Assembly: GCF_005938645.2 (NCBI RefSeq)
Contig: NZ_CP042171.1
Span: 1-64,000 of the forward strand
Length of the DNA: 64,000 nt
Direction: 5' to 3'
Origin: Pedobacter sp. KBS0701
Lineage (GTDB): Bacteria; Bacteroidota; Bacteroidia; Sphingobacteriales; Sphingobacteriaceae
Shown: in pieces, positions 1 through 64,000 of the stretch
Position numbering within the stretch: position 1 is the stretch's first letter
How the letters are laid out: the number at the start of each line of letters is the position of its first letter
Position numbers and translations under genes: made by a program
Notes under the pieces: model-generated
The model's database searches: none
What the model was told of the DNA's origin: nothing
Seen by the model: the letters and a program-made list of their open reading frames with translations, nothing else

Positions 1-1431
1 ATGGAAAAAACTTGTACAGAAGTGTGGAAGAACTGTCTTCAAATTATTAAGGATAACATTCCGAGCCAAAGTTTCAAAACCTGGTTCGAGCCAATAACGG
101 CCCTTAAATTGGAAGGCAAGGTTTTAACCATACAGGTGCCAAGTTTGTTCTTTTACGAATGGCTTGAAGAACATTATGTGGGCTTGCTGCGCAAGACTGT
201 AAAAAAACAACTTGGAGAGGATGGCAGGTTGGAATATAACATCGTTGTAGATAAATCATCAAACAGCGGTAATCCTTATACTACCAATATGCCCTCAAAT
301 GGAAATGGAGCGGAGGCAAAGGTACAATCGATGCCGATTCCGGTTTCCATTAATAAGGATATTAAAAACCCATTTATTATCCCAGGATTAAAAAAATTAA
401 ATGTTGATCCACAATTAAACGCAAACTATACTTTCGAAAATTATATTGAGGGAGATTGCAATCGCTTGGCGCGCTCTGCAGGTTACGCTGTAGCTGCTAA
501 ACCAGGAGGTACATCTTTTAACCCTTTGATGATTTACGGTGGAGTAGGTTTGGGTAAAACGCACCTGGCGCAGGCAATCGGTAATGAGATTAAACGCAGC
601 ATGCCAGATAAATTAGTGATCTACGTAAGTTGTGAGAAATTCTGTCAGCAGTTTGTAGATTCCTTGAAAAACAACACCATTAACGATTTCGTTAACTTTT
701 ATCAGGCAATGGATGTAATCATCATGGATGATGTGCACAACTTTGCAGGTAAAGAAAAAACACAGGATATTTTCTTCCACATTTTTAATCATCTACATCA
801 GTCGGGCAAACAGGTAATCTTAACATCTGACAAAGCACCGAAAGATTTAGCTGGTTTGGAAGAGCGTTTGTTAAGCCGTTTTAAATGGGGTTTATCTGCA
901 GATCTACAGATTCCTGATCTGGAAACGCGTATCGCTATCTTAAGAAAGAAAATGTATGCTGATGGTATTGAGTTACCGGGCGAGGTGGTAGAATATGTTG
1001 CACATAACATTGATAACAATGTACGTGAGTTAGAGGGTGCTATGGTATCTCTTCTGGCGCAGGCTACTTTGAATAAAAAAGAAATCGATTTAGCCCTGGC
1101 TAAACAAATGTTGAAGAACTTTATCAAAAATACTTCAAAAGAAATTTCAATGGAATACATCCAGAAATTGGTTTGCGAGTATTTTGAGGTTCCGGTTGAT
1201 ATGGTAAAATCGCAAACACGTAAACGTGAAATTGTTCAGGCCCGTCAAATTTCGATGTACCTATCTAAAAGCCATACTAAATCATCATTGAAAACAATTG
1301 GTGCTTTCTTTGGTGGCCGCGATCATAGTACCGTAATTTATGCTTGCCAAACGGTAGAAGATTTAATTGATACTGACAAGAAGTTTAAAGCTTACGTACA
1401 CGATATCCAAAAGAAATTAAAAATGAGCTAA
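1..1431 (+). CDS. dnaA: Chromosomal replication initiator DnaA
   Basis: This is the replication initiator, an AAA+ ATPase that binds DnaA boxes and opens the origin. The 476-residue length is normal. Domain I lies at about 1-90, followed by a flexible Ser/Asn-rich linker at about 90-130. The AAA+ core has a Walker A motif GGVGLGKT near residue 180 and a Walker B motif IIMDD near residue 240. The C-terminal DNA-binding domain carries the DnaA signature GGRDHSTVIYAC near residue 440. The window begins on the start codon, so the upstream promoter and any origin on that side are not visible. The next gene is convergent and a strong hairpin separates the two. Identification is near certain. Confidence 0.99.
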   Translation: MEKTCTEVWKNCLQIIKDNIPSQSFKTWFEPITALKLEGKVLTIQVPSLFFYEWLEEHYVGLLRKTVKKQLGEDGRLEYNIVVDKSSNSGNPYTTNMPSNGNGAEAKVQSMPIPVSINKDIKNPFIIPGLKKLNVDPQLNANYTFENYIEGDCNRLARSAGYAVAAKPGGTSFNPLMIYGGVGLGKTHLAQAIGNEIKRSMPDKLVIYVSCEKFCQQFVDSLKNNTINDFVNFYQAMDVIIMDDVHNFAGKEKTQDIFFHIFNHLHQSGKQVILTSDKAPKDLAGLEERLLSRFKWGLSADLQIPDLETRIAILRKKMYADGIELPGEVVEYVAHNIDNNVRELEGAMVSLLAQATLNKKEIDLALAKQMLKNFIKNTSKEISMEYIQKLVCEYFEVPVDMVKSQTRKREIVQARQISMYLSKSHTKSSLKTIGAFFGGRDHSTVIYACQTVEDLIDTDKKFKAYVHDIQKKLKMS

Positions 1432-1507
1432 ACTTTAGTGCAAGGGCAGAAAGATAGAAGGGTTTAAATTAAAATCTTTTGTTCGTGTTCAAAAAGTTGA
1501 AGCTATA

Positions 1508-1542
1508 ACTATAAAGGCCGATATTTATCGGGCCTTTATAGT
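1508..1542. terminator. Bidirectional intrinsic terminator between dnaA and the Nudix gene
   Basis: A perfect 12-bp inverted repeat (ACTATAAAGGCC / GGCCTTTATAGT) encloses an AT-rich loop that can pair further. It lies between two convergent genes, with T-rich sequence at the 3' side of the arms, so it probably ends transcription from both. Confidence 0.75.
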
Positions 1543-1562
1543 TTATCAGGTTTTCTAAACCA

Positions 1563-2111
1563 TTAAAGCTTCTCTATCTCGGCCAAACCATATAACAGTG
1601 CAGCAACGTGGAGGGCTTGAGCTATTTTATTATCTTTAATAAACTGTTTTACCTCTTCTACAGTATATTCCTCCACATTTAAAATTTCATGCTCATCTAA
1701 ATGCTGCTCATCTGTTTTAACACCACCAGTTAAAAAATAAGTAAATGTTCTGTTATTTGAGGTTGCCGGATTGGGATAAAGTTCTGCAATAAATTTGCAG
1801 GTTTTAAAACTGTAACCAGTCTCTTCCAAAAGCTCACGTTTAACGGCAAACTCTGGAGCCTCATCACCATCAATCACACCACCCGGAACTTCAAGTGAAA
1901 TAATATCAGCTGCATGGCGGTACTGGCGTACCATAATTATTTTTCCTTCTTCTGTTAATGCAATCGCATTTACCCAGTTTGGGTATTCTAAAACATAATA
2001 ATCATCTTTTATCACGCCACCCGGAAGTTTCACTTCATCAACGCGTAAGGTAGCCCACTGTTCGCGTACTAAATATTTAGAGGCTAGTTTCTGCCACTTT
2101 TCTATAATCAT
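1563..2111 (-). CDS. Nudix hydrolase, ADP-ribose pyrophosphatase type
   Basis: A 182-residue cytosolic Nudix hydrolase. The Nudix box reads GGVIDGDEAPEFAVK followed by RELLEETGY, matching GX5EX7REUXEEXGU, the Mg2+-binding catalytic helix of the superfamily. The overall form, with an N-terminal beta domain followed by VRQYRHA before the box, resembles the ADP-ribose/nucleoside-diphosphate-sugar pyrophosphatase branch (NudF/YffH-like). It would hydrolyse ADP-ribose or NDP-sugars to AMP/NMP plus sugar phosphate. The exact substrate is inferred from family resemblance. The gene converges on dnaA. Confidence 0.9.
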   Translation of the reverse strand: MIIEKWQKLASKYLVREQWATLRVDEVKLPGGVIKDDYYVLEYPNWVNAIALTEEGKIIMVRQYRHAADIISLEVPGGVIDGDEAPEFAVKRELLEETGYSFKTCKFIAELYPNPATSNNRTFTYFLTGGVKTDEQHLDEHEILNVEEYTVEEVKQFIKDNKIAQALHVAALLYGLAEIEKL

Positions 2112-2154
2112 TTAATTTATATTGTTTATTTTTTTAGCGCCGTGCGCTTGGCGC

Positions 2155-2544
2155 TTAGCGTACGTATTGCTGTATTGTTTTCTGACGGTGCAAGTTTACC
2201 AAATGTACAATCTTGTGCTGATCTGACAAGTATTGATAAACTAAATTAAGTTTTGGTGCAATGCTTTGGTTGCGATCCTGACTTACACCTAACTCATAAT
2301 ACAGAAATTCGCTTAATGAGTCAAGTTTTTCAGGAGGAAGGTTGCCTTCAGTTAACCAATTTTCAAAAACAGAAAGATCTTCATTTTCAAGAATTTCTTT
2401 TGGTAATTGAAAGCCGCCTTCCATGGTTTCGTCAAAAAGCTGATTGGCTTCAGCCAGCTTGCCTTCTAACTTTAAGCCCATAATACGGGCCAAAACTTGT
2501 GCAAGTTTCTGTATTTCTGCTGTGATTAAATCTCTTCGGTACAT
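2155..2544 (-). CDS. Hypothetical protein, DUF6483-like
   Basis: A 129-residue, soluble-looking, helix-rich and acidic protein with no signal peptide. It opens with MYRRDLITAEIQKLAQVLAR and continues with a GKLAEANQLFDETME segment. This pattern recalls the DUF6483 family, where an N-terminal helix is followed by TPR-like helices, but that match is from memory. Function is unknown. It lies 43 bp upstream of the Nudix gene on the same strand and could be co-transcribed with it. Confidence 0.7.
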   Translation of the reverse strand: MYRRDLITAEIQKLAQVLARIMGLKLEGKLAEANQLFDETMEGGFQLPKEILENEDLSVFENWLTEGNLPPEKLDSLSEFLYYELGVSQDRNQSIAPKLNLVYQYLSDQHKIVHLVNLHRQKTIQQYVR

Positions 2545-2626
2545 TATTGTTGTAATATTAGGTTGTTGAAAAGTTAAAATATTATGTAACGTTCAAAATA
2601 AAATCTTTTCCAATCTACGGACTAAC

Positions 2627-3397
2627 CTACCAGCTTCCGCTGCTACCGCCACCGCCAAAGCTTCCTCCGCCAAAGCCACCGAATCCTCCTCCTCCACCAG
2701 AAGAACCGCCTCCCCAGCCACCGCTGCTTCGGCCGCCGCCACTTCCAAACAGCATAGCCCAAAATAGGGCGTTAGACGCGCCCCGTCCGCCGATTACTTC
2801 GCTTCCGCCTCCGCCACCTTTTCTCATAAAGATGATGATTACGATTACAATAATGATAATAACCACAATACTACCGCCTCCACCACCTTTTTTTGAAGAA
2901 GCTTTCGGGTTATCGTTTTTATATTCACCACGGGTATATTTTATAATTGAAGTAGTACCTTCATCCAGACCGGCATAATAGTTTCCTGCTTTAAAATTGG
3001 GCTTAATATCGTTATCAATAATGCGTTTGGCATAAATATCAGGTAATGCGCCTTCTAAGCCATAACCCGTTTGAATAGAGATTTTTCGGTCGCCAACTGC
3101 CACAACGATCATAATACCATTGTTTTTGCCGCTTTGGCCAACTCCCCATTTCCTGCCCAGTTCTACAGCGTATTCATTAATATCATAATCACCTACAGAT
3201 TTTAATATCGCTATGGCAATCTGTGTAGAAGAAGAATCGTTAAAAGTTACCAGTTTGCTTTCGAGTGCCTGTTTCTGATCGGCCGATAACACGTTCGCAT
3301 AATCGTTAACCAGACTGTTGGGCTTTTCTGGAAAATCCTGTGCAAAAGCGAATGTAAATAATAAACTGAGTAATGATAAAAGGAATATTTTCTTCAT
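2627..3397 (-). CDS. TPM-domain membrane protein with glycine-rich tail (YgcG-like)
   Basis: A 256-residue protein with a clear signal peptide (MKKIFLLSLLSLLFTFAFAQ). A TPM domain follows at about 25-160, marked by LVNDYANVLSADQK near the start and GVGQSGKNNGIMIVVAVGDR in the middle. Next come a short Gly stretch, one transmembrane segment rich in Ile/Val at about 175-190, and a low-complexity Gly/Ser tail ending SGSW. TPM proteins are exported or membrane anchored; some bind metals or act in photosystem repair in other phyla, and the bacterial role is unclear. It is the last gene of a lemA-TPM-TPM run, 3 bp from the gene before it. Confidence 0.88.
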   Translation of the reverse strand: MKKIFLLSLLSLLFTFAFAQDFPEKPNSLVNDYANVLSADQKQALESKLVTFNDSSSTQIAIAILKSVGDYDINEYAVELGRKWGVGQSGKNNGIMIVVAVGDRKISIQTGYGLEGALPDIYAKRIIDNDIKPNFKAGNYYAGLDEGTTSIIKYTRGEYKNDNPKASSKKGGGGGSIVVIIIIVIVIIIFMRKGGGGGSEVIGGRGASNALFWAMLFGSGGGRSSGGWGGGSSGGGGGFGGFGGGSFGGGGSSGSW

Positions 3398-3400
3398 CTC

Positions 3401-3844
3401 TTATTTGTTCTCCAGGTTATCCATAAAAACAATATCGTTCGGCAATTCATTAATATCACCTTTTTGCGGTGGGAAGAATAAGGCTAATTTCTCTCCGGCC
3501 AATGCTACGCCTGCAATAATGCCATCAGGCAGATTGCCTTTTGTAAAATGCGCTGTCATCGCAATTTTAGTAGTTTCCCAAAAGTTTTCAGGTACCACCT
3601 GATGAATCCCGACATCGCCGATAATGGCAAATTTATGATCCGCATGTGCCAGATAAATTAGTACACCATTTCTTTTTGCTGTTTTATCCATGTCCAGTTT
3701 AGCAAAATATTCGGTGGCTTTTTCGTATGGATCGCCTGCGCAATGTTTATCAATAGCAATCCTAATTTCTCCGGAAGTTGCTCTTTCTGCATCGGAGATT
3801 GCATTTGCTATTTTTTCTTGTTCAATATCTGAAAATAACGACAT
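3401..3844 (-). CDS. TPM-domain protein
   Basis: A 147-residue protein made of a single TPM domain without an obvious signal peptide or membrane anchor. Landmarks are SDAERATSGEIRIAID near the N-terminus, NGVLIYLAHADHKFAIIGD in the centre and GIIAGVALAGEKLA near the C-terminus. It sits between lemA and the longer TPM protein. The same gene trio recurs in many Bacteroidota, which suggests a joint envelope role. The biochemical function is not known. Confidence 0.85.
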   Translation of the reverse strand: MSLFSDIEQEKIANAISDAERATSGEIRIAIDKHCAGDPYEKATEYFAKLDMDKTAKRNGVLIYLAHADHKFAIIGDVGIHQVVPENFWETTKIAMTAHFTKGNLPDGIIAGVALAGEKLALFFPPQKGDINELPNDIVFMDNLENK

Positions 3845-3926
3845 CTGTTTATTTTTATATGAAGTAAAAAGGGTAATAAATGTTCAGTTAAACATTCACT
3901 ACCCTTATATATTGTGTTAAAAATAA

Positions 3927-4508
3927 TTAAAACTCTACTTTAGGTGCATTTTTAGCAGATGCGTCAGCCTCGAAATATCCTTTTGGTTTAAAACCGAACA
4001 TTCCGGCTGTTAAATTGGTTGGAAACGATCTTATTTTGCCATTATATTCCTGTACTGCATCATTAAAATCTTTTCGGGCAACGGTGATCCTGTTTTCGGT
4101 ACTTTCTAATTGTGCCGATAAATCACTGAATTGTTGTGTAGCCCTTAACTCAGGATAATTCTCTGTAATGGATAATAATTTACCCAATGCCTGACTTAAT
4201 TCTCCCTGCGCAGCCTGGAATTTTTTGATGTTTTCAGGTGAAAGATCATCCGTGTTAACCGTCATCTGCGTGGCTTTTGCACGTGCCTCAGTTACCGCGG
4301 TTAATGTACCCTGTTCAAATTTAGCAGCACCTTTTACGGTTGCTACCAGGTTCGGAATCAAATCTGCTCTTCTCTGATATTGGGTTTGTACTGTTCCCCA
4401 TTTCGATTTAACGTTCTCATCCAATTTAACCATGCTGTTATATCCGCATGAACTTAAAGTGCTCACTGCAATTACTGCAGCTAAAATTCCAAATATTAAT
4501 CTTTTCAT
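3927..4508 (-). CDS. lemA: LemA family lipoprotein
   Basis: A 193-residue protein. The N-terminus is a lipoprotein signal ending in STLSSCGYNS, so Cys21 is the likely lipidated residue. The rest is an alpha-helical LemA domain with typical landmarks YQRRADLIPNLVATVKG and FNDAVQEYNGKIRSFP. LemA proteins are membrane-attached helical bundles whose role is poorly understood; they commonly neighbour TPM-domain genes, as here. It is the first gene of the leftward run, and a gap of about 80 bp separates it from the following TPM gene. Confidence 0.93.
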   Translation of the reverse strand: MKRLIFGILAAVIAVSTLSSCGYNSMVKLDENVKSKWGTVQTQYQRRADLIPNLVATVKGAAKFEQGTLTAVTEARAKATQMTVNTDDLSPENIKKFQAAQGELSQALGKLLSITENYPELRATQQFSDLSAQLESTENRITVARKDFNDAVQEYNGKIRSFPTNLTAGMFGFKPKGYFEADASAKNAPKVEF

Positions 4509-5207
4509 TTTTATGATTTTGTCTTTTTAATAGAATTGATTTATGGTCAATTTACGAATTAGATATCAAATTGCATGCCTTTGTTACAGTTTCGGTATTT
4601 ATCTGACAGGTTGACAAGCTACTCATTGAATTTAACAAGGTAAAATCATGAGATTTGATTGAGTAATTTGTGTATATCGAGCCTGGTTCTTTGTTTTGGA
4701 GCGCAGGGCCTTTCGCTTTTTTTAATGTTCCTCCCGCTCTCCGCTTTATCCCGATAAAAACCCGTGAAACAATCAAGCACACCAAAATATAACATAAACT
4801 TGTGCTTAAATCGGGATGCCCGCTCCGATCGGGGGCTAGAAACTTTAACTGTGCACAGAAAACCGACATAGTAGCAGAAAAATAACCTAATTAAATCTTA
4901 AGGATGTCCCCGATCTTTCATCCTACAGTGGGGAGACAAATATTCAAGAATAGTTTAGACATTTTGCTAACCAACTTTAATAGAATACGGATTTTAACGA
5001 AGGACGCTGTCAATCCCAGGTGGCAGAAGGATCAAAAAAACAGTTGCAGAATAGAATAAATTGCACCACCAAACCTGAAACGCAGTGGTTTTGTGAAAAT
5101 ACCCCTCAAACTTTCACTTAGCAGAAACAAACAAAACAAAGTGCCGCTGTTTTTTTGATGAGCGTGTGTGGTGAGAAGCCATATTGCTGGATTGACAAAG
5201 CGTTTTG

Positions 5208-5231
5208 GGTACTTTGGCGCTCCAAAGTACC
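5208..5231. repeat. Short intergenic inverted repeat
   Basis: Ten-base arms GGTACTTTGG and CCAAAGTACC are perfectly complementary around a 4-base loop. There is no T-run, so it looks more like an interspersed palindromic repeat than a terminator. Confidence 0.6.
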
Positions 5232-5391
5232 ATGCCTCCGCGGCAAAGAGCGGTAGAAAAATTTTGTAATAAAAATCCGTGTTTATCTGTGGTTAAAATC
5301 CTTTAACTAACATTGGACAATAGCTAAGGCCTATGAAATAATGCAAATAAATAATTCTGAAAGTACAAGTGAATTTTATTATACAGTTGCC

Positions 5392-5399
5392 TATCTTTG
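5392..5399 (+). promoter_or_regulatory. Predicted -7 promoter element for the FAD-dehydrogenase gene
   Basis: TATCTTTG is an exact match to the Bacteroidota -7 box TAnnTTTG and lies 29 bp before the start codon at 5429. A clear -33 TTTG at the usual distance is not visible, so support is partial. Confidence 0.5.
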
Positions 5400-5428
5400 T
5401 ACTGTTCGGGATAAAAACCTGACATGAT

Positions 5429-6970
5429 ATGCAAAAAGACATCGAAATTACTTTACTCCCTGATCAGGTTGAGCAAACTGAAGTTATTAAACAAAAGCTG
5501 GCCGAAGGTCTAAAACTTTCTGAAACTAGAATTAAAGGCTACGAAATTCTAAAAAGATCGATCGATGCCCGTTCCAGAAAGGTGATTTTCCGTTTGCAGG
5601 TAAAGGTTTTTGTAGATGAAGAAGCCATTCCTGAAGTTTATACCATTAACTATCCCAATGTGAGCGGAGCCAAACCTGTAATTATTATCGGCGCTGGTCC
5701 GGCAGGCTTGTTTGCGGCTTTGCAATGCATTGAAAATGGATTGAAGCCCATTATTATTGAACGTGGTAAAGATGTAAAACAACGCCGGAGAGATTTGGCT
5801 GCCATAAACAAGCAGGGATTAGTGAATACCGAATCTAATTATTGTTATGGAGAAGGTGGTGCAGGGACCTATTCTGATGGTAAACTGTATACCCGTTCCA
5901 ATAAGCGGGGCGATATTAATAAAGTGCTTCAGGTTTTTGTCAACCATGGCGCAGAACCTGATATTGCTATCGATGCCCGTCCACATATCGGTACCAACAA
6001 ACTTCCACACATCATTACTGCAATAAAAGATACCATTTTGAATGCCGGCGGAGTGGTGCTGTTTGATAGTAAGATGACCGACATTTTAATCGAATTCGGG
6101 AAAATAAAAGGAATTGAGATAAATTTTGAAGAAAAACTCCTTGCTGATGATATTATCCTGGCAACTGGTCATTCTGCAAGAGATGTGTATGAATTGTTAA
6201 ACAGTAAAAATATCCTGATCGAAGCAAAACCATTTGCTTTAGGCGTACGGATTGAACATCCTCAGGAAATTATTGATTCAGCCCAGTACCACTGCGATAT
6301 CCGCTCGGAATTCTTACCACCAGCTTATTATAGTTTGGTTGAGCAGGTTGGTGCCCGGGGGGTATTTTCATTTTGTATGTGCCCGGGAGGTATTATTGCA
6401 CCTTGTTCTACTGGCGAAAATGAAATTGTGGTAAATGGCTGGTCGCCATCTAAAAGGAATAATCCTTATGCCAACTCGGGAACAGTAGTTCAGGTTACGT
6501 TAAATGATGTTCAGGGTTATGATCCACTTAGAATGTTGCATTTCCAATCGGAGATTGAAAAAATGGCTTTTGAGGCCGGTGGCGGAAATCTGGTAGCGCC
6601 TGCGCAGCGTATGGTCGATTTTGTGAATAATAAATTATCGATCGATTTACCAAAGAACTCCTATCTGCCTGGTACCAAAAGTTCGATGCTGGATAATATC
6701 CTTCCTGAATTTGTATCTGATAGTTTGCGCGCAGCATTGCCTCTATTTGGTAAAAAAATAAGGGGCTATTACACAAATGAAGCTATTTTGGTAGGAGTAG
6801 AAAGCAGAACTTCCTCTCCGGTAAGGATTCCACGAGATAAAGAGACTTATCAGCACCCCCAGGTAAAAGGTTTATATCCCTGTGCAGAAGGCGCAGGTTA
6901 TGCCGGCGGAATCGTTTCGGCAGCAATTGATGGAATTAACTGTGCAAATGCAATATTGAACGCATCTTAA
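5429..6970 (+). CDS. FAD-dependent dehydrogenase, COG2509 type
   Basis: A 513-residue cytosolic flavoprotein. An N-terminal region of about 80 residues precedes the dinucleotide-binding motif IIIGAGPAGLFAA near residue 87, which binds the ADP part of FAD. A YGEGGAGTYSDGKL segment near residue 137 and a C-terminal CAEGAGYAGGIVSAAIDG segment are typical of the uncharacterised FAD-dependent dehydrogenase family COG2509. Substrate and partner are unknown; GidA-like or geranylgeranyl-reductase-like folds are related. It stands alone, with its own -7 box upstream. Confidence 0.88.
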   Translation: MQKDIEITLLPDQVEQTEVIKQKLAEGLKLSETRIKGYEILKRSIDARSRKVIFRLQVKVFVDEEAIPEVYTINYPNVSGAKPVIIIGAGPAGLFAALQCIENGLKPIIIERGKDVKQRRRDLAAINKQGLVNTESNYCYGEGGAGTYSDGKLYTRSNKRGDINKVLQVFVNHGAEPDIAIDARPHIGTNKLPHIITAIKDTILNAGGVVLFDSKMTDILIEFGKIKGIEINFEEKLLADDIILATGHSARDVYELLNSKNILIEAKPFALGVRIEHPQEIIDSAQYHCDIRSEFLPPAYYSLVEQVGARGVFSFCMCPGGIIAPCSTGENEIVVNGWSPSKRNNPYANSGTVVQVTLNDVQGYDPLRMLHFQSEIEKMAFEAGGGNLVAPAQRMVDFVNNKLSIDLPKNSYLPGTKSSMLDNILPEFVSDSLRAALPLFGKKIRGYYTNEAILVGVESRTSSPVRIPRDKETYQHPQVKGLYPCAEGAGYAGGIVSAAIDGINCANAILNAS

Positions 6971-7003
6971 CAAACTTTATAGAGTGCCCGTTGTTATTTC
7001 GTT

Positions 7004-7471
7004 ATGTTTAATATCACGAATGAAATAAAAAAAGCTTTCAATGGTGATGCATGGCATGGCAATCATGTAATGCAAACATTGAATAATGTGAATCCGGAAA
7101 AAGCATTTAGTCATTTTATTCCCGGTGCACATTCTATTGCAGAAATTGCCTTGCATTTAACTGCCTGGACAGAAGAGGTTAGTTCTAGATTAACCGGTAA
7201 GCCAGCTGCAGAACCTGCAAGGGGCGATTGGCCTGAACCTCAATCAGGGACACCACAAGCTTGGGAGCGCATCATCTTTGATTTTAAGATTGCAAATGAA
7301 GAACTGATCCGCCTTTGCGAAAGCCTGAAAGACAACCAATGGAATGATGAAGTGAAGAGCGAGCGTAATCCTGCTTTAGGTACAGGAGTAACCAATATTG
7401 AATTGGTAAGCGGGCTCACACAACACCATGCCTATCATTCTGGTCAGATTGCTTTATTATCCAAATTTTAA
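7004..7471 (+). CDS. DinB family protein
   Basis: A 155-residue four-helix bundle protein of the DinB/YfiT superfamily. The likely metal-binding histidines lie in HSIAEIALHLTAW near residue 50 and in LTQHHAYHSGQIALL at the C-terminus. Proteins of this fold bind a divalent metal and include thiol-dependent transferases; many are uncharacterised. Three DinB-type genes occur in this window (this one, 35542-36060 and 38131-38601), and their sequences are not close enough to be recent duplicates. The specific reaction is unknown. Confidence 0.87.
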   Translation: MFNITNEIKKAFNGDAWHGNHVMQTLNNVNPEKAFSHFIPGAHSIAEIALHLTAWTEEVSSRLTGKPAAEPARGDWPEPQSGTPQAWERIIFDFKIANEELIRLCESLKDNQWNDEVKSERNPALGTGVTNIELVSGLTQHHAYHSGQIALLSKF

Positions 7472-7507
7472 TCTGTGTATCTCTCCATCTGTGTAATCAA
7501 TTTTAAA

Positions 7508-7867
7508 ATGAAAAAGACACTAATTATTGGCGCGTCGCCAGATCCATCCAGGTATGCTTACAAAGCAGCCCACATGCTTAAGCGTTTTAACCATGATATT
7601 GTCAATGTTGGCATAAAAAAAGGAGAAGTAGCAGGCACTGAAATTGAAAAGCCTGGAGAAATTCACCAGGATATTGATACCATCACCTTATATATTGGTC
7701 CTGCTTTACAGCCACAATACCACGATTATATTCTGGCCACCAAACCAAAGCGGGTAATCTTCAACCCAGGGACTGAAAATTACGAACTGGAGAAACTATT
7801 GGATCAGCATGATATAGAACCTGTTGAAGCCTGCACTTTAGTATTGCTAAGTACCGGACAATATTAA
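7508..7867 (+). CDS. CoA-binding domain protein (YccU-like)
   Basis: A 119-residue Rossmann-type protein. The N-terminus MKKTLIIGASPDPSRYAYKA is the nucleotide/CoA-binding loop of the CoA-binding family seen in succinyl-CoA synthetase alpha and YccU. The ATG at 7508 is preferred over an in-frame ATG at 7475 because the fold begins directly with MKKTLIIGAS and the upstream codons look non-coding. It follows the DinB gene by 36 bp. Its last bases overlap by 4 bp with the convergent acyloxyacyl hydrolase gene. The physiological role of these stand-alone domains is not established. Confidence 0.88.
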   Translation: MKKTLIIGASPDPSRYAYKAAHMLKRFNHDIVNVGIKKGEVAGTEIEKPGEIHQDIDTITLYIGPALQPQYHDYILATKPKRVIFNPGTENYELEKLLDQHDIEPVEACTLVLLSTGQY

Positions 7868-8973
7868 AAGCGGTATACTACACCCCAATTTACAAAATCT
7901 GCCTGGGCAAAGTGCATATAGGTTTTTGCCTGTAAACCAATATGTGGTGTAATATTAAATGTAGGTCCAAATGTCCAGTACCAGGTAGCTTTGTCCATCA
8001 ACCTATTGTAGTGGATATATTTTCCAATTTGTGCCGCAACGGTTATTCGCCACAAGTTAATGTCGGCACCAATGCTGATTCCGGTGCGCCAATGGTCGTA
8101 AGAAGTACCGTAGTTTTGGAAAGTTTCCCCATAATTATTAGGGTCGAAAACTGTAAAATAATAAACTGCATCAGCACCTGCCTTAAGTGTCATCATATCA
8201 TTCAGATAGAAATTATAACCTGCATATAATCCACTTTTGTACAAACTTTTATTTCTATTCGCAAATACGCCTCTTGCACCTAAGCCAGCACTAAGCTCAA
8301 TTGAATTTCGCTGTAAAGTAGTATAAGTGCTTTTCTGCTCCGCAGTTAATGGCTTCTGATTGTTCAACTTCAGACCGATATAAACATTTCCAGTGTTTAA
8401 ACCTCCGTTTGGAACAGTAGCCCCTCCGTTTGATACATGTAAAAAACCAAAACCCAGTAACAGATCTGCATATTGGCTCATTGGCAGCTCCATTCCTAAA
8501 TCTGCTTTTATGGTTTCATTAATCGGGCTTCCCAAAAATCTGTTTTTGGTATTATTAAAGTAATACTTGTTTGTGTAACCCAATCCAACGCCAGGCGTAA
8601 AATTAAATTTCGCTTTTCCTACTTTGAATAATTGAAAATCCATCTGGGCCACCAAACCATATACCTGCCCAAAGGCATGTTCCGAAGTATCTTTTGTTCC
8701 CTTTAATTTGCTTAGGTCTCTGAAAATAAATCCGATCCCATAAGATTTGGCCCCGCTAAACCCGATCCATTTATCACTGTTCCTGCTGATATCCTTAAAA
8801 TAAGCCGCGTCAAAACCTGTAATCTGGTCTTGGAACAAATGTCCTTGGTCGCTATTTACATGCGTACCGAAAATAGGTTTAAAAATAATCGAATGATTTT
8901 CTGATGCAATTTGTGCCTGGGCAAAAGTAGTACAGGTAATCAGGATGATTAGGGATAGGGATAATTTTTTCAT
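7864..8973 (-). CDS. Acyloxyacyl hydrolase (PagL-like lipid A 3-O-deacylase)
   Basis: A 369-residue outer-membrane beta-barrel candidate with a signal peptide (cleavage near TTFAQA-Q). The PagL signature is visible as H179-V-S181-N-G-G followed by VPNGGLN, where PagL enzymes carry the catalytic His-x-Ser. In Pseudomonas PagL a Glu lies 14 residues after the His; the matching position here is Asn193, so the third catalytic residue may differ or be shifted. The protein ends in an aromatic residue (VVYRF), as barrels do. The family removes the 3-O-acyl chain from lipid A. The start codon overlaps the stop of the LpxR-like gene (TAATG), so the two are translationally coupled. It is longer than classic PagL (about 150-170 residues), as in other Bacteroidota homologues. 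Confidence 0.8.
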   Translation of the reverse strand: MKKLSLSLIILITCTTFAQAQIASENHSIIFKPIFGTHVNSDQGHLFQDQITGFDAAYFKDISRNSDKWIGFSGAKSYGIGFIFRDLSKLKGTKDTSEHAFGQVYGLVAQMDFQLFKVGKAKFNFTPGVGLGYTNKYYFNNTKNRFLGSPINETIKADLGMELPMSQYADLLLGFGFLHVSNGGATVPNGGLNTGNVYIGLKLNNQKPLTAEQKSTYTTLQRNSIELSAGLGARGVFANRNKSLYKSGLYAGYNFYLNDMMTLKAGADAVYYFTVFDPNNYGETFQNYGTSYDHWRTGISIGADINLWRITVAAQIGKYIHYNRLMDKATWYWTFGPTFNITPHIGLQAKTYMHFAQADFVNWGVVYRF

Positions 8974-9938
8974 TAGTTTTTACTAAAACGGTAAGCAAGA
9001 CTATAAAAGGCATAACGGTAGCCAGTGGCGCTATTTTTAACTTCATTCGAAGTAAAGCTAGCCGTATAGTTGGCTGTCCAGCGTGCAATAGCAAAAGTTA
9101 ACCCCACCTGTGTGGTAAAAACAAAAGGTTTTGGTTTAAAGGTAATCGGTCCCTTATCATTCCTAAATAAACCACCCTGCAGGCTCGAATCAAATACCAC
9201 AGCATGTAATTGTGGACTAACCGAAAGAAAAAGTTCGTATTTGCGCTGAGCTTTATAGTTGTTGTTATTATTCACCAAACTGTTAAAAGCTGCTGAGCCT
9301 CCCATATCATTAAATCTTCCCAAACGGAACATGGTACCAAGGTTGGCCTTTGTAATTACGTTGCCAAGCGCAGCCGAAGCCGTTCCCGTAACATCAAATA
9401 CCTTATTATTGGTGGTTATTAAAAGTTTGTTGTATTCGGCGCCCAGGTTCAGTGCCAGCTCACTATTTAAACCGTATTCCCATCCTTCAATCTGGTTTTG
9501 ACCAACCAGTTTATGAAATGCTTTTTGAAACTTTTCGCCCAAGGCATCTTTTCCCGTAACGCCAAGCTGTGCCGAAACTTTTAACAGCTGTTTGTTATCA
9601 TAAAACCGGCTATAATTAGCCTCTCCATATAAGTATGCTGTGAAAGGCCTGTCATGTAAAGCTGGATTAGGTACGAAACTATAATAGGGATTGTAAATTT
9701 TTTGACCAAGCTCAAAGCCTATAATCTCTTTGCTTCTCCCGGTTTTCAGGTTTTCACCGTTTAAAGCGTGCCTAAATTTAATAAAAGCACCGTTTGTATA
9801 ATAGCGGTCGCTGGTAATATCAATATAAGCATCATTCTCTGAGATAATAACAAGCTCATTTTTATAATTTTGCGCGTAACTAATTTCTGCAATGCCGATA
9901 AATAGCAGAGAAAAGTATATTTTGAGCATCAACTTCAT
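8973..9938 (-). CDS. Lipid A 3'-O-deacylase, LpxR family
   Basis: A 321-residue outer-membrane barrel candidate with a signal peptide ending near EISYAQ-N. The N-terminal LpxR motif SENDAYIDITSDRYYTNG starts near residue 33 and includes the Asn35-Asp36 pair. Further on, FHKLVGQNQIEGWEYGL gives His142, which aligns with the catalytic His of Salmonella LpxR. LpxR is a Ca2+-dependent enzyme that removes the 3'-acyloxyacyl group from lipid A in the outer leaflet. The C-terminal strand ends AYRFSKN. It is the first gene of a two-gene operon with the PagL-like enzyme. Identification rests on motif agreement over most of the length. Confidence 0.83.
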   Translation of the reverse strand: MKLMLKIYFSLLFIGIAEISYAQNYKNELVIISENDAYIDITSDRYYTNGAFIKFRHALNGENLKTGRSKEIIGFELGQKIYNPYYSFVPNPALHDRPFTAYLYGEANYSRFYDNKQLLKVSAQLGVTGKDALGEKFQKAFHKLVGQNQIEGWEYGLNSELALNLGAEYNKLLITTNNKVFDVTGTASAALGNVITKANLGTMFRLGRFNDMGGSAAFNSLVNNNNNYKAQRKYELFLSVSPQLHAVVFDSSLQGGLFRNDKGPITFKPKPFVFTTQVGLTFAIARWTANYTASFTSNEVKNSATGYRYAFYSLAYRFSKN

Positions 9939-10361
9939 TTGTTTGGATGGTTTATTAAGGCTATAAAAGTATTAATTATTGTTCAAAATATTGATACTGC
10001 AATCCTTTGTTAAGCTTGGTTTATTTATTTAGTACATATTATGCTATTGTTTTTTCAGCAAAGCAGTTGTTGTGCTACTATATCAGCATGTTCCCGCTTT
10101 CCTTTTGTAGTGCCAGCGTGAAGCCTGCAGCTACCACTGCAATCGGGTTTAGGTGGGCGGGGGCAGGGGGGTACTTATAAAGTTTCCAGGTGGCGTGTGC
10201 GCCAGGAACTCATAAGTCTTCAGATCGCAGATTTCAAAAACCTGATAGGTTTATAAGTGAGGACAAACACCTTTTGCTTCAAAAAGTTTTAACTATAGTA
10301 ATTTTTTTCTTGCTGAAAACCATTCACTTACGTTAAGCTCTGCACTATTCCACAAGAAACC
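9939..10361. other. Spacer upstream of the rRNA promoters, no gene recognised
   Basis: About 420 bp that separate the leftward lipid A deacylase operon from the rightward rRNA operon. It contains a G-rich tract near 10150-10175 and no convincing open frame. Upstream activating sequences for the rRNA promoters could lie at the right end. Confidence 0.55.
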
Positions 10362-10392
10362 TTTGGAAGGAACAATATTTTTCCTACTTTTG
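10362..10392 (+). promoter_or_regulatory. rRNA operon promoter P1
   Basis: -33 TTTG at 10362-10365 and -7 TACTTTTG at 10385-10392 are separated by 19 bp, the standard Bacteroidota sigma-A arrangement. Transcription would begin near the GCATCCCGC that follows. It is the first of three equivalent sites before 16S. Confidence 0.75.
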
Positions 10393-10469
10393 CATCCCGC
10401 TTCGGAGGAAGGGATTGGTTGAAAAGGTGTTATAGAGATAGGAGAGCAGGATTTATTTTAAAATAAATA

Positions 10470-10499
10470 TTGCGGGAGAGAAAAAGATTGCTACCTTTG
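10470..10499 (+). promoter_or_regulatory. rRNA operon promoter P2
   Basis: -33 TTG at 10470-10472 and -7 TACCTTTG at 10492-10499, again with 19 bp between them. The -7 box matches the consensus exactly, and GCAGCCCGG follows, as at P1. Confidence 0.78.
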
Positions 10500-10594
10500 C
10501 AGCCCGGTTCGGAAGAACGGAAAGCCAGTTAAACCTGGCATATTGAAAAGCAAACAAGGAAAGAAGAAGGCTTAAAAAAATAAAATTTATTTTA

Positions 10595-10625
10595 TTTGTG
10601 ATTTCGGAAAAGATCCTTACCTTTG
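10595..10625 (+). promoter_or_regulatory. rRNA operon promoter P3
   Basis: -33 TTTG at 10595-10598 and -7 TACCTTTG at 10618-10625, with 19 bp between them. It is followed by GCACTCCC. It is the promoter nearest 16S and leaves a leader of about 320 nt. Confidence 0.8.
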
Positions 10626-10952
10626 CACTCCCAACCGAAAGGAAGGGTAAAAAAATCGGAACGGCGGATGCCGGAAAGATAGAAAAAAGATTGAAACAAA
10701 TGGAAACACGTTTAAGACGAACACGACTTGAACGAACTGAATTTTGAAGATATATAAATGACCGGCCGTGAGGTTTACCAGGTCAATAAGTTCTTAAAAG
10801 AGATGTCAATGTAGCGTAGCGAGGTAATGGAGTACCGATCAAAGTACATGATTACGTAGCTTTATTTTAAAGGTGTTGTCTAACAGACAACATAAAAAAA
10901 GAAGACTATTTTTAACAATAGTTAAAACTGGTCAGCATCTTACAACACATTT
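10626..10952 (+). other. rRNA leader
   Basis: About 325 bp between promoter P3 and mature 16S. No protein is encoded. It probably holds antitermination and 16S 5' processing signals, but I could not match a specific box A/B/C pattern. Confidence 0.55.
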
Positions 10953-12475
<1,523 letters not shown>

Positions 12476-12727
12476 CTGGAGTAGACTCACCTACTCGCCA
12501 CGCAACATGATATTTCTAATTAAGGTATATGGTAATAAGGTATAAGGCTTAAGGTCTTGATACTGGATACTAAATACTTTAAAAGCACAAGAGAAAAAAG
12601 AAACACCCAGAAGAAAACGGTGGGCTACTATAAAGGTAAGCTTAACGGAGACAAGAAGGGGAAGCCAAAGGAAGCAGTAGCGGTAAGATACTATATACTG
12701 CAAACTATTGCTTACCTGAAATCAAGA

Positions 12728-12802
12728 AGTCCCGTAGCTCAGCCTGGTTAGAGCACTACACTGATAATGTAGGGGTCTCCAGTTCAAATCTGGACGGGAC
12801 TA
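12728..12802 (+). tRNA. tRNA-Ile (GAU)
   Basis: A complete cloverleaf: acceptor AGTCCCG pairs with CGGGACT, the anticodon loop CTGATAA has GAT at 12763-12765, and the T-loop is TTCAAAT. CCA is encoded directly after, at 12803-12805. It lies in the 16S-23S spacer. Confidence 0.97.
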
Positions 12803-12887
12803 CCATTGAAGTTGGGAGTAAAGAGAAAAGAGCCTGGGAGTTATGAATACTCCAGACTAATGACTCCAAACTCAAAACTGATACTCT

Positions 12888-12961
12888 GGGGGATTAGCTC
12901 AGCTGGCTAGAGCGCCTGCCTTGCACGCAGGAGGTCAACGGTTCGACTCCGTTATTCTCCA
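12888..12961 (+). tRNA. tRNA-Ala (UGC)
   Basis: Acceptor GGGGGAT pairs with ATTCTCC (two G-U pairs), the anticodon stem CCTGC/GCAGG encloses CTTGCAC with TGC at 12922-12924, and the T-loop is TTCGACT. The bases after the discriminator read CTG instead of CCA, so CCA must be added post-transcriptionally. An intact CCA end is found in a partial copy about 60 bp downstream. Confidence 0.96.
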
Positions 12962-13024
12962 CTGAAGAATGGCAACCGTTTAACGGTTCGTCCCGATAGC
13001 TATCGGGACCGTTATTCTCCACCA
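12937..13024 (+). repeat. Partial duplication of the tRNA-Ala 3' end with an 18-bp palindrome insert
   Basis: The tRNA segment AACGGTTCGACTCCGTTATTCTCCA (split here only in description: T-arm plus acceptor strand, 12937-12961) recurs at 12982-13021. In the second copy the three bases ACT are replaced by the perfect palindrome TCCCGATAGCTATCGGGA (12991-13008), and the copy ends in an intact ACCA. The bases between the copies include a second inverted repeat, AACCGTTTAACGGTT. The arrangement looks like insertion of a short palindromic repeat into the tRNA 3' end with duplication of the target. Confidence 0.75.
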
Positions 13025-13454
13025 TTGAGGTTGAGGGTCAGAAGGTAGAAGGCAAAGAGGTAAACTTTAAGCCGGTACATAGACCACAACAGAATAAATA
13101 CCTTATTATCGGGATAGATAATATACATTGACATAAAGATTAAGAAAAGAAGAAACGCCAGGGGGGCACATATATAGATATAATAATATCGAAATATGAA
13201 ACGGTTCGAGACCGCAGTTTTTTACTAACGAAGCTGAAACGAAGCTTAGGTTGGGGACAATGAAACCCTCCGCCTTTATACCTTCGGCCTTCAGCCTCAG
13301 TAAAGTTCTTTGACATATTGGAAGAAGTTAAAAAAGAAGAGCAAACAACAATAGGCGACTGTTGTGTTTGTGCTCTCCCGACTTTACGTTGGGAATGAGA
13401 CATCATAACAAGAGCAAAAAAGCATACCTTGCGGCGCAAAAGGCGCAAGAGTAG
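13025..13454 (+). other. tRNA-Ala to 23S spacer with 23S processing stem (5' strand at 13311-13351)
   Basis: This part of the internal transcribed spacer holds no gene. The strand TGACATATTG...GAAGAAGTTA...GCAAACAACA at 13311-13351 is complementary, with few mismatches, to 16341-16380 downstream of 23S. The two would pair into the long stem that RNase III cuts to release pre-23S rRNA. Confidence 0.75.
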
Positions 13455-16326
<2,872 letters not shown>

Positions 16327-16340
16327 AAGCAAACAGACTG

Positions 16341-16380
16341 TTGTTTGTTCTTCAAACTAACTTCTTTCAATAATATGTCA
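16341..16380 (+). other. 23S processing stem, 3' strand
   Basis: TTGTTTGTTC...CTAACTTCTTTC...ATATGTCA is the reverse complement, with a few mismatches, of 13311-13351. It is the expected RNase III processing duplex flanking 23S rRNA. Confidence 0.75.
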
Positions 16381-16471
16381 TTTAAGGCTGGAAGGCCGAA
16401 GGTAGAAAGGCGGAAGGTATATACCCTCCCACCCTAAAACCCTCCTCCCTTTAACCTTAATTAAAAATATT

Positions 16472-16581
<110 letters not shown>

Positions 16582-16591
16582 TCTTAAAAAG

Positions 16592-16622
16592 AAACCCTTT
16601 AACAGAAATGTTGAAGGGTTTT
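16592..16622 (+). terminator. Intrinsic terminator after 5S copy 1
   Basis: A 13-bp stem (AAACCCTTTAACA / TGTTGAAGGGTTT) with a GAAA tetraloop, followed by TTCTTGTT. Confidence 0.85.
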
Positions 16623-16775
16623 CTTGTTATATACAAGGCCTTGTGTTTAAGGTCAGCGAAATTGAAATACTGAAATCGATATACATTATGGCTGGAAGGC
16701 CGAAGGTAGAAAAGCGGAAGGTATATACCCTCCCTCCCTAAAACCCTCCTTCCTTCAACCTTAATTAAAAATATT

Positions 16776-16885
<110 letters not shown>

Positions 16886-16895
16886 TCTTAAAAAG

Positions 16896-16926
16896 AAACC
16901 CTTCAGCAGAAATGTTGGAGGGTTTT
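16896..16926 (+). terminator. Intrinsic terminator after 5S copy 2
   Basis: Stem AAACCCTTCAGCA / TGTTGGAGGGTTT with a GAAA loop. Compared with copy 1, three bases differ but pairing is kept, so the structure appears to be under selection. Confidence 0.85.
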
Positions 16927-16933
16927 CTTGTTT

Positions 16934-17261
16934 TAAAGACTTCTTGATACTTATTATTTCCGGGCGTTAAGAGATTAGGGGGTTGTTCCCGCAGATCACG
17001 CTGATCTCCGCAGAGCCCTTTCCATTATCCGTTTCCATCTTACCTGTTTTTCCTTCTTCTTTCCCAGGTTAAACAGCCCTGATGGCAGTGAGCACGGAGC
17101 CAATTCTTCATTGGCGGAGTAAAACGAATAGCAGGACCGAACCAAACCTAAAAGCACAGGGACTGCGCTTCAAAAACAGATTGACCGCCCTTGTTAAAAG
17201 ATGTGAAAACTTTCATTCTGAAAGTAATAAAACCGTATTATTGTAGTACTACGTACATATT
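16934..17261. other. Spacer between 5S and the protease gene
   Basis: About 330 bp with no recognisable gene. It contains a CGCAGATCACGCTGATCTCCGCAG repeat-like fragment (in short: AGATCA...TGATCT inverted repeat near 16993) and ends in an AT-rich stretch with a weak -7-like TATTATTG at 17236-17243 before the protease start. Confidence 0.5.
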
Positions 17262-19034
17262 ATGATGATGAATGTAAACCTTAAGAAATTAACTTTTCTT
17301 GCTTTTGTTTTGTGTATAAATTTTAGCCTTTTTGCTCAAAGTAAGAATGTACAACTCCCTGCAAATTGGTTTAACCTCGATTTACAGGAGAATGGATATT
17401 TTGGTATTAGCACGGAGAAAGCTTATCGTGAACTTCTAAAGGATAAAAAACCTAAACAAAATGTTATTGTGGCGGTAATTGATGGTGGTGTAGATATCAA
17501 TCATCCAGATTTGCAAAGTGTGTTATGGACGAATAAAAAAGAGATTCCTGGAAATGGAATAGACGATGACGGCAATGGTTATATTGATGATATCCATGGC
17601 TGGAATTTTATCGGCTCTAAAAAAGGTAATCTGGAGTTCGATAATTTAGAACTGGTTCGTTTGTTAAGAATTTACACTCCAAAATATCAATCAACAACCA
17701 ATTTAACTCCTTTAGATAGTACGCAAAAGGAAGAATTTAAACTTTATAAGAAAATGGTTGGCGATTTCGGTAAAAAATACGAAGATGCCAGCAATACTTT
17801 TTCTGTTTTAATTGCTATTAACAAAGTTTTAGATTCTGTAGCCAAGATCAGTAAAAAAGAAATCCCAGCGATGGATGATGTTGATCAGTATAAGGCTGAT
17901 GATGAAACGGAAGAGCAGGTAAAAACAATCATCAGAAAAGGTGCGAGGGAAGATGGTAGTTTCGAGAAATTTTATAAGAACATAAAGGAGGGATACAAGC
18001 AATACGATGCGATGCTGAAGTATAACCTGAACCCTAAATATGATATGCGAGCTGAACTGGTTGGCGATGATTATAGCAATGCTTACCAAAAAGATTATGG
18101 AAATAACGATGTTAAAGGTCCCGATGCTTTTCATGGTACGCACGTATCGGGAATTATTGGTGCTGATCGTACCAATTCGGCAGGTGTTTTGGGGGTAGCC
18201 AATCATGTAAGTATTATGGCGATCAGGGTAGTGCCCACGGGTGATGAACGCGATAAAGATGTGGCTAATGGCATCAGGTATGCAGTTGATAATGGCGCTA
18301 AGGTAATTAATATGAGTTTTGGCAAAAGCTACAAATGGGATAAAAAAGCGGTAGATTCTGCGGTTAAATATGCCGAAAGCAAAGGTGTATTATTAGTGCA
18401 TGCCGCAGGGAACGATAACCAGAACAATGATATAGAAGAAAATTTCCCCAATAAGTTTTTTGACAGTAAAGAGGCAGAAACTTACAGGGAAGCTAATAAA
18501 AAACCTGGCAAGCCAGATTTCACACCACCTAAGCCTATGGCACAAAATAACGGAATGGGTATGAGGCCACCTTATAACCGATCTACATTCGTAAAGCCTG
18601 TACCAATTGACTCCGCAAAGTTTAATCTGCCGCATGCCAATAATTGGATTGAAGTAGGTGCAAGCGCTTATAAAGATGATGATAATCTGAAAGCCGATTT
18701 CTCTAATTATGGCAAGTATAATGTTGATGTTTTCGCCCCAGGGTTTTTAATCAAATCGACAGTGCCAGATAATAAATATGAAGAAGCTGATGGAACAAGT
18801 ATGGCTTCCCCGGTTGTGGCTGGCCTTGCTGCTTTAATCTTAAGCTATTACCCTGATTTAAAACCAGCGCAGGTAAGAGAGATTATCATGAAATCTGTTT
18901 CTAAAGTAGCACATAAGATAAAATACAAGAATGATAGAGGGGAGAATACCCGCGTACTTTTTAGCGAAATCTGTGTGAGCGGAGGGATTGTGAATGCTTA
19001 TAACGCACTTAAATTGGCAGAGACGTATAAATAA
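17262..19034 (+). CDS. S8 family serine peptidase (subtilisin-like), exported
   Basis: A 590-residue protein with a signal peptide ending near SLFAQ-S. The catalytic triad is complete: Asp74 in VIAVIDGGVDINHPDL-type context, His291 in FHGTHVSGIIGA, and Ser513 in GTSMASPVVAG. The oxyanion Asn lies in HAAGNDNQ. A long insertion of about 200 residues sits between the Asp and His motifs, as in many Bacteroidota S8 enzymes. No type IX secretion C-terminal domain was recognised, so a periplasmic or surface location through the Sec pathway is likeliest. The gene begins with three ATG codons in a row (17262, 17265, 17268); any could be used. Substrate unknown. Confidence 0.93.
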   Translation: MMMNVNLKKLTFLAFVLCINFSLFAQSKNVQLPANWFNLDLQENGYFGISTEKAYRELLKDKKPKQNVIVAVIDGGVDINHPDLQSVLWTNKKEIPGNGIDDDGNGYIDDIHGWNFIGSKKGNLEFDNLELVRLLRIYTPKYQSTTNLTPLDSTQKEEFKLYKKMVGDFGKKYEDASNTFSVLIAINKVLDSVAKISKKEIPAMDDVDQYKADDETEEQVKTIIRKGAREDGSFEKFYKNIKEGYKQYDAMLKYNLNPKYDMRAELVGDDYSNAYQKDYGNNDVKGPDAFHGTHVSGIIGADRTNSAGVLGVANHVSIMAIRVVPTGDERDKDVANGIRYAVDNGAKVINMSFGKSYKWDKKAVDSAVKYAESKGVLLVHAAGNDNQNNDIEENFPNKFFDSKEAETYREANKKPGKPDFTPPKPMAQNNGMGMRPPYNRSTFVKPVPIDSAKFNLPHANNWIEVGASAYKDDDNLKADFSNYGKYNVDVFAPGFLIKSTVPDNKYEEADGTSMASPVVAGLAALILSYYPDLKPAQVREIIMKSVSKVAHKIKYKNDRGENTRVLFSEICVSGGIVNAYNALKLAETYK

Positions 19035-19206
19035 AAAAAGAGGCTTTTGATTTTTTTGAAGCGCAAGGGCTATTACAACTATTTAAGTTTGTTCCCGTGC
19101 TCCGCTGTATCCCTTCGCTGCGCTTTCGGGGATGCCGCTTCGCCCGGGGCTAAGCACTCCGGAAAATGCCCTGAATGCCAAACTAAAAAATACATTTATT
19201 AAAAAG

Positions 19207-19986
19207 CTAAGATTCCAGGGTTTTAATAAACTCCTGAAAGGTGCCAAATGGATAATGTTTACGCTTCATCCAGGAAATGAGTATTTCCATACGCTCGATC
19301 ATTTTTACACCCGTATTTTTTCTTACATAACCAGGGAAACCAAAGCGTTCAAAATCATTTAAATCGGTAAATTCCCAGGGGTGGAAATAGATATTCAGGT
19401 ATTTATCTTTTTTATAAGTCCAGCTGGTTAAGGTTTTGTAAATGCTTAAAGGCAGATTGTGAAAAGAGAGCCAGAATAGCGGAAAACGGACAATTGGGCT
19501 AACAGAAGCAGGGATCTGCAGAACCTTATCTTTAATAAAATGCGTTCGCGAAATATTAAAATTATTATAGCGTCCGGGTAGGTAAGTTGGATTGATAGAT
19601 GTATTATAGGTGTATCCAGCCTTCTCAATCTCCTTTTCATCAACTGGCATCATTCTCGCCATGCGGTAACCTGTAATTTCTTTACCTGAAAGTTCTTCCA
19701 GCTTTAGCTTTGACTGAAGCAAATGTTCGGGTTTAAAATCAGAATGATAATAACCGTGCGAAGCGAGTTCGTGCCCTGTTTCCGTAATCCGCTTAATCAG
19801 ATCCGGAATATTTTCAGCAAAAGTAACTGTGCAAAAAAAAGTAGCTTTCACACTATATTTATCCAAAATGTCTAAAATAGCGATAGTACCTGCTCTCGAA
19901 ATGGCAATCTGATCCTCAAAAGAGATTTCTTTCCCATATTCGAAAGGCATGTCAAACTCTTCGATATCAAAACTTAGCAGTACCAT
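19207..19986 (-). CDS. Polysaccharide deacetylase (NodB-fold)
   Basis: A 259-residue protein. Landmarks of the carbohydrate esterase 4 fold are LSFDIEEFD at residues 4-12 (metal and catalytic Asp), KATFFCTVTFAE near residue 48, and GHELASHGYYHSDF near residue 72 with the metal-binding His pair. No signal peptide is seen, so it may act in the cytosol or at the inner face of the membrane. It is the last gene of a three-gene leftward operon after GT87 and GT2 genes, 1 bp from the GT2 gene. It probably removes an N-acetyl group from a lipid-linked or envelope sugar; the substrate is inferred from context only. Confidence 0.88.
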   Translation of the reverse strand: MVLLSFDIEEFDMPFEYGKEISFEDQIAISRAGTIAILDILDKYSVKATFFCTVTFAENIPDLIKRITETGHELASHGYYHSDFKPEHLLQSKLKLEELSGKEITGYRMARMMPVDEKEIEKAGYTYNTSINPTYLPGRYNNFNISRTHFIKDKVLQIPASVSPIVRFPLFWLSFHNLPLSIYKTLTSWTYKKDKYLNIYFHPWEFTDLNDFERFGFPGYVRKNTGVKMIERMEILISWMKRKHYPFGTFQEFIKTLES

Positions 19987-19987
19987 T

Positions 19988-20920
19988 TTATTTTTGCTGA
20001 ATATTGGTTGAACGGATAATATAATTTGGGCGGTTTTTAGTTTGCATAAACATTTTACCTACGTAAATGCCTATAATACCCAATATAATGAGCTGTAGTC
20101 CACCAAAAAAGACGATGGTCATAATTACCGATGCCCAGCCAGAAACTTCTACATGGTTTACAAATGCATAAATAATATAGGGAATGTATAATACAGAGGC
20201 AAGCGATAGAATAAAACCTAAATAAACTGCCGAATATAATGGCTTTATACTAAATGAGGTAACGCCATGTAATGCCAGCCTCATCATCTTTTTCAAAGTA
20301 TATTTGCTGTTTCCCGAAAAGCGTGCTGCAGGATGGTAACGAATGGCAAACTGTTTAAACCCAAGCCATTTCACCAAACCACGTAGAAAAGGCTCATTTT
20401 CATGGAAATTCCTGAAAACATTTACAACTTTTTGATCAAGTAAACGGAAATCAGCTGCGCCAGGTTCGAGATCAATATCCGATAGCCAGTTTAAGGTTTT
20501 ATAAAATAAGTTTGAGGAGCTTCTTTTTCCTTTTGATAAATTTTTATCTTCTTCACGAATGGTATAAACTACCTCATAACCCGTTTCCCATTTTGCAATC
20601 ATATCGGGAATCAATTCCGGAGGATGTTGCATATCGCAATCCATGGAAATTACACAATCGCCAAAAGCATGGTCCATGCCTGCTTTAACCGCCAATTGGT
20701 GGCCAAAGTTCTTAGAAAACTCGAGAAAGAATATGTTGTCTGCCGTTGAAGCGTACTCTTTTATTTTTTCGAGGGTATGATCGGCGCTTCCATCATCCAC
20801 CAGGATAATTTCATAATCATAATTCATGGTCGAAAAAACTTTTTTAATACCTTCGGTTATTACAAAAATGTTATCGGCTTCGTTGTAGGCAGGTATTACT
20901 ATAGAAACTAATTTATTCAT
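19988..20920 (-). CDS. Family 2 glycosyltransferase, DPM1/GtrB-like
   Basis: A 310-residue membrane glycosyltransferase. The N-terminal GT-A domain contains VSIVIPAYNEADNI, EIILVDDGSADHT and the DXD-type metal site MDCDMQHPPEL. Two transmembrane helices at about 230-252 and 265-290 close the protein. This layout is that of polyprenyl-phosphate glycosyltransferases, which transfer a sugar from a nucleotide donor to undecaprenyl phosphate. The start codon overlaps the end of the upstream GT87 gene by 4 bp, so they are coupled. The product could feed the sugar-phosphate donor used by the GT87 enzyme. Confidence 0.92.
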   Translation of the reverse strand: MNKLVSIVIPAYNEADNIFVITEGIKKVFSTMNYDYEIILVDDGSADHTLEKIKEYASTADNIFFLEFSKNFGHQLAVKAGMDHAFGDCVISMDCDMQHPPELIPDMIAKWETGYEVVYTIREEDKNLSKGKRSSSNLFYKTLNWLSDIDLEPGAADFRLLDQKVVNVFRNFHENEPFLRGLVKWLGFKQFAIRYHPAARFSGNSKYTLKKMMRLALHGVTSFSIKPLYSAVYLGFILSLASVLYIPYIIYAFVNHVEVSGWASVIMTIVFFGGLQLIILGIIGIYVGKMFMQTKNRPNYIIRSTNIQQK

Positions 20921-22101
20921 TTATCGGCAATCAGATAAGACTCAAAATCTTCTTTCATCATTTGATAGATTATGGTTAGCCAAATGATAACGCAAGGTAG
21001 GGCTTTAAGTGAATATAGACGAATAAATTCTTTAACCGGCCTGGGGAAAATATCGGTTGGCGATAAGCTGGTTAATATAAACGCAAAAACAAACAAGGCT
21101 ATTATCCACCCTTTTTTTGGGTTTTGCTGCACCATAAACCAAATGGCGATGCCTGCAAAAGCGATAATATAAGTTGGCGATTCGGAACCGCTGCTAAATA
21201 TAACGGTAAAAATAAGCGTCGATGCCAATAACATTAACCTAAAGCCAACATGTTTATATTGTTTAATCCGTAAATAGGGCAAAGCAAATAGTATTAGTCC
21301 AACTATTAAAAAAGGCGCATTCGGAATATTAACATTACCTGTTGTTCTCCTTACAATACCCATTAAAGAAATATCCTGGAATGAGGTTAATGATGCATTT
21401 AAGTCATTTTTATGGGCAAGGGAATGATACCAGTCTGCATAAGACTGGATAACAAAGCCTGGAGATGAAATTACCATTGGCAGGGCGAATAGTACTAAAA
21501 ATGCAGCAAAACAACCCGCTATAAATTTTAATTTATTTTTGGTAAAGAAAAAAAATGCCAATCCAACAATTCCGTAAAGTTTAACCAATGTGCCGAAGGC
21601 GATAAAAAAAGCCGATTTTATTTCTTTTTGTTTAATCAGATAGGAGAAACTTAGTAATATTAATCCTGTTAATGCAATGTTAAACTGAAAACTGAAGAGT
21701 GCAGTTAATGCTTCATGTGCGCAGATCCACGCAATTATGGTTCGCTTGTTAGGTGATATGGGTAGGCTGTAAATTCCCCAAAGTAATATGGTAACATTGG
21801 CGATGTTCCAAAGTATACAGCCCAATCCATCAGGTAATAAGGCAAAAGGCGCTATGAAAATTGAAAATATGGGGCCGTAGTGGTTGCTGTCCTGGTATTC
21901 GGGATAATTATTATATAAATTCTGTAAATCGATGGTATGCCAATATACATATTTAAAAATCAGATAATTGTTGTAGGAATGGTGATGATATTGTTTAAAA
22001 CCAGCTACAAGCGCCAGTATGAGGTAAACAGCAAATATACATTCCTTTTTTAAGAGCAATGAGGACAGTTTACCGAGATTAGTTTTTGTAAAAGTGTTCA
22101 T
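20917..22101 (-). CDS. Multi-spanning glycosyltransferase, GT87 family (DUF2029)
   Basis: A 394-residue integral membrane protein with about ten hydrophobic helices. The first periplasmic loop carries YQDSNHYGPIFSIFIAPFAL, the type of acidic/aromatic loop found in GT-C fold enzymes of family GT87, which use polyprenyl-phosphate sugars outside the membrane. It is the first gene of the leftward operon and overlaps the GT2 gene by 4 bp. The acceptor is unknown; a lipid-anchored or envelope glycan is likely from the neighbours. Confidence 0.82.
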   Translation of the reverse strand: MNTFTKTNLGKLSSLLLKKECIFAVYLILALVAGFKQYHHHSYNNYLIFKYVYWHTIDLQNLYNNYPEYQDSNHYGPIFSIFIAPFALLPDGLGCILWNIANVTILLWGIYSLPISPNKRTIIAWICAHEALTALFSFQFNIALTGLILLSFSYLIKQKEIKSAFFIAFGTLVKLYGIVGLAFFFFTKNKLKFIAGCFAAFLVLFALPMVISSPGFVIQSYADWYHSLAHKNDLNASLTSFQDISLMGIVRRTTGNVNIPNAPFLIVGLILFALPYLRIKQYKHVGFRLMLLASTLIFTVIFSSGSESPTYIIAFAGIAIWFMVQQNPKKGWIIALFVFAFILTSLSPTDIFPRPVKEFIRLYSLKALPCVIIWLTIIYQMMKEDFESYLIADK

Positions 22102-22247
22102 TAATGATTTGGTGCCGCAATATAGCTATTTTAACAGCTCACATGGACATCCATTCTTTTAAAGCTTTGCTTTTGCTCCCGCTTGAAATGCGTATCGAAG
22201 ATTAATTTTGGGTTATGGTTAAATTTCTTTTATTTAATCCAACAAAA

Positions 22248-22736
22248 GAGGCTGTCTCATAAATATAGAATTGTCAATCCTGAGGGGTAATTTATTTTAT
22301 AAAAATCAATATTAGTGACGTGTAATTGATTTCTTTTGCCATACAGCACGGTCTTGCCTCGGCTCGCCGCCGCCGAAGGGCTCTTTCTTTTTGGCATCAA
22401 AAAGACCAGCGAAGCTAGCTTGAATGCCATTAAAAACATAAAGACACATGAAAAAACAAAAAATGCCGGCTGAAAATTTTTCTTTTGAAGCCAGTTGTGC
22501 GGCCAGAACAGTGCAGCCCGAAAAATTTGTTAGGCCGGATTTAAGTAGAACGGGGATAATGTGCTATGGCCTAGCTGGATGGAAACACGAAAGCATCTAA
22601 AGTTTTAACTAATAGTGTTTTATAAAATAACGTCAATGGTAGCTTTTCGAAGGACCTGTTTTAAATGTCTTACAGGGCGTTTCGACAGGCTCAATGTGAC
22701 AAATCGATTGAATTACAATTTATGATACAGAGTCTC
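22248..22736. mobile_element. MITE-like element, copy A
   Basis: A 489-bp non-coding element. The left end GAGGCTGTCTCATAAAT and the reverse complement of the right end (GAGACTCTGTATCATAAA) form imperfect terminal inverted repeats. The first 70 bp and last 110 bp closely match the ends of copy B at 37744-38123, while the interior differs. No transposase is encoded. It lies between the GT87 gene and the GH51 gene. Confidence 0.6.
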
Positions 22737-22759
22737 TTTTTAGGCTTTATTACCTGAAC

Positions 22760-25336
22760 CTATTGCGCTTTAAATCTTAAAACGGTAAAAGAGTAAGCCG
22801 GTAGCTCAAGTTGTCTGCTTGCATCTGTATTGATTGTTGTCATAACCGGAACAGCTTTTTTATCAGCTGGATTACCTGAGATTACAGTTTTGATGGTGTT
22901 TTTTCCAAGTTGTTGTTGATTGAAATCGAGCGAGGTGTTCACGGTAACCGGAAGCAGGTTAACCAGTTTAATTATCAAATCTCCGGTTTTGGCATCTTTA
23001 ACCATCGAACAGGCCATCCGTTTATTTACATTTTCCTGGTTTGAAGAAAGAACCATAGTTGATGGGATATACTCATCACCAGCATTCTGTCCGTATAATT
23101 GTTGTACAAAATAGCCTGTTGTAGGTTTTACCTCCGAATTGTTAAAATAAATCAGATCAGGATTCCATTGTGTATGCCCCTCTTTAGCTATAAGCGGGGC
23201 ATAAGATGCCATACTCACCACGTCACCATTGCGTTCCAGTGAAATTAGGTACAGTGCTTCAGCGAGTGAAGTTTCCAGGTTTGTTCTATTGCCACCAGGT
23301 AAACTAGCCGCATACTCGCCCAGGTACACTTTCGATTTAGACCGATCGTAACTGTCGTAAAAATTTTGATTATTGATAAACCAACCCGGCGATTGGTAAT
23401 AATGTTCGTCAATAATAGGAACGCTAAGGCTTGATGCAATTTGCCAGCCAGCTTCATAATCAGTTCCTTCGTAAAACGGACCTGCCGTACCAATAATTAT
23501 AATTTCTGGATGCGATTTTTTCAGTGCTTTATAGATCATCGTAAACCGTTCAGCAAATACTTCTGTAATCTGGTCTTCATTGCCAATGCCTATATACTTC
23601 AGGTTAAATGGTTTTGGGTGGCCTGCTTCAGCACGTTTCTTACCCCATTCGGTTTTTACATCACCATTAGCGTATTCTATTAAATCTACTATATCCTGTA
23701 TATATTGCCCCATTTCACTCATTGGTATACCGCCTTGTTGGCCACCACCACCTGTACCTGAATTCTGGCAGGGTACACCGGCAGCTACTACCGGAACGGG
23801 TGCAGCACCAATATCTTCACAGAACTGAAAATATTCGTAATAACCAAGTCCCATGGTTTGATGATAGCCCCAAAGGTTTCGGTCTGGTTTACGCGCAGCT
23901 AAGGGGCCTATTGAATTTTTCCATTTGTAAATGTTGGCAATGCCATCACCATGCGCAAGGCAACCTCCCGGAAAACGTACGAAACGAGGGTGTATATCTC
24001 CAATGGTTTGAGCCAGATCTGCCCTTAAGCCATTTTTTCGACCTTTAAAAGTACTTTTTGGAAACAATGAAACCATATCAATTGCAATACGCCCCGGATT
24101 ACCCATCACGATTTCGAGTTTTGCATCGGTCACATCTGCAGAAGATACTAAAGTTAATGCTTCTGTTTTCCAGTTACTTGAAGTGATGTTTAAATTTGAT
24201 TTAGCCAAAATTCCCTGTTTATCACTTACCAGTCTTACTTCGAGATTCATCTTTTTTATATTCAATAACTTTGATGATAAAGAAAAATCATAAGTTTCGC
24301 CTTTTTTCAATGCTATTCCATCAAAACCACTATTAAGAATGGATGCTCCGGCGAGGGGGATATCTAAAACCGCATAGTGCGGATTATTGGGATGAATTGG
24401 CGAAATCGAATCTATTTTCATGGTAGCACGATCACCCTTCAATATCCAGGCATAACTGCTGTTCCAGTTTTGGTCATTGTATTCTTTATCACGGGGGTGA
24501 TATTCAAAATCCCTGTTTTGAATCAGTTCAGCATACAAACCGCCATCGGCTGCATAATTTAAATCTTCGAAAAATACACCTGTTAGCATATTGCTGATCG
24601 CTTTTGCTTTATTGGGTTGGAAAGTTATTTTTGCCTCCACATTTTTAAGCCCTGCAAAACGCTGTGCATCATCCTTAGTAGTTTCTCTGTCCTGTTTGTT
24701 TTTATAATCTTTTAGTTCGTATGCTTTTTTTAAGCCTAGAATAACTTTCCATGGTAAACGATGCATTTGCCCATTGCCTGCATTGGATAGATTAGCTAAT
24801 GTACTCCCATTGCGATAAGCTGAAGCAGGCACTTCTTTTACAGGGCTGTAATGGTTTAAATCTTTGGTTTTGGTTTGAAAATATTTTTCGTTAGCATCCG
24901 CATAGGTTACGGTATATTCATCAAGGTTACCATCGTATTTAATAATTGGACGTAAAACATTTTTACCTTGCTTGACATAAGGATAGTTTTGCGGACTCCA
25001 GCTTACAAGATCTTTCGAACTTGAGGTAGCAAACTGTAGTGTATGGTCGTTCAGGCTCCAGATACATACCCAAAGTCCATCTTTGCCCTGGATAAGAAAA
25101 GGTGTTATCATTTTTTTTTCGCTTCCCCACCGGCCATAATCGCTTTTCAGGTAGGTATAATCGTTTCCTATTGGAGTCCAGTTCTGTTTATCTAAACTCC
25201 AGGCAAACCGAAGTCCGTTTGCATTATATGCAAATAAATAAGCCGAATCAGGTTCGTTGGTTGTTCTTTTATTTATAGCCAATACATTTACTGCCACTAA
25301 GATCAGCGCTATAAGAAGCCAGGATTTTCTTTCCAT
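22760..25336 (-). CDS. GH51 alpha-L-arabinofuranosidase with an N-terminal GH43-like segment
   Basis: An 858-residue exported glycoside hydrolase. The N-terminus MERKSWLLIALILVAVNVLA is a signal peptide or membrane anchor. Residues about 30-200 look like part of a five-bladed propeller of GH43 type (FAYNANGLRFAWSLD, TSSSKDLVSWSPQNY). A carbohydrate-binding-like beta domain follows, then the GH51 barrel. The acid/base is Glu587 in YIGIGNED and the nucleophile Glu674 in VYLGEYAAS. A C-terminal beta domain ends the protein. The enzyme would release terminal alpha-L-arabinofuranose from arabinan or arabinoxylan. No SusC/D pair is next to it, and only a gene remnant lies upstream. Confidence 0.9.
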   Translation of the reverse strand: MERKSWLLIALILVAVNVLAINKRTTNEPDSAYLFAYNANGLRFAWSLDKQNWTPIGNDYTYLKSDYGRWGSEKKMITPFLIQGKDGLWVCIWSLNDHTLQFATSSSKDLVSWSPQNYPYVKQGKNVLRPIIKYDGNLDEYTVTYADANEKYFQTKTKDLNHYSPVKEVPASAYRNGSTLANLSNAGNGQMHRLPWKVILGLKKAYELKDYKNKQDRETTKDDAQRFAGLKNVEAKITFQPNKAKAISNMLTGVFFEDLNYAADGGLYAELIQNRDFEYHPRDKEYNDQNWNSSYAWILKGDRATMKIDSISPIHPNNPHYAVLDIPLAGASILNSGFDGIALKKGETYDFSLSSKLLNIKKMNLEVRLVSDKQGILAKSNLNITSSNWKTEALTLVSSADVTDAKLEIVMGNPGRIAIDMVSLFPKSTFKGRKNGLRADLAQTIGDIHPRFVRFPGGCLAHGDGIANIYKWKNSIGPLAARKPDRNLWGYHQTMGLGYYEYFQFCEDIGAAPVPVVAAGVPCQNSGTGGGGQQGGIPMSEMGQYIQDIVDLIEYANGDVKTEWGKKRAEAGHPKPFNLKYIGIGNEDQITEVFAERFTMIYKALKKSHPEIIIIGTAGPFYEGTDYEAGWQIASSLSVPIIDEHYYQSPGWFINNQNFYDSYDRSKSKVYLGEYAASLPGGNRTNLETSLAEALYLISLERNGDVVSMASYAPLIAKEGHTQWNPDLIYFNNSEVKPTTGYFVQQLYGQNAGDEYIPSTMVLSSNQENVNKRMACSMVKDAKTGDLIIKLVNLLPVTVNTSLDFNQQQLGKNTIKTVISGNPADKKAVPVMTTINTDASRQLELPAYSFTVLRFKAQ

Positions 25337-25349
25337 TTTTTGTTAAAAT

Positions 25350-25535
25350 TTAATTGTTAAATTCCATTTGCCGGCCAATGCCCACCAAATCAGGATCATC
25401 GCTTATCATATTATAATCAACAAGATAGGTTGTGATGTCTTTTTCGCTGGTTCATTTTACTTTGTGCTGCGCATCAGCACTTAAGGCGAAAAACACCAGC
25501 AACAAAACTATTCCGGTTTTATAAAGAGTGATCAT
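25350..25535 (-). pseudogene. Remnant of an exported-protein gene with an in-frame TGA
   Basis: On the minus strand a 62-codon frame runs from ATG at 25535 to TAA at 25350, interrupted by one TGA at codon 28. Codons 1-27 encode a convincing signal peptide (MITLYKTGIVLLLVFFALSA then DAQHKVK). After the TGA the same frame reads TSEKDITTYLVDYNMISDDP and ends GIGRQMEFNN, which looks like a natural protein C-terminus. The best explanation is a gene that lost its middle and gained a stop. It lies 13 bp upstream of the GH51 gene and may have been part of its operon. Family not recognised. Confidence 0.55.
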
Positions 25536-25560
25536 TTTGGCTAGAAATTTTTTCTAATTT

Positions 25561-25591
25561 AATAATAATCGTCGTTATAACGATTATTATT
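25561..25591. promoter_or_regulatory. Palindromic operator candidate between GH51 and kdp
   Basis: Twelve-base arms AATAATAATCGT and ACGATTATTATT are perfectly complementary, and the centre holds CGTTATAACG, itself a perfect palindrome. No T-run follows. It lies between divergent transcription units, 26 bp upstream of the remnant gene start, so a repressor site for the arabinofuranosidase unit or for kdp is plausible. Confidence 0.5.
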
Positions 25592-25613
25592 TATGTTACT
25601 TATCCAGAAATAA

Positions 25614-25723
25614 TTTGTTGAGGAGGTGACTGATCCTGATACAAAGAGAAAAACACAGGCCTATAGTCCAAGTTGGCAAATACCAATATGAAAAAAACCT
25701 TTCCAAAATGGAAGGGTTTTTTT
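25614..25723 (+). promoter_or_regulatory. Structured kdp leader ending in a terminator-like hairpin
   Basis: A hairpin at 25614-25645 (TTTGT..AGGA / TCCT...ACAAA, loop GGTGACTGA) is followed by a small TTGG/CCAA hairpin at 25673-25686. A strong stem then runs from 25691 to 25723 (AAAAAAACCTTTCC / GGAAGGGTTTTTTT, loop AAAAT). The last stem has the form of an intrinsic terminator and ends directly at the ATG at 25724. Such a layout suggests attenuation of the kdp operon. It does not match a riboswitch class I can name. Confidence 0.55.
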
Positions 25724-25924
25724 ATGTCTGAATCTGATTATGATAAATTTTATTTATTTAACTATCTGTTTATCAAATTGTTGATTGATTTTTCTGTTTT
25801 GTGGTATAAGAGTTGGCTACTGGCCTGTAAAATCATTACAATCATGACAATATTACTTTTTTTAATCCTGGTGCTGCTCTGCTGGGCTACTTACAAATCG
25901 ATAAACTGGTTCGAAAAAATTTAA
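25724..25924 (+). CDS. Small membrane protein upstream of kdpF
   Basis: A 66-residue hypothetical protein starting MSESDYDKFYLFNYLFIK. Two hydrophobic segments are visible, a weaker one at about 10-28 and a strong one at about 33-58 (IITIMTILLFLILVLLCWA). The stop lies 4 bp before kdpF, so it is very likely translated as part of the operon. The ATG at 25724 directly follows the terminator-like hairpin; an in-frame ATG at 25688 and a TTG at 25673 would place the hairpin inside the coding region. No known family is recognised; a role in Kdp assembly or regulation is only inferred from position. Confidence 0.6.
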   Translation: MSESDYDKFYLFNYLFIKLLIDFSVLWYKSWLLACKIITIMTILLFLILVLLCWATYKSINWFEKI

Positions 25925-25928
25925 CACT

Positions 25929-26006
25929 ATGACCGCATTATTTATTATCGCCGTCGCCGTATTTATCTATATGATCTACGTGCTGATTAAACCCGAAAAA
26001 TTTTAA
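25929..26006 (+). CDS. kdpF: K+-transporting ATPase subunit KdpF
   Basis: A 25-residue single-helix protein, MTALFIIAVAVFIYMIYVLI followed by KPEKF. Length, one transmembrane helix and the closing KPE(K/R)F motif are typical of KdpF, the small subunit that stabilises the KdpABC complex in the inner membrane. It lies 39 bp upstream of kdpA. Confidence 0.92.
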   Translation: MTALFIIAVAVFIYMIYVLIKPEKF

Positions 26007-26045
26007 TCCTTACCTCCTTCAACGGAGCAATTAAAAAATTAAGAA

Positions 26046-27764
26046 ATGAATACTGAATTAACAGGCATCATTGCCACATTTCTGCTCACCCTGGTTATTG
26101 CCATCCCTTTAGGTAAGTACCTGGCCAAGGTTTTTGCAGGAGAAAAAGTCTGGACAGATTTTTTAAAACCACTGGAAACTGGTATTTACAAGCTTTCCGG
26201 AATCAATATTAAAGAACAGATGAACTGGAAACAGCAGTTAAAAGCACTGCTTACCATTAATATACTCTGGTTGTTTTACGGTTTTTTTGTACTCATCTTT
26301 CAGGATAAACTTCCATTCAATCCGGATGGAAACCCTGGAATGACACCAGATCTGGCTTTTAATACCATTATCAGCTTTGTTGCTAACTGTAACCTGCAGC
26401 ATTATTCGGGCGAGAGTGGCGTAAGTTACCTTACCCAGCAATATGTGCTTATGTTTCTTCAGTTTGTGAGCGCCGCAACAGGTATCGCCGCTGCAGTAGT
26501 CCTTTTTAAAGCTTTTAGGGATAAAACGACAACCGAGCTTGGTAATTTCTGGGAATTTTTTGTAAAATCAATTACCCGTTTATTATTGCCTTTATCTTTT
26601 GTAATGGCCCTAATCTTAACTTTTAGTGGTACACCTGCAAGTTATGAGGGTAAAGATCAATTTATCTCCCTACAGGGAGACACCGTGCATGTTTCGAGGG
26701 GACCAGCTGCTCAAATGATTGCCATTAAACATTTAGGTACAAATGGTGGAGGTTATTTTGGTGCCAATTCAGCACATCCATTCGAAAACCCAAGCTACTT
26801 TACCAATATGGTTGAGCTGATTGCACAGGTCATCATTCCGATTGCCATGGTAATTGCCTTCGGCTATTTTATCCGCAGAAAAAAACTGGCCTGGACCATC
26901 TTTGGTGTAATGACCATTGGTTTGTTTATGCTGCTGCTCCCTATGTTAAGCTCAGAACTAGGTGGAAGTCCGGCTCTGGCGAAAATGGGTATTTCACAGA
27001 CTACCGGAGCGATGGAAGGAAAAGAGGTTCGTTTTGGCCCCGCAGCCTCCGCTTACTGGGCAACTGTTACAACAATTATTTCTACCGGATCGGTAAACAG
27101 CATGCACGATAGCACCATGCCGATGTCGGGTACATGGCAGTTACTCGGTATGATGATTAACTCTTTTTACGGAGGTTGCGGCGTAGGTTTATTGAATTAC
27201 TTCATTTACCTGATTGTTGCTGTGTTTATTTCGGGTTTGATGGTGGGCAGAACGCCGGAGTTTCTTGGGCATAAGGTTGAGGCCAGAGAAATCAAGATTG
27301 CGGCCATTATTACTTTGTTAAGCCCGTTTTTGATCCTTGCCGGAACTGCTGTTGCAAGCTACATCTTTACCAGTCATGGCAATGCAGCCTGGACTGTTCA
27401 ACCTAAAAGCTGGCTTAATAATCCTGGTTTCCACGGATTCTCTGAGATGCTGTATGAAATGACTTCATCAAATGCCAACAATGGTTCGGGATTTGAAGGA
27501 CTGGGAGACAACAATATGTTCTGGAATCTATCCACTGGTATTGTGATTTTCTTAGGTCGTTTCTTACCAATTATCGGCCCGGTTGCCATTGCCGGATTAC
27601 TGGGAGCCAAAAAATTCATCCCTGAATCGGCCGGTACGCTTAAAACAGATACCAAAACTTTTGCACTGATGACTTTTGCGGTAATCATCGTTTTAAATGC
27701 ACTTTCTTATTTCCCTGCTCTGGCCTTAGGTCCTTTGGCGGAATATTTTACCATGCTTAAATAG
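26046..27764 (+). CDS. kdpA: K+-transporting ATPase subunit KdpA
   Basis: A 572-residue integral membrane protein, the K+-selective channel-like subunit of the high-affinity KdpFABC pump. Selectivity-filter-like segments are visible: SFVANCNLQHYSGE near residue 111, HLGTNGGGYFGANSAHPFENP near 229, and MTSSNANNGSGFEGL near 473. Length is normal for the family. It is 9 bp upstream of kdpB. The pump imports K+ when external K+ is scarce. Confidence 0.98.
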   Translation: MNTELTGIIATFLLTLVIAIPLGKYLAKVFAGEKVWTDFLKPLETGIYKLSGINIKEQMNWKQQLKALLTINILWLFYGFFVLIFQDKLPFNPDGNPGMTPDLAFNTIISFVANCNLQHYSGESGVSYLTQQYVLMFLQFVSAATGIAAAVVLFKAFRDKTTTELGNFWEFFVKSITRLLLPLSFVMALILTFSGTPASYEGKDQFISLQGDTVHVSRGPAAQMIAIKHLGTNGGGYFGANSAHPFENPSYFTNMVELIAQVIIPIAMVIAFGYFIRRKKLAWTIFGVMTIGLFMLLLPMLSSELGGSPALAKMGISQTTGAMEGKEVRFGPAASAYWATVTTIISTGSVNSMHDSTMPMSGTWQLLGMMINSFYGGCGVGLLNYFIYLIVAVFISGLMVGRTPEFLGHKVEAREIKIAAIITLLSPFLILAGTAVASYIFTSHGNAAWTVQPKSWLNNPGFHGFSEMLYEMTSSNANNGSGFEGLGDNNMFWNLSTGIVIFLGRFLPIIGPVAIAGLLGAKKFIPESAGTLKTDTKTFALMTFAVIIVLNALSYFPALALGPLAEYFTMLK

Positions 27765-27773
27765 ATATTAAAA

Positions 27774-29801
27774 ATGAAACCCAATAATAAATTGTTCGAA
27801 CCTGCCTTAGTGCAGACCGCACTAAAACAATCTTTTATCAAACTTGATCCAAGGGTTATGGTCCGTAACCCGGTGATGTTTACCGTAGAAATCGGAACGC
27901 TGGTTATGGCTTATGTTACCGTATATTCTTTCAGCCATAGCGGACAAGGCTCTCCCTTATACAATTTCTTCATCTTTTTGGTTTTATTGCTTACCGTTCT
28001 GTTTGCAAACTTCGCTGAAGCCATTGCAGAAGCAAGAGGTAAGGCACAGGCTGACAGCCTTCGTAAAACAAGGGAAGAAACGCCAGCCAAAGTGCTTTTG
28101 GCAAACGGAACCATCGAAATCCGTTCATCAAACCAGTTAAAAAAAGGAGATGTGTTTATTTGCGAAACCGGCGATACGATTCCGACTGATGGAGAGATTA
28201 TTGAAGGTATTGCCACTATCGACGAATCGGCCATTACTGGTGAGTCTGCCCCGGTAATCCGGGAATCAGGAGGTGATAAATCTTCAGTAACAGGCGGAAC
28301 AAAAGTTTTATCTGATGAAATTAAAGTTCAGGTAAGCACTGCGCCCGGCGAAAGCTTTTTAGATAAAATGATTGCTTTGGTTGAAGGTGCGTCACGTCAG
28401 AAAACACCAAACGAGATTGCTTTAACCATTCTGTTAGCCAGTTTTACCCTGGTGTTTATCATTGTATGCGTAACCTTGAAACCTTTTGCTGATTATGCCA
28501 ATACACCAATAACCATTGCAGCGCTGATCTCCCTTTTTGTATGCTTAATCCCAACCACCATCGGCGGACTTTTATCGGCCATTGGTATCGCAGGGATGGA
28601 CAGGGCATTAAGGGCAAACGTCATTACCAAATCGGGTAAAGCAGTAGAAACTGCTGGAGATATTGATGTGTTGCTATTAGATAAAACCGGAACCATCACC
28701 ATTGGTAACCGTAAAGCAACCAATTTTTATCCAACAGCTGGTGTAACTGTTAAAGCTTTTACCGATGCCTGCGTATTAAGCTCATTGGCAGATGAAACCC
28801 CGGAAGGAAAATCAATCATTGAATTGGCTGCCGAACAAGGTTTCAAATCTGCCGGAACACCGGAGGGATCAACATTCATCAAGTTTACAGCCGAAACCCG
28901 TTCGAGCGGATTGGATACGGTAGATGGAAGACGGATCAGAAAAGGTGCCTTCGATTCGATCAGGAATATGGTACAAAAAAGTGGAAATCACTTCCCTTCT
29001 GATATTGAGGACCATGTAAAAGCTATCGCTACGAATGGCGGAACACCTTTAGTGGTAGCTGAGAATGAAAAAGCCCTCGGCGTGATCGAATTGCAGGATA
29101 TTATTAAGCCGGGTATCAGCGAGCGTTTTGAACGCTTAAGGAAAATGGGCGTAAAAACAGTAATGGTTACCGGTGATAACCCGTTAACAGCTAAATACAT
29201 TGCAGAAAAAGCAGGTGTTGATGATTTTATCGCAGAGGCTAAACCTGAAGATAAAATGAACTACATCAAAGATGAGCAAGCACTGGGTAAACTGGTAGCC
29301 ATGATGGGCGACGGTACCAATGATGCTCCTGCTTTGGCACAGGCCGATGTGGGTGTAGCCATGAACAGTGGGACACAGGCGGCGAAAGAAGCAGGTAACA
29401 TGGTTGATTTGGATAATGACCCTACCAAGCTGATCGAGATCGTAGAAATCGGTAAACAATTGCTGATTACCCGCGGTACATTAACCACTTTTTCCATTGC
29501 GAATGATGTGGCCAAGTATTTTGCAATCGTTCCGGCTTTGTTTATCGCATCAATTCCTGCGCTGCAAAGCCTGAATATTATGGGACTGCATTCACCAGAA
29601 TCAGCGATTATGTCCGCTGTGATTTTCAACGCGATCATCATTCCAATCCTGATCCCACTGGCTTTAAAAGGTGTGGCCTACAAACCTATCGGTGCAACTG
29701 CCTTATTACGTAGAAACCTTTTTATATATGGTATCGGCGGTGTAGTAGCTCCATTTATAGGGATTAAAATAATCGATTTATTGGTCGGATTATTTGTATA
29801 A
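27774..29801 (+). CDS. kdpB: K+-transporting P-type ATPase subunit KdpB
   Basis: A 675-residue P-type ATPase, the energising subunit. The phosphorylated Asp303 is in [13 protein letters not shown]. The actuator loop TGES and the nucleotide-domain and hinge motifs ([30 protein letters not shown]) are all present. The GESAP and KTPNEIAL segments are typical of KdpB. After the stop, a palindromic repeat of about 100 bp separates it from kdpC. Confidence 0.98.
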
Positions 29802-29808
29802 CGAAAAA

Positions 29809-29906
29809 TGTCATTCTGAGTGCAACGAAGAATCTGCAAGCGATAAAGAGCTACTCAAAACAATCACAGCCAGTAGATTAGAGATGCTTCGTTCCTTAGC
29901 ATGACA
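29809..29906. repeat. Interspersed palindromic repeat between kdpB and kdpC
   Basis: The ends TGTCATTCTGAGTGCAACGA and the complementary ...GCTTCGTTCCTTAGCATGACA form a long imperfect hairpin. It belongs to the GTCATnnnGA...TCnnnATGAC type of repeats seen elsewhere in this window (32010-32093, 37851-37980, 46053-46117). Confidence 0.65.
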
Positions 29907-29933
29907 GTAAAGAGAAATTTAAAAAATAAAAAT

Positions 29934-30494
29934 ATGAAAAAGTACATCATTCAATCCATCCGCTTAACACTTGTATTATTGGTACTGTTATGCGTAATAT
30001 ATCCTGTTACTGTTGCCTTTATCGGTAAAATGTCTAAAGGAAACGGGGGAGGAGAAAAAGTCACCAAAAATGGTAAAACAGTAGGTTATGCATTATTGGG
30101 TCAGTCGTTTACCAAACCTCAATATTTCTGGGGAAGACCATCAGCAGTTGCCTACAATGCAGCGGGTTCTGCAGGTTCTAATAAAGGACCATCCAATCCT
30201 GATTACTTAAAAGAAGTGCAATCGCGTATTGATACTTTATTGAAATACAATCCGGGTATCAAAAAATCAGATATCCCTGCTGATATGGTTACTGCATCAG
30301 GAAGCGGACTTGATCCAAATATTTCTGAGCAGGGTGCAGCCATTCAGATCGACAGGGTTGCTGCAGCCCGTAAAATCGATGTGAAAAAGGTAAAAGAACT
30401 GGTTGCCATGAATACACTTAAACCATTTATGGGTGTATTCGGCCCTTCATCAGTAAATGTGCTGAAATTAAATCTTGCTCTTGATGCACTTTAG
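29934..30494 (+). CDS. kdpC: K+-transporting ATPase subunit KdpC
   Basis: A 186-residue protein with one N-terminal membrane helix (LVLLVLLCVIYPVTVAFIG) and a periplasmic domain. Landmarks are GQSFTKPQYFWGRPSAV, TASGSGLDPNISEQGAAIQI and the closing LNLALDAL. KdpC joins KdpA and KdpB and increases nucleotide affinity. The ATG at 29934 is preferred over 29901 because the upstream codons lie within the palindromic repeat and its edge. Confidence 0.97.
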   Translation: MKKYIIQSIRLTLVLLVLLCVIYPVTVAFIGKMSKGNGGGEKVTKNGKTVGYALLGQSFTKPQYFWGRPSAVAYNAAGSAGSNKGPSNPDYLKEVQSRIDTLLKYNPGIKKSDIPADMVTASGSGLDPNISEQGAAIQIDRVAAARKIDVKKVKELVAMNTLKPFMGVFGPSSVNVLKLNLALDAL

Positions 30495-30927
30495 TTAGTG
30501 ACTTTGCAGTCTGTCCAAATGCGTTTGCCAAAACTAAAAGGATAGATAATGACGATGATAGGTTGCGAGGGATCGTCATTCTCAACTTGATTGAGAATCT
30601 TAATGCTAATGTATGGTGCATTAAGATTCCCGCCTGCGCGGGAATGCAATGTCATTAAGTTAAGGGTTTTTAACCACAGATGTACACAGATAACCACAGA
30701 TTTTTATATCTGTGTGCATCCTTTTTATCTGTGGTTAAATTATGCATGCCTGAGTCGAGGGCTTAAATAACGGCTTTGCGCGGGAATGACGAACAATTTA
30801 GCAATCTATCAATACGAACAATTTAAATAAACAATTTCCCAAAACAATAACAACGGCAATGCTTTAAGGCCTGGTGACAAACGAGCCTGGGCCTTAGGCT
30901 TTACCTAATACAAAACAGTCAGATAAA
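30495..30927. repeat. Repeat-rich spacer after kdpC
   Basis: No gene is seen. It holds several nested inverted repeats: a CTTAATG...CATTAAG pair around 30600-30627, CCCGCCTGCGCGGG near 30628, and TTAACCACAGAT...ATCTGTGGTTAA at about 30670-30738. These are typical interspersed palindromes and could act as mRNA-stabilising or terminating structures between kdpC and the porin gene. Confidence 0.6.
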
Positions 30928-31998
30928 ATGAAAAAAATACTATTACTTGCCGCTACACTCACTACTGGATTCTTCGCTAAAGCACAGGAAGAACCAAAAA
31001 TTAAAGTAAGTGGTTACCTTGAGGCTTATTACGGATACGATTTTAACAAACCTGCTGACCATAACCGCCCGGGTTTTATTTATTCCCACAACCGCGCAAA
31101 CGAAGTAAACCTAAACCTTGGTTTTATCAAGGCAGCTTATGATAGCGGAATGATCAGGGCTAATTTAGCGGTAATGGCCGGAACTTATGCCAATGCCAAT
31201 CTTGCTGCGGAGCCAGGGGTTTTGAAAAATATCTTGGAGGCTAATGCCGGGGTAAAATTATCCAAAACAGAAAATCTTTGGATTGATGCCGGAGTCTTTT
31301 CTTCGCATATCGGTTTCGAAAGTGCGGTTTCGAAAGATTGTTGGGTACTTACCAGAAATATTTCTTCAGAAAATACACCTTATTACGAATCGGGTGCCAA
31401 AATTACTTATGGTTCCAAAGATGGAAAATTTACGGCTACCGCATTGTACCTGAACGGTTGGCAGCGCATTACCCGCCAGAATGGAAATAATAAACCGGCT
31501 GGCGGACTTCAGCTGACCTGGAAACCAACAGATAAAATTACGGTAAACTACAGCAATTATCTTGGTACAGAAGGGGCTGATTCGGTTAGGGTAAACAGGT
31601 TTTACCACAATGTTTATGGAATTTTTCAGCTTACCGATAAATTTGGTGTAACCCTTGGGTTGGATTATGGCACACAACAGAAACAAAAAGGCAGCAGCGA
31701 TAAAAACGAAGTCATTTCTCCGGTAGCCATTGCACAATATAAATTTGCACCAAAATGGGCCGTTGCCGGAAGGTTTGAATATTATGAAGATAAAAGCGGA
31801 ATTTTTATCGCTACTGGCACACCGCAAGGTTTTAAAACCAAAGGTTACTCTTTAAATCTTGATTACTCGCCAATCGCCAATGCTGTTGTGAGGTTGGAAG
31901 GAAAAGCCTACGATAGTAGAGACAAAATATTTGCCAGAGAAGGTGCTGCGGTTAATGCCAATGCAAGTTTAACAGCAAGTATTGCGGTATCGTTTTAA
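30928..31998 (+). CDS. Outer-membrane beta-barrel porin, BBP2/OmpL-like
   Basis: A 356-residue outer-membrane barrel candidate with a signal peptide ending at FFAKAQ. The opening KVSGYLEAYYGYDFNKPADH and the central SSHIGFESAV segment fit the putative beta-barrel porin-2 family. The C-terminus is a typical barrel end (SIAVSF). Its position between kdpC and kdpD in the kdp operon suggests that it passes K+ across the outer membrane when K+ is scarce. That role is inferred from context. Confidence 0.85.
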   Translation: MKKILLLAATLTTGFFAKAQEEPKIKVSGYLEAYYGYDFNKPADHNRPGFIYSHNRANEVNLNLGFIKAAYDSGMIRANLAVMAGTYANANLAAEPGVLKNILEANAGVKLSKTENLWIDAGVFSSHIGFESAVSKDCWVLTRNISSENTPYYESGAKITYGSKDGKFTATALYLNGWQRITRQNGNNKPAGGLQLTWKPTDKITVNYSNYLGTEGADSVRVNRFYHNVYGIFQLTDKFGVTLGLDYGTQQKQKGSSDKNEVISPVAIAQYKFAPKWAVAGRFEYYEDKSGIFIATGTPQGFKTKGYSLNLDYSPIANAVVRLEGKAYDSRDKIFAREGAAVNANASLTASIAVSF

Positions 31999-32009
31999 AA
32001 AATAAGTGC

Positions 32010-32093
32010 CGTCATCTCGACCGCAGTGGAGAGATCTGTTGAGTATCTTTTATATAGATCTCTCCATTTCGTTGCACTCCAGTCGAGATGACG
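32010..32093. repeat. Interspersed palindromic repeat
   Basis: CGTCATCTCGACCG at the left and the complementary CAGTCGAGATGACG at the right, plus inner AGAGATCT/AGATCTCT arms, give a long hairpin of about 84 bp. It lies between the porin gene and the next small gene and may end or stabilise the porin transcript. Confidence 0.75.
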
Positions 32094-32130
32094 ACGCTTA
32101 GAAATGAATTTTTTGCAAAAACAAAAAACA

Positions 32131-32379
32131 ATGCATCCCTACATAGAAATCATATTCAGCCTGTTTTTAGCGTTCTTAGGAGTATTAATGATGCGAAAAT
32201 TGAATTCGTTAAAAAGGAATAAAACAGGTGCAAAAAAAAGAAGTTATGCCACAGAAAAATACTTCAAACTGCTTTATAATAAAATCTCTTTTAGGTTTAT
32301 GATCGTATTATTTACGTTGGTTATGATTGTTGCAATTACTATATTGATCGAAGAAGGAGTAATGAAGGTTTCCTGGTAA
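32131..32379 (+). CDS. Small membrane protein upstream of kdpD
   Basis: An 82-residue hypothetical protein starting MHPYIEIIFSLFLAFLGVLM; an in-frame ATG at 32104 would add nine residues. Two transmembrane helices lie at about 5-22 and 54-74, with a basic loop (KLNSLKRNKTGAKKRS) between them. The stop is 2 bp before the kdpD start, so it is co-transcribed. I recognise no family. It may anchor or signal to the soluble KdpD sensor, which lacks its own membrane helices, but this is speculation from gene order. Confidence 0.68.
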   Translation: MHPYIEIIFSLFLAFLGVLMMRKLNSLKRNKTGAKKRSYATEKYFKLLYNKISFRFMIVLFTLVMIVAITILIEEGVMKVSW

Positions 32380-32381
32380 AG

Positions 32382-33515
32382 ATGATGGAAGAAGAGCAAA
32401 AAGAAGAATCTGTCAGACACTTTTTAGATCTGGTTAAAAAATCCAGGCGCGGAAAGCTCAAAATCTATATTGGCATGAGTGCTGGTGTGGGTAAAACTTA
32501 CCGTATGCTTCAGGAATCGCATGCATTACTGCGAAATGGCGTAGATATTTGTATCGGTTATGTGGAGACCCATAAAAGGGCAGAAACAGAAGCCCTTGTT
32601 GCAGGCCTTCCGTTTATTCCGCTGCGCAAAATTTTTTACCGGGGCAAAGAAATATCGGAAATGGACCTTAAAGGGATCATGAATCGTCATCCGGAGATTG
32701 TTATTGTGGATGAACTTGCCCATACCAATGCCGAAGGCAGTAAAAACACCAAACGCTGGCAGGATGTTTTCGATCTGCTTGAGGCAGGGATCAGCGTAAT
32801 CTCTGCAGTAAATATTCAGCACCTGGAAAGCATCAATGAAGAAATTGAGCAGATTACAGGTATAGCTGTGACGGAACGGATCCCGGATAAGATCTTGGAG
32901 ATCGCTGATGAAATCGTAAATATCGACCTTACGGCTGATGAACTGGTTACCCGCCTTAAAGAAGGCAAAATTTACGATCAATCAAAAATCGAAAGGGCAT
33001 TAAGTAATTTTTTTCAAGCTGATAAAATTCTTCAGCTGCGCGAGCTGGCCTTAAAAGAGGTGGTGCACCAGGTAGAACGGAAAATCCAGACCGAAATTCC
33101 CAAGTCAATTAAACTTAGGCCCGAACGCTTTTTGGCCTGTATTTCTTCCAACGCCGAAACCGCAGGAGTTGTGATCCGGAAAACAGCAAGACTTGCTTCC
33201 TATTACCGGTCGCCATGGATGGTGCTGTACGTGCAAAGCGATAGTGAAAGCATGGAACGCATTAAACTGGATAAACAGCGCCATCTGATTAACCATTTTA
33301 AACTGGCTACCGAACTGGGTGGCGAAGTCATTAAAATAAAAAGTAATGCCATTACCAAAACTATCATCGATATCGCTGCCGAAAAGGAAATTACCACAAT
33401 TTGTATCGGCAAGCCCCACCTTAATATTTTTCAGGTAATTTTACGTACAGCAGTTTTTAATGGGCTGTTGAAAAATCTGGCAATGAAGGATATTGATTTG
33501 GTGATTTTATCATAA
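32382..33515 (+). CDS. kdpD: KdpD-type sensor without a kinase domain
   Basis: A 377-residue protein. Residues about 18-230 form the KdpD N-terminal domain with Walker A GMSAGVGKT at 31-39 and Walker B IVIVDELAHTN with Asp110. Residues about 245-377 form a universal-stress-protein (Usp) domain. The four transmembrane helices, GAF region and histidine kinase of full KdpD (about 900 residues) are absent, and no kinase or KdpE regulator gene follows. In other bacteria this Usp domain can bind c-di-AMP. It would act in the cytosol as a K+ or nucleotide sensor with an unknown output. Start: a second ATG at 32385 is equally possible. Confidence 0.92.
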   Translation: MMEEEQKEESVRHFLDLVKKSRRGKLKIYIGMSAGVGKTYRMLQESHALLRNGVDICIGYVETHKRAETEALVAGLPFIPLRKIFYRGKEISEMDLKGIMNRHPEIVIVDELAHTNAEGSKNTKRWQDVFDLLEAGISVISAVNIQHLESINEEIEQITGIAVTERIPDKILEIADEIVNIDLTADELVTRLKEGKIYDQSKIERALSNFFQADKILQLRELALKEVVHQVERKIQTEIPKSIKLRPERFLACISSNAETAGVVIRKTARLASYYRSPWMVLYVQSDSESMERIKLDKQRHLINHFKLATELGGEVIKIKSNAITKTIIDIAAEKEITTICIGKPHLNIFQVILRTAVFNGLLKNLAMKDIDLVILS

Positions 33516-33846
33516 GATTTCTATCACCCCGCATATCCTGAAAATTAAAAGCTGATTTGCTTGGATATTTGATTTTTTAGACGCTGTGATTCACAGCTTT
33601 TTCGTTCTACGCCGTAGTTTTTCAAAGCAAGCTGGTATGATGCTGAAAACTATTCTAAAGGGGTGTATACTTACGACAGGAATTTTTATCGGGACTATAG
33701 CGAATGGTACGATTGCTGGCCTCGAAGAACAAAGAGCCACTCACTTCCTTCAATAAATATTATCTTTCCTGGTGTGTAAGGCTATTCAATTTTTCTCAAA
33801 TTTATCAAAACTATATCCTTTAAGCGGGGTTGAAATAATAGAACCT

Positions 33847-34224
33847 ATGGAAAGTGATATGGAAAAAAAAGAGACTAAAACACGTTTGATTAATGAGATT
33901 GCCACTGCAGGATTACAAAATGCTGCTAAAAAACTGGGTACTTCGGCAAGCAAAAAACAGATTAGAAAAGGTGTTTCAAAAAACATCAGTTTAATAGATG
34001 AGCTATTGCATATTGCTTTAATCAAAAATAAAGATTCATCGAAAAGGCTGCAACGCAATATTGAGTTTGTTGGCCTGGGTATAATGGCAGCGCATACTTT
34101 TTATCGTGGTTTTAAAAGGAAAAAAAGATTATTGATTTTCGAAGGCGTTTTCTTAACTGCGGCACTTGGTGGCGTATTACTGGCTACACAAGTTAAAGCC
34201 ATAAAGTTGAAAATTAATCAATAA
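33847..34224 (+). CDS. Hypothetical membrane protein
   Basis: A 125-residue protein if started at the ATG at 33847 (MESDMEKKETKTRLINEIAT); an upstream in-frame start at 33772 is less likely because those codons look non-coding. The N-terminal half is basic and helical (AAKKLGTSASKKQIRKGVSK). One or two hydrophobic helices lie in the C-terminal half (FVGLGIMAAHTFYRGF, GVFLTAALGGVLLATQ). I know no family for it. It stands alone between kdpD and the SDR gene. Confidence 0.6.
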   Translation: MESDMEKKETKTRLINEIATAGLQNAAKKLGTSASKKQIRKGVSKNISLIDELLHIALIKNKDSSKRLQRNIEFVGLGIMAAHTFYRGFKRKKRLLIFEGVFLTAALGGVLLATQVKAIKLKINQ

Positions 34225-34460
34225 TGCCGTTTATGGAGCAGCCAAAGGCTGTTTGTGTTTGCAATTAACAACTTCACAATAATTATATCAATTCTGATCA
34301 TCTAATCATTAATGAGATGGAGAAAATAACTTTTTTTCTCTGCCTGGCAGTTTATTTTTAGCATATTTATATGAGATTTTTTAGCTGGAAAATTGTTCAG
34401 TTTGTATAACGTACATGATAATAGCTATTTTTATTAAAAACTTTATTTTAAAAAGTAAAA

Positions 34461-35255
34461 ATGGATTTACAATTAAAGCATAAAACAGCTTTTATAAGTG
34501 GCTCTACTGCTGGGATCGGATTTGCAATTGCCGAAAGTTTATTAAAAGAAGGTGTAAAAGTGATTATCAATGGCCGGTCGCAAAGCAGTGTAGATGCTGC
34601 AGTGAAATTGCTGCAAGGTATTGCCGGGAACGAATTTATTTCGGGCATCGCTGCCGATTTTTCGAAAGCTGATGAAGTAAGTAACCTGATTGATAAACTA
34701 CCGGAGATTGATATACTGATCAATAACGCTGGCATTTTTGAGCCTAAAGCTTTTGAAGACATCAGTGATGAAGATTGGTTTAGGTTTTTTGAAGTCAATG
34801 TAATGAGCGGAATCAGGTTGTCGCGGCAGTTATTCCCTAAAATGTTAAAGAAAAATTGGGGCAGGATTATTTTTATCTCCAGCGAATCGGCAGTATTTAT
34901 TCCGGATGAAATGATCCACTACGGGATGACTAAAACTGCACAGCTGGCGGTTAGCCGTGGCCTGGCAGAATTAACTCAAGGTACAGAAGTAACCGTCAAT
35001 TCAATTTTGCCCGGCCCAACCAAATCAAAAGGGGTTGGTGGTTTTATTGAAGATTTAGCCAAAAATGGAAACATTACCATTGCTGAGGTAGAAGCCGATT
35101 TCTTTAAGAACATGAGACCTACTTCATTACTGCAACGCTTTCTTGATGTTAGTGAGATAGCAAATGCAGTTGCTTTTTATGCAAGTCCATTAGCCTCGGG
35201 AACCAATGGTGCTGCCATTAGGGTAGAAGGCGGTTTGGTAAGATCGATATTGTAG
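34461..35255 (+). CDS. SDR family NAD(P)-dependent oxidoreductase
   Basis: A 264-residue classical short-chain dehydrogenase/reductase. The cofactor loop FISGSTAGIGFAIAE is at the N-terminus, the structural NNAG motif is in DILINNAGIFEP, and the catalytic Tyr154 and Lys158 are in HYGMTK, with the catalytic Ser in FISSESA. The C-terminal NGAAIRVEGGLVRS is typical. Arg39-type residues after the second strand (NGRSQSS) suggest NADP(H). Substrate unknown. It has its own upstream region of about 230 bp. Confidence 0.92.
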   Translation: MDLQLKHKTAFISGSTAGIGFAIAESLLKEGVKVIINGRSQSSVDAAVKLLQGIAGNEFISGIAADFSKADEVSNLIDKLPEIDILINNAGIFEPKAFEDISDEDWFRFFEVNVMSGIRLSRQLFPKMLKKNWGRIIFISSESAVFIPDEMIHYGMTKTAQLAVSRGLAELTQGTEVTVNSILPGPTKSKGVGGFIEDLAKNGNITIAEVEADFFKNMRPTSLLQRFLDVSEIANAVAFYASPLASGTNGAAIRVEGGLVRSIL

Positions 35256-35541
35256 TGTGTTATGGATCCTTTTTGCAGGCATAAGTAGGCTAATGAGCTT
35301 TAAGTTTATTTTTTTAGCTATTTAAATGCTGGTAATATATAGAGAATACGGCCAGTGTTTATGAAAAAACTGCTTCAGGCTGCGCTTACTGATAAGAATG
35401 TCTTCACTTTAATTAAGTCGCTACATTTAGATTACCAATTTATCCAGTAATGAAGGAGAGTTTTATCAAACTGAATAAAAGATGTTTTAATTAAGGTAAT
35501 AGTTTCTTTAAAACGGATTTAAAATTTAAAAATAAATATTA

Positions 35542-36060
35542 ATGGCGCAACAATTAGAAGTTTGGCAAAGAGGGCCACTGCCTGAAATTATCCCGATGTT
35601 ACAACCTGTAGCACATGCCTTATTACAAGCAAGAGAAGAGATTAATGAGTATATGGTCGAATTCCCAATCGAACTGCTTTGGCAACGCCCCGCCGGAATG
35701 GCATCTACAGGTTTTCATCTTCAGCATTTAAGTGGAGTGCTTGATCGGGTATTTACTTATGCCAGGGCAGAAAGTCTTTCTGAATTTCAGTTTGCCCAGT
35801 TGGCTGAAGAGGGTAAAGATTCGGCAGCGGGATATACCGTGGCAGATCTTGTTAACCGTTTCAATAAACAGGTAGATCTTGCATTAGCGCAGATCAAAAG
35901 TACAGATGCGATCACATTGCCCGATTATAGAGGCGTAGGTCGCGCCGGACTTCCTTCAACTGTTATCGGTTTGTTGTTCCATGCAGCAGAGCATACTATG
36001 CGCCATGTAGGGCAACTGATGGTTACCGTAGCCGTAGTGAAGAATTATAAAGAAGTTTAA
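35542..36060 (+). CDS. DinB family protein
   Basis: A 172-residue DinB/DUF664-type four-helix bundle. Candidate metal ligands are the His residues in FHLQHLSGVLDRVFTYAR and in LLFHAAEHTMRHVGQLM, in the expected spacing for the superfamily. Function within the family is varied and unassigned here. It precedes the YdeI-like gene by under 100 bp on the same strand. Confidence 0.85.
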   Translation: MAQQLEVWQRGPLPEIIPMLQPVAHALLQAREEINEYMVEFPIELLWQRPAGMASTGFHLQHLSGVLDRVFTYARAESLSEFQFAQLAEEGKDSAAGYTVADLVNRFNKQVDLALAQIKSTDAITLPDYRGVGRAGLPSTVIGLLFHAAEHTMRHVGQLMVTVAVVKNYKEV

Positions 36061-36151
36061 AATCGCCACTGCCATAGGGTTGTCACTCTACCTGCTAAAT
36101 TTGCTGCATAATTTAATAATCGATGTACAATCTGTTCAGAGAAATTATTTT

Positions 36152-36760
36152 ATGGATTGCGAAATAGCGGAAAATAAAGTAAAGGATATAGAAACTTTTC
36201 GTCCAGGGAGCATTGAAGAATGGCGGAACTGGCTGATGGAGCATCACGATTTTAAATCGTCGGTTTGGCTTGTTTACAGCAAGAAAGGTTCCGGTTTGCC
36301 AAGCATTACCTGGAGCGAAGCTGTAGATGAGGCCCTTTGTTTCGGTTGGATAGACAGTTTAAAAAAGTCAATAGATAGCGATACGTTTATGCAGTTTTTC
36401 TGTAAACGGAAAGCCAATAGCGTTTGGTCGAAAATCAATAAGGAAAAGGTAAAGCGCCTGTTGGCACAAAAACTTATCGCAAAAGCAGGTTTAGAAACCA
36501 TTAAAAAGGCCAAAAAAGATGGGTCATGGGTAGCTTTAGATGTAGTAGAAACACTTAAAATACCTAAAGATTTAGCCTTAGAATTTAAAAACAGTAAAGA
36601 CGCGAAGATTTTTTTCCTTAGCTTAAGTAAATCTGCTAAGAAAGCCATCTTACAGTGGATCGTAATGGCAAAAAAAAAAGCAGAAACCCGGCAAAACAGA
36701 ATTCTTGAACTTGTAAAATCCTCATCAGAAAACGTATTGCCAAAGCAATTTCTCCGCTAG
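36152..36760 (+). CDS. YdeI/OmpD-associated family protein
   Basis: A 202-residue soluble protein starting MDCEIAENKVKDIETFRPGS. The core EWRNWLMEHHDFKSSVWLVY, ITWSEAVDEALCFGWIDSL and KRKANSVWSKINKEKV segments are characteristic of the YdeI family. YdeI proteins are linked to envelope stress in enterobacteria, but their biochemical activity is unclear. The ATG at 36152 is chosen because upstream codons from 36080 encode an unrelated hydrophobic stretch. It is followed 29 bp later by the WYL regulator gene. Confidence 0.87.
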   Translation: MDCEIAENKVKDIETFRPGSIEEWRNWLMEHHDFKSSVWLVYSKKGSGLPSITWSEAVDEALCFGWIDSLKKSIDSDTFMQFFCKRKANSVWSKINKEKVKRLLAQKLIAKAGLETIKKAKKDGSWVALDVVETLKIPKDLALEFKNSKDAKIFFLSLSKSAKKAILQWIVMAKKKAETRQNRILELVKSSSENVLPKQFLR

Positions 36761-36789
36761 GAGGCAAACAATCTAATTTAGCTGTAAAC

Positions 36790-37758
36790 ATGGATATTAC
36801 CAAAAGATTTGACCGGATACTACAGATATTTTTTCTATTGCAATCTAAATCTGTAGTCACTACAGATGAATTACAAAAGCGATTCGAAATCAGTTTAAGA
36901 ACGATTTACAGGGATTTAAAAGCCCTGGAGATTGCCGGTATTCCGATCGTAAATGAATCAGGATCTGGCTATTCGATTATGGAAGGGTTTAGGCTGCAGC
37001 CATCAAGGTTTAGTCAGGAAGAGATTCTCAGTTTAATGGTTGCCGAAAAAGTGATGCAGAAACACGAAACCCAATTTGTTAAAAAACATTTTGAGGCAGC
37101 ACTTATCAAAATAAAAAGCTCTTTTCAGGTGAATCAAAAAAGAGATTTCCTGCATTTAGAAGACACCATACATCTTAAAAACGACTTAAAATCTAAGGAT
37201 TATCTGCCCAACATTATTGATGTTTTACTCAACAGCACCTTAAGGAAAAAGATAACCCATATCGATTACCTCAAAAGTGGTGATATTCATACGGTTGGCA
37301 GATCTGTTGAACCCATCGGTGTATTCTACGAACATAGTCTTTGGTATCTTTTAGCCTATTGCCATTTGAGGAAAGATTACCGCAATTTTAGATTAGACAG
37401 GGTTAAAAAAGTTATGATGCTTGAAGAAAACTTCACCATTGCACACCCGCCAATTAACGAATTCAGGGATAAAGACATATGCGAAAATATAACTAAAATC
37501 GAAATCAGGGTAGACCGGAAGTATGCCCATTTTCTATATTGGGAACGACAGATTTTCGGATTTACAAGCGAAGAAATTTCGGATGATTTTGTGGTCATGT
37601 ATTTCGACTGTTCTCTTTCTGAAGTTTCTTTTGTGCGCTGGTTTGTTAAATTTGTTGATGCGGCCGAAATTATAGCACCAGCCCATTTGAATAATGAACT
37701 GGTTGAGATAATGGAATCTGGTTTGAAGAGAATAAAAAACAAAGAGGTTATATCGTAA
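36790..37758 (+). CDS. HTH and WYL-domain transcriptional regulator (YafY-like)
   Basis: A 322-residue regulator. Residues about 5-60 form a DeoR-type winged helix-turn-helix (TTDELQKRFEISLRTIYRDL). Residues about 140-230 form the WYL domain, with YEHSLWYLLAYCHLRKDYRN and FRLDRVKKV holding the ligand-sensing residues. WYL regulators often sense nucleic-acid or nucleotide ligands. The last few codons (KEVIS, stop) coincide with the left end of a MITE-like repeat, so the natural C-terminus may have been altered. It may control the adjacent YdeI-like or DinB genes. Confidence 0.9.
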   Translation: MDITKRFDRILQIFFLLQSKSVVTTDELQKRFEISLRTIYRDLKALEIAGIPIVNESGSGYSIMEGFRLQPSRFSQEEILSLMVAEKVMQKHETQFVKKHFEAALIKIKSSFQVNQKRDFLHLEDTIHLKNDLKSKDYLPNIIDVLLNSTLRKKITHIDYLKSGDIHTVGRSVEPIGVFYEHSLWYLLAYCHLRKDYRNFRLDRVKKVMMLEENFTIAHPPINEFRDKDICENITKIEIRVDRKYAHFLYWERQIFGFTSEEISDDFVVMYFDCSLSEVSFVRWFVKFVDAAEIIAPAHLNNELVEIMESGLKRIKNKEVIS

Positions 37759-38123
37759 TATAGAATTGTCATCCTGAGGGATAATTTATTTTATAAAAAT
37801 CAATATAAATGACAGTACTTAATCTACATGTAAAAATTCTCTCGCTTTACCGTCATTTCGAGCGGAGTGCTACCTGTACCGATTTTACATCGGTAACGCA
37901 GTTGAGAACCCGAAGGCTCTGCGAGGCAAAATCTGTTTTGATAAATCTCTCCACTTCGCGTTGCTTCGGTCGAGATGACGATCTTTTTTGGGTGTCGGTC
38001 AATGGTAGTGAGCTTGTATTGAGCGTAGTCGAAGTGAAGGACCTGTTTTAATGTCTTAAAATGCGTTTCTACAGGCTCAACATGACAGCATCTGAGTTGA
38101 AATAACCTTTATGATACAGTCTC
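37744..38123. mobile_element. MITE-like element, copy B
   Basis: A 380-bp element sharing its outer parts with copy A at 22248-22736: the left ATAGAATTGTCATCCTGAGG block and the right TTTATGATACAGTCTC terminus. The right terminus and the left terminus of copy A are inverted repeats. Its interior holds a further hairpin repeat (CGTCATTTCGAG...TCGAGATGACG, 37851-37980). The left end overlaps the stop codon of the WYL regulator gene. Non-coding. Confidence 0.58.
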
Positions 38124-38130
38124 TTGCTTT

Positions 38131-38601
38131 TTAATAACGGTCCCAGAAAAATGGAGGCTCAATGCCTAATGCCCTTAAATATACAAAGCCTTGTCCGCGG
38201 TGGTGTATTTCGTTATCAATGAAATACAAAAGGTGGCTAATGATCGAAAACTCGTATTGCCCGAATAATTTAATTGTTTCGTGAAGCTGATCCTCAGAGA
38301 TTTGGTTAAAGTATTCCACAATTTTTGGGGTATCCTCATCCCATTTTGTTAGTAGTTCTTCTTTACTATTAAGCGGAAGATCATGACTAAAAGGAGCTGT
38401 CTCTCTGGTCACCATTTCTTTTAAACCAGGAACATCAATCGATAATAACTCTTTAATTAATGCCGAAAAAGGTCTCATCTCGCCGATTGAAAATTCAAAT
38501 AATTCTTTTTCAGGAAATTTTTCAATGGTTTTTCGGGTTAGTTTTCTATGGCCTAACCAATGTTGTAGTAATTCGCTTTTAGTAATCATAGTTGCTGACA
38601 T
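38131..38601 (-). CDS. DinB family protein
   Basis: A 156-residue DinB-like helical bundle. Candidate metal ligands are in LLQHWLGHRKLT near the N-terminus, and in ISHLLYFIDNEIHHRGQGFV near the C-terminus (HH followed by RGQ, the usual DinB ending). It starts MSATMITKSELL; the second Met at codon 5 is possible. It is transcribed toward the MITE-like element. The catalytic role is unknown. Confidence 0.86.
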   Translation of the reverse strand: MSATMITKSELLQHWLGHRKLTRKTIEKFPEKELFEFSIGEMRPFSALIKELLSIDVPGLKEMVTRETAPFSHDLPLNSKEELLTKWDEDTPKIVEYFNQISEDQLHETIKLFGQYEFSIISHLLYFIDNEIHHRGQGFVYLRALGIEPPFFWDRY

Positions 38602-38746
38602 ATTGTTTTATTATTTAATAGAACAAAGCTAAAACTGGCTTATGACAACTGTTTGTCAGTCGAAAAATGATATATTACATTTTTTTAAAATTTCTATTTA
38701 TATTATGGTTTAAGAATTAGTTAAAAACCTTAAATGATGACCGCAG

Positions 38747-39861
38747 TTATGCAAACTTTTTTCGCAACCATTTACGCACCGGCTCGTCATACCACTTTAA
38801 GGCGGTGTATGCCAAAACAATGCTGCCAGCTAAAATAAGTAAGGCATACGGCCAGGCATGTACAATTGTAGTGCCTTTATGGTTACTGATCCAGGCCACG
38901 TAAAAATAAACCAAAGGATAATGTACCAGGTAAAGTGGATAAGATACATCACCTAAAAATTTGCATATCCTGTGCTCTCTTTGCGTTTGCAGCACGCCGC
39001 TGGCGCCAAGGTACACGATAAGCGGAAAACAATGATAATGCATACAGACTCATAAATCCCGTTCATCCAAAGATGTTCAGCACCTCCAATACGGGGCATA
39101 TAAAGTACCAGCGCTACTAAAAGACTGCACCATAAAAAGGCATTTTTAACTCTGGTGGGCTTCGCGATACGCGAAAGTAACAAACCAGCAAAAAAAGGGT
39201 AAAGGGTACGGGTAAGTCCAATACGTACGTGTTCTGTATTTAGTGTCCAGCCGCCACTTACATCGCCGTTTGTAATGGCTAGCTGTGCCAATGCGATAGC
39301 GGCGATAACCACTAAGATACCTAATGCTGTTTTAGAAAATTTCCTGATCCATACCGCATAAAGAATATTGGCAATGTATTCAAAGAACAACGACCAGCCC
39401 ACGCTGTTCATGGGGTGCATTTCTTGCCAGCCACGTATATCAAGGGATAATGGTAAAGGCAGGATGGTATAGCCAATTAATAGTACGAGTAACATCTTCC
39501 AGAGCGGAATAGTATGAATGAGCGGCCATATAGCAGAATCTGTATAATAGAATCCGATGGCGCCAAGGGTCATACCCAAAATCACCATGGGTTGCAGACG
39601 TAAGATGCGGCGTTTGAAAAAACTGCCAACACTCATTTTGTTCCACCTGTCGTCATAAGCGTAGCCCATTACAAAACCCGATAGTAAAAAGAAAAAATCT
39701 ACAGCCAGATAGCCATGGTTCACCAGGATATCGAGGTGTCCGGTTCCCAAGGGCTCGGTTAAATGAAAGGTGACAACGATTATCGCTGCGACACCGCGAA
39801 GGCCATCTAATATAGGGTAATGTGGCTTGGTGGCCAGCTCATTATTTAGGTTAGTGCTCAT
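38747..39861 (-). pseudogene. Acyltransferase 3 family protein, frameshifted
   Basis: A multi-spanning membrane O-acyltransferase of family 3 (OafA-like). The N-terminal part runs from ATG at 39861 with HYPILDGLRGVAAIIVVTFH and DFFFLLSGFVMGYAYDD. At an A4 run at 39026-39029 the frame breaks: the first frame leaves the family after ESVCIIIVF, and the next frame resumes at PLIVYLGASG and continues through LGDVSYPLYLVHYPLVYFY to the end at 38747. One extra base in the run restores a protein of about 370 residues. Either the gene is inactivated, it varies by slippage, or a base was lost in sequencing. The family acetylates or acylates cell-surface sugars. Confidence 0.82.
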
Positions 39862-40037
39862 GTAAGGCTTGTAAAAATAGCAAGCTGTAAAAATAACCAA
39901 CATTCTTTACCCTATAACTTTGCATCTACAATGATACGTAAGGCATTGGGCCTTGTAGAGCTAGACGTTTTTTAACCATCAAAACTGTGCAGGAATTTTA
40001 ATAAAAGAGGGCTTTATGAATTAAAAACTTTAATCAT

Positions 40038-40045
40038 TACATTTG
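40038..40045 (+). promoter_or_regulatory. Predicted -7 promoter element of the metal-efflux cluster
   Basis: TACATTTG matches TAnnTTTG exactly. Transcription would begin about 7 bases later, almost at the GTG at 40052, which would make the first message leaderless or use a downstream start. No good -33 was found. Confidence 0.4.
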
Positions 40046-40051
40046 CCCTTG

Positions 40052-40369
40052 GTGAAAAACTTTGTATTCCTTTTTTCTCTTTATTTAATCCTTCTGGGCC
40101 TAATGCCCTGCCAGGACAAGGAAGATATGGTTTCCAGGTATCACATCGAAAGCATTGTGCACAGCGATCAATCAAAAGCTGGACATACGCATGGCGAATC
40201 CTGTCCGCCATTCTGTAGCTGTGCCTGCTGCTCGGTCGGTCAGCACTTCCCATCTGAAAAATTAACAAACCTTATTGTTCCGGTATTCCGGAAACCATAC
40301 CCGGTTTTCCAGTGCTCGGCATTGAAAAAACAACCACTCGATATCTGGCAACCGCCTAAACTCATTTAA
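40052..40369 (+). CDS. Small Cys/His-rich exported protein (DUF6660-like)
   Basis: A 105-residue protein starting at GTG 40052; the frame has no ATG near its beginning and could also begin at TTG 40043. A hydrophobic N-terminus (FVFLFSLYLILLGLMPC) is a signal peptide, possibly lipidated at the Cys. A metal-binding-type cluster follows: HTHGESCPPFCSCACCSVGQH. It lies 111 bp upstream of the CusA gene. Small proteins of this type (DUF6660, from memory) commonly precede CusA/CzcA pumps in Bacteroidota. A periplasmic metal-binding or sensing role is inferred. Confidence 0.72.
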   Translation: MKNFVFLFSLYLILLGLMPCQDKEDMVSRYHIESIVHSDQSKAGHTHGESCPPFCSCACCSVGQHFPSEKLTNLIVPVFRKPYPVFQCSALKKQPLDIWQPPKLI

Positions 40370-40480
40370 TCAATCTTTCATCTCATGGCGATGTCCATGA
40401 AAAGTATGCTACGTACATGCATATTTTGCACCATAAGTGCAATGATGCCTGCTATTTATTGATTTTTGATTTAACTGACA

Positions 40481-43400
40481 ATGCTGAACAGAATAATACA
40501 GTTCTCCATCAGGCAGAAACTGCTGGTGGGAATTATGATGCTGGCGCTGATTGCCTGGGGCGTATACTCCCTTAGGCAACTGCCCATAGATGCCCTTCCC
40601 GATATTACCAATAACCAGGTCCAGATTATTACCTCCTCGCCAAGTAATGGCGCGGAAGATATTGAACGCTTTGTCACCTACCCGGTAGAGCAAACGATGG
40701 CCACTATTCCGGGAATAGAGGAAGTCCGATCCTTTAGCAGGTTTGGCCTTTCAGTTGTTACGGTAGTGTTTAAGGAAAATATAGAGATTTACTGGGCCCG
40801 CCAACAGGTAAGTGAAAGGCTTGCCGAGGTAGAAAGGGCCATTCCGAAGGGAATCGGTACCCCTGAGATTGCACCATTAACTACTGGACTTGGAGAAATT
40901 TACCAATATGTAATTCACCCTAAAAAAGGATATGAAAAAAAATATGATGCCACAGCGCTCCGCACCATTCAAGACTGGATTGTTCGCCGCCAGCTCCTGG
41001 GCGTAGAGGGCATAGCAGATGTGAGCAGTTTTGGAGGGTACCTTAAGCAGTATGAAATTGCCCTTAATCCCGACAAGCTCAGAAGTATGGATATATCCAT
41101 CAGCGATATTTTTAAGGCGCTTGAAAAAAATAATCAAAACACTGGTGGATCTTACATTGATAAAAAACCCAATGCCTATTTTATCAGGAGCGAGGGACTT
41201 ATCAACAGTATGGAAGACATTGAGAACATCGTTGTACGGACCAATGAAAATAGTATTCCGGTGCTGATCCGAAATGTAGCTGAAGTGAGGATCGGTGCGG
41301 CTACCAGGTACGGTGCCATGACCAGAAATGATCAGGGCGAGGTTGTAGGAGCAGTAGTGATGATGCTAAAAGGCGCCAATTCTTCAAAGGTTATTGCGAA
41401 CGTAAAAACCCGAATGGATCAGATTGCAAAGAATCTTCCGGAGGGCGTGGTTATAGAGCCGTTTCTTGACCGCACAAAATTAGTTGACAGTGCCATTGGT
41501 ACGGTGACCAAAAACCTGGCAGAAGGAGCATTGATTGTGATTTTTGTATTGGTGCTGCTTTTGGGGAATTTCCGCGCCGGACTGATTGTGGCCTCGGTTA
41601 TTCCACTTGCCATGCTTTTCGCAATATGCCTGATGAACCTTTTTGGTGTCAGCGGAAACCTGATGAGCCTTGGTGCCATAGACTTTGGGTTAATCGTAGA
41701 TGGAGCAGTGATAATAGTGGAGGCATCTCTCCACCATCTGAGTATCCGAAAAAATAAGAGCAGGTTAAGCCAACAGGAGATGGATACAGAGATTTTTGAA
41801 TCTGCTTCCAAGATTCGTAACAGTGCTGCTTTCGGCGAAATCATTATCCTTATCGTTTACCTCCCGATTCTGGCACTGGTTGGTATAGAAGGCAAGATGT
41901 TTAGGCCAATGGCTCAAACGGTGGCTTTTGCTATCTTCGGTGCTTTTATCTTATCATTAACTTATGTGCCGATGATGAGTGCACTGTTTCTAAATAAAAC
42001 CATCAGCACTAAAAGAAATATCTCAGACAGGATCATGTCTTTTTTTCAAAGGGTATATACTCCAATGCTCAATTTTGCACTTCGGGCAAGGTTGGCTGTT
42101 GTTGGCATTGCAATAGGATTGTTTACTATTGGCCTTATTATTTTCAATTACCTGGGTGCAGAATTTATTCCAACACTGGAAGAGGGCGATTTTGCCGTAG
42201 AAACCAGGGTGCTTACCGGGAGCAGTCTTTCACAAACCATTGAAGCCGCTACACGGGCTGCAAAGGTGTTAAAAGCAAATTTTCCTGAAGTAAAAGAGGT
42301 CATCGGAAAGATCGGTTCCAGCGAGATTCCTACCGATCCTATGCCGGTAGAGGCCTGTGATCTGATGATTATTTTAAAGGATAAGGGGGATTGGACCAGT
42401 GCTTCGACCAGGGATGAACTTGCCGGAAAGATGCAGGCCAAACTTGAAAAGTACATTCCGGGCGTGACCTTCGGGTTCCAGCAACCCATCCAGATGCGGT
42501 TCAATGAACTGATGACTGGTGCAAGGCAGGATGTGGTGATAAAGATCTACGGAGAGGATTTTTCAAAATTGAGTGCTTATGCAGCAAAGATCGGTGCTAT
42601 AGCAGGGAAAATCGAAGGTGCCCAGGATGTTTATGTGGAACAGGCTTCTGGACTTCCACAGGTTATCATCAAATTTCATAGGGAAAAGATTGCCCAGTTC
42701 GGACTGAACATCGAAGATGTGAATACGGCTATCCGCTCTGGCTTTGCCGGAGAGGTGGCTGGCCTTGTATTCGAAGGCGAAAAACGGTTCGATATGGTTG
42801 TTCGCCTGGAAAAAGAAAACAGGCAGTCGCTGGAAGATGTGAAAAACCTGTTCGTAACTGCACCTAACGGCAACCAGATCCCGCTGGAACAACTGGCTGA
42901 TATCCAGTACAGGGAAGGTCCAAACCAGATCCAGCGGGACGATGCAAAGCGGCGGATCACCGTTGGATTTAACGTGAGAGGCAGGGATGTGGAAAGTATT
43001 GTAAAGGAAATCCAGCAGAAGATTGATGCAGAGGTTAAGTTTTCACCGGGATATTACCCAACATTTGGCGGCACTTTTGAGAATCTGCAGGCTGCTACTA
43101 AAAGATTGGGTATTGCGGTACCACTGGCTTTATTGCTCATTTTACTATTGCTTTATCTTACTTTTTCATCAATTAAACATGCACTTTTAATTTTTACCGC
43201 AATTCCACTGTCGGCCATTGGTGGCATATTTGCTTTGTGGGCTCGGGCCATGCCATTTAGTATCTCCGCAGGCATCGGCTTTATTGCGCTTTTTGGTGTG
43301 GCGGTACTAAACGGCATCGTACTGATCAGTGAATTTAACAGGTTAAAAAAAGAAGGAATGAAAGATATTCTCGAAATTATCAGAACTGGAACTTCGGTCA

Positions 43401-44857
43401 GGCTTCGTCCGGTTATTATGACGGCCCTAGTAGCCTCTCTGGGCTTTCTTCCAATGGCTATCTCGGGCGGAAGCGGGGCTGAAGTGCAGCGCCCATTGGC
43501 AACGGTTGTTATCGGTGGACTAATTTCAGCAACATTGTTAACCCTTTTGGTACTTCCGGTGCTTTATATCTGGGTAGAAAAAATGGGCGGAAAAAAAGTA
43601 AAAATAGCTCCGGTAGCGGGAATAATTGTAGTTTTTGTTACGCTGCTTGGATTTCAACCTGCTAAAGCCCAGACTGTGTTAACCCTTAAACAGGCGGTAT
43701 CTTCGGCGCTGGAAAACAACAGGGCGATTAGCGGTGCTAATCTTGGTGTAGGGTTGCAACAGGCACTCAGGAAAAGCGCTTTCGAAATGCCCAAAACTGA
43801 AGTCTCTATGCTTTATGGACAGTATAATAGTCTGGTTAAAAACGACAACAACTTTACCGTTTCGCAAACCATTCCTTTCCCAACACTTTTCACCGCAAAT
43901 GCGGCATTAGGTAATGAACGCATCAAAGCGGGCCAGCATCAGGTCGCTTCAAGTAAAAACGAGCTTATTTTTCAGGTTAAAACAGTTTACACCAATCTTC
44001 AGTACCTATATTCGAAGGAGAAACTGTTGCTAGAGCAAGACAGCATTTATAAGGGTTTTGTAAAATCGGCTTCGCTAAAGTACAAAACAGGCGAGGGCAA
44101 CCTGCTTGAAAAGGTAGCTGCCGAGACACAGCTCAAGGATGTACAGAACCTGCTTGATCAGGACCGGTCTGACATCGAAATTTATAAAGCGCAGCTTGCT
44201 ACGCTTTTAGGCAGGGGTGGTCTACCCTTAATCGCCGACAAGTTTTTAAAAGAAGCACCCGGGATTTCGATAGGAGATACGGCACTTCTAAATGAAAATC
44301 CAGCCATTGCTTATTTCAGGCAGCAGGTTGTGATTGCCGAAAAACAGCGGAAGGTAGAACTTGCCAAATCATTACCCGATTTCACTCTGGGTTATTTCAA
44401 CCAGTCGCTAACCGGTTTTCAAAACGTTAATGGCAATGATGTTTTCTTTGGCCGCGACAAACGTTTCCAGGGCTTCCAGGTAGGACTTTCCGTTCCGCTA
44501 TTTTACAGGGCTTATTCAGCAAAGGCTAAGGCTGCATCAATTAACCGCGATATTGCTTCGAACGATCTGGAACTTCAGCAGCGAAAACTAACAGGCCAGT
44601 ACCAGCAGGCCCTGGGCGAATACCTGAAAAACAGGAAACGTTACGATTATTTTATCACCTCGGCTCTGGCCAATGCGGCGTTGATCTTAAAAAACAGCCG
44701 GATTGCCTACCAGAACGGAGAAATAGGCTATTCCGAATACCTGTTAAACCTTAAACAGGCAAACGGTATTTACGAGGGCAGCCTGATGGCCCTGCTCCAG
44801 TTAAGCCAGAGCATTAACCAGATTGAATTTTTAACCGGTAATAACCAACCATTTTAA
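40481..44857 (+). CDS. cusA: CusA/CzcA heavy-metal efflux RND pump fused to a TolC-like outer-membrane factor
   Basis: A 1458-residue fusion. Residues about 1-1035 form a heavy-metal-efflux RND transporter with 12 membrane helices. The TM4 motif DFGLIVDGAVIIVEA, with its charged proton-relay residue, marks the HME class; DALPDITNNQVQI and TYPVEQTMATIPG are typical porter-domain segments. Residues about 1043-1064 form a hydrophobic segment ending AKAQ that looks like an internal signal peptide. Residues about 1065-1458 are an outer-membrane efflux (TolC/CusC-like) domain. The fusion is known in Bacteroidota. It exports Cu+/Ag+ or Zn2+/Co2+/Cd2+ with the CusB-like adaptor encoded next, 11 bp downstream. 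Confidence 0.96.
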   Translation: MLNRIIQFSIRQKLLVGIMMLALIAWGVYSLRQLPIDALPDITNNQVQIITSSPSNGAEDIERFVTYPVEQTMATIPGIEEVRSFSRFGLSVVTVVFKENIEIYWARQQVSERLAEVERAIPKGIGTPEIAPLTTGLGEIYQYVIHPKKGYEKKYDATALRTIQDWIVRRQLLGVEGIADVSSFGGYLKQYEIALNPDKLRSMDISISDIFKALEKNNQNTGGSYIDKKPNAYFIRSEGLINSMEDIENIVVRTNENSIPVLIRNVAEVRIGAATRYGAMTRNDQGEVVGAVVMMLKGANSSKVIANVKTRMDQIAKNLPEGVVIEPFLDRTKLVDSAIGTVTKNLAEGALIVIFVLVLLLGNFRAGLIVASVIPLAMLFAICLMNLFGVSGNLMSLGAIDFGLIVDGAVIIVEASLHHLSIRKNKSRLSQQEMDTEIFESASKIRNSAAFGEIIILIVYLPILALVGIEGKMFRPMAQTVAFAIFGAFILSLTYVPMMSALFLNKTISTKRNISDRIMSFFQRVYTPMLNFALRARLAVVGIAIGLFTIGLIIFNYLGAEFIPTLEEGDFAVETRVLTGSSLSQTIEAATRAAKVLKANFPEVKEVIGKIGSSEIPTDPMPVEACDLMIILKDKGDWTSASTRDELAGKMQAKLEKYIPGVTFGFQQPIQMRFNELMTGARQDVVIKIYGEDFSKLSAYAAKIGAIAGKIEGAQDVYVEQASGLPQVIIKFHREKIAQFGLNIEDVNTAIRSGFAGEVAGLVFEGEKRFDMVVRLEKENRQSLEDVKNLFVTAPNGNQIPLEQLADIQYREGPNQIQRDDAKRRITVGFNVRGRDVESIVKEIQQKIDAEVKFSPGYYPTFGGTFENLQAATKRLGIAVPLALLLILLLLYLTFSSIKHALLIFTAIPLSAIGGIFALWARAMPFSISAGIGFIALFGVAVLNGIVLISEFNRLKKEGMKDILEIIRTGTSVRLRPVIMTALVASLGFLPMAISGGSGAEVQRPLATVVIGGLISATLLTLLVLPVLYIWVEKMGGKKVKIAPVAGIIVVFVTLLGFQPAKAQTVLTLKQAVSSALENNRAISGANLGVGLQQALRKSAFEMPKTEVSMLYGQYNSLVKNDNNFTVSQTIPFPTLFTANAALGNERIKAGQHQVASSKNELIFQVKTVYTNLQYLYSKEKLLLEQDSIYKGFVKSASLKYKTGEGNLLEKVAAETQLKDVQNLLDQDRSDIEIYKAQLATLLGRGGLPLIADKFLKEAPGISIGDTALLNENPAIAYFRQQVVIAEKQRKVELAKSLPDFTLGYFNQSLTGFQNVNGNDVFFGRDKRFQGFQVGLSVPLFYRAYSAKAKAASINRDIASNDLELQQRKLTGQYQQALGEYLKNRKRYDYFITSALANAALILKNSRIAYQNGEIGYSEYLLNLKQANGIYEGSLMALLQLSQSINQIEFLTGNNQPF

Positions 44858-44868
44858 GCATAAATCTC

Positions 44869-46041
44869 ATGAGATCCATATATAAATATCTTATCCTGTT
44901 ATCCTTCCCGTTTTATTTGGCTGGCTGTGGCCGTCCAGGTGCCGAAAAGGAACCTGGGAAAGAAACCGTTCACGAAAAGAGCGATATCATAACCCTTACT
45001 CCGGAGCAGCACAAGCTATCGGAAATTACCCTGGGAGATATTGAGTTGAAGGAATTAAGTGGCACAACAAAAGTAAACGGGATGCTCGACCTTCCACCAC
45101 AGAGCCTGGTATCAATTTCCACGCCGCTGGAAGGGATTGTAAAAAGCACCAATATGTTGCAGGGAAAACGTGTAGCCAAAGGGGAACTTGTAGCCGTAAT
45201 GCAGAATCCGGAATTCATTCAGATGCAACAAGACTACCTGGATTATAAAAGCCAGCTGCAGTTTTTAAAGCAGGAACTCGACCGCCAGGAAGAACTAGCA
45301 AAAGAAAATGTGAATTCCAAAAAAGCATTACAGAAAGCAAGGAGCGAATACCAGAGTGTAAGTGCAAGATTGCTGGGACAGCGTTCAAAACTTTCCATTA
45401 TGAATATCAGTTTTTCGGCACTGGAAAAAGGACAGATCCAGAAAACCTTTAACCTCTATACACCAATGGCGGGCTACGTTACTCAGGTTAACACCAATAT
45501 TGGCGCCTTTGCCAGTACCACCGATGTGCTGTTCAAAATTGCCGATACTGAGCACCTGCATGCAGAGCTTACCGTATTTGAAAAAGATGTACCCAAGCTT
45601 AAGCTGGGGCAGAAAGTCCGCTTTGTGCTGGCCAACGAGGAAAAAGAACGTATGGCTACTGTTTATCTCATTGGCAGGGAAATCAGTAAAGAGCGTACCG
45701 TACAAATTCACTGCCACCTGGACAAGGAGGATACACAGTTACTTCCGGGCATGTATCTTAAAGCCTATGTAGAAAGTGGAATGAACAAGGTTGAAGCACT
45801 ACCCGATGCCGCAATTGTTGAATTTGAAGGCAAAAAATTCGTGTTTATAAATCAGCCAGCTGATAAGGGTAATAATACTTACCGCTACAGGATGATGGAA
45901 GTAAAAACAGGAATTGCCGAGAATGGTTACACCCAGGTTTCTTCTGCGGAGCAGATTAATAATGCGAAGGTGGTGATAAAGGGCGCCTATGATCTGTTAA
46001 GCAAGGTAAAGAATGCCGAAGAGGAAGGAGAAGGGCATTAA
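44869..46041 (+). CDS. cusB: Efflux RND periplasmic adaptor subunit, CusB-like
   Basis: A 390-residue membrane-fusion protein. The N-terminus is a lipoprotein signal (FPFYLAGCGRPG), so it is anchored to the inner membrane by lipid. Landmarks are the lipoyl-type GIVKSTNMLQGKRVAKGELV near residue 85, a helical hairpin at about 110-165, and the matching half-lipoyl YTPMAGYVTQVNTNIGAF near 196. It bridges the RND pump and the outer-membrane factor. It is the last gene of the metal-efflux operon. Confidence 0.94.
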   Translation: MRSIYKYLILLSFPFYLAGCGRPGAEKEPGKETVHEKSDIITLTPEQHKLSEITLGDIELKELSGTTKVNGMLDLPPQSLVSISTPLEGIVKSTNMLQGKRVAKGELVAVMQNPEFIQMQQDYLDYKSQLQFLKQELDRQEELAKENVNSKKALQKARSEYQSVSARLLGQRSKLSIMNISFSALEKGQIQKTFNLYTPMAGYVTQVNTNIGAFASTTDVLFKIADTEHLHAELTVFEKDVPKLKLGQKVRFVLANEEKERMATVYLIGREISKERTVQIHCHLDKEDTQLLPGMYLKAYVESGMNKVEALPDAAIVEFEGKKFVFINQPADKGNNTYRYRMMEVKTGIAENGYTQVSSAEQINNAKVVIKGAYDLLSKVKNAEEEGEGH

Positions 46042-46475
46042 TCAGCACTGCAGTCGTCAGTCTGAGCGTAGCCGAAGACTTCTTGTAAATCGCCCTTCGA
46101 CTACGCTATCAATGACATACTTCAAAAGGTCGTCATCTAAAGTCAAATTGATTATAGATAGACATTAACATAAATGCCCATCTTTCGATGTGCTTTTAAT
46201 TAGTAACAATTAATTTTATTGTTAATTAAGAATCGTTTAATTGATCTGAAACTGCGAATCTTCCGCATCAGTCTAAAGTTGTCTGCTAACCTGTAAAAAA
46301 TGTCTGAAATGGACGGCATTACGGAGTAATTTAATTCCAAATGCTTCAAAAATACCTAAAAACCGGTATAGATTGCTGTTTGCAAGGATTTTATCTTTGC
46401 CTAACCTTTTGGAAGGCTTTATGAGGCTGTCTAAAAGAAGAATTTCATTCTTTAATCAAGTTTAATTTTATCTAC
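46042..46475. other. Spacer with a palindromic repeat and a predicted promoter
   Basis: No gene is seen. An imperfect hairpin repeat (GTCTGAGCGTAGCCGAAG / CTTCGACTACGCTATC-type arms) occupies 46053-46117 and may terminate the efflux operon. Further right is a promoter-like TATCTTTG at 46392-46399. Confidence 0.6.
46392..46399 (+). promoter_or_regulatory. Predicted -7 element of the beta-barrel protein gene
   Basis: TATCTTTG matches the Bacteroidota -7 box and lies 76 bp before the start codon at 46476. TTG-like -33 candidates are not at the ideal distance. Confidence 0.45.
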
Positions 46476-47105
46476 ATGAAAAAACAATTATTTGTGATGG
46501 CTGTCTTTATGGCTACGTGCGTTGTTGCAATGGCCCAGTCAGCATCAAAAGGCAAAGTATTGCCCAAAACTAAAGTTAAACAGGAAAACAAGGTTTCTGC
46601 AAAAAATACGACTTCAATTAGGGCATACGGAAAAGGCGATCAATTGCTGAATGTTGGTATCGGTATTGGCAGTCCGTTTTTTGGTTCGGGTTACGCTGCA
46701 TCGCTGCCGGTAAATCCCAGTGTTTCTTTCGAAAAAGGTATTACCGACGAAATTAGCGTAGGTGGACAATTGGCTTATGCCAGTTCGAAATATGATTTAA
46801 ATACGGCAGGCGCAAACTATAGCTTCAAACAGAACGCGTTTTACATTGGTGCGCGAGGTTCCTACCATTTTAACGAATTGCTCGAGCTCGCACCTAAATT
46901 TGATGTGTATGGCGGGGCGAGTCTGGGCTACGTTATTGCCAGTGTAAGTAACAGCGAGGGTTTTAATGGTGCTACAGGCAGCGGCATTGGCTTTGGTTTG
47001 TTTGCGGGCGGTAAGTATTACCTTTCTAACCATACAGCTCTTTTTGCAGAACTCGGCTACCAGAGCCTGGGATTGCTTAACGTGGGTGTGGCTTTTAAAC
47101 TTTAA
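46476..47105 (+). CDS. Outer-membrane beta-barrel protein
   Basis: A 209-residue exported protein with a signal peptide ending at VAMAQ-S. A short basic linker of about 30 residues precedes an eight-stranded-barrel-like region made of alternating strands (LLNVGIGIGSPFFGSG, FYIGARGSYHFNEL, FGLFAGGKYYLSNH) that ends in VGVAFKL. It resembles OmpA/OmpW-sized barrels (PF13505 type). Role unknown. It is followed by a strong terminator and seems to be a single-gene unit. Confidence 0.82.
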   Translation: MKKQLFVMAVFMATCVVAMAQSASKGKVLPKTKVKQENKVSAKNTTSIRAYGKGDQLLNVGIGIGSPFFGSGYAASLPVNPSVSFEKGITDEISVGGQLAYASSKYDLNTAGANYSFKQNAFYIGARGSYHFNELLELAPKFDVYGGASLGYVIASVSNSEGFNGATGSGIGFGLFAGGKYYLSNHTALFAELGYQSLGLLNVGVAFKL

Positions 47106-47173
47106 CGATTAAGAACATTTATACAAATTACTGGCGCTATAACTATAGTCAAACTAGTTTACATCGATATAAA

Positions 47174-47207
47174 CCACAAAAGCCCATCGAAAGATGGGCT
47201 TTTGTGG
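47174..47207 (+). terminator. Intrinsic terminator after the beta-barrel gene
   Basis: A perfect 15-bp stem (CCACAAAAGCCCATC / GATGGGCTTTTGTGG) closed by a GAAA tetraloop. Confidence 0.85.
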
Positions 47208-47248
47208 CTATGAAAAAAAAGCCAGGTAAGCAACTTTTCTTCATATTT

Positions 47249-47454
47249 TTATTGATCATTTTGAGCGTAGCCAATAAGATCACCAATATAATTGTTTAAT
47301 TCCTTGTTGGTTAACGTAGTTGTTTTAGAAAGATCTTCTATTGCCCAGAGAAAGTTGTTACGGTTCGGATTCGGAGTGTGTAGAATAAGGCATCATGATA
47401 ACTGTCAAAATCGATCAACGTTGCCCATATCTGATAATTTATCTGTAATAACCA
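47249..47454 (-). pseudogene. Short gene remnant with a frameshift
   Basis: Two overlapping minus-strand frames read like protein. The first, from 47454, gives LIDFDSYHDALFYTLRIRT; the second gives NPNRNNFLWAIEDLSKTTT and ends IGDLIGYAQNDQ, stop at 47249. Neither has a start codon in a plausible place, and they join only through a frameshift near 47360. They look like the decayed C-terminus of a lost gene. Family not recognised. Confidence 0.35.
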
Positions 47455-47493
47455 CTACTTAAATTGACATTGTACTTTTGCTACACTCAGTTG

Positions 47494-48450
47494 TTAAATT
47501 TCCATGATCTGATTGGTAGCCCGCTCCAATATTTCAAATGCCGCCTCTGCCATTTTGTTGCCTTTTCTGTCCAGTAACGGATTTACTTCTACAACTTCCA
47601 GGCAGATAACCTTATTTGATGCCAGGATCCGATCCATTATCTCGAGGATCTCAGATATATCAAAACCTTTAGGCACGGGGGTACCTGTTCCATCAGATAT
47701 TCTATCGCTGTCCATACTGTCAACATCAAACGAGATATAGATAATTTTGCAATGGCTCAATCTGTTTAGCGCTTCCTGAACACATTGCTTAATGCCGAGA
47801 TACCTTACCTCTTCAACTGAAAAATTTCTTATACATTTTTGTTTTATCAGTGCTAGTTCTGCCTGCTCCATATCCCTTACACCAAAATAAACCAGGTTAT
47901 CGGGAGCAATTTTTTTCTCCTTCATCCCAATTTCCTTCATTCGGTTCCATAATTCAATGGTTTCATCTTCGAGGTTGTTGACCTGATTTTCTTTATTATC
48001 TATTCCAAGTGCAGCTGCCAATGGCATCCCATGGATATTACCGGATGGGGAGGTAAATGGGGAATGAATATCTGCATGTGCATCAATCCAGACTACGCCT
48101 AAATCTTCTTTAGGCTTTGCCATCCGGATGCCACTGATGGTGCCCAGTGCAGAGGAGTGATCGCCTGACAGCACAATCGGAAACTCATCATCCATCAATG
48201 TCACTGAAACGGCCTGGGCTACTCTTTCACATTGTTCTAGCACTTGTGCAATCCTTTTCGCAAAAGCGTTTCTGTCTTTATTGTAAATTGACTCGTTATG
48301 GGTTTTGACGTCCAAAAATGCATATTGGTTAAAATATTCGCTGCCCTTATTTATTGCTGCAATCTCAATCGCATCAATCCCCAAATCTGAACCACGTGTT
48401 CCTGCACCAATATCCGATCTGTTTTTAATCAATTTTATAACTTTTCCCAT
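47494..48450 (-). CDS. rocF: Arginase
   Basis: A 318-residue ureohydrolase that converts arginine to ornithine and urea with a binuclear Mn2+ centre. Metal-binding motifs are all present: SGDHSSALGTISG, WIDAHADIHSP and ISFDVDSMD. DGTGTPVPKGF is the typical segment after the last. The N-terminus MGKVIKLIKNRSDIGAGTRG is close to Bacteroidota arginases. It lies 2 bp after the ornithine aminotransferase gene in the same operon, so the pair takes arginine to glutamate semialdehyde. Cytosolic. Confidence 0.95.
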   Translation of the reverse strand: MGKVIKLIKNRSDIGAGTRGSDLGIDAIEIAAINKGSEYFNQYAFLDVKTHNESIYNKDRNAFAKRIAQVLEQCERVAQAVSVTLMDDEFPIVLSGDHSSALGTISGIRMAKPKEDLGVVWIDAHADIHSPFTSPSGNIHGMPLAAALGIDNKENQVNNLEDETIELWNRMKEIGMKEKKIAPDNLVYFGVRDMEQAELALIKQKCIRNFSVEEVRYLGIKQCVQEALNRLSHCKIIYISFDVDSMDSDRISDGTGTPVPKGFDISEILEIMDRILASNKVICLEVVEVNPLLDRKGNKMAEAAFEILERATNQIMEI

Positions 48451-48452
48451 CT

Positions 48453-49694
48453 TTATGATTTAAAGTTTTCTAATGCTTCAGCAATAATTTTAAGGCTCGT
48501 TTGCACTTCCTCTTTTGAAATAATTAACGGTGGCGCCAATCGTATTTTGTTACCGTGGGTAGGTTTGGCCAGCAATCCGCCCTCCATTAGTTTTACACAA
48601 ATTTCCCATCCCATCTTCGAATGTTCATCGCAATCTATTTCAATTGCATTTAAAAGTCCTTTGCCCCGAACCTTTTTAATGATGCTGTTGCGTTTCGCGA
48701 TGTCCTGTAAACCATCCCGAAAGATAACGCCCATTGAAGCCGCATTAGCGGGCATGTTTTCATCTATGATGACCTGCAAAGCAACTTCGGCTACTGCTGC
48801 TGCTAAGGGGTTACCGCCAAAGGTCGAGCCATGTTCACCAGCTTTGATGGTCAACATAATTTCATCATCAGCAAGCACTGCAGATACAGGTAAAACTCCT
48901 CCGGAAAGGGCTTTGCCAAGGATGATCATATCAGGTCTGTTTTCCAAAGTCTGAACGTCGTAAGATGCCATTAAGCGACCAGTCCTGCCCATACCGGTCT
49001 GAATTTCATCCGCAATATACAATACGCCATGGTTTTTGCATATCCTGGAGACATTAGCAAGGTAGTTATCGTCTGGAATGATTACACCAGCTTCACCCTG
49101 TATAGGTTCAACCAGGAAACCGGCAATGTAAGGGTCTGACTTTAGCAAACTTTCCAGGGCATCAATATTATTGTAAGGAACCTGCAGTATACCCTCTAAA
49201 AATGGACCAAAACCATCCTTCGCACTTCGGTCACTGGATCCTGAAATTATAGATATTGTTCTGCCATGAAAGTTATTGGAGGCAAATGCAATCTTTGCGT
49301 TCCCGGCTGGGATTTTCTTTTTTTGATAGGCCCACTTTCTGCACAGTTTAATCGCAGTTTCCACTGCTTCTGCGCCTGAGTTCATTAATAACACTTTATC
49401 AAACCCAAACGTTGTCGATAATTGCTCTTCCAGATGGCCAAGTTTATTATTATAAAAAGCCCTGGAGGTCAGGGTTAACCTGCTGGCCTGGTCGATTAAT
49501 GCGTCGATAATTTTTGGGTGACAATGCCCCTGGTTGACCGCAGAGTATGCGGATAAAAAATCAAAATAACTGTTTCCTTCTACGTCCCATAGCTTTATTC
49601 CACTTCCTTTCTCTAAAACAACAGGTAGGGGGTGATAGTTATGCGCCCCGAATAATAATTCTCTATCGATATATGCTTTGCTGATTTCCGACAT
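48453..49694 (-). CDS. rocD: Ornithine aminotransferase
   Basis: A 413-residue class III PLP-dependent aminotransferase that converts ornithine and 2-oxoglutarate to glutamate-5-semialdehyde and glutamate. Family marks include YFDFLSAYSAVNQGHCHPKI, MNSGAEAVETAIKLCRKWAY, the PLP aspartate in IADEIQTGMGRTG and the PLP lysine in ILGKALSGGVLPVSA. It is the first gene of the operon with arginase. The regulator gene lies divergently 123 bp upstream. Confidence 0.96.
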   Translation of the reverse strand: MSEISKAYIDRELLFGAHNYHPLPVVLEKGSGIKLWDVEGNSYFDFLSAYSAVNQGHCHPKIIDALIDQASRLTLTSRAFYNNKLGHLEEQLSTTFGFDKVLLMNSGAEAVETAIKLCRKWAYQKKKIPAGNAKIAFASNNFHGRTISIISGSSDRSAKDGFGPFLEGILQVPYNNIDALESLLKSDPYIAGFLVEPIQGEAGVIIPDDNYLANVSRICKNHGVLYIADEIQTGMGRTGRLMASYDVQTLENRPDMIILGKALSGGVLPVSAVLADDEIMLTIKAGEHGSTFGGNPLAAAVAEVALQVIIDENMPANAASMGVIFRDGLQDIAKRNSIIKKVRGKGLLNAIEIDCDEHSKMGWEICVKLMEGGLLAKPTHGNKIRLAPPLIISKEEVQTSLKIIAEALENFKS

Positions 49695-49717
49695 GATATA
49701 TTGGTTAGTTTATTGGT

Positions 49718-49774
49718 CAAAAATATTAGAATTAACTATTTCAGTCAACAATAGCTTATTATTGTTTATTTTTG
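49718..49774. promoter_or_regulatory. Divergent rocD / lrp promoters around an AT-rich palindrome
   Basis: On the minus strand TATTTTTG (plus 49718-49725) is an exact -7 box for rocD, with TTG (plus 49746-49748) 20 bp upstream. On the plus strand TATTTTTG at 49767-49774 is a -7 box for the regulator. Between them AACAATAGCTTATTATTGTT (49747-49766) is palindromic at its ends (AACAATA/TATTGTT) and overlaps the rocD -33 element. It is a good candidate Lrp/AsnC operator. Confidence 0.6.
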
Positions 49775-49817
49775 GTGTATTATAAATTATAATTGACTTC
49801 TTTTATTCGTAAATACA

Positions 49818-50270
49818 ATGGTTATAGATAAATTTGACACCGAGCTACTGAAACGCCTGGAGAAAGATGGCCGTATCGCATTCTCGACGGTAGCGTTGTC
49901 ACTTGGGGTTTCCAATACGATGGTTCATCAACGATTTTCGAGATTGTTGCAACGGGGTGTTTTGAGTGGGGTTAAGCCTGTATTAAATGAGAAGAAAATG
50001 GGCTTTGACTGGGGGAGTTTTACTGGCCTTACGCTGGATAAAGATTACGATTCAGCCAGGGTAATTGAAGCTTTGCGCGAGGTAGAGGAAGTAACTGAAT
50101 GTTATTTTATTACGGGAAGATATACCCTTTTCATAAAAATTGTGGCCCGGAATCATGAGCACATGCGCGAGGTTCTTTATAATAAAATTGATTCAATTCC
50201 CGGAATTATAAAAACAGATTCCATTATTGAGCTCGGATGCGCTTTCAAGCGAAATGTTAATATTGCCTAA
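49818..50270 (+). CDS. Lrp/AsnC family transcriptional regulator
   Basis: A 150-residue regulator. The N-terminal HTH (LLKRLEKDGRIAFSTVALSL then GVSNTMVHQRFSRL) is followed by a RAM/ACT-like ligand domain (VEEVTECYFITGRYTLFIKI, SIPGIIKTDSIIEL). It is divergent from rocD-rocF, so it probably responds to arginine or ornithine and controls that operon. The ligand is inferred from the neighbours. No known essential residue seems missing. Confidence 0.93.
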   Translation: MVIDKFDTELLKRLEKDGRIAFSTVALSLGVSNTMVHQRFSRLLQRGVLSGVKPVLNEKKMGFDWGSFTGLTLDKDYDSARVIEALREVEEVTECYFITGRYTLFIKIVARNHEHMREVLYNKIDSIPGIIKTDSIIELGCAFKRNVNIA

Positions 50271-50550
50271 ATGAGCTTTTTGTGTATCCACAGGTGGATT
50301 CAATTCGAAAACAAGTGAATAATCTGGAAATAAAAGTTTTAAGTTTTCTTTGGCAAAATGGACCAGCAGTTGAGAAGGAAATTTTTGCAGGAATCTCGGT
50401 GGTCTTGATTTCAGTTATCCACCACAGGATTTAAAAGCGAAGAATTCTGCCTTGTTAACCTTGCCTTTTAGCTCATTTCATTTTCCTGTTAATTCCAACC
50501 TGTCCATGTTTATATATTTAGATTGGATTCATGTTCTTAGTTGTTATTCC

Positions 50551-51264
50551 TTATTTAATTATTGAATCGATTAGTGTCCCGATTAAAATAGCGAGCATAT
50601 AATAGCTCATCATTCCAAGGAGATAGGCAAATAGTGCTTTTAGGTAACTGGCTATTTTTCCAGGATTAAAGAAATGTCCAATAGCCCAGGTGCAATAGCC
50701 AATGGCGAGAATGCTTGAGGTGATCTTAAAGTCGACATGGGTTACACCTTCCAGAAAGGCGAACAAGGCGAATATCAGCATGCCAAAGCCCATTACGAAA
50801 CAAAGCAGTATCAGGATCTCAAAATAGTTATAGGTGTATTTTCTGAAGAAAAGCTTGATAAAGAGCGCAATCAATGCGCCAATTAATATATTTGAATATC
50901 CCATGTGTGACTCCGTCCAGTCCATAAATTTTGCGGCGGTAGACTGGGCTGCAAGGTCATGGCTTACCATGCTTTGGATATGGAAAAAATGAGATATTAT
51001 GCTGTAGATAAGCGAGGTAATAATGATAAAGATTACAGGCTTAACCAATCTGCTCCTGTCTTCTGAGAAAAAATGCTTAATGTTGGTGCCTGGCCTCAGC
51101 AGCAGTTCCCTCATGGTATAAAGAATGCCTCTTTCAAAGTGCAGTACATGTTCGATTTCATGTAGGAGATAATGAGCATTAATTCTTTTTAAGCTAACAG
51201 GATGTCCGCAGTCCGGACAATATTTTTTTTCTACTTCCGAGTTACAGATTTTGCAATTTATCAT
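50551..51264 (-). CDS. DUF3667 zinc-ribbon membrane protein
   Basis: A 237-residue protein. The N-terminus holds a zinc-ribbon (CKICNSEVEKKYCPDCGHPV; two CxxC pairs). A short amphipathic region HYLLHEIEHVLHFERGILYT then leads to RPGTNIKHFFSEDRSRLVKP, a hallmark of DUF3667. About five membrane helices follow. The family is common in Bacteroidota and has no assigned function. It stands alone, convergent with the Lrp gene and divergent from the exporter operon. Confidence 0.85.
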   Translation of the reverse strand: MINCKICNSEVEKKYCPDCGHPVSLKRINAHYLLHEIEHVLHFERGILYTMRELLLRPGTNIKHFFSEDRSRLVKPVIFIIITSLIYSIISHFFHIQSMVSHDLAAQSTAAKFMDWTESHMGYSNILIGALIALFIKLFFRKYTYNYFEILILLCFVMGFGMLIFALFAFLEGVTHVDFKITSSILAIGYCTWAIGHFFNPGKIASYLKALFAYLLGMMSYYMLAILIGTLIDSIIK

Positions 51265-51608
51265 TTGAGCTGAAGTTAATTTGAATGGTATGCTGTTTTT
51301 TTCTATTGATGAAAATCGGCTGGCAATTTAATAAAAATTATTATGTGATGTTTTGGTTTTTTGAGCAAGCTTTTGTTCCAGTTTTAATACGATTGTCGAT
51401 AGAACTTCTGTTCTGTTAATTTCTCGATGATCAACTCAAATGTGAACTGTTCATGCATAACCTGACTTGATTTAATGACAAAAATGCTCATTTCTTCTAA
51501 TGTGGTTTTAATCTTTTTGTTAAATCATTCCATATTTAAGGAATATTGGTCGAAAACATGTTTTTTCCTAAAACATAGTTTAAATAAAAGCTGTTAGATG
51601 TTGGATTT
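51265..51608. other. Spacer upstream of the exporter operon
   Basis: An AT-rich 344-bp region between divergent genes. No open frame of note. It must hold the promoters of the DUF3667 gene and of the exporter operon, but no exact TAnnTTTG was picked out for either. Confidence 0.5.
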
Positions 51609-52613
51609 ATGAAAAAACACCGTAATGCGCTTAGTCCCACGCCGTGGCAGCGGCTTGTCGAGATGCTTCATGTGGAGCGCTCGACCATCAACTATATATT
51701 TCTTTACGCCGGCCTTATTGGGGTCATTGGACTTTCCCTTCCGCTTGGCACGGCTGCAGTTTTTAATCTGCTCTCCAACGGCTCGATGTATAGTTCAACT
51801 TATATACTCATAGCTGCTATTTTAATTGGGATCGTAGTTGGTGGCATCTTGCTGATGGGGCAGCTCTCACTGGTCGAATATCTTGAGCAGAAGATTTTTA
51901 TCAAGGCCGCTATCGGATTTGCTTATCGACTGCCCAGGATCAAAAAAAAAGAATTTGAGGGAGAAGACCCAAGAGAACTGGTTAACAGATTTTTTGACGT
52001 GCTTACCATTCAAAAAGGCTTGACCAAGTTGCTAATAGATATTGTGGCTTCGGGTGTGCTAATATTTTTCAGCGCCATACTACTTTCTTTTTATCATCCG
52101 GTATTTATCGGTTTTGGAATCTTTACTATTGCCTGTATCGCTGTGATAATTACCATTTATTACCGCAGGGGAGTGGATACGAGTATCGAAGAATCTGAGT
52201 ATAAATATCAGGTTGTTGCTTATCTTGAAAACGTGGCTGCCGATCTTGATACTTATCGGGGCAATGAAGCTGAGATGGAGAATATCACAGTAATGACCGA
52301 TGAGATTACTTCCAGGTATGTAGAGGCAAGAAATGATCATTTTAGTATTTTGAAAAGGCTGTTTGCAAGTGCAGTTGCGCTTAGGACTATTTTGATGGGT
52401 GCTCTTTTGCTATTAGGTTCCTACTTTGTTGTGCAGCGGGAGATGACTTTCGGACAGTTTGTAGCAGCTGAAGTGATTATTGTTCAGATTTCTTATGCCG
52501 TAGAAAAACTCATGACCAGTTTGAATACCGTTTTTGATATGGTGACAGGTAGTGAGAAGCTCGCCGTGGTAACGGATATGGAACTGGAGGAAGGAGAAAG
52601 GCACCATGGTTAA
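51609..52613 (+). CDS. ABC exporter transmembrane domain protein without an ATPase domain
   Basis: A 334-residue membrane protein that resembles the transmembrane domain of type-1 ABC exporters. About six hydrophobic helices are visible (for example FLYAGLIGVIGLSLPLGTAA, YILIAAILIGIVVGGILL, ALRTILMGALLLLGSYFVVQ), with the cytosolic-loop segment EGEDPRELVNRFFDVLTIQK between. The sequence ends with TGSEKLAVVTDMELEEGE, which is just where a nucleotide-binding domain normally begins. No Walker A or ABC signature follows, and the next gene overlaps by 8 bp, so the ATPase is not simply broken off. Its partner ATPase, if any, is elsewhere. With the HlyD and TolC genes it looks like an atypical type I secretion or drug-efflux system. 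Confidence 0.78.
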   Translation: MKKHRNALSPTPWQRLVEMLHVERSTINYIFLYAGLIGVIGLSLPLGTAAVFNLLSNGSMYSSTYILIAAILIGIVVGGILLMGQLSLVEYLEQKIFIKAAIGFAYRLPRIKKKEFEGEDPRELVNRFFDVLTIQKGLTKLLIDIVASGVLIFFSAILLSFYHPVFIGFGIFTIACIAVIITIYYRRGVDTSIEESEYKYQVVAYLENVAADLDTYRGNEAEMENITVMTDEITSRYVEARNDHFSILKRLFASAVALRTILMGALLLLGSYFVVQREMTFGQFVAAEVIIVQISYAVEKLMTSLNTVFDMVTGSEKLAVVTDMELEEGERHHG

Positions 52614-53964
52614 TCAGACAAAGAAACTGGTCGTAAGAAAGGTGAATGAGTATGCTGTACTATCCAAAGCGCAGCTTATTTCTTCAAGGGGGCCGAGACT
52701 GCTTGGGAGGGTAATGATTGGGGTATCTATCCTATTCATCATTATTCTGCTCCTTCCATGGCGGCAAACGATATCCGGGCGCGGTACGGTTACTGCTTTA
52801 AGACCTGAAGACAGGCCGCAGACCATTCAAAACCAGATTGGCGGACGCATTGAGTATTGGGCAGTACGTGAGGGAGAACAGGTGAAAAAGGGAGATACAA
52901 TTCTTGTTCTTTCTGAGACCAGCCAATCTTATTTTAATCCAGAACTGCCCGAGCGTCTGGATGAACAGCTGAGCGCCAAAAGGGGTAGCGAAGAGGCTGC
53001 GGAGCAGAAAATTTCTGCAAGCAATGCCCAGATCAATGCATTGAGCAATGGGGTAAGGGTGCAGCTCAGCGCTGCAAAAAACAGTGTAATCCAGGCTAGA
53101 AATACCGTAAGAATTGATAGCGCTGAACTTGTAGCTGTAAAAAACTTTTATCAGACAAGCAAGGTAAGATTGGAGCGATATGAAGCTGGTTACAAAAATG
53201 GCCTTTTCTCGCTGACTGATATTGAAACAAGGAGATTAAAGCTTGCTGAGGACAAAGCTAAAGAGGTCGCTCAGGAGAATAAGCTCAACAGCGCCAGACA
53301 GGCTCTTGCCAATGCCGTCATTGAACTTGATAACATTATGGCCAAGTTCAGCCAGTCTTTAGCCTCTGCGCAGGCTGACCGTAGTTCGGCACTCTCCGGA
53401 AAAGCTTCAGTCAGAGAAGAGATAGCAAGACTCCGCAATGAGATGAGCAATATCGATATCAGAAGGGGACTTTATGTGGTACGTGCTCCACAGGATGGGT
53501 ATATCGTCAAAACTTTCAAAGCAGGTATAGGGGAAAATATTAAAGAAGGCGAATCTGTGGCTACGCTACAGCCATTGTCGCCAATTGTTGCCGCTGAAAT
53601 TTATGTGGATGCAATGGATGTTCCGCTGATCTTAGACAGCAGTAATGTACGGCTTCAGTTTGAAGGCTGGCCATCGGTGCAGTTTTCAGGCTGGCCATCC
53701 GTTGCTGTAGGAACTTTTGGAGGTAAGGTATCGGTTATCGATAGGGTAAGCACCGGTGGTAAATACCGGATATTGGTCAGACAACTTGTCAAGGTACCTA
53801 AAGGGGATGAGCCATGGCCGATTCAGCTCCGGCAAGGGTCGGGAGTTTATGGCAGGGTCATTCTACAATCGGTGCCGGTCTGGTATGAGATTTGGCGGCA
53901 GCTCAATGGCTTTCCACCAAGTCTTGATAAAGCCCCAGGCGAAGAAAATATCAATAACAAGTAA
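52606..53964 (+). CDS. HlyD family membrane-fusion protein
   Basis: A 452-residue periplasmic adaptor. A single membrane helix lies at about 36-52 (MIGVSILFIIILLLP). A lipoyl-type half motif follows (GGRIEYWAVREGEQVKKGDT), then a long alpha-hairpin at about 120-290, and the second half (YVVRAPQDGYIVKTFKAGIG). This is the layout of type I secretion adaptors. It overlaps the ABC-like gene by 8 bp and the TolC gene by 1 bp, so the three are translationally coupled. Confidence 0.92.
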   Translation: MVNQTKKLVVRKVNEYAVLSKAQLISSRGPRLLGRVMIGVSILFIIILLLPWRQTISGRGTVTALRPEDRPQTIQNQIGGRIEYWAVREGEQVKKGDTILVLSETSQSYFNPELPERLDEQLSAKRGSEEAAEQKISASNAQINALSNGVRVQLSAAKNSVIQARNTVRIDSAELVAVKNFYQTSKVRLERYEAGYKNGLFSLTDIETRRLKLAEDKAKEVAQENKLNSARQALANAVIELDNIMAKFSQSLASAQADRSSALSGKASVREEIARLRNEMSNIDIRRGLYVVRAPQDGYIVKTFKAGIGENIKEGESVATLQPLSPIVAAEIYVDAMDVPLILDSSNVRLQFEGWPSVQFSGWPSVAVGTFGGKVSVIDRVSTGGKYRILVRQLVKVPKGDEPWPIQLRQGSGVYGRVILQSVPVWYEIWRQLNGFPPSLDKAPGEENINNK

Positions 53965-55445
53965 TGAAGACTTTTCTTAAAAAGCATGTTCATGGACCGG
54001 TAAGTGGCATGGCATCGTTAAAACGTAGTGTCTTTTTTTTCTTTTGGCTGATGATCGGTATGGGTGCTTCGGCTCAGCAAAAGGGAGCTGTGGGGGCTGA
54101 AGTATTTTCACTCCGCGACATGCAGGAAATTGTGCTGACCGGACATCCGGTTATCAAGCAGGCTGGCCTGCTCAGTAAGGCCGCTCAGGCAAAAGTGCTT
54201 CAGTCTCTTGGCAATTTTGATCCTGAGCTCATGGCTTCCTTTGGAAGAAAGATTTTTGGGGGCACCGAATACTATAATCATTGGGACAGCCAGCTCAAAG
54301 TTCCGCTGTGGCTTGCTGGGGCTGATCTGAATGTAGGTTATGATCGTAATGTAGGGGTTTATAACAATCCCGAAACCAGGACGAGTAATACCGGACTTTC
54401 AGGTATAGGACTTAATATCCCCCTGGGGCAGGGCCTGCTGATCGATTCCCGCAGAAGCACCTTGCGGCAGGCTAAAATTATGGTTGGCTATGCGGAAGCC
54501 GAGCAGATCGCACAGATCAATTCAGTATGGATTTCTTCTCTTAAGGATTACTGGAACTGGTATTTTGCTTTCGAGCAGCAGCGTTTTACTTCTGAGGGAG
54601 TCTCGCTTGCAGAAAAAAGATTCTTAGCTTTAAAAGCACAGGTGCTTATTGGAGATAAACCTCCGATAGATTCAGTTGAAGCATCCATCACCCTTCAGGA
54701 TAGGAGGGTTCAGCTCCAGGAGAGCAATGTAAAGCTCAATAATGCAAGGCTCCTGCTTTCTAATAATCTTTGGTCTGCCAGTGGCATTCCTCAGGAACTT
54801 CCCGCTCAGGCCATTCCGGAAAGTGATGTGAGTACTCAAGGGGTTATGGACGGATTTCGCCTGGACTCACTTGTGAGAGAGGCTGCCCGGCAACACCCTG
54901 AAGTGTTGAAGCTAAAGAATCAGCAGGCGCAGCTAGGGGTAGAGGAACAGTATAGGAGGGAAATGCTTAAACCAAAACTGAACATCAAAGGTTCTTTTTT
55001 AGCTGGTAGAAGGGATTTTTCCTATGTTGCCGATAACTATGATTTCCGTCTGGCCAACTATAAGGTTGGTATTGATCTCTCTTTTCCCTTGTTTTTAAGG
55101 GAGCAGCGGGGCAAGCTCCGCGAGGTGCGGATCAAACAGGCCGAAGTGACTTATGGACTGCAGCAGACAGGCCGTGAGATTCAGACTGAAGTGTTTTCTG
55201 CATTTAACGAGTATAAAGGGTATCAGGCGCAACTGGAAATGCAAACCAGGAATGTGGGCAGTCAAATGGCTCTTGTGCGTGGTGAGCTGCAGAAATTTGA
55301 CCTTGGTGAGAGTAACCTTTTTTTAATCAATTCAAGGGAAACCAAACTGATAGAGATGCAGGTTAAGCGGGCAGAAATCATATCCAGTCTTCGCAAAGCA
55401 ATGGCAGAAATTTATTACAGGGCCGGAAAACGTCTGGAGTTTTAA
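53964..55445 (+). CDS. TolC family outer-membrane efflux protein
   Basis: A 493-residue outer-membrane factor. A membrane/signal segment (FFFFWLMIGMGASAQQ) is about 30-40 residues from the first Met, so an internal start is possible, although the TAATG overlap with the HlyD gene favours 53964. The mature part has the repeated helical hairpins of OEP domains (LSKAAQAKVLQSLGNFDPEL, KNQQAQLGVEEQYRREMLKP, LGESNLFLINSRETKL). It gives the outer-membrane channel for the exporter. It is followed by a strong terminator. Confidence 0.92.
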   Translation: MKTFLKKHVHGPVSGMASLKRSVFFFFWLMIGMGASAQQKGAVGAEVFSLRDMQEIVLTGHPVIKQAGLLSKAAQAKVLQSLGNFDPELMASFGRKIFGGTEYYNHWDSQLKVPLWLAGADLNVGYDRNVGVYNNPETRTSNTGLSGIGLNIPLGQGLLIDSRRSTLRQAKIMVGYAEAEQIAQINSVWISSLKDYWNWYFAFEQQRFTSEGVSLAEKRFLALKAQVLIGDKPPIDSVEASITLQDRRVQLQESNVKLNNARLLLSNNLWSASGIPQELPAQAIPESDVSTQGVMDGFRLDSLVREAARQHPEVLKLKNQQAQLGVEEQYRREMLKPKLNIKGSFLAGRRDFSYVADNYDFRLANYKVGIDLSFPLFLREQRGKLREVRIKQAEVTYGLQQTGREIQTEVFSAFNEYKGYQAQLEMQTRNVGSQMALVRGELQKFDLGESNLFLINSRETKLIEMQVKRAEIISSLRKAMAEIYYRAGKRLEF

Positions 55446-55499
55446 ACCGCCGGCTAAGTTTCACTGCTTTTATTAAGATGCAGGATCCGGCGGTTTTTT
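55444..55499 (+). terminator. Intrinsic terminator of the exporter operon
   Basis: AAACCGCCGG pairs with CCGGCGGTTT around a loop of about 33 bases and is followed by a T-run. It begins at the stop codon of the TolC gene. Confidence 0.8.
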
Positions 55500-55536
55500 A
55501 AGTTTTTAACCAGTATCAAATTTAAAATAAATAAAT

Positions 55537-56400
55537 ATGGCCTCAGGTTTTTTTGCAATTCTGGACGATATTGCAGCTTTAATGGATGATGTTGCCGTTA
55601 GCGCCAAACTGGCAACCAGGAAAACTGCAGGGATTTTGGGTGATGATCTGGCTGTCAACGCAGAGAAGGCAACTGGCTTCCTCTCTTCAAGAGAACTCCC
55701 TGTACTATGGTCCATTACCAAGGGTTCTTTTATCAATAAGCTTATTATTGTGCCCATCGCTTTAGTGCTCAATTCTTTTTTTCCGTTAGCCATTACCATT
55801 ATCCTTTTACTTGGCGGATTTTATTTAGCATACGAAGGGGTTGAAAAAATAATGGGATATCTCTTTCCTTCTTCGACCGTTGGGGAGATAAAGGAAAAAG
55901 ATGAAATTGAGGATAATGTTTTGCTGGAGCGGGCCAAGGTAAGGTCTGCTATCACTACGGATTTTATACTTTCTGTTGAAATTGTGATCATCGCCCTTGG
56001 AACGGTTTTGGGCGAGCGTTTAATGCTGCAGATATTAACTGTCTCTGTAGTTGCCCTTATAGCAACAGTTGGGGTGTATGGGCTCGTTGCCCTTATCGTT
56101 AGAATGGATGATGGAGGACAGGCACTAATCAAAAAATCAACAGGTAAAGGCTTTATGTTTTTCATTGGAAAACTGCTGGTTAATTCCTTGCCGGTCATAA
56201 TCCGTATGCTGAGTATTGGCGGTACCATAGCGCTAATTTTGGTTGCGGGTGGAATTTTTTCGCATAACCTTCATTTTTTGGCCGGGGCCTCTCCGAATAT
56301 TCCATCCATTATCTATGAATTTCTACTTGGATTGCTGGCAGGCTTCATCGCTTTTGGACTTTTTAGCCTGGTTAAGCGTATCGTTAAATATTTTCGCTAA
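55537..56400 (+). CDS. DUF808 family membrane protein
   Basis: A 287-residue inner-membrane protein. The N-terminus MASGFFAILDDIAALMDDVA followed by TRKTAGILGDDLAVNAEKA is the typical start of DUF808 (YedI-like). About six membrane helices follow from residue 70 onward. The family is widespread; YedI in E. coli is uncharacterised. It follows a terminator, so it is probably a separate unit. Confidence 0.92.
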   Translation: MASGFFAILDDIAALMDDVAVSAKLATRKTAGILGDDLAVNAEKATGFLSSRELPVLWSITKGSFINKLIIVPIALVLNSFFPLAITIILLLGGFYLAYEGVEKIMGYLFPSSTVGEIKEKDEIEDNVLLERAKVRSAITTDFILSVEIVIIALGTVLGERLMLQILTVSVVALIATVGVYGLVALIVRMDDGGQALIKKSTGKGFMFFIGKLLVNSLPVIIRMLSIGGTIALILVAGGIFSHNLHFLAGASPNIPSIIYEFLLGLLAGFIAFGLFSLVKRIVKYFR

Positions 56401-56484
56401 TATTTATGCAGCAGCACCTTGAACACTTGTTTAAGGAGTTAACAACGAAAAACAGCCTGTAATAGCCAGGTTATCTGAAAATTT

Positions 56485-56492
56485 TACCTTTG
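56485..56492 (+). promoter_or_regulatory. Predicted -7 element upstream of the AraC-type regulator
   Basis: TACCTTTG, followed by GCAG, is identical to the rRNA-type -7 box. It lies 152 bp upstream of the start codon at 56644. A -33 partner is not clear. Confidence 0.45.
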
Positions 56493-56643
56493 CAGCTGTA
56501 GCGTATAATTAAAACGTACTATATCAATCAATATGGTGTTATTGCGTATTAATAATGGAGTGGTGGCATTCGAATATCAGACAGCTTTCCCATTGTCTTT
56601 TGATAACAAAAATCGTAACTTGCAGTAGACCAAATATACTAGC

Positions 56644-57516
56644 ATGCAGTTGTTATTGCCATACGCTGACCCAACGAAATATCTGCAGGAACTGACGATG
56701 AAGTACGGTTTCTCCTCTAGAGATACCTGGTCGTCTAAGAGCATTATCCTACCAGAGCACATGGGGACTGGATTTGTCCAGGTTTTTATCAAAAACGATA
56801 TCCACTTTTTCCGTGGCATCTGGGATTTTAATGAACCTACTGAATTTTATTCTCCTGACCCGGTTGGTCAGCGAGGATTGATCGATTTCCGGATCAGCAA
56901 TGAAGACCAGCTTTTACATTCCGCCGTGCTGGAAGGCGCTAAGAAATTTGGCTGGGAAATTACCCGTGTTGATGGAATCCGGTTTTTTATCCCGGAGGTA
57001 TACTTTACAGGAAGTATGACGGAATTAAGCAGAAGGTTTCAAAGTTGCGCACATCATCCCCAGGTCAAACAGCTCATCAAGCAACTCTTTGAAATTTCCG
57101 CCCGCGATTTTTCCAATACCATGCTCCTGGACGCCAAGTTGACTGAATTTATATATTACCTGATCCGCCATTTAAGTCAAAAGGGAATAGACCCTGCTAG
57201 TGGCGATGGTCTTACCCAAAGACGCCTGGATAGTATAAAAGAAGCACATACCCGGATCATGTCTAACATGGGCACAGAAATAAGCGTTTTACAGTTGAGC
57301 CGTTGGGTTGGGCTGAATGAGTGTGATCTTAAAAGGGATTTTAAAAAAGTATACGGACTCCCGATTCGTCAATATATCATTCAACAAAAAATCCAGATGG
57401 CAAACCTGCTGGTTACCGAAAACCATCTTGATCTTGTTGAGGCAGCAAGGAGTTTGGGTTACACCAACACCAGGTATTTCGAAATGCTTTTTAAACGTTA
57501 TTACGGTAAAATATAG
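56644..57516 (+). CDS. AraC family transcriptional regulator
   Basis: A 290-residue regulator. The N-terminal ligand/oligomerisation part (about 1-180) is family specific. The C-terminal AraC domain at about 195-290 has two HTH motifs, EISVLQLSRWVGLNECDLKR followed by FKKVYGLPIRQYIIQQKI, and LVEAARSLGYTNTRYFEMLF. It is the first gene before the acyl-CoA ligase cluster. A pair of direct repeats lies directly after its stop codon, which is where an operator for the downstream genes would be. Confidence 0.93.
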   Translation: MQLLLPYADPTKYLQELTMKYGFSSRDTWSSKSIILPEHMGTGFVQVFIKNDIHFFRGIWDFNEPTEFYSPDPVGQRGLIDFRISNEDQLLHSAVLEGAKKFGWEITRVDGIRFFIPEVYFTGSMTELSRRFQSCAHHPQVKQLIKQLFEISARDFSNTMLLDAKLTEFIYYLIRHLSQKGIDPASGDGLTQRRLDSIKEAHTRIMSNMGTEISVLQLSRWVGLNECDLKRDFKKVYGLPIRQYIIQQKIQMANLLVTENHLDLVEAARSLGYTNTRYFEMLFKRYYGKI

Positions 57517-57518
57517 AA

Positions 57519-57552
57519 ATTCCCGTTTCGACTGATTTAATTCCTGTTTCGA
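57519..57552 (+). promoter_or_regulatory. Direct-repeat operator candidate for the AraC-type regulator
   Basis: ATTCCCGTTTCGA (57519-57531) and ATTCCTGTTTCGA (57540-57552) differ at one base and start 21 bp apart, that is two turns of the helix. Such tandem direct repeats are typical of AraC-family binding sites. They lie in the gap before the acyl-CoA ligase gene. A ten-base palindrome ATGCATGCAT follows at 57561-57570. Confidence 0.6.
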
Positions 57553-57622
57553 TTTTTATAATGCATGCATAATAATTAGTTTCATGTCAGCAAGTAAAAC
57601 CTGCCGCTAACCAAATATTATT

Positions 57623-59161
57623 ATGCTGAATTTATCTGTGCTTTTGGAGGATAGTGCCTCAAGATTCGGAACCCGTCCGGCTTTCAGCTCCGGCAATACT
57701 GATTTTACTTTTCACCAGGTAAATGTTATGGCCAACCAGCTGGCCAACGTACTTAAAAAACTAGGTATACGGGAAGGTGAAAAGGTGGCCATGACTTGCC
57801 CAAACTGCATCTGGTTTCCTGTTATTTATTATGCAGTGCTAAAAACAGGGGCTGTGGTGGTTCCATTGAATATCTTACTTAAGTCTGATGAAATAAAATA
57901 CCACCTTCAAGACTCCCAGGCAGCATTTTATTTTTGTTTTGAAGGAACTCCTGAAATGCCAGTTGGGAAATTAGGCAGGAATGCATTTGATCAGGTAACT
58001 GGCTGCAGGGATTTTATTTTGATTAGTACTGAAAAGCCTGCTTGGGAAGGAAGTTATACCTTGGCCGAGCTGATGGCGGGGGAAGATGAAGACTTTGATA
58101 GCTGTCTTACCCATGCAGAAGATACCGCTGTGATTATTTACACATCGGGAACTACAGGAAGGCCAAAAGGCGCAGAACTTACCCATATCAATCTTTATTG
58201 CAATGCCGTTCTCTCGGCTGAATTGTTTGCGCTTTCCCGGATAGATGTTCAATTGATTGTTCTTCCGTTATTCCATATATTCGGAATGACTGTATTGATG
58301 AATGCGGGCCTTTACAGGGCAGCTCGTGGTATCCTTTTGCCACGGTTTGATGCGAAAGATGTTATCGAAAATATCAATAAACATCAGGTAAGCATCTTTG
58401 CAGGCGTACCCACAATGTACTGGGTAATGGCCAGCTATATCCATCCCGAAATTACTGACCAGCAGGTGAGCAATACTTTACGGATCTGCATTTCTGGCGG
58501 AGCTTCTCTGCCACTGGCTGTACTTGAGGGTTTTGAACAAAGGTTCGGCGTTCAGGTACAGGAAGGATATGGGATGAGCGAAGGCTCCCCGGTAGTCACC
58601 TTCAACGATCCAAAGATCGGGCGCAAACCTGGATCCATTGGTACCCCGGTTTGGGGTGTCTGTGTGAAAATAATAGATCCGGAAGGTCGTGAGGTTGCAA
58701 ACGGTGAAAAAGGAGAACTGATCTACAAAGGGCATAATGTGATGAAAGGCTATTTCCGAAGGCCATTTGAAACACGTGAGGTACTGCGCAACGGCTGGCT
58801 GCATTCTGGTGATATTGCCATAAAAGATGACGATGGCTTTTATTTCATCGTTGACAGACTAAAGGATATGATGATCAGGGGTGGGATGAATATTTATCCC
58901 AGAGAAGTAGAAGAGGTGATGATGAAGCATCCTGCAGTATCGCTTGCCGCTGTTGTGGGTGTACCGGACGATAAACTTGGTGAAGAAGTAAAAGCATTCA
59001 TTGTATTAAAAGAAAACCAGCAGATCTCTGAAAGCGAGATCATTGATTGGTGCAGGACGATGCTGGCCTCTTATAAATGTCCACGCTATGTGGAATTCAG
59101 AAATGTGTTGCCCTTAACCGCTACCGGAAAACTGTTTAAAAAAGAACTTAAAAATAGTTGA
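57623..59161 (+). CDS. AMP-binding acyl-CoA ligase (long-chain fatty-acid-CoA ligase type)
   Basis: A 512-residue adenylate-forming enzyme. The ATP-binding P-loop YTSGTTGRPKG begins at Tyr173. Further core motifs are YGMSEGSPV (A5), LHSGDIAIKDDDGFYF (A7), DRLKDMMIRGGMNIYPREVE (A8, hinge Asp) and the catalytic Lys in PLTATGKLFKKEL. It activates a carboxylic acid to acyl-AMP and then acyl-CoA. The exact acid is unknown; aliphatic or aromatic substrates are possible. It is the first enzyme gene in a run with two hydrolases and a TonB receptor, and the next gene starts 5 bp after it. Confidence 0.93.
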   Translation: MLNLSVLLEDSASRFGTRPAFSSGNTDFTFHQVNVMANQLANVLKKLGIREGEKVAMTCPNCIWFPVIYYAVLKTGAVVVPLNILLKSDEIKYHLQDSQAAFYFCFEGTPEMPVGKLGRNAFDQVTGCRDFILISTEKPAWEGSYTLAELMAGEDEDFDSCLTHAEDTAVIIYTSGTTGRPKGAELTHINLYCNAVLSAELFALSRIDVQLIVLPLFHIFGMTVLMNAGLYRAARGILLPRFDAKDVIENINKHQVSIFAGVPTMYWVMASYIHPEITDQQVSNTLRICISGGASLPLAVLEGFEQRFGVQVQEGYGMSEGSPVVTFNDPKIGRKPGSIGTPVWGVCVKIIDPEGREVANGEKGELIYKGHNVMKGYFRRPFETREVLRNGWLHSGDIAIKDDDGFYFIVDRLKDMMIRGGMNIYPREVEEVMMKHPAVSLAAVVGVPDDKLGEEVKAFIVLKENQQISESEIIDWCRTMLASYKCPRYVEFRNVLPLTATGKLFKKELKNS

Positions 59162-59166
59162 TCATA

Positions 59167-60015
59167 ATGACAAAGACCACCCTGATAAAAGTGCTTGTTT
59201 TTTTTATGCTCGGATCAATAGATGCCATGGCACAGCAAGATACCGTAAAGCTCAATGATGTAAAATATGGAGGTTTTGAACGTAACCTCATGGATGTTTA
59301 CCTTCCGCCAGGCCGCGCACCCCAAACTCCTTTTGTGATCCTGATCCATGGCGGTGCATGGGTGCAGGCCGGCAAGGAATATGTGAGGGATTTTCAGCAG
59401 TATCTGCTTAGCCAGGGTATTGCTTCAGTTAATATAAACCATAGGTATGCTAATGATTCCACTGTTCATTATAAACAGATAATGGAGGATGTAGACAGCG
59501 CGGTAAAGTATTGCGCAGATCATGCCGGTCAATGGAATACCCGTGCAGATGGTTTTAGTACAGCAGGTTTTAGCTCGGGGGCACATCTGGCACTTTTGTA
59601 TGGGTATACCGCACAAGGAAAAATAAATGCTATAGTAGATTTCAGTGGCCCCAATAACTTTACCGATACCGCTACGCTGAATTATTGTGTAAAGACGGGG
59701 CTGATAGGATTGGTAGAAAAAATTACTGGCGTCCGCTTTACAGGTGTAAGCCATGTACCAGTAAGTTTTTCGCTGGCAAGTCCATATACCCATGTTAAAA
59801 ACATCCCAACCTTTATTGCACATGGAACCATCGATCCGGTAGTACAGGTTATCCAGTCACGGCAACTGGCCCAAAAACTTCAGCGGATGCATATTCCTGT
59901 AAAATTTATTGAAGTGGAAGGCCTGGCGCATGATCTGGACAAAAAACCTCAGGAAAAGCTAAAACTATACCATGCAGCAGCTGCATGGCTCAAAAAATAC
60001 GGACAAAAAAGATAA
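59167..60015 (+). CDS. Exported alpha/beta hydrolase (BD-FAE/esterase type)
   Basis: A 282-residue hydrolase starting at ATG 59167 (MTKTTLIKVLVFFMLGSIDA) with a signal peptide ending at AMAQ-Q. The oxyanion motif is HGGAW in ILIHGGAWVQAG, the nucleophile Ser lies in AGFSSGAHLALL, and the late Asp and His are in FIAHGTIDPVVQ and GLAHDLDK. It resembles lipase/esterase enzymes of the carboxylesterase family in the periplasm. It probably releases an acid that the upstream ligase activates, an inference from gene order. Confidence 0.9.
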   Translation: MTKTTLIKVLVFFMLGSIDAMAQQDTVKLNDVKYGGFERNLMDVYLPPGRAPQTPFVILIHGGAWVQAGKEYVRDFQQYLLSQGIASVNINHRYANDSTVHYKQIMEDVDSAVKYCADHAGQWNTRADGFSTAGFSSGAHLALLYGYTAQGKINAIVDFSGPNNFTDTATLNYCVKTGLIGLVEKITGVRFTGVSHVPVSFSLASPYTHVKNIPTFIAHGTIDPVVQVIQSRQLAQKLQRMHIPVKFIEVEGLAHDLDKKPQEKLKLYHAAAAWLKKYGQKR

Positions 60016-60018
60016 AAT

Positions 60019-61046
60019 ATGAACAGACTAAGCACAATGTCCCTGGTCATGCTTATGGCGTGTACGGCTGTTTTCGCGCAGCAGGCAAAAAAGCAGAAAA
60101 ACACAGTTAATCCACTTACTGCAGCAGAAGTAAGTACCCGCTTATCGCCGGAAATCAAATTACTTGCCTTCGGGCCGGTCTCAAAACTTGATAGTAACTT
60201 TATTACCAATGCAAGAAAAGCGGATAAGGCACGTCCAACACCTAAGCTGAAAAACGCAGATAGTGTAGAAATTTCCGACCTGAATATACCAGGGCTGGAA
60301 AAAGGCGATCCGCTGGTACCCATACGGGTTTACCGGCCAAAGTACGCCAATGGGAATGTTCCACTACTGGTTTGGTTTCATGGCGGCGGTTTTATAGCGG
60401 GAAATCTTACCAGTGATCACCAGGCCTGCGCTACAATGAGTATCCGCTCCCAGGTAGTGGTCATATCGGTCGATTACAGGCTTGCCCCGGAACATGTCTT
60501 TCCGGCCGGGGTGAACGATGGTTATTCCACCCTGCTCTGGGGTATTTCCAATGCAAAAACTTATGGGATAGACACCGCTAAAGTTGGTGTGGGCGGCGGA
60601 AGTGCCGGAGCAGCAATTGCAGGGAGCATCGTACTTAAGGCCAGGGCAGAAAAAGGCCCTAAATAAAAGCCCAACTGCTGGTTTTTCCTCCCGCAGATAT
60701 GGATACAACCCATGTATCGGTAGTGGAGTTATGGAATATTCCCGGTGTTAAGGGAGCCGACATGACCCGCTACCTAAAATATTATCTTGGCGAAAAGCAG
60801 TATAAAAATGTTCCTGAACATGCTCTGCCTGGGCTGACCAAAAACTTAAAGGGCCTGCCGCCAACCTATATTTTAACCTGTGGCGTCGATCCTTTGAGGG
60901 ATGGGGCACTCCTATATGCGCAAAGACTTATCGATGCGGGAATATTTACAGAACTGCATAATTACGCCGGGTATCCCCATGGCTTTGTTCCTGAACGGGC
61001 AAATACAGAACTCTACTACATGGCAAAAAAACTACTGAACCAATAA
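60019..61046 (+). pseudogene. Exported alpha/beta hydrolase (HSL-like), frameshifted
   Basis: A signal peptide (MNRLSTMSLVMLMACTAVFA) begins a hormone-sensitive-lipase-type hydrolase. The first frame carries the oxyanion motif HGGGF and the nucleophile Ser in GGGSAGAAIAG but stops at 60666. One base added in the A-rich run at 60661-60668 joins it to a second frame that reads KIKAQLLVFPPADMDTTHVS and then holds the catalytic Asp (CGVDPLRDG) and His (GYPHGF). A joined protein would have about 342 residues. As written, neither half has a full triad, so the gene is either dead, corrected by slippage, or affected by a sequencing error. Confidence 0.85.
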
Positions 61047-61061
61047 TATAAGCTATCGGTT

Positions 61062-63941
61062 ATGAAAAGAAAATTACACAACAATCTAAATTACGGTAAG
61101 CTTTTTATGCTTTTGGCCATGTTGCTGTTTGCTGGTATATGCAACGCTCAAAACAGCACTTTTTCAGGTAAAGTTACCGACGAACAGGGAAATGCTGTTC
61201 CCGGTGCAAGTATTAAACTGAAAATAACCGGACGAAGTACGACTACCGACCAGAACGGTGAATTTGTTTTTACCAATCTCAGTGCCCCGAAGGAAATGGC
61301 AACTGTTTCTTTTTTAGGTTTTATCACCCGGGAAATAGCTTTGTTCGCCAATCTTAAAGCGGAGATCAGGATGAAAACAGCAGTGAATACGATGGATGAA
61401 GTGGTGGTTACCGGGATGTTCGATAAGCGAAAACGTATTGATGCCTCGGTCGCCATTACCACCTTAAACAGTGCACAGATTGAACGCACTGTACCGGCAA
61501 GTGCTGCCGATCTTTTAAAAAATGCACCAGGTGTATTTGTCAATTCATCAAATGGAGAGATCAGGAACAGTGTTGCTTCACGAGGGATCACTGCAGGTTC
61601 GCAGGACGGCAGTTTCGGGTATGAATACGTTTCGATGCAGGAAGATGGAATCCCGGTAACCAATATTACCTATTTCAGTTACGGGCCCGATTTCTTCCTC
61701 AGGCCAGATGCAACCCTGGCCCGTTTGGAAGCCGTACGGGGCGGAACTGCCTCTGTTACGGCGGCCAATGCGCCTGGGGGAATCTTTAATTATGTTTCTA
61801 AAACCGGAGGGAAAACCTTTGAGGGCGAGCTCAGAACCAAATATGGCTTTCAGGGAAGTGATGGCGGTAATCCACTCGCACGTGTTGATCTGGATCTGGG
61901 CGGGCCGATCAAAGATAACTGGTTTTACAATATCGGTGGTTTTTACCGGTATGATCAAACCGGCCGCTACCCGGGCTATCCGATTAATAAGGGTGGACAG
62001 ATCAAGGCAAACCTTTTAAAGAAATATAAAACCGGTTCCCTAAAAATAATCGGTAAATACCTTCATGATAAAAACGGATATGCCCAGTTACTGCCTACCA
62101 ACAGTTTCTCAGACCCAAGGCCAAGTGAAGGATTCGATATATTTTCAACGATCCTGATGCCTAAATTTGATTTCACCTCCCCACGGTATATCGGAGCGGG
62201 TGATATCTCTTTAAATCCAGCTAATGTGGTGGAAAGCAAATATAAATCGATTGGAGCCTTATGGGAACAGCAACTTGGCAAAGGCTGGTCGCTCAGCAAC
62301 GCTTTCCGCTACTCCCGGAATGATATTAATTACAGTACCACAAACGGCTCAATTATGAGTGGTACCGATTTTAGCAGTTATTACCTGCTATCAGGAATGA
62401 CCGGGCTTGGATTTGGGAACTATTCGTTCAAGGATGCTAAAACCGGAGCTGAGCTCATGAGCATCAATGCAGCACCCGGACCAGGCGGTTTGCCGGCATA
62501 CACGATCGTTAAAGATGTATTGCCAGGACAAAGCGTAAGTCCGCATTCCCTGTATTTTTCTGTGTTGGGCAGTTATGAGAACCAGGTGAATGAGGTTATC
62601 AACCAGTTCGCAGTTAACAAAAAGCTTAAAAATATGAGTTTTAACGCAGGGATGTATTTTGGAAGATCGAAAGCCCACCGTTTCTCCGGAATCAACGGAG
62701 TTGCGCTGGGGACCATCGAAAACCGGCCAAAACTAGTGAACCTTACCTTTACTGGCAGCACCCTGGGCGGTACAACAGGGGTGCATCAGGTGACCAATGC
62801 TGATGGAATTGCACAGGCTAACGGCGACACGGGTGGCTTTCTCGATTTTAATGTAACGCAGGCACAATATGCCTTTTTCTTCAGCCAAACCTGGAGCCTT
62901 AACGATAAACTGACCTTTGATTGGGGAGGAAGGTATGAAACCGCCAAAGTGGAGGCACATAACCAGCGCACGTACTTTAAGACGGGTTTACAGGGAGGAA
63001 CAGATAATGATCCGAAAACATTTTACAATAACAATACCCTTGATCATGTCAGCTCAGTAGAATTTGAAAAAAGATTAAATACTTTTTCTTTTTCAGGCGC
63101 ACTCAATTATAAGTTCGATGACAATACAGCCGTGTACACCCGTTACTCAAGAGGTAAAAAATCGCCGGATATGGATGTGTATTTTGCAGCCAACAGGCCC
63201 GAAACAGTAGCCTTACTAAATCCTGAAGTACGCACCACCGAACAGGTAGAGCTTGGCCTGAAAGCCCGCAGGAAAAATCTGGATTTATTTATTACGCCTT
63301 TTTACAGCATGTTAAGCGGAGTGCCAAACGGCTCGATTTTTACCAACGCAGATGCAACACTGTATACCACGCCCTCCCTGTATAGCAAGTACCGCACGTT
63401 TGGGATAGAGATAGAAGGCGATTATAACTTAACCAAAACCTTAAGCCTGAGGGCTGTTGCAACCTTTCAGCGTTCCAAAATTGTGGAGGCAGAATATTGG
63501 GTAGCCAATGGTCCCGGAATGGCAGACGACAATAAAATATCTTATTCAGGAAACGAAACAGATAACAATGCGAGGATCATATCACGGATTACGCCCACCT
63601 ATCACAATGACAAACTCTATCTTTTTCTCACCTGGTCTTATCTTGGTAAAAGACAGGCCAACGCTCCCAACGTGTTTTACCTGCCTTCCTTCTCTAATTT
63701 TGATATCGGCGCAGGGTACAACTTTACGCGTAAAATAAGTTTGAGCGCAAACATCAATAACCTGTTCAATAATTATCAGGTAATGAGCTGGGCCAGGCCC
63801 GGCAACCTGTTAACGCAATTAAGTGGAGCGGGAAGTTTTAACAAAGCACAGTTTGATGCTGCGATAGCCAATAATACACCTTATTTTACCATTTCCAACC
63901 CACCAAGGGCCTATTACTTAACTGCTTCCTATAAATTTTAA
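61062..63941 (+). CDS. TonB-dependent receptor with N-terminal carboxypeptidase-regulatory-like domain
   Basis: A 959-residue outer-membrane receptor. A signal peptide ends near GICNAQ-N. Residues about 32-115 form a CarboxypepD_reg-like domain (FSGKVTDEQGNAVPGASIKL). The TonB-box-like segment and plug follow (MDEVVVTGMFDK, PASAADLLKNAPGVFVN, RLEAVRGGTASV). The rest is a 22-strand barrel that ends in YYLTASYKF. No SusD partner is next to it, so the substrate is more likely a small molecule than a polysaccharide. It ends the cluster of ligase and hydrolase genes. Confidence 0.94.
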   Translation: MKRKLHNNLNYGKLFMLLAMLLFAGICNAQNSTFSGKVTDEQGNAVPGASIKLKITGRSTTTDQNGEFVFTNLSAPKEMATVSFLGFITREIALFANLKAEIRMKTAVNTMDEVVVTGMFDKRKRIDASVAITTLNSAQIERTVPASAADLLKNAPGVFVNSSNGEIRNSVASRGITAGSQDGSFGYEYVSMQEDGIPVTNITYFSYGPDFFLRPDATLARLEAVRGGTASVTAANAPGGIFNYVSKTGGKTFEGELRTKYGFQGSDGGNPLARVDLDLGGPIKDNWFYNIGGFYRYDQTGRYPGYPINKGGQIKANLLKKYKTGSLKIIGKYLHDKNGYAQLLPTNSFSDPRPSEGFDIFSTILMPKFDFTSPRYIGAGDISLNPANVVESKYKSIGALWEQQLGKGWSLSNAFRYSRNDINYSTTNGSIMSGTDFSSYYLLSGMTGLGFGNYSFKDAKTGAELMSINAAPGPGGLPAYTIVKDVLPGQSVSPHSLYFSVLGSYENQVNEVINQFAVNKKLKNMSFNAGMYFGRSKAHRFSGINGVALGTIENRPKLVNLTFTGSTLGGTTGVHQVTNADGIAQANGDTGGFLDFNVTQAQYAFFFSQTWSLNDKLTFDWGGRYETAKVEAHNQRTYFKTGLQGGTDNDPKTFYNNNTLDHVSSVEFEKRLNTFSFSGALNYKFDDNTAVYTRYSRGKKSPDMDVYFAANRPETVALLNPEVRTTEQVELGLKARRKNLDLFITPFYSMLSGVPNGSIFTNADATLYTTPSLYSKYRTFGIEIEGDYNLTKTLSLRAVATFQRSKIVEAEYWVANGPGMADDNKISYSGNETDNNARIISRITPTYHNDKLYLFLTWSYLGKRQANAPNVFYLPSFSNFDIGAGYNFTRKISLSANINNLFNNYQVMSWARPGNLLTQLSGAGSFNKAQFDAAIANNTPYFTISNPPRAYYLTASYKF

Positions 63942-63950
63942 TTAGTTCCC

Positions 63951-63958
63951 TATATTTG
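63951..63958 (+). promoter_or_regulatory. Predicted -7 element of the last, truncated gene
   Basis: TATATTTG is an exact TAnnTTTG match 22 bp before the ATG at 63980. No -33 TTG is seen at 19 bp. Confidence 0.4.
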
Positions 63959-63979
63959 ATATTAACAATATCGGTCTTA

Positions 63980-64000
63980 TGAAACGTATATTCCTGTTCC
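63980..64000 (+). CDS. Start of a gene cut by the window end
   Basis: ATG at 63980 opens MKRIFLF, which looks like the beginning of a signal peptide. Only seven codons are inside the window, so the product cannot be named. A -7 box lies just upstream. Confidence 0.5.

Follow-up and report, generated by a model that had tools for sequence, protein, structure and literature searches.

EmrAB-TolC and AcrAB-TolC are proton-driven tripartite pumps whose inner-membrane part is of the MFS or RND type, and the membrane domain of LmrA is known as a truncated laboratory construct. Transmembrane domains (TMDs) of ABC type that lack the nucleotide-binding domain (NBD) have also been described. SbmA and BacA, of the SLiPT family, are such proteins and are proton-driven importers; SLiPTs carry an extra helix, TM0, and no longer possess coupling helices, and their ABC relative YddA already has part of the glutamate ladder (PMC13316013). 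MsbA cut down to its membrane domain (MsbA-MD) still effluxes ethidium, driven by delta-pH (PMC4979069).

The three-gene unit of Pedobacter sp. KBS0701 described here resembles each of these systems in part. It has the same three kinds of component as type I secretion systems (T1SS; HlyB-HlyD-TolC) and PCATs, and its TMD matches PCAT1, ComA and HlyB/D in structure, but it has no ATPase domain, no peptidase domain and no conserved linked cargo gene. The adaptor and channel of a T1SS are present, whereas the NBD-bearing inner-membrane ABC protein is not. With SbmA/BacA the unit shares the type IV ABC TMD fold and the loss of the NBD. However, SbmA/BacA are importers, whereas this TMD is linked to HlyD and TolC, partners that the available portion of PMC13316013 does not mention for SLiPTs; coupling helices, reported there as lost, are predicted here as short helices at residues 113-116 and 213-216, with low local confidence. 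The closest kin of the TMD are PCAT/T1SS-type exporters. MsbA-MD, as described in PMC4979069, is likewise an ABC exporter membrane domain without an NBD, but it is artificial, whereas the Pedobacter TMD is naturally truncated, kept by selection and combined with HlyD and TolC. EmrAB-TolC and AcrAB-TolC are similar in their link to TolC and in their use of the proton gradient, which would apply here, but are built on MFS or RND proteins rather than on an ABC TMD. Finally, the heterodimeric TmrAB and MsRv1273c/72c, both among our fold matches, have one degenerate site and have lost NBD catalytic residues as this family has; they keep one intact ATP site, whereas here the NBD is gone and no intact ABC half is linked. 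The preliminary description of this DNA knew of no named system with this organization. That was too broad for ABC TMDs without an NBD, as SbmA/BacA are named, although as importers. As to the tripartite arrangement, no NBD-less tripartite ABC exporter appeared in the open-licence PMC literature, a scope that most subscription papers lie outside.

The TMD-HlyD-TolC unit

The window, i.e., the whole stretch of 64,000 nucleotides that was analyzed, belongs to a genome assembled as a single 6.33-Mb contig (100% complete). Three forward-strand open reading frames (ORFs) were found at the positions given in the preliminary description, and the 8-bp overlap between the first two was confirmed; the second and third overlap by 1 bp (position 53964). 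The features are as follows.

51609..52613, + strand: ABC-exporter TMD protein, 334 aa, without NBD or peptidase domain (ORF; PF00664; TMD part of TIGR03796; exporter-fold matches)
51945..51956, + strand: coupling helix 1, tip of the first intracellular loop, residues 113-116 (predicted by AlphaFold2, low local confidence)
52245..52256, + strand: coupling helix 2, tip of the second intracellular loop, residues 213-216 (predicted by AlphaFold2, low local confidence)
52452..52472, + strand: TM6 family hallmark GQFVAAE, residues 282-288, with membrane glutamate E288 (motif tally)
52606..52613, + strand: TMD/HlyD gene overlap, 8 bp (ORF coordinates)
52606..53964, + strand: HlyD-type periplasmic adaptor, 452 aa (PF13437 and PF13533 above cut-off)
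53964..55445, + strand: TolC-type outer-membrane channel, 493 aa (PF02321 OEP in two stretches, E = 4e-30)

The first protein is a type IV ABC-exporter TMD. It matches PF00664 (ABC_membrane) at the cut-off, with 28 bits over residues 30-297, and aligns to NCBIfam TIGR03796 only across the TMD part of that model (positions 137-456 of 710). Assignment to RND or MFS pumps fails, since the inner-membrane protein is ABC_membrane. No Pfam match to ABC_tran was obtained up to E = 1, and the frame stops at residue 334 with the HlyD gene already overlapping it. Peptidase_C39, the N-terminal peptidase domain expected of PCATs, was absent from the Pfam search of this protein, and the SbmA/BacA family was not among the seven Pfam families matching at E ≤ 1. 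The adaptor passed the Pfam cut-offs for HlyD_3 and Biotin_lipoyl_2 and the channel that for OEP; the T1SS subfamily models TIGR01843 (on the HlyD gene) and TIGR01844 matched below their NCBIfam cut-offs. As the preliminary description had supposed, the fold is that of an ABC TMD: although AlphaFold2 modelled it with low confidence (mean pLDDT, 59), both Foldseek and VIA-align paired residues 10-316 of the model with ABC exporters, among them PCAT1, ComA and HlyB/D (best Z score, 21.9; HlyB/D, 21.6). SbmA was absent from the 50 VIA-align and 50 Foldseek matches listed, which has no bearing on kinship.

A TMD of 330 to 340 aa followed by HlyD and then TolC recurs in all 31 TMD-only loci, which come from Sphingobacteriaceae and two further families. 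The HlyD gene adjoins the TMD gene in every one (L033 and L052 have it in two frames), and TolC is always the third gene. Counted from first-start ORFs, the TMD/HlyD overlap is 8 bp in 9 of the 31 loci and in six fused loci, and 11 bp in 11 further TMD-only loci. These counts omit L001 to L030, whose places are covered by later, wider loci, as well as L151, whose frame is disrupted, and L154, an adjacent stretch that lacks the trio; five family places (G195, G079, G338, G237, and G288) lie outside the locus set. The TMD is under purifying selection as judged from codon substitutions, with dN/dS of ∼0.03 to 0.05 where measurable (comparisons with L031, L034, and L035 were saturated and gave no value). 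In-frame stops occurred in 1 of 84 TMD-only places (G492) and 1 of 49 fused places (G637). Because the layout recurs in 31/31 loci, it is not explained by chance, by a frameshift or by faulty assembly, and a pseudogene was likewise rejected given the uniform frame length, the low dN/dS and the lack of room before HlyD. The view that this is no simple truncation, but an NBD-less ABC-type TMD that forms a unit of overlapping genes with HlyD and TolC, is borne out, and the unit is conserved.

NBD decay in fused relatives

Relatives with the same gene order but a fused NBD occur at 32 to 44% identity and below. Among 86 fused family loci, HlyD lies alongside in 83 and TolC in 81, as assigned by BLAST cluster. 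Across 300 genomes, the TMD-only and fused forms occurred in 81 and 47, respectively, and together in none (12.7 expected, kinship ignored); fused places in this set were classed by identity and frame length alone, whereas the NBD motifs were tallied in loci from the phylum sample. In the nearer 63 fused loci, no NBD has the signature, the DE motif or the switch histidine, and Walker A remains in 61; the catalytic glutamate is missing in 58, and Glu is kept at that position in 5. The mid group of 23 retains a signature-like motif in 5, DE in 21 and the histidine in 17, and all six outgroup exporters have intact motifs. Judged by these residues, the near-group NBD looks catalytically dead, although the survival of Walker A in 61/63 leaves room for a role of nucleotide binding in the fused proteins. 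Walker A is gone as well in all three inspected Sphingomonadales relatives with the same trio.

Divergence rates agree in direction. With pairs above 85% TMD identity dropped, NBD identity minus TMD identity was +0.16 in the outgroup, 0.00 in the subset with LSTGQ/E, −0.08 in the mid group and −0.19 in the near group, where none of 1,786 pairs had an NBD identity above that of the TMD. Near-group NBDs diverge faster than their own TMDs, the reverse of the intact controls.

In a TMD tree from which 43 of 122 rows (≥82% identity) had been removed beforehand, the TMD-only form is a single clade (support, 100/99), and each of 200 bootstrap trees (100%) has just one change. Sister to it are fused proteins in which the NBD is dead (L058, 100/97; five f8 rows, 99/95). 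By sequence comparison, the clade is nested among fused members whose NBDs lack catalytic residues. The TMD-only proteins stop at the linker between TM6 and the NBD, while TMD, HlyD and TolC remain together, and we infer a single deletion of the NBD, at a time when it was already dead. Fused homologues with the same neighbours had been named beforehand as evidence against a motorless unit. Such homologues do exist, at no more than 44% identity, but the finding stands: they reveal its origin instead, because the 63 nearer NBDs themselves lack the residues for hydrolysis. This origin, with NBD decay in fused relatives apparently preceding the TMD-only clade, is our best reading of the alignments and the new point relative to the preliminary description. 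The idea that the ∼160-aa N-terminal extension of the sister group is a degenerate C39 domain gained no support (hhalign probability below 1%, no PDB sequence match) in a weak test with a profile of four sequences.

Energy source of the TMD-only exporter

We regard it, on balance, as the better-supported view that the three genes encode a tripartite, TolC-linked exporter in which the ABC TMD of the inner membrane has lost its NBD and is probably driven otherwise than by ATP. Export independent of ATP hydrolysis through loss of the NBD is likely; a proton drive in particular, for which SbmA and MsbA-MD are precedents, is a tentative proposal. ATP hydrolysis would have been abandoned first and the NBD deleted later, leaving a TMD homodimer that would alternate access without hydrolysis and pass its substrate through HlyD to TolC. 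The drive would most likely be the proton gradient, acting via membrane-embedded ionizable residues with E288 of TM6 at the center and K300, E90, K136/K140/D144, and H244 as candidate partners. Ionizable TMD residues are common to the whole family and absent or rare in the outgroup. The motif GQ[LFMIV][VI][AS][AS]E occurs in 110 of 117 family ORFs, in 0/6 outgroup exporters and in 0/4,768 other ORFs of the loci; by alignment row, E288 is present in 13/13 TMD-only, 42/43 near, 22/23 mid and 0/5 outgroup sequences. The motif seems older than NBD loss and may serve substrate or structure, because it is already found in the mid group, where DE (21/23) and the histidine (17/23) persist. Its presence in fused relatives parallels the partial ladder of YddA (PMC13316013).

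The preliminary description had left open an ATPase in trans or a repurposed TMD, and the evidence leans to repurposing. It is unlikely that the TMD is powered by a lone NBD or by a complete ABC exporter with which it forms a mixed dimer, though several observations favor this. Both intracellular loops are predicted to persist with short tip helices, and these regions show no relaxation once the NBD is gone: conservation relative to the rest of the protein is 1.02 in TMD-only proteins versus 0.66 in fused relatives at residues 108-120 (coupling helix 1) and 0.80 versus 0.87 at residues 209-220 (coupling helix 2). This counts against our preferred reading and would fit a partner that still docks. 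The genome also encodes 12 other PF00664 exporters, one split over two frames, plus many lone NBDs. However, its 12 best NBD matches (at least 134 bits) all lie in ORFs with their own PF00664 TMD, and the best lone NBD reaches 92 bits; 10 lone NBDs of 19 fetched have best models of LolD, MacB, FtsE, ProV, YbbA, DarD or MetN/MlaF type. No orphan exporter-class NBD was found in this genome, in agreement with the initial view of a unit without a motor. The family NBD profile matched 13/13 fused genomes at ≥223 bits and exceeded 182 bits in 0/26 TMD-only genomes, where the seven matches listed lie in frames of 579 to 609 aa; with at most 73 first-look candidates scored per genome, a relocated family NBD was found in none of the 26. 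Nor was a neighbouring NBD gene or second ABC gene conserved in the 31 TMD-only loci. Finally, because the NBD of the nearer fused relatives looks dead already, the lineage would not have depended on its own hydrolysis.

A passive gated channel, through which a cytoplasmic substrate would flow out via HlyD and TolC without energization, would account for the complete loss of the motor, the retained TolC-linked conduit and the absence of a conserved linked cargo gene. We consider it improbable, as ionizable residues are conserved within the membrane helices, the best fold matches include occluded, alternating-access exporters, and leakiness would presumably be costly. Still harder to credit is a nontransport relic that assists assembly, sensing or regulation of an HlyD-TolC conduit serving another pump. 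An HlyD-TolC pair could in principle work with a different pump, and other exporters are encoded in the genome, but the 31/31 three-gene linkage, purifying selection on the TMD and good conservation of TM6 and TM3 make this very improbable. Returning to the exporter that has lost its motor, it is possible, if somewhat short of probable, that an exporter lineage in Bacteroidota and Sphingomonadales gave up ATP hydrolysis, that its NBD motifs decayed to different degrees, and that one clade became an NBD-less, proton-driven secondary exporter working with HlyD and TolC.

Linked genes and significance

Beyond the trio itself, most TMD-only loci share no conserved linked gene. Around the 31 trios of this form lie 144 ORFs of 25 to 95 aa, the widest cluster of which spans three loci, and no small cargo peptide emerged; a cargo may be encoded elsewhere. 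A GG or GA within residues 10 to 30 occurs in 12 small ORFs in nine loci (unscored). The downstream DUF808 and upstream DUF3667 genes were rejected as parts of the system, as they are not conserved with the trio. So was the 282-aa NBD that follows the trio in L056: judged intact by eye (LSLGQ, DEPTNGLD), it adjoins its own membrane protein and occurs at this single locus. NBD-bearing ORFs of 953 to 987 aa beside four mid-group loci are by eye UvrA-like twin-NBD proteins (LSGGESQRIR), not ABC partners. Since the trio has no conserved cargo gene linked to it, and since roughly half of the fused relatives have a TetR-like regulator as a neighbour, broad efflux is a likelier role than export of one dedicated cargo.

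The question whether the membrane domains of ABC exporters are intrinsically ion coupled has been debated on the basis of proteins truncated in the laboratory (MsbA-MD and LmrA). The trio, found in soil-dwelling kin of Pedobacter, offers a natural, selected NBD-less version that comes with its adaptor and outer-membrane channel. Its living relatives span the decay of the motor, from a near-intact NBD through a dead one to none, and because they stand at these several stages, the question of ion coupling can be tested by comparison within the family. The family also cautions against reading ATP hydrolysis into the label "ABC transporter ATP-binding protein", as some proteins so named probably hydrolyze none. 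If the proposed reading is true, these exporters would add another energetic class to the tripartite exporters that work with TolC.

Domain content and predicted fold

The three open reading frames (ORFs) of the preliminary description were confirmed at their coordinates on the forward strand, with overlaps of 8 bp (genes 1 and 2) and 1 bp (genes 2 and 3).

51609-52613, forward strand: gene 1, ABC-exporter transmembrane domain (TMD), ORF of 334 amino acids (aa)
52606-53964, forward strand: gene 2, HlyD adaptor, ORF of 452 aa, Pfam HlyD/biotinyl-lipoyl domains past cut-offs
53964-55445, forward strand: gene 3, TolC channel, ORF of 493 aa, Pfam OEP domain past cut-off

Gene 1 was likewise described correctly as encoding an ABC-type TMD without a nucleotide-binding domain (NBD). 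Its product matches PF00664 at 28 bits (at the Pfam cut-off), exporter models match it through their TMD section only (e.g., positions 137 to 456 of 710 in the TIGR03796 profile), and ABC_tran was not among the Pfam matches up to an E value of 1. The observation is real. The nearest named matches are from Pedobacter (identity up to 92%).

An AlphaFold2 model of the TMD protein, built on 18 sequences, had low confidence (mean pLDDT, 59; pTM, 0.48). Its helix order is that of a type IV exporter; the long helices include residues 62-107, 121-160, 164-211, and 220-275, and the tip helices at 113-116 and 213-216 are short. The best Foldseek matches of this model were PCAT1, ComA, and HlyB/D (probability, 1.00), and VIA-align superimposed 301 residues on both MsRv1273c/72c (Z, 21.9; rmsd, 3.8) and HlyB/D (Z, 21.6; rmsd, 4.8). 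A profile search of PDB sequences agreed (ABCB10, 7.8e-5; PCAT1, 0.015 to 0.053).

In the window, a DUF3667 protein gene (50551-51264) lies upstream of the trio and a DUF808 membrane protein gene (55537-56400) downstream; neither is conserved with it. By eye, positions 47494-50270 hold an Lrp/AsnC-like regulator gene and, divergent from it, genes resembling those for arginase and ornithine aminotransferase.

Decay of the NBD in fused relatives

The absence of a motor does not extend to all homologues with the same neighbors. In 86 further family loci, an NBD lies within the same ORF, accompanied by HlyD in 83 and TolC in 81 (by blast cluster), but the NBDs of the group nearest to the window TMD lack the signature, DE, and His motifs. 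The decay is stepwise. All six outgroup exporters have Walker A, an LSGGQ-like signature, DE, His, and the D-loop Asp. The mid group (n = 23; 25 to 36% identity to the window TMD) keeps Walker A in 23, a signature-like LSxG[QE] in 5, DE in 21, and His in 17, and the near group (n = 63; 32 to 44% identity) keeps Walker A in 61 and the other three in none. The near-group catalytic position is Asp in 51, Asn in 6, Ala in 1, and Glu in 5 (reading EE). The six fused loci closest to the TMD-only clade all read TD or ND, with Asn at the switch His.

Identity differences point to a loss of constraint on the NBD that agrees with this decay. NBD minus TMD identity was +0.16 among outgroup pairs, a small and diverse control (NBD above TMD in 12/15), 0.00 among the five LSTGQ/E members (7/10), −0.08 in the mid group (70/248), and −0.19 in the near group (0/1,786).

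Plasmid records (22 matched, 5 inspected) extend the family beyond Bacteroidota. The Novosphingobium, Croceicoccus, and Sphingobium plasmids carry the trio with an NBD lacking Walker A, the signature, Walker B, and His (3/3 inspected). An Aureibacter member has also lost Walker A, and a Persicobacter member keeps it save for the final S/T. The proteins of the Sphingomonadales plasmids pNL2, pCME4A9I, and pHAL16 (loci L175, L176, and L177), where not even Walker A is left, are annotated as ABC transporter ATP-binding or transmembrane domain-containing proteins.

Possible motor in trans or ion coupling

The preliminary description had proposed either an ATPase in trans or a repurposed TMD. We scored up to 73 first-look candidates per genome against a profile built from nine fused NBDs (limit, 1e-48). 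All 13 fused genomes reached at least 223 bits, two of which (G190 and G186) had supplied profile rows, and none of the 26 TMD-only genomes exceeded 182 bits; matches over the limit in seven of the latter were all in frames of 579 to 609 aa. In the KBS0701 genome (one complete 6.33-Mb contig), each of the 12 best NBDs shares its ORF with a PF00664 TMD, one of these ORFs being split over two frames, and the best lone NBD falls to 92 bits. For 10 of 19 fetched lone NBDs, the best models were of LolD, MacB, FtsE, ProV, YbbA, DarD, and MetN/MlaF types, mostly below curated cut-offs. A C39-peptidase ABC exporter of the same genome (L172:71-2292; about 1455070-1457290) reads as a pair of ORFs with a 4-bp overlap mid-TMD, and an HlyD-like ORF follows; this is a frameshift, a split gene, or a sequencing error.

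SbmA is a precedent for proton-driven transport by an ABC TMD that has shed its NBD (PMC13316013), and MsbA reduced to its membrane domain still exports ethidium, driven by delta-pH (PMC4979069). A review of tripartite systems names ABC, RND, and MFS pumps (PMC8277102). An NBD-less tripartite ABC exporter was not found in searches of the open-licence PMC literature. Several residues are conserved across family members but missing or infrequent in five outgroup rows; they include E288 and K300 in TM6 (K300 in 1/5 outgroup and 18/23 mid rows), E90 at the TM2 base (Asp in 16/23 mid rows), K136, K140, and D144 in TM3, H163, and H244. Since the TM6 motif GQ[LFMIV][VI][AS][AS]E occurs in 110/117 family ORFs, 0/6 outgroup exporters, and 0/4,768 other ORFs, E288 is the first candidate for ion coupling. 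The motif is also present in all five inspected plasmid members. However, E288 was present before the NBD was lost and may serve another purpose. An observation that counts against a free-standing transporter is that the coupling-helix regions are not relaxed in the TMD-only form; they may still touch a partner, be it the second TMD half, the HlyD cytoplasmic tail, or a protein in trans.

Apart from the trio itself, the neighbor seen most often is a regulator cluster immediately upstream (46/86 fused and 1/31 TMD-only loci). In fused loci, its distance from the midpoint of the TMD gene is ∼1.2 kb, and the one scanned member is TetR_N (L056:5427-6107). No gene of at least 90 aa accompanied most of the TMD-only trios, and ORFs of 25 to 95 aa recurred in at most 3/31 loci. 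Together, these patterns suggest an inducible efflux role for the fused relatives. Seven TMD-only loci have a two-component sensor kinase upstream (e.g., L037:5946-7304) and seven, possibly not the same, a DUF1275 protein downstream (e.g., L037:12889-13638).

Conservation of the trio and probable order of loss

The TMD-only protein was found in 24 loci of Pedobacter, Mucilaginibacter, Sphingobacterium, and Olivibacter and in six more, three of them from two further families of the class. With the window, these make 31 loci, all with the TMD, HlyD, and TolC genes in the same order, which bears out the proposed unit; in L033 and L052, HlyD is divided between two frames. The protein measures 330 to 340 aa (shortest fused relative, 489 aa). 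The dN/dS of the TMD gene was 0.030 to 0.045 against three Pedobacter loci, with dS near saturation (1.3 to 2.3), and 0.047 between L032 and L033 (dS, 0.24); saturation prevented a value in three other comparisons.

Among 300 genomes of the order, 128 gave a match at an E value of 1e-20 or better, 81 in TMD-only form (84 places; 63 to 100% identity; frames of at most 380 aa) and 47 in fused form (49 places; 32 to 41%; frames of at least 535 aa). Both forms never occurred together (0 observed versus 12.7 expected; P = 8e-8 by Fisher's test, not corrected for kinship). One place of each form has an in-frame stop (G492 and G637). Three genomes (G478, G662, and G597) carry two TMD-only copies per contig, ∼22 to 24 kb apart in opposite orientation.

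A TMD tree was built from 79 rows after 43 near-copies had been removed from the full set of 122. A single branch (support, 100/99) sets all 13 TMD-only rows apart, and the two forms are separated by just one change in all 200 bootstrap trees. The sister of the TMD-only clade is the fused L058 (100/97); next come five fused f8-family members (99/95). Only this last step is ordered, as the branching farther back in the near and mid groups lacks resolution. L058, L059, L060, L075, L079, and L081 carry an N-terminal extension of ∼160 aa (152 to 165 aa) that is absent from the TMD-only clade. It showed no C39 likeness in a weak profile test (six sequences), no Pfam match (L058 and L059), and no PDB sequence match (L058). 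Because L058 and the five f8 members all have dead NBDs, deletion of the NBD most likely followed its inactivation. On this reading, the motor broke first and was discarded later, and the transport unit is kept by selection.
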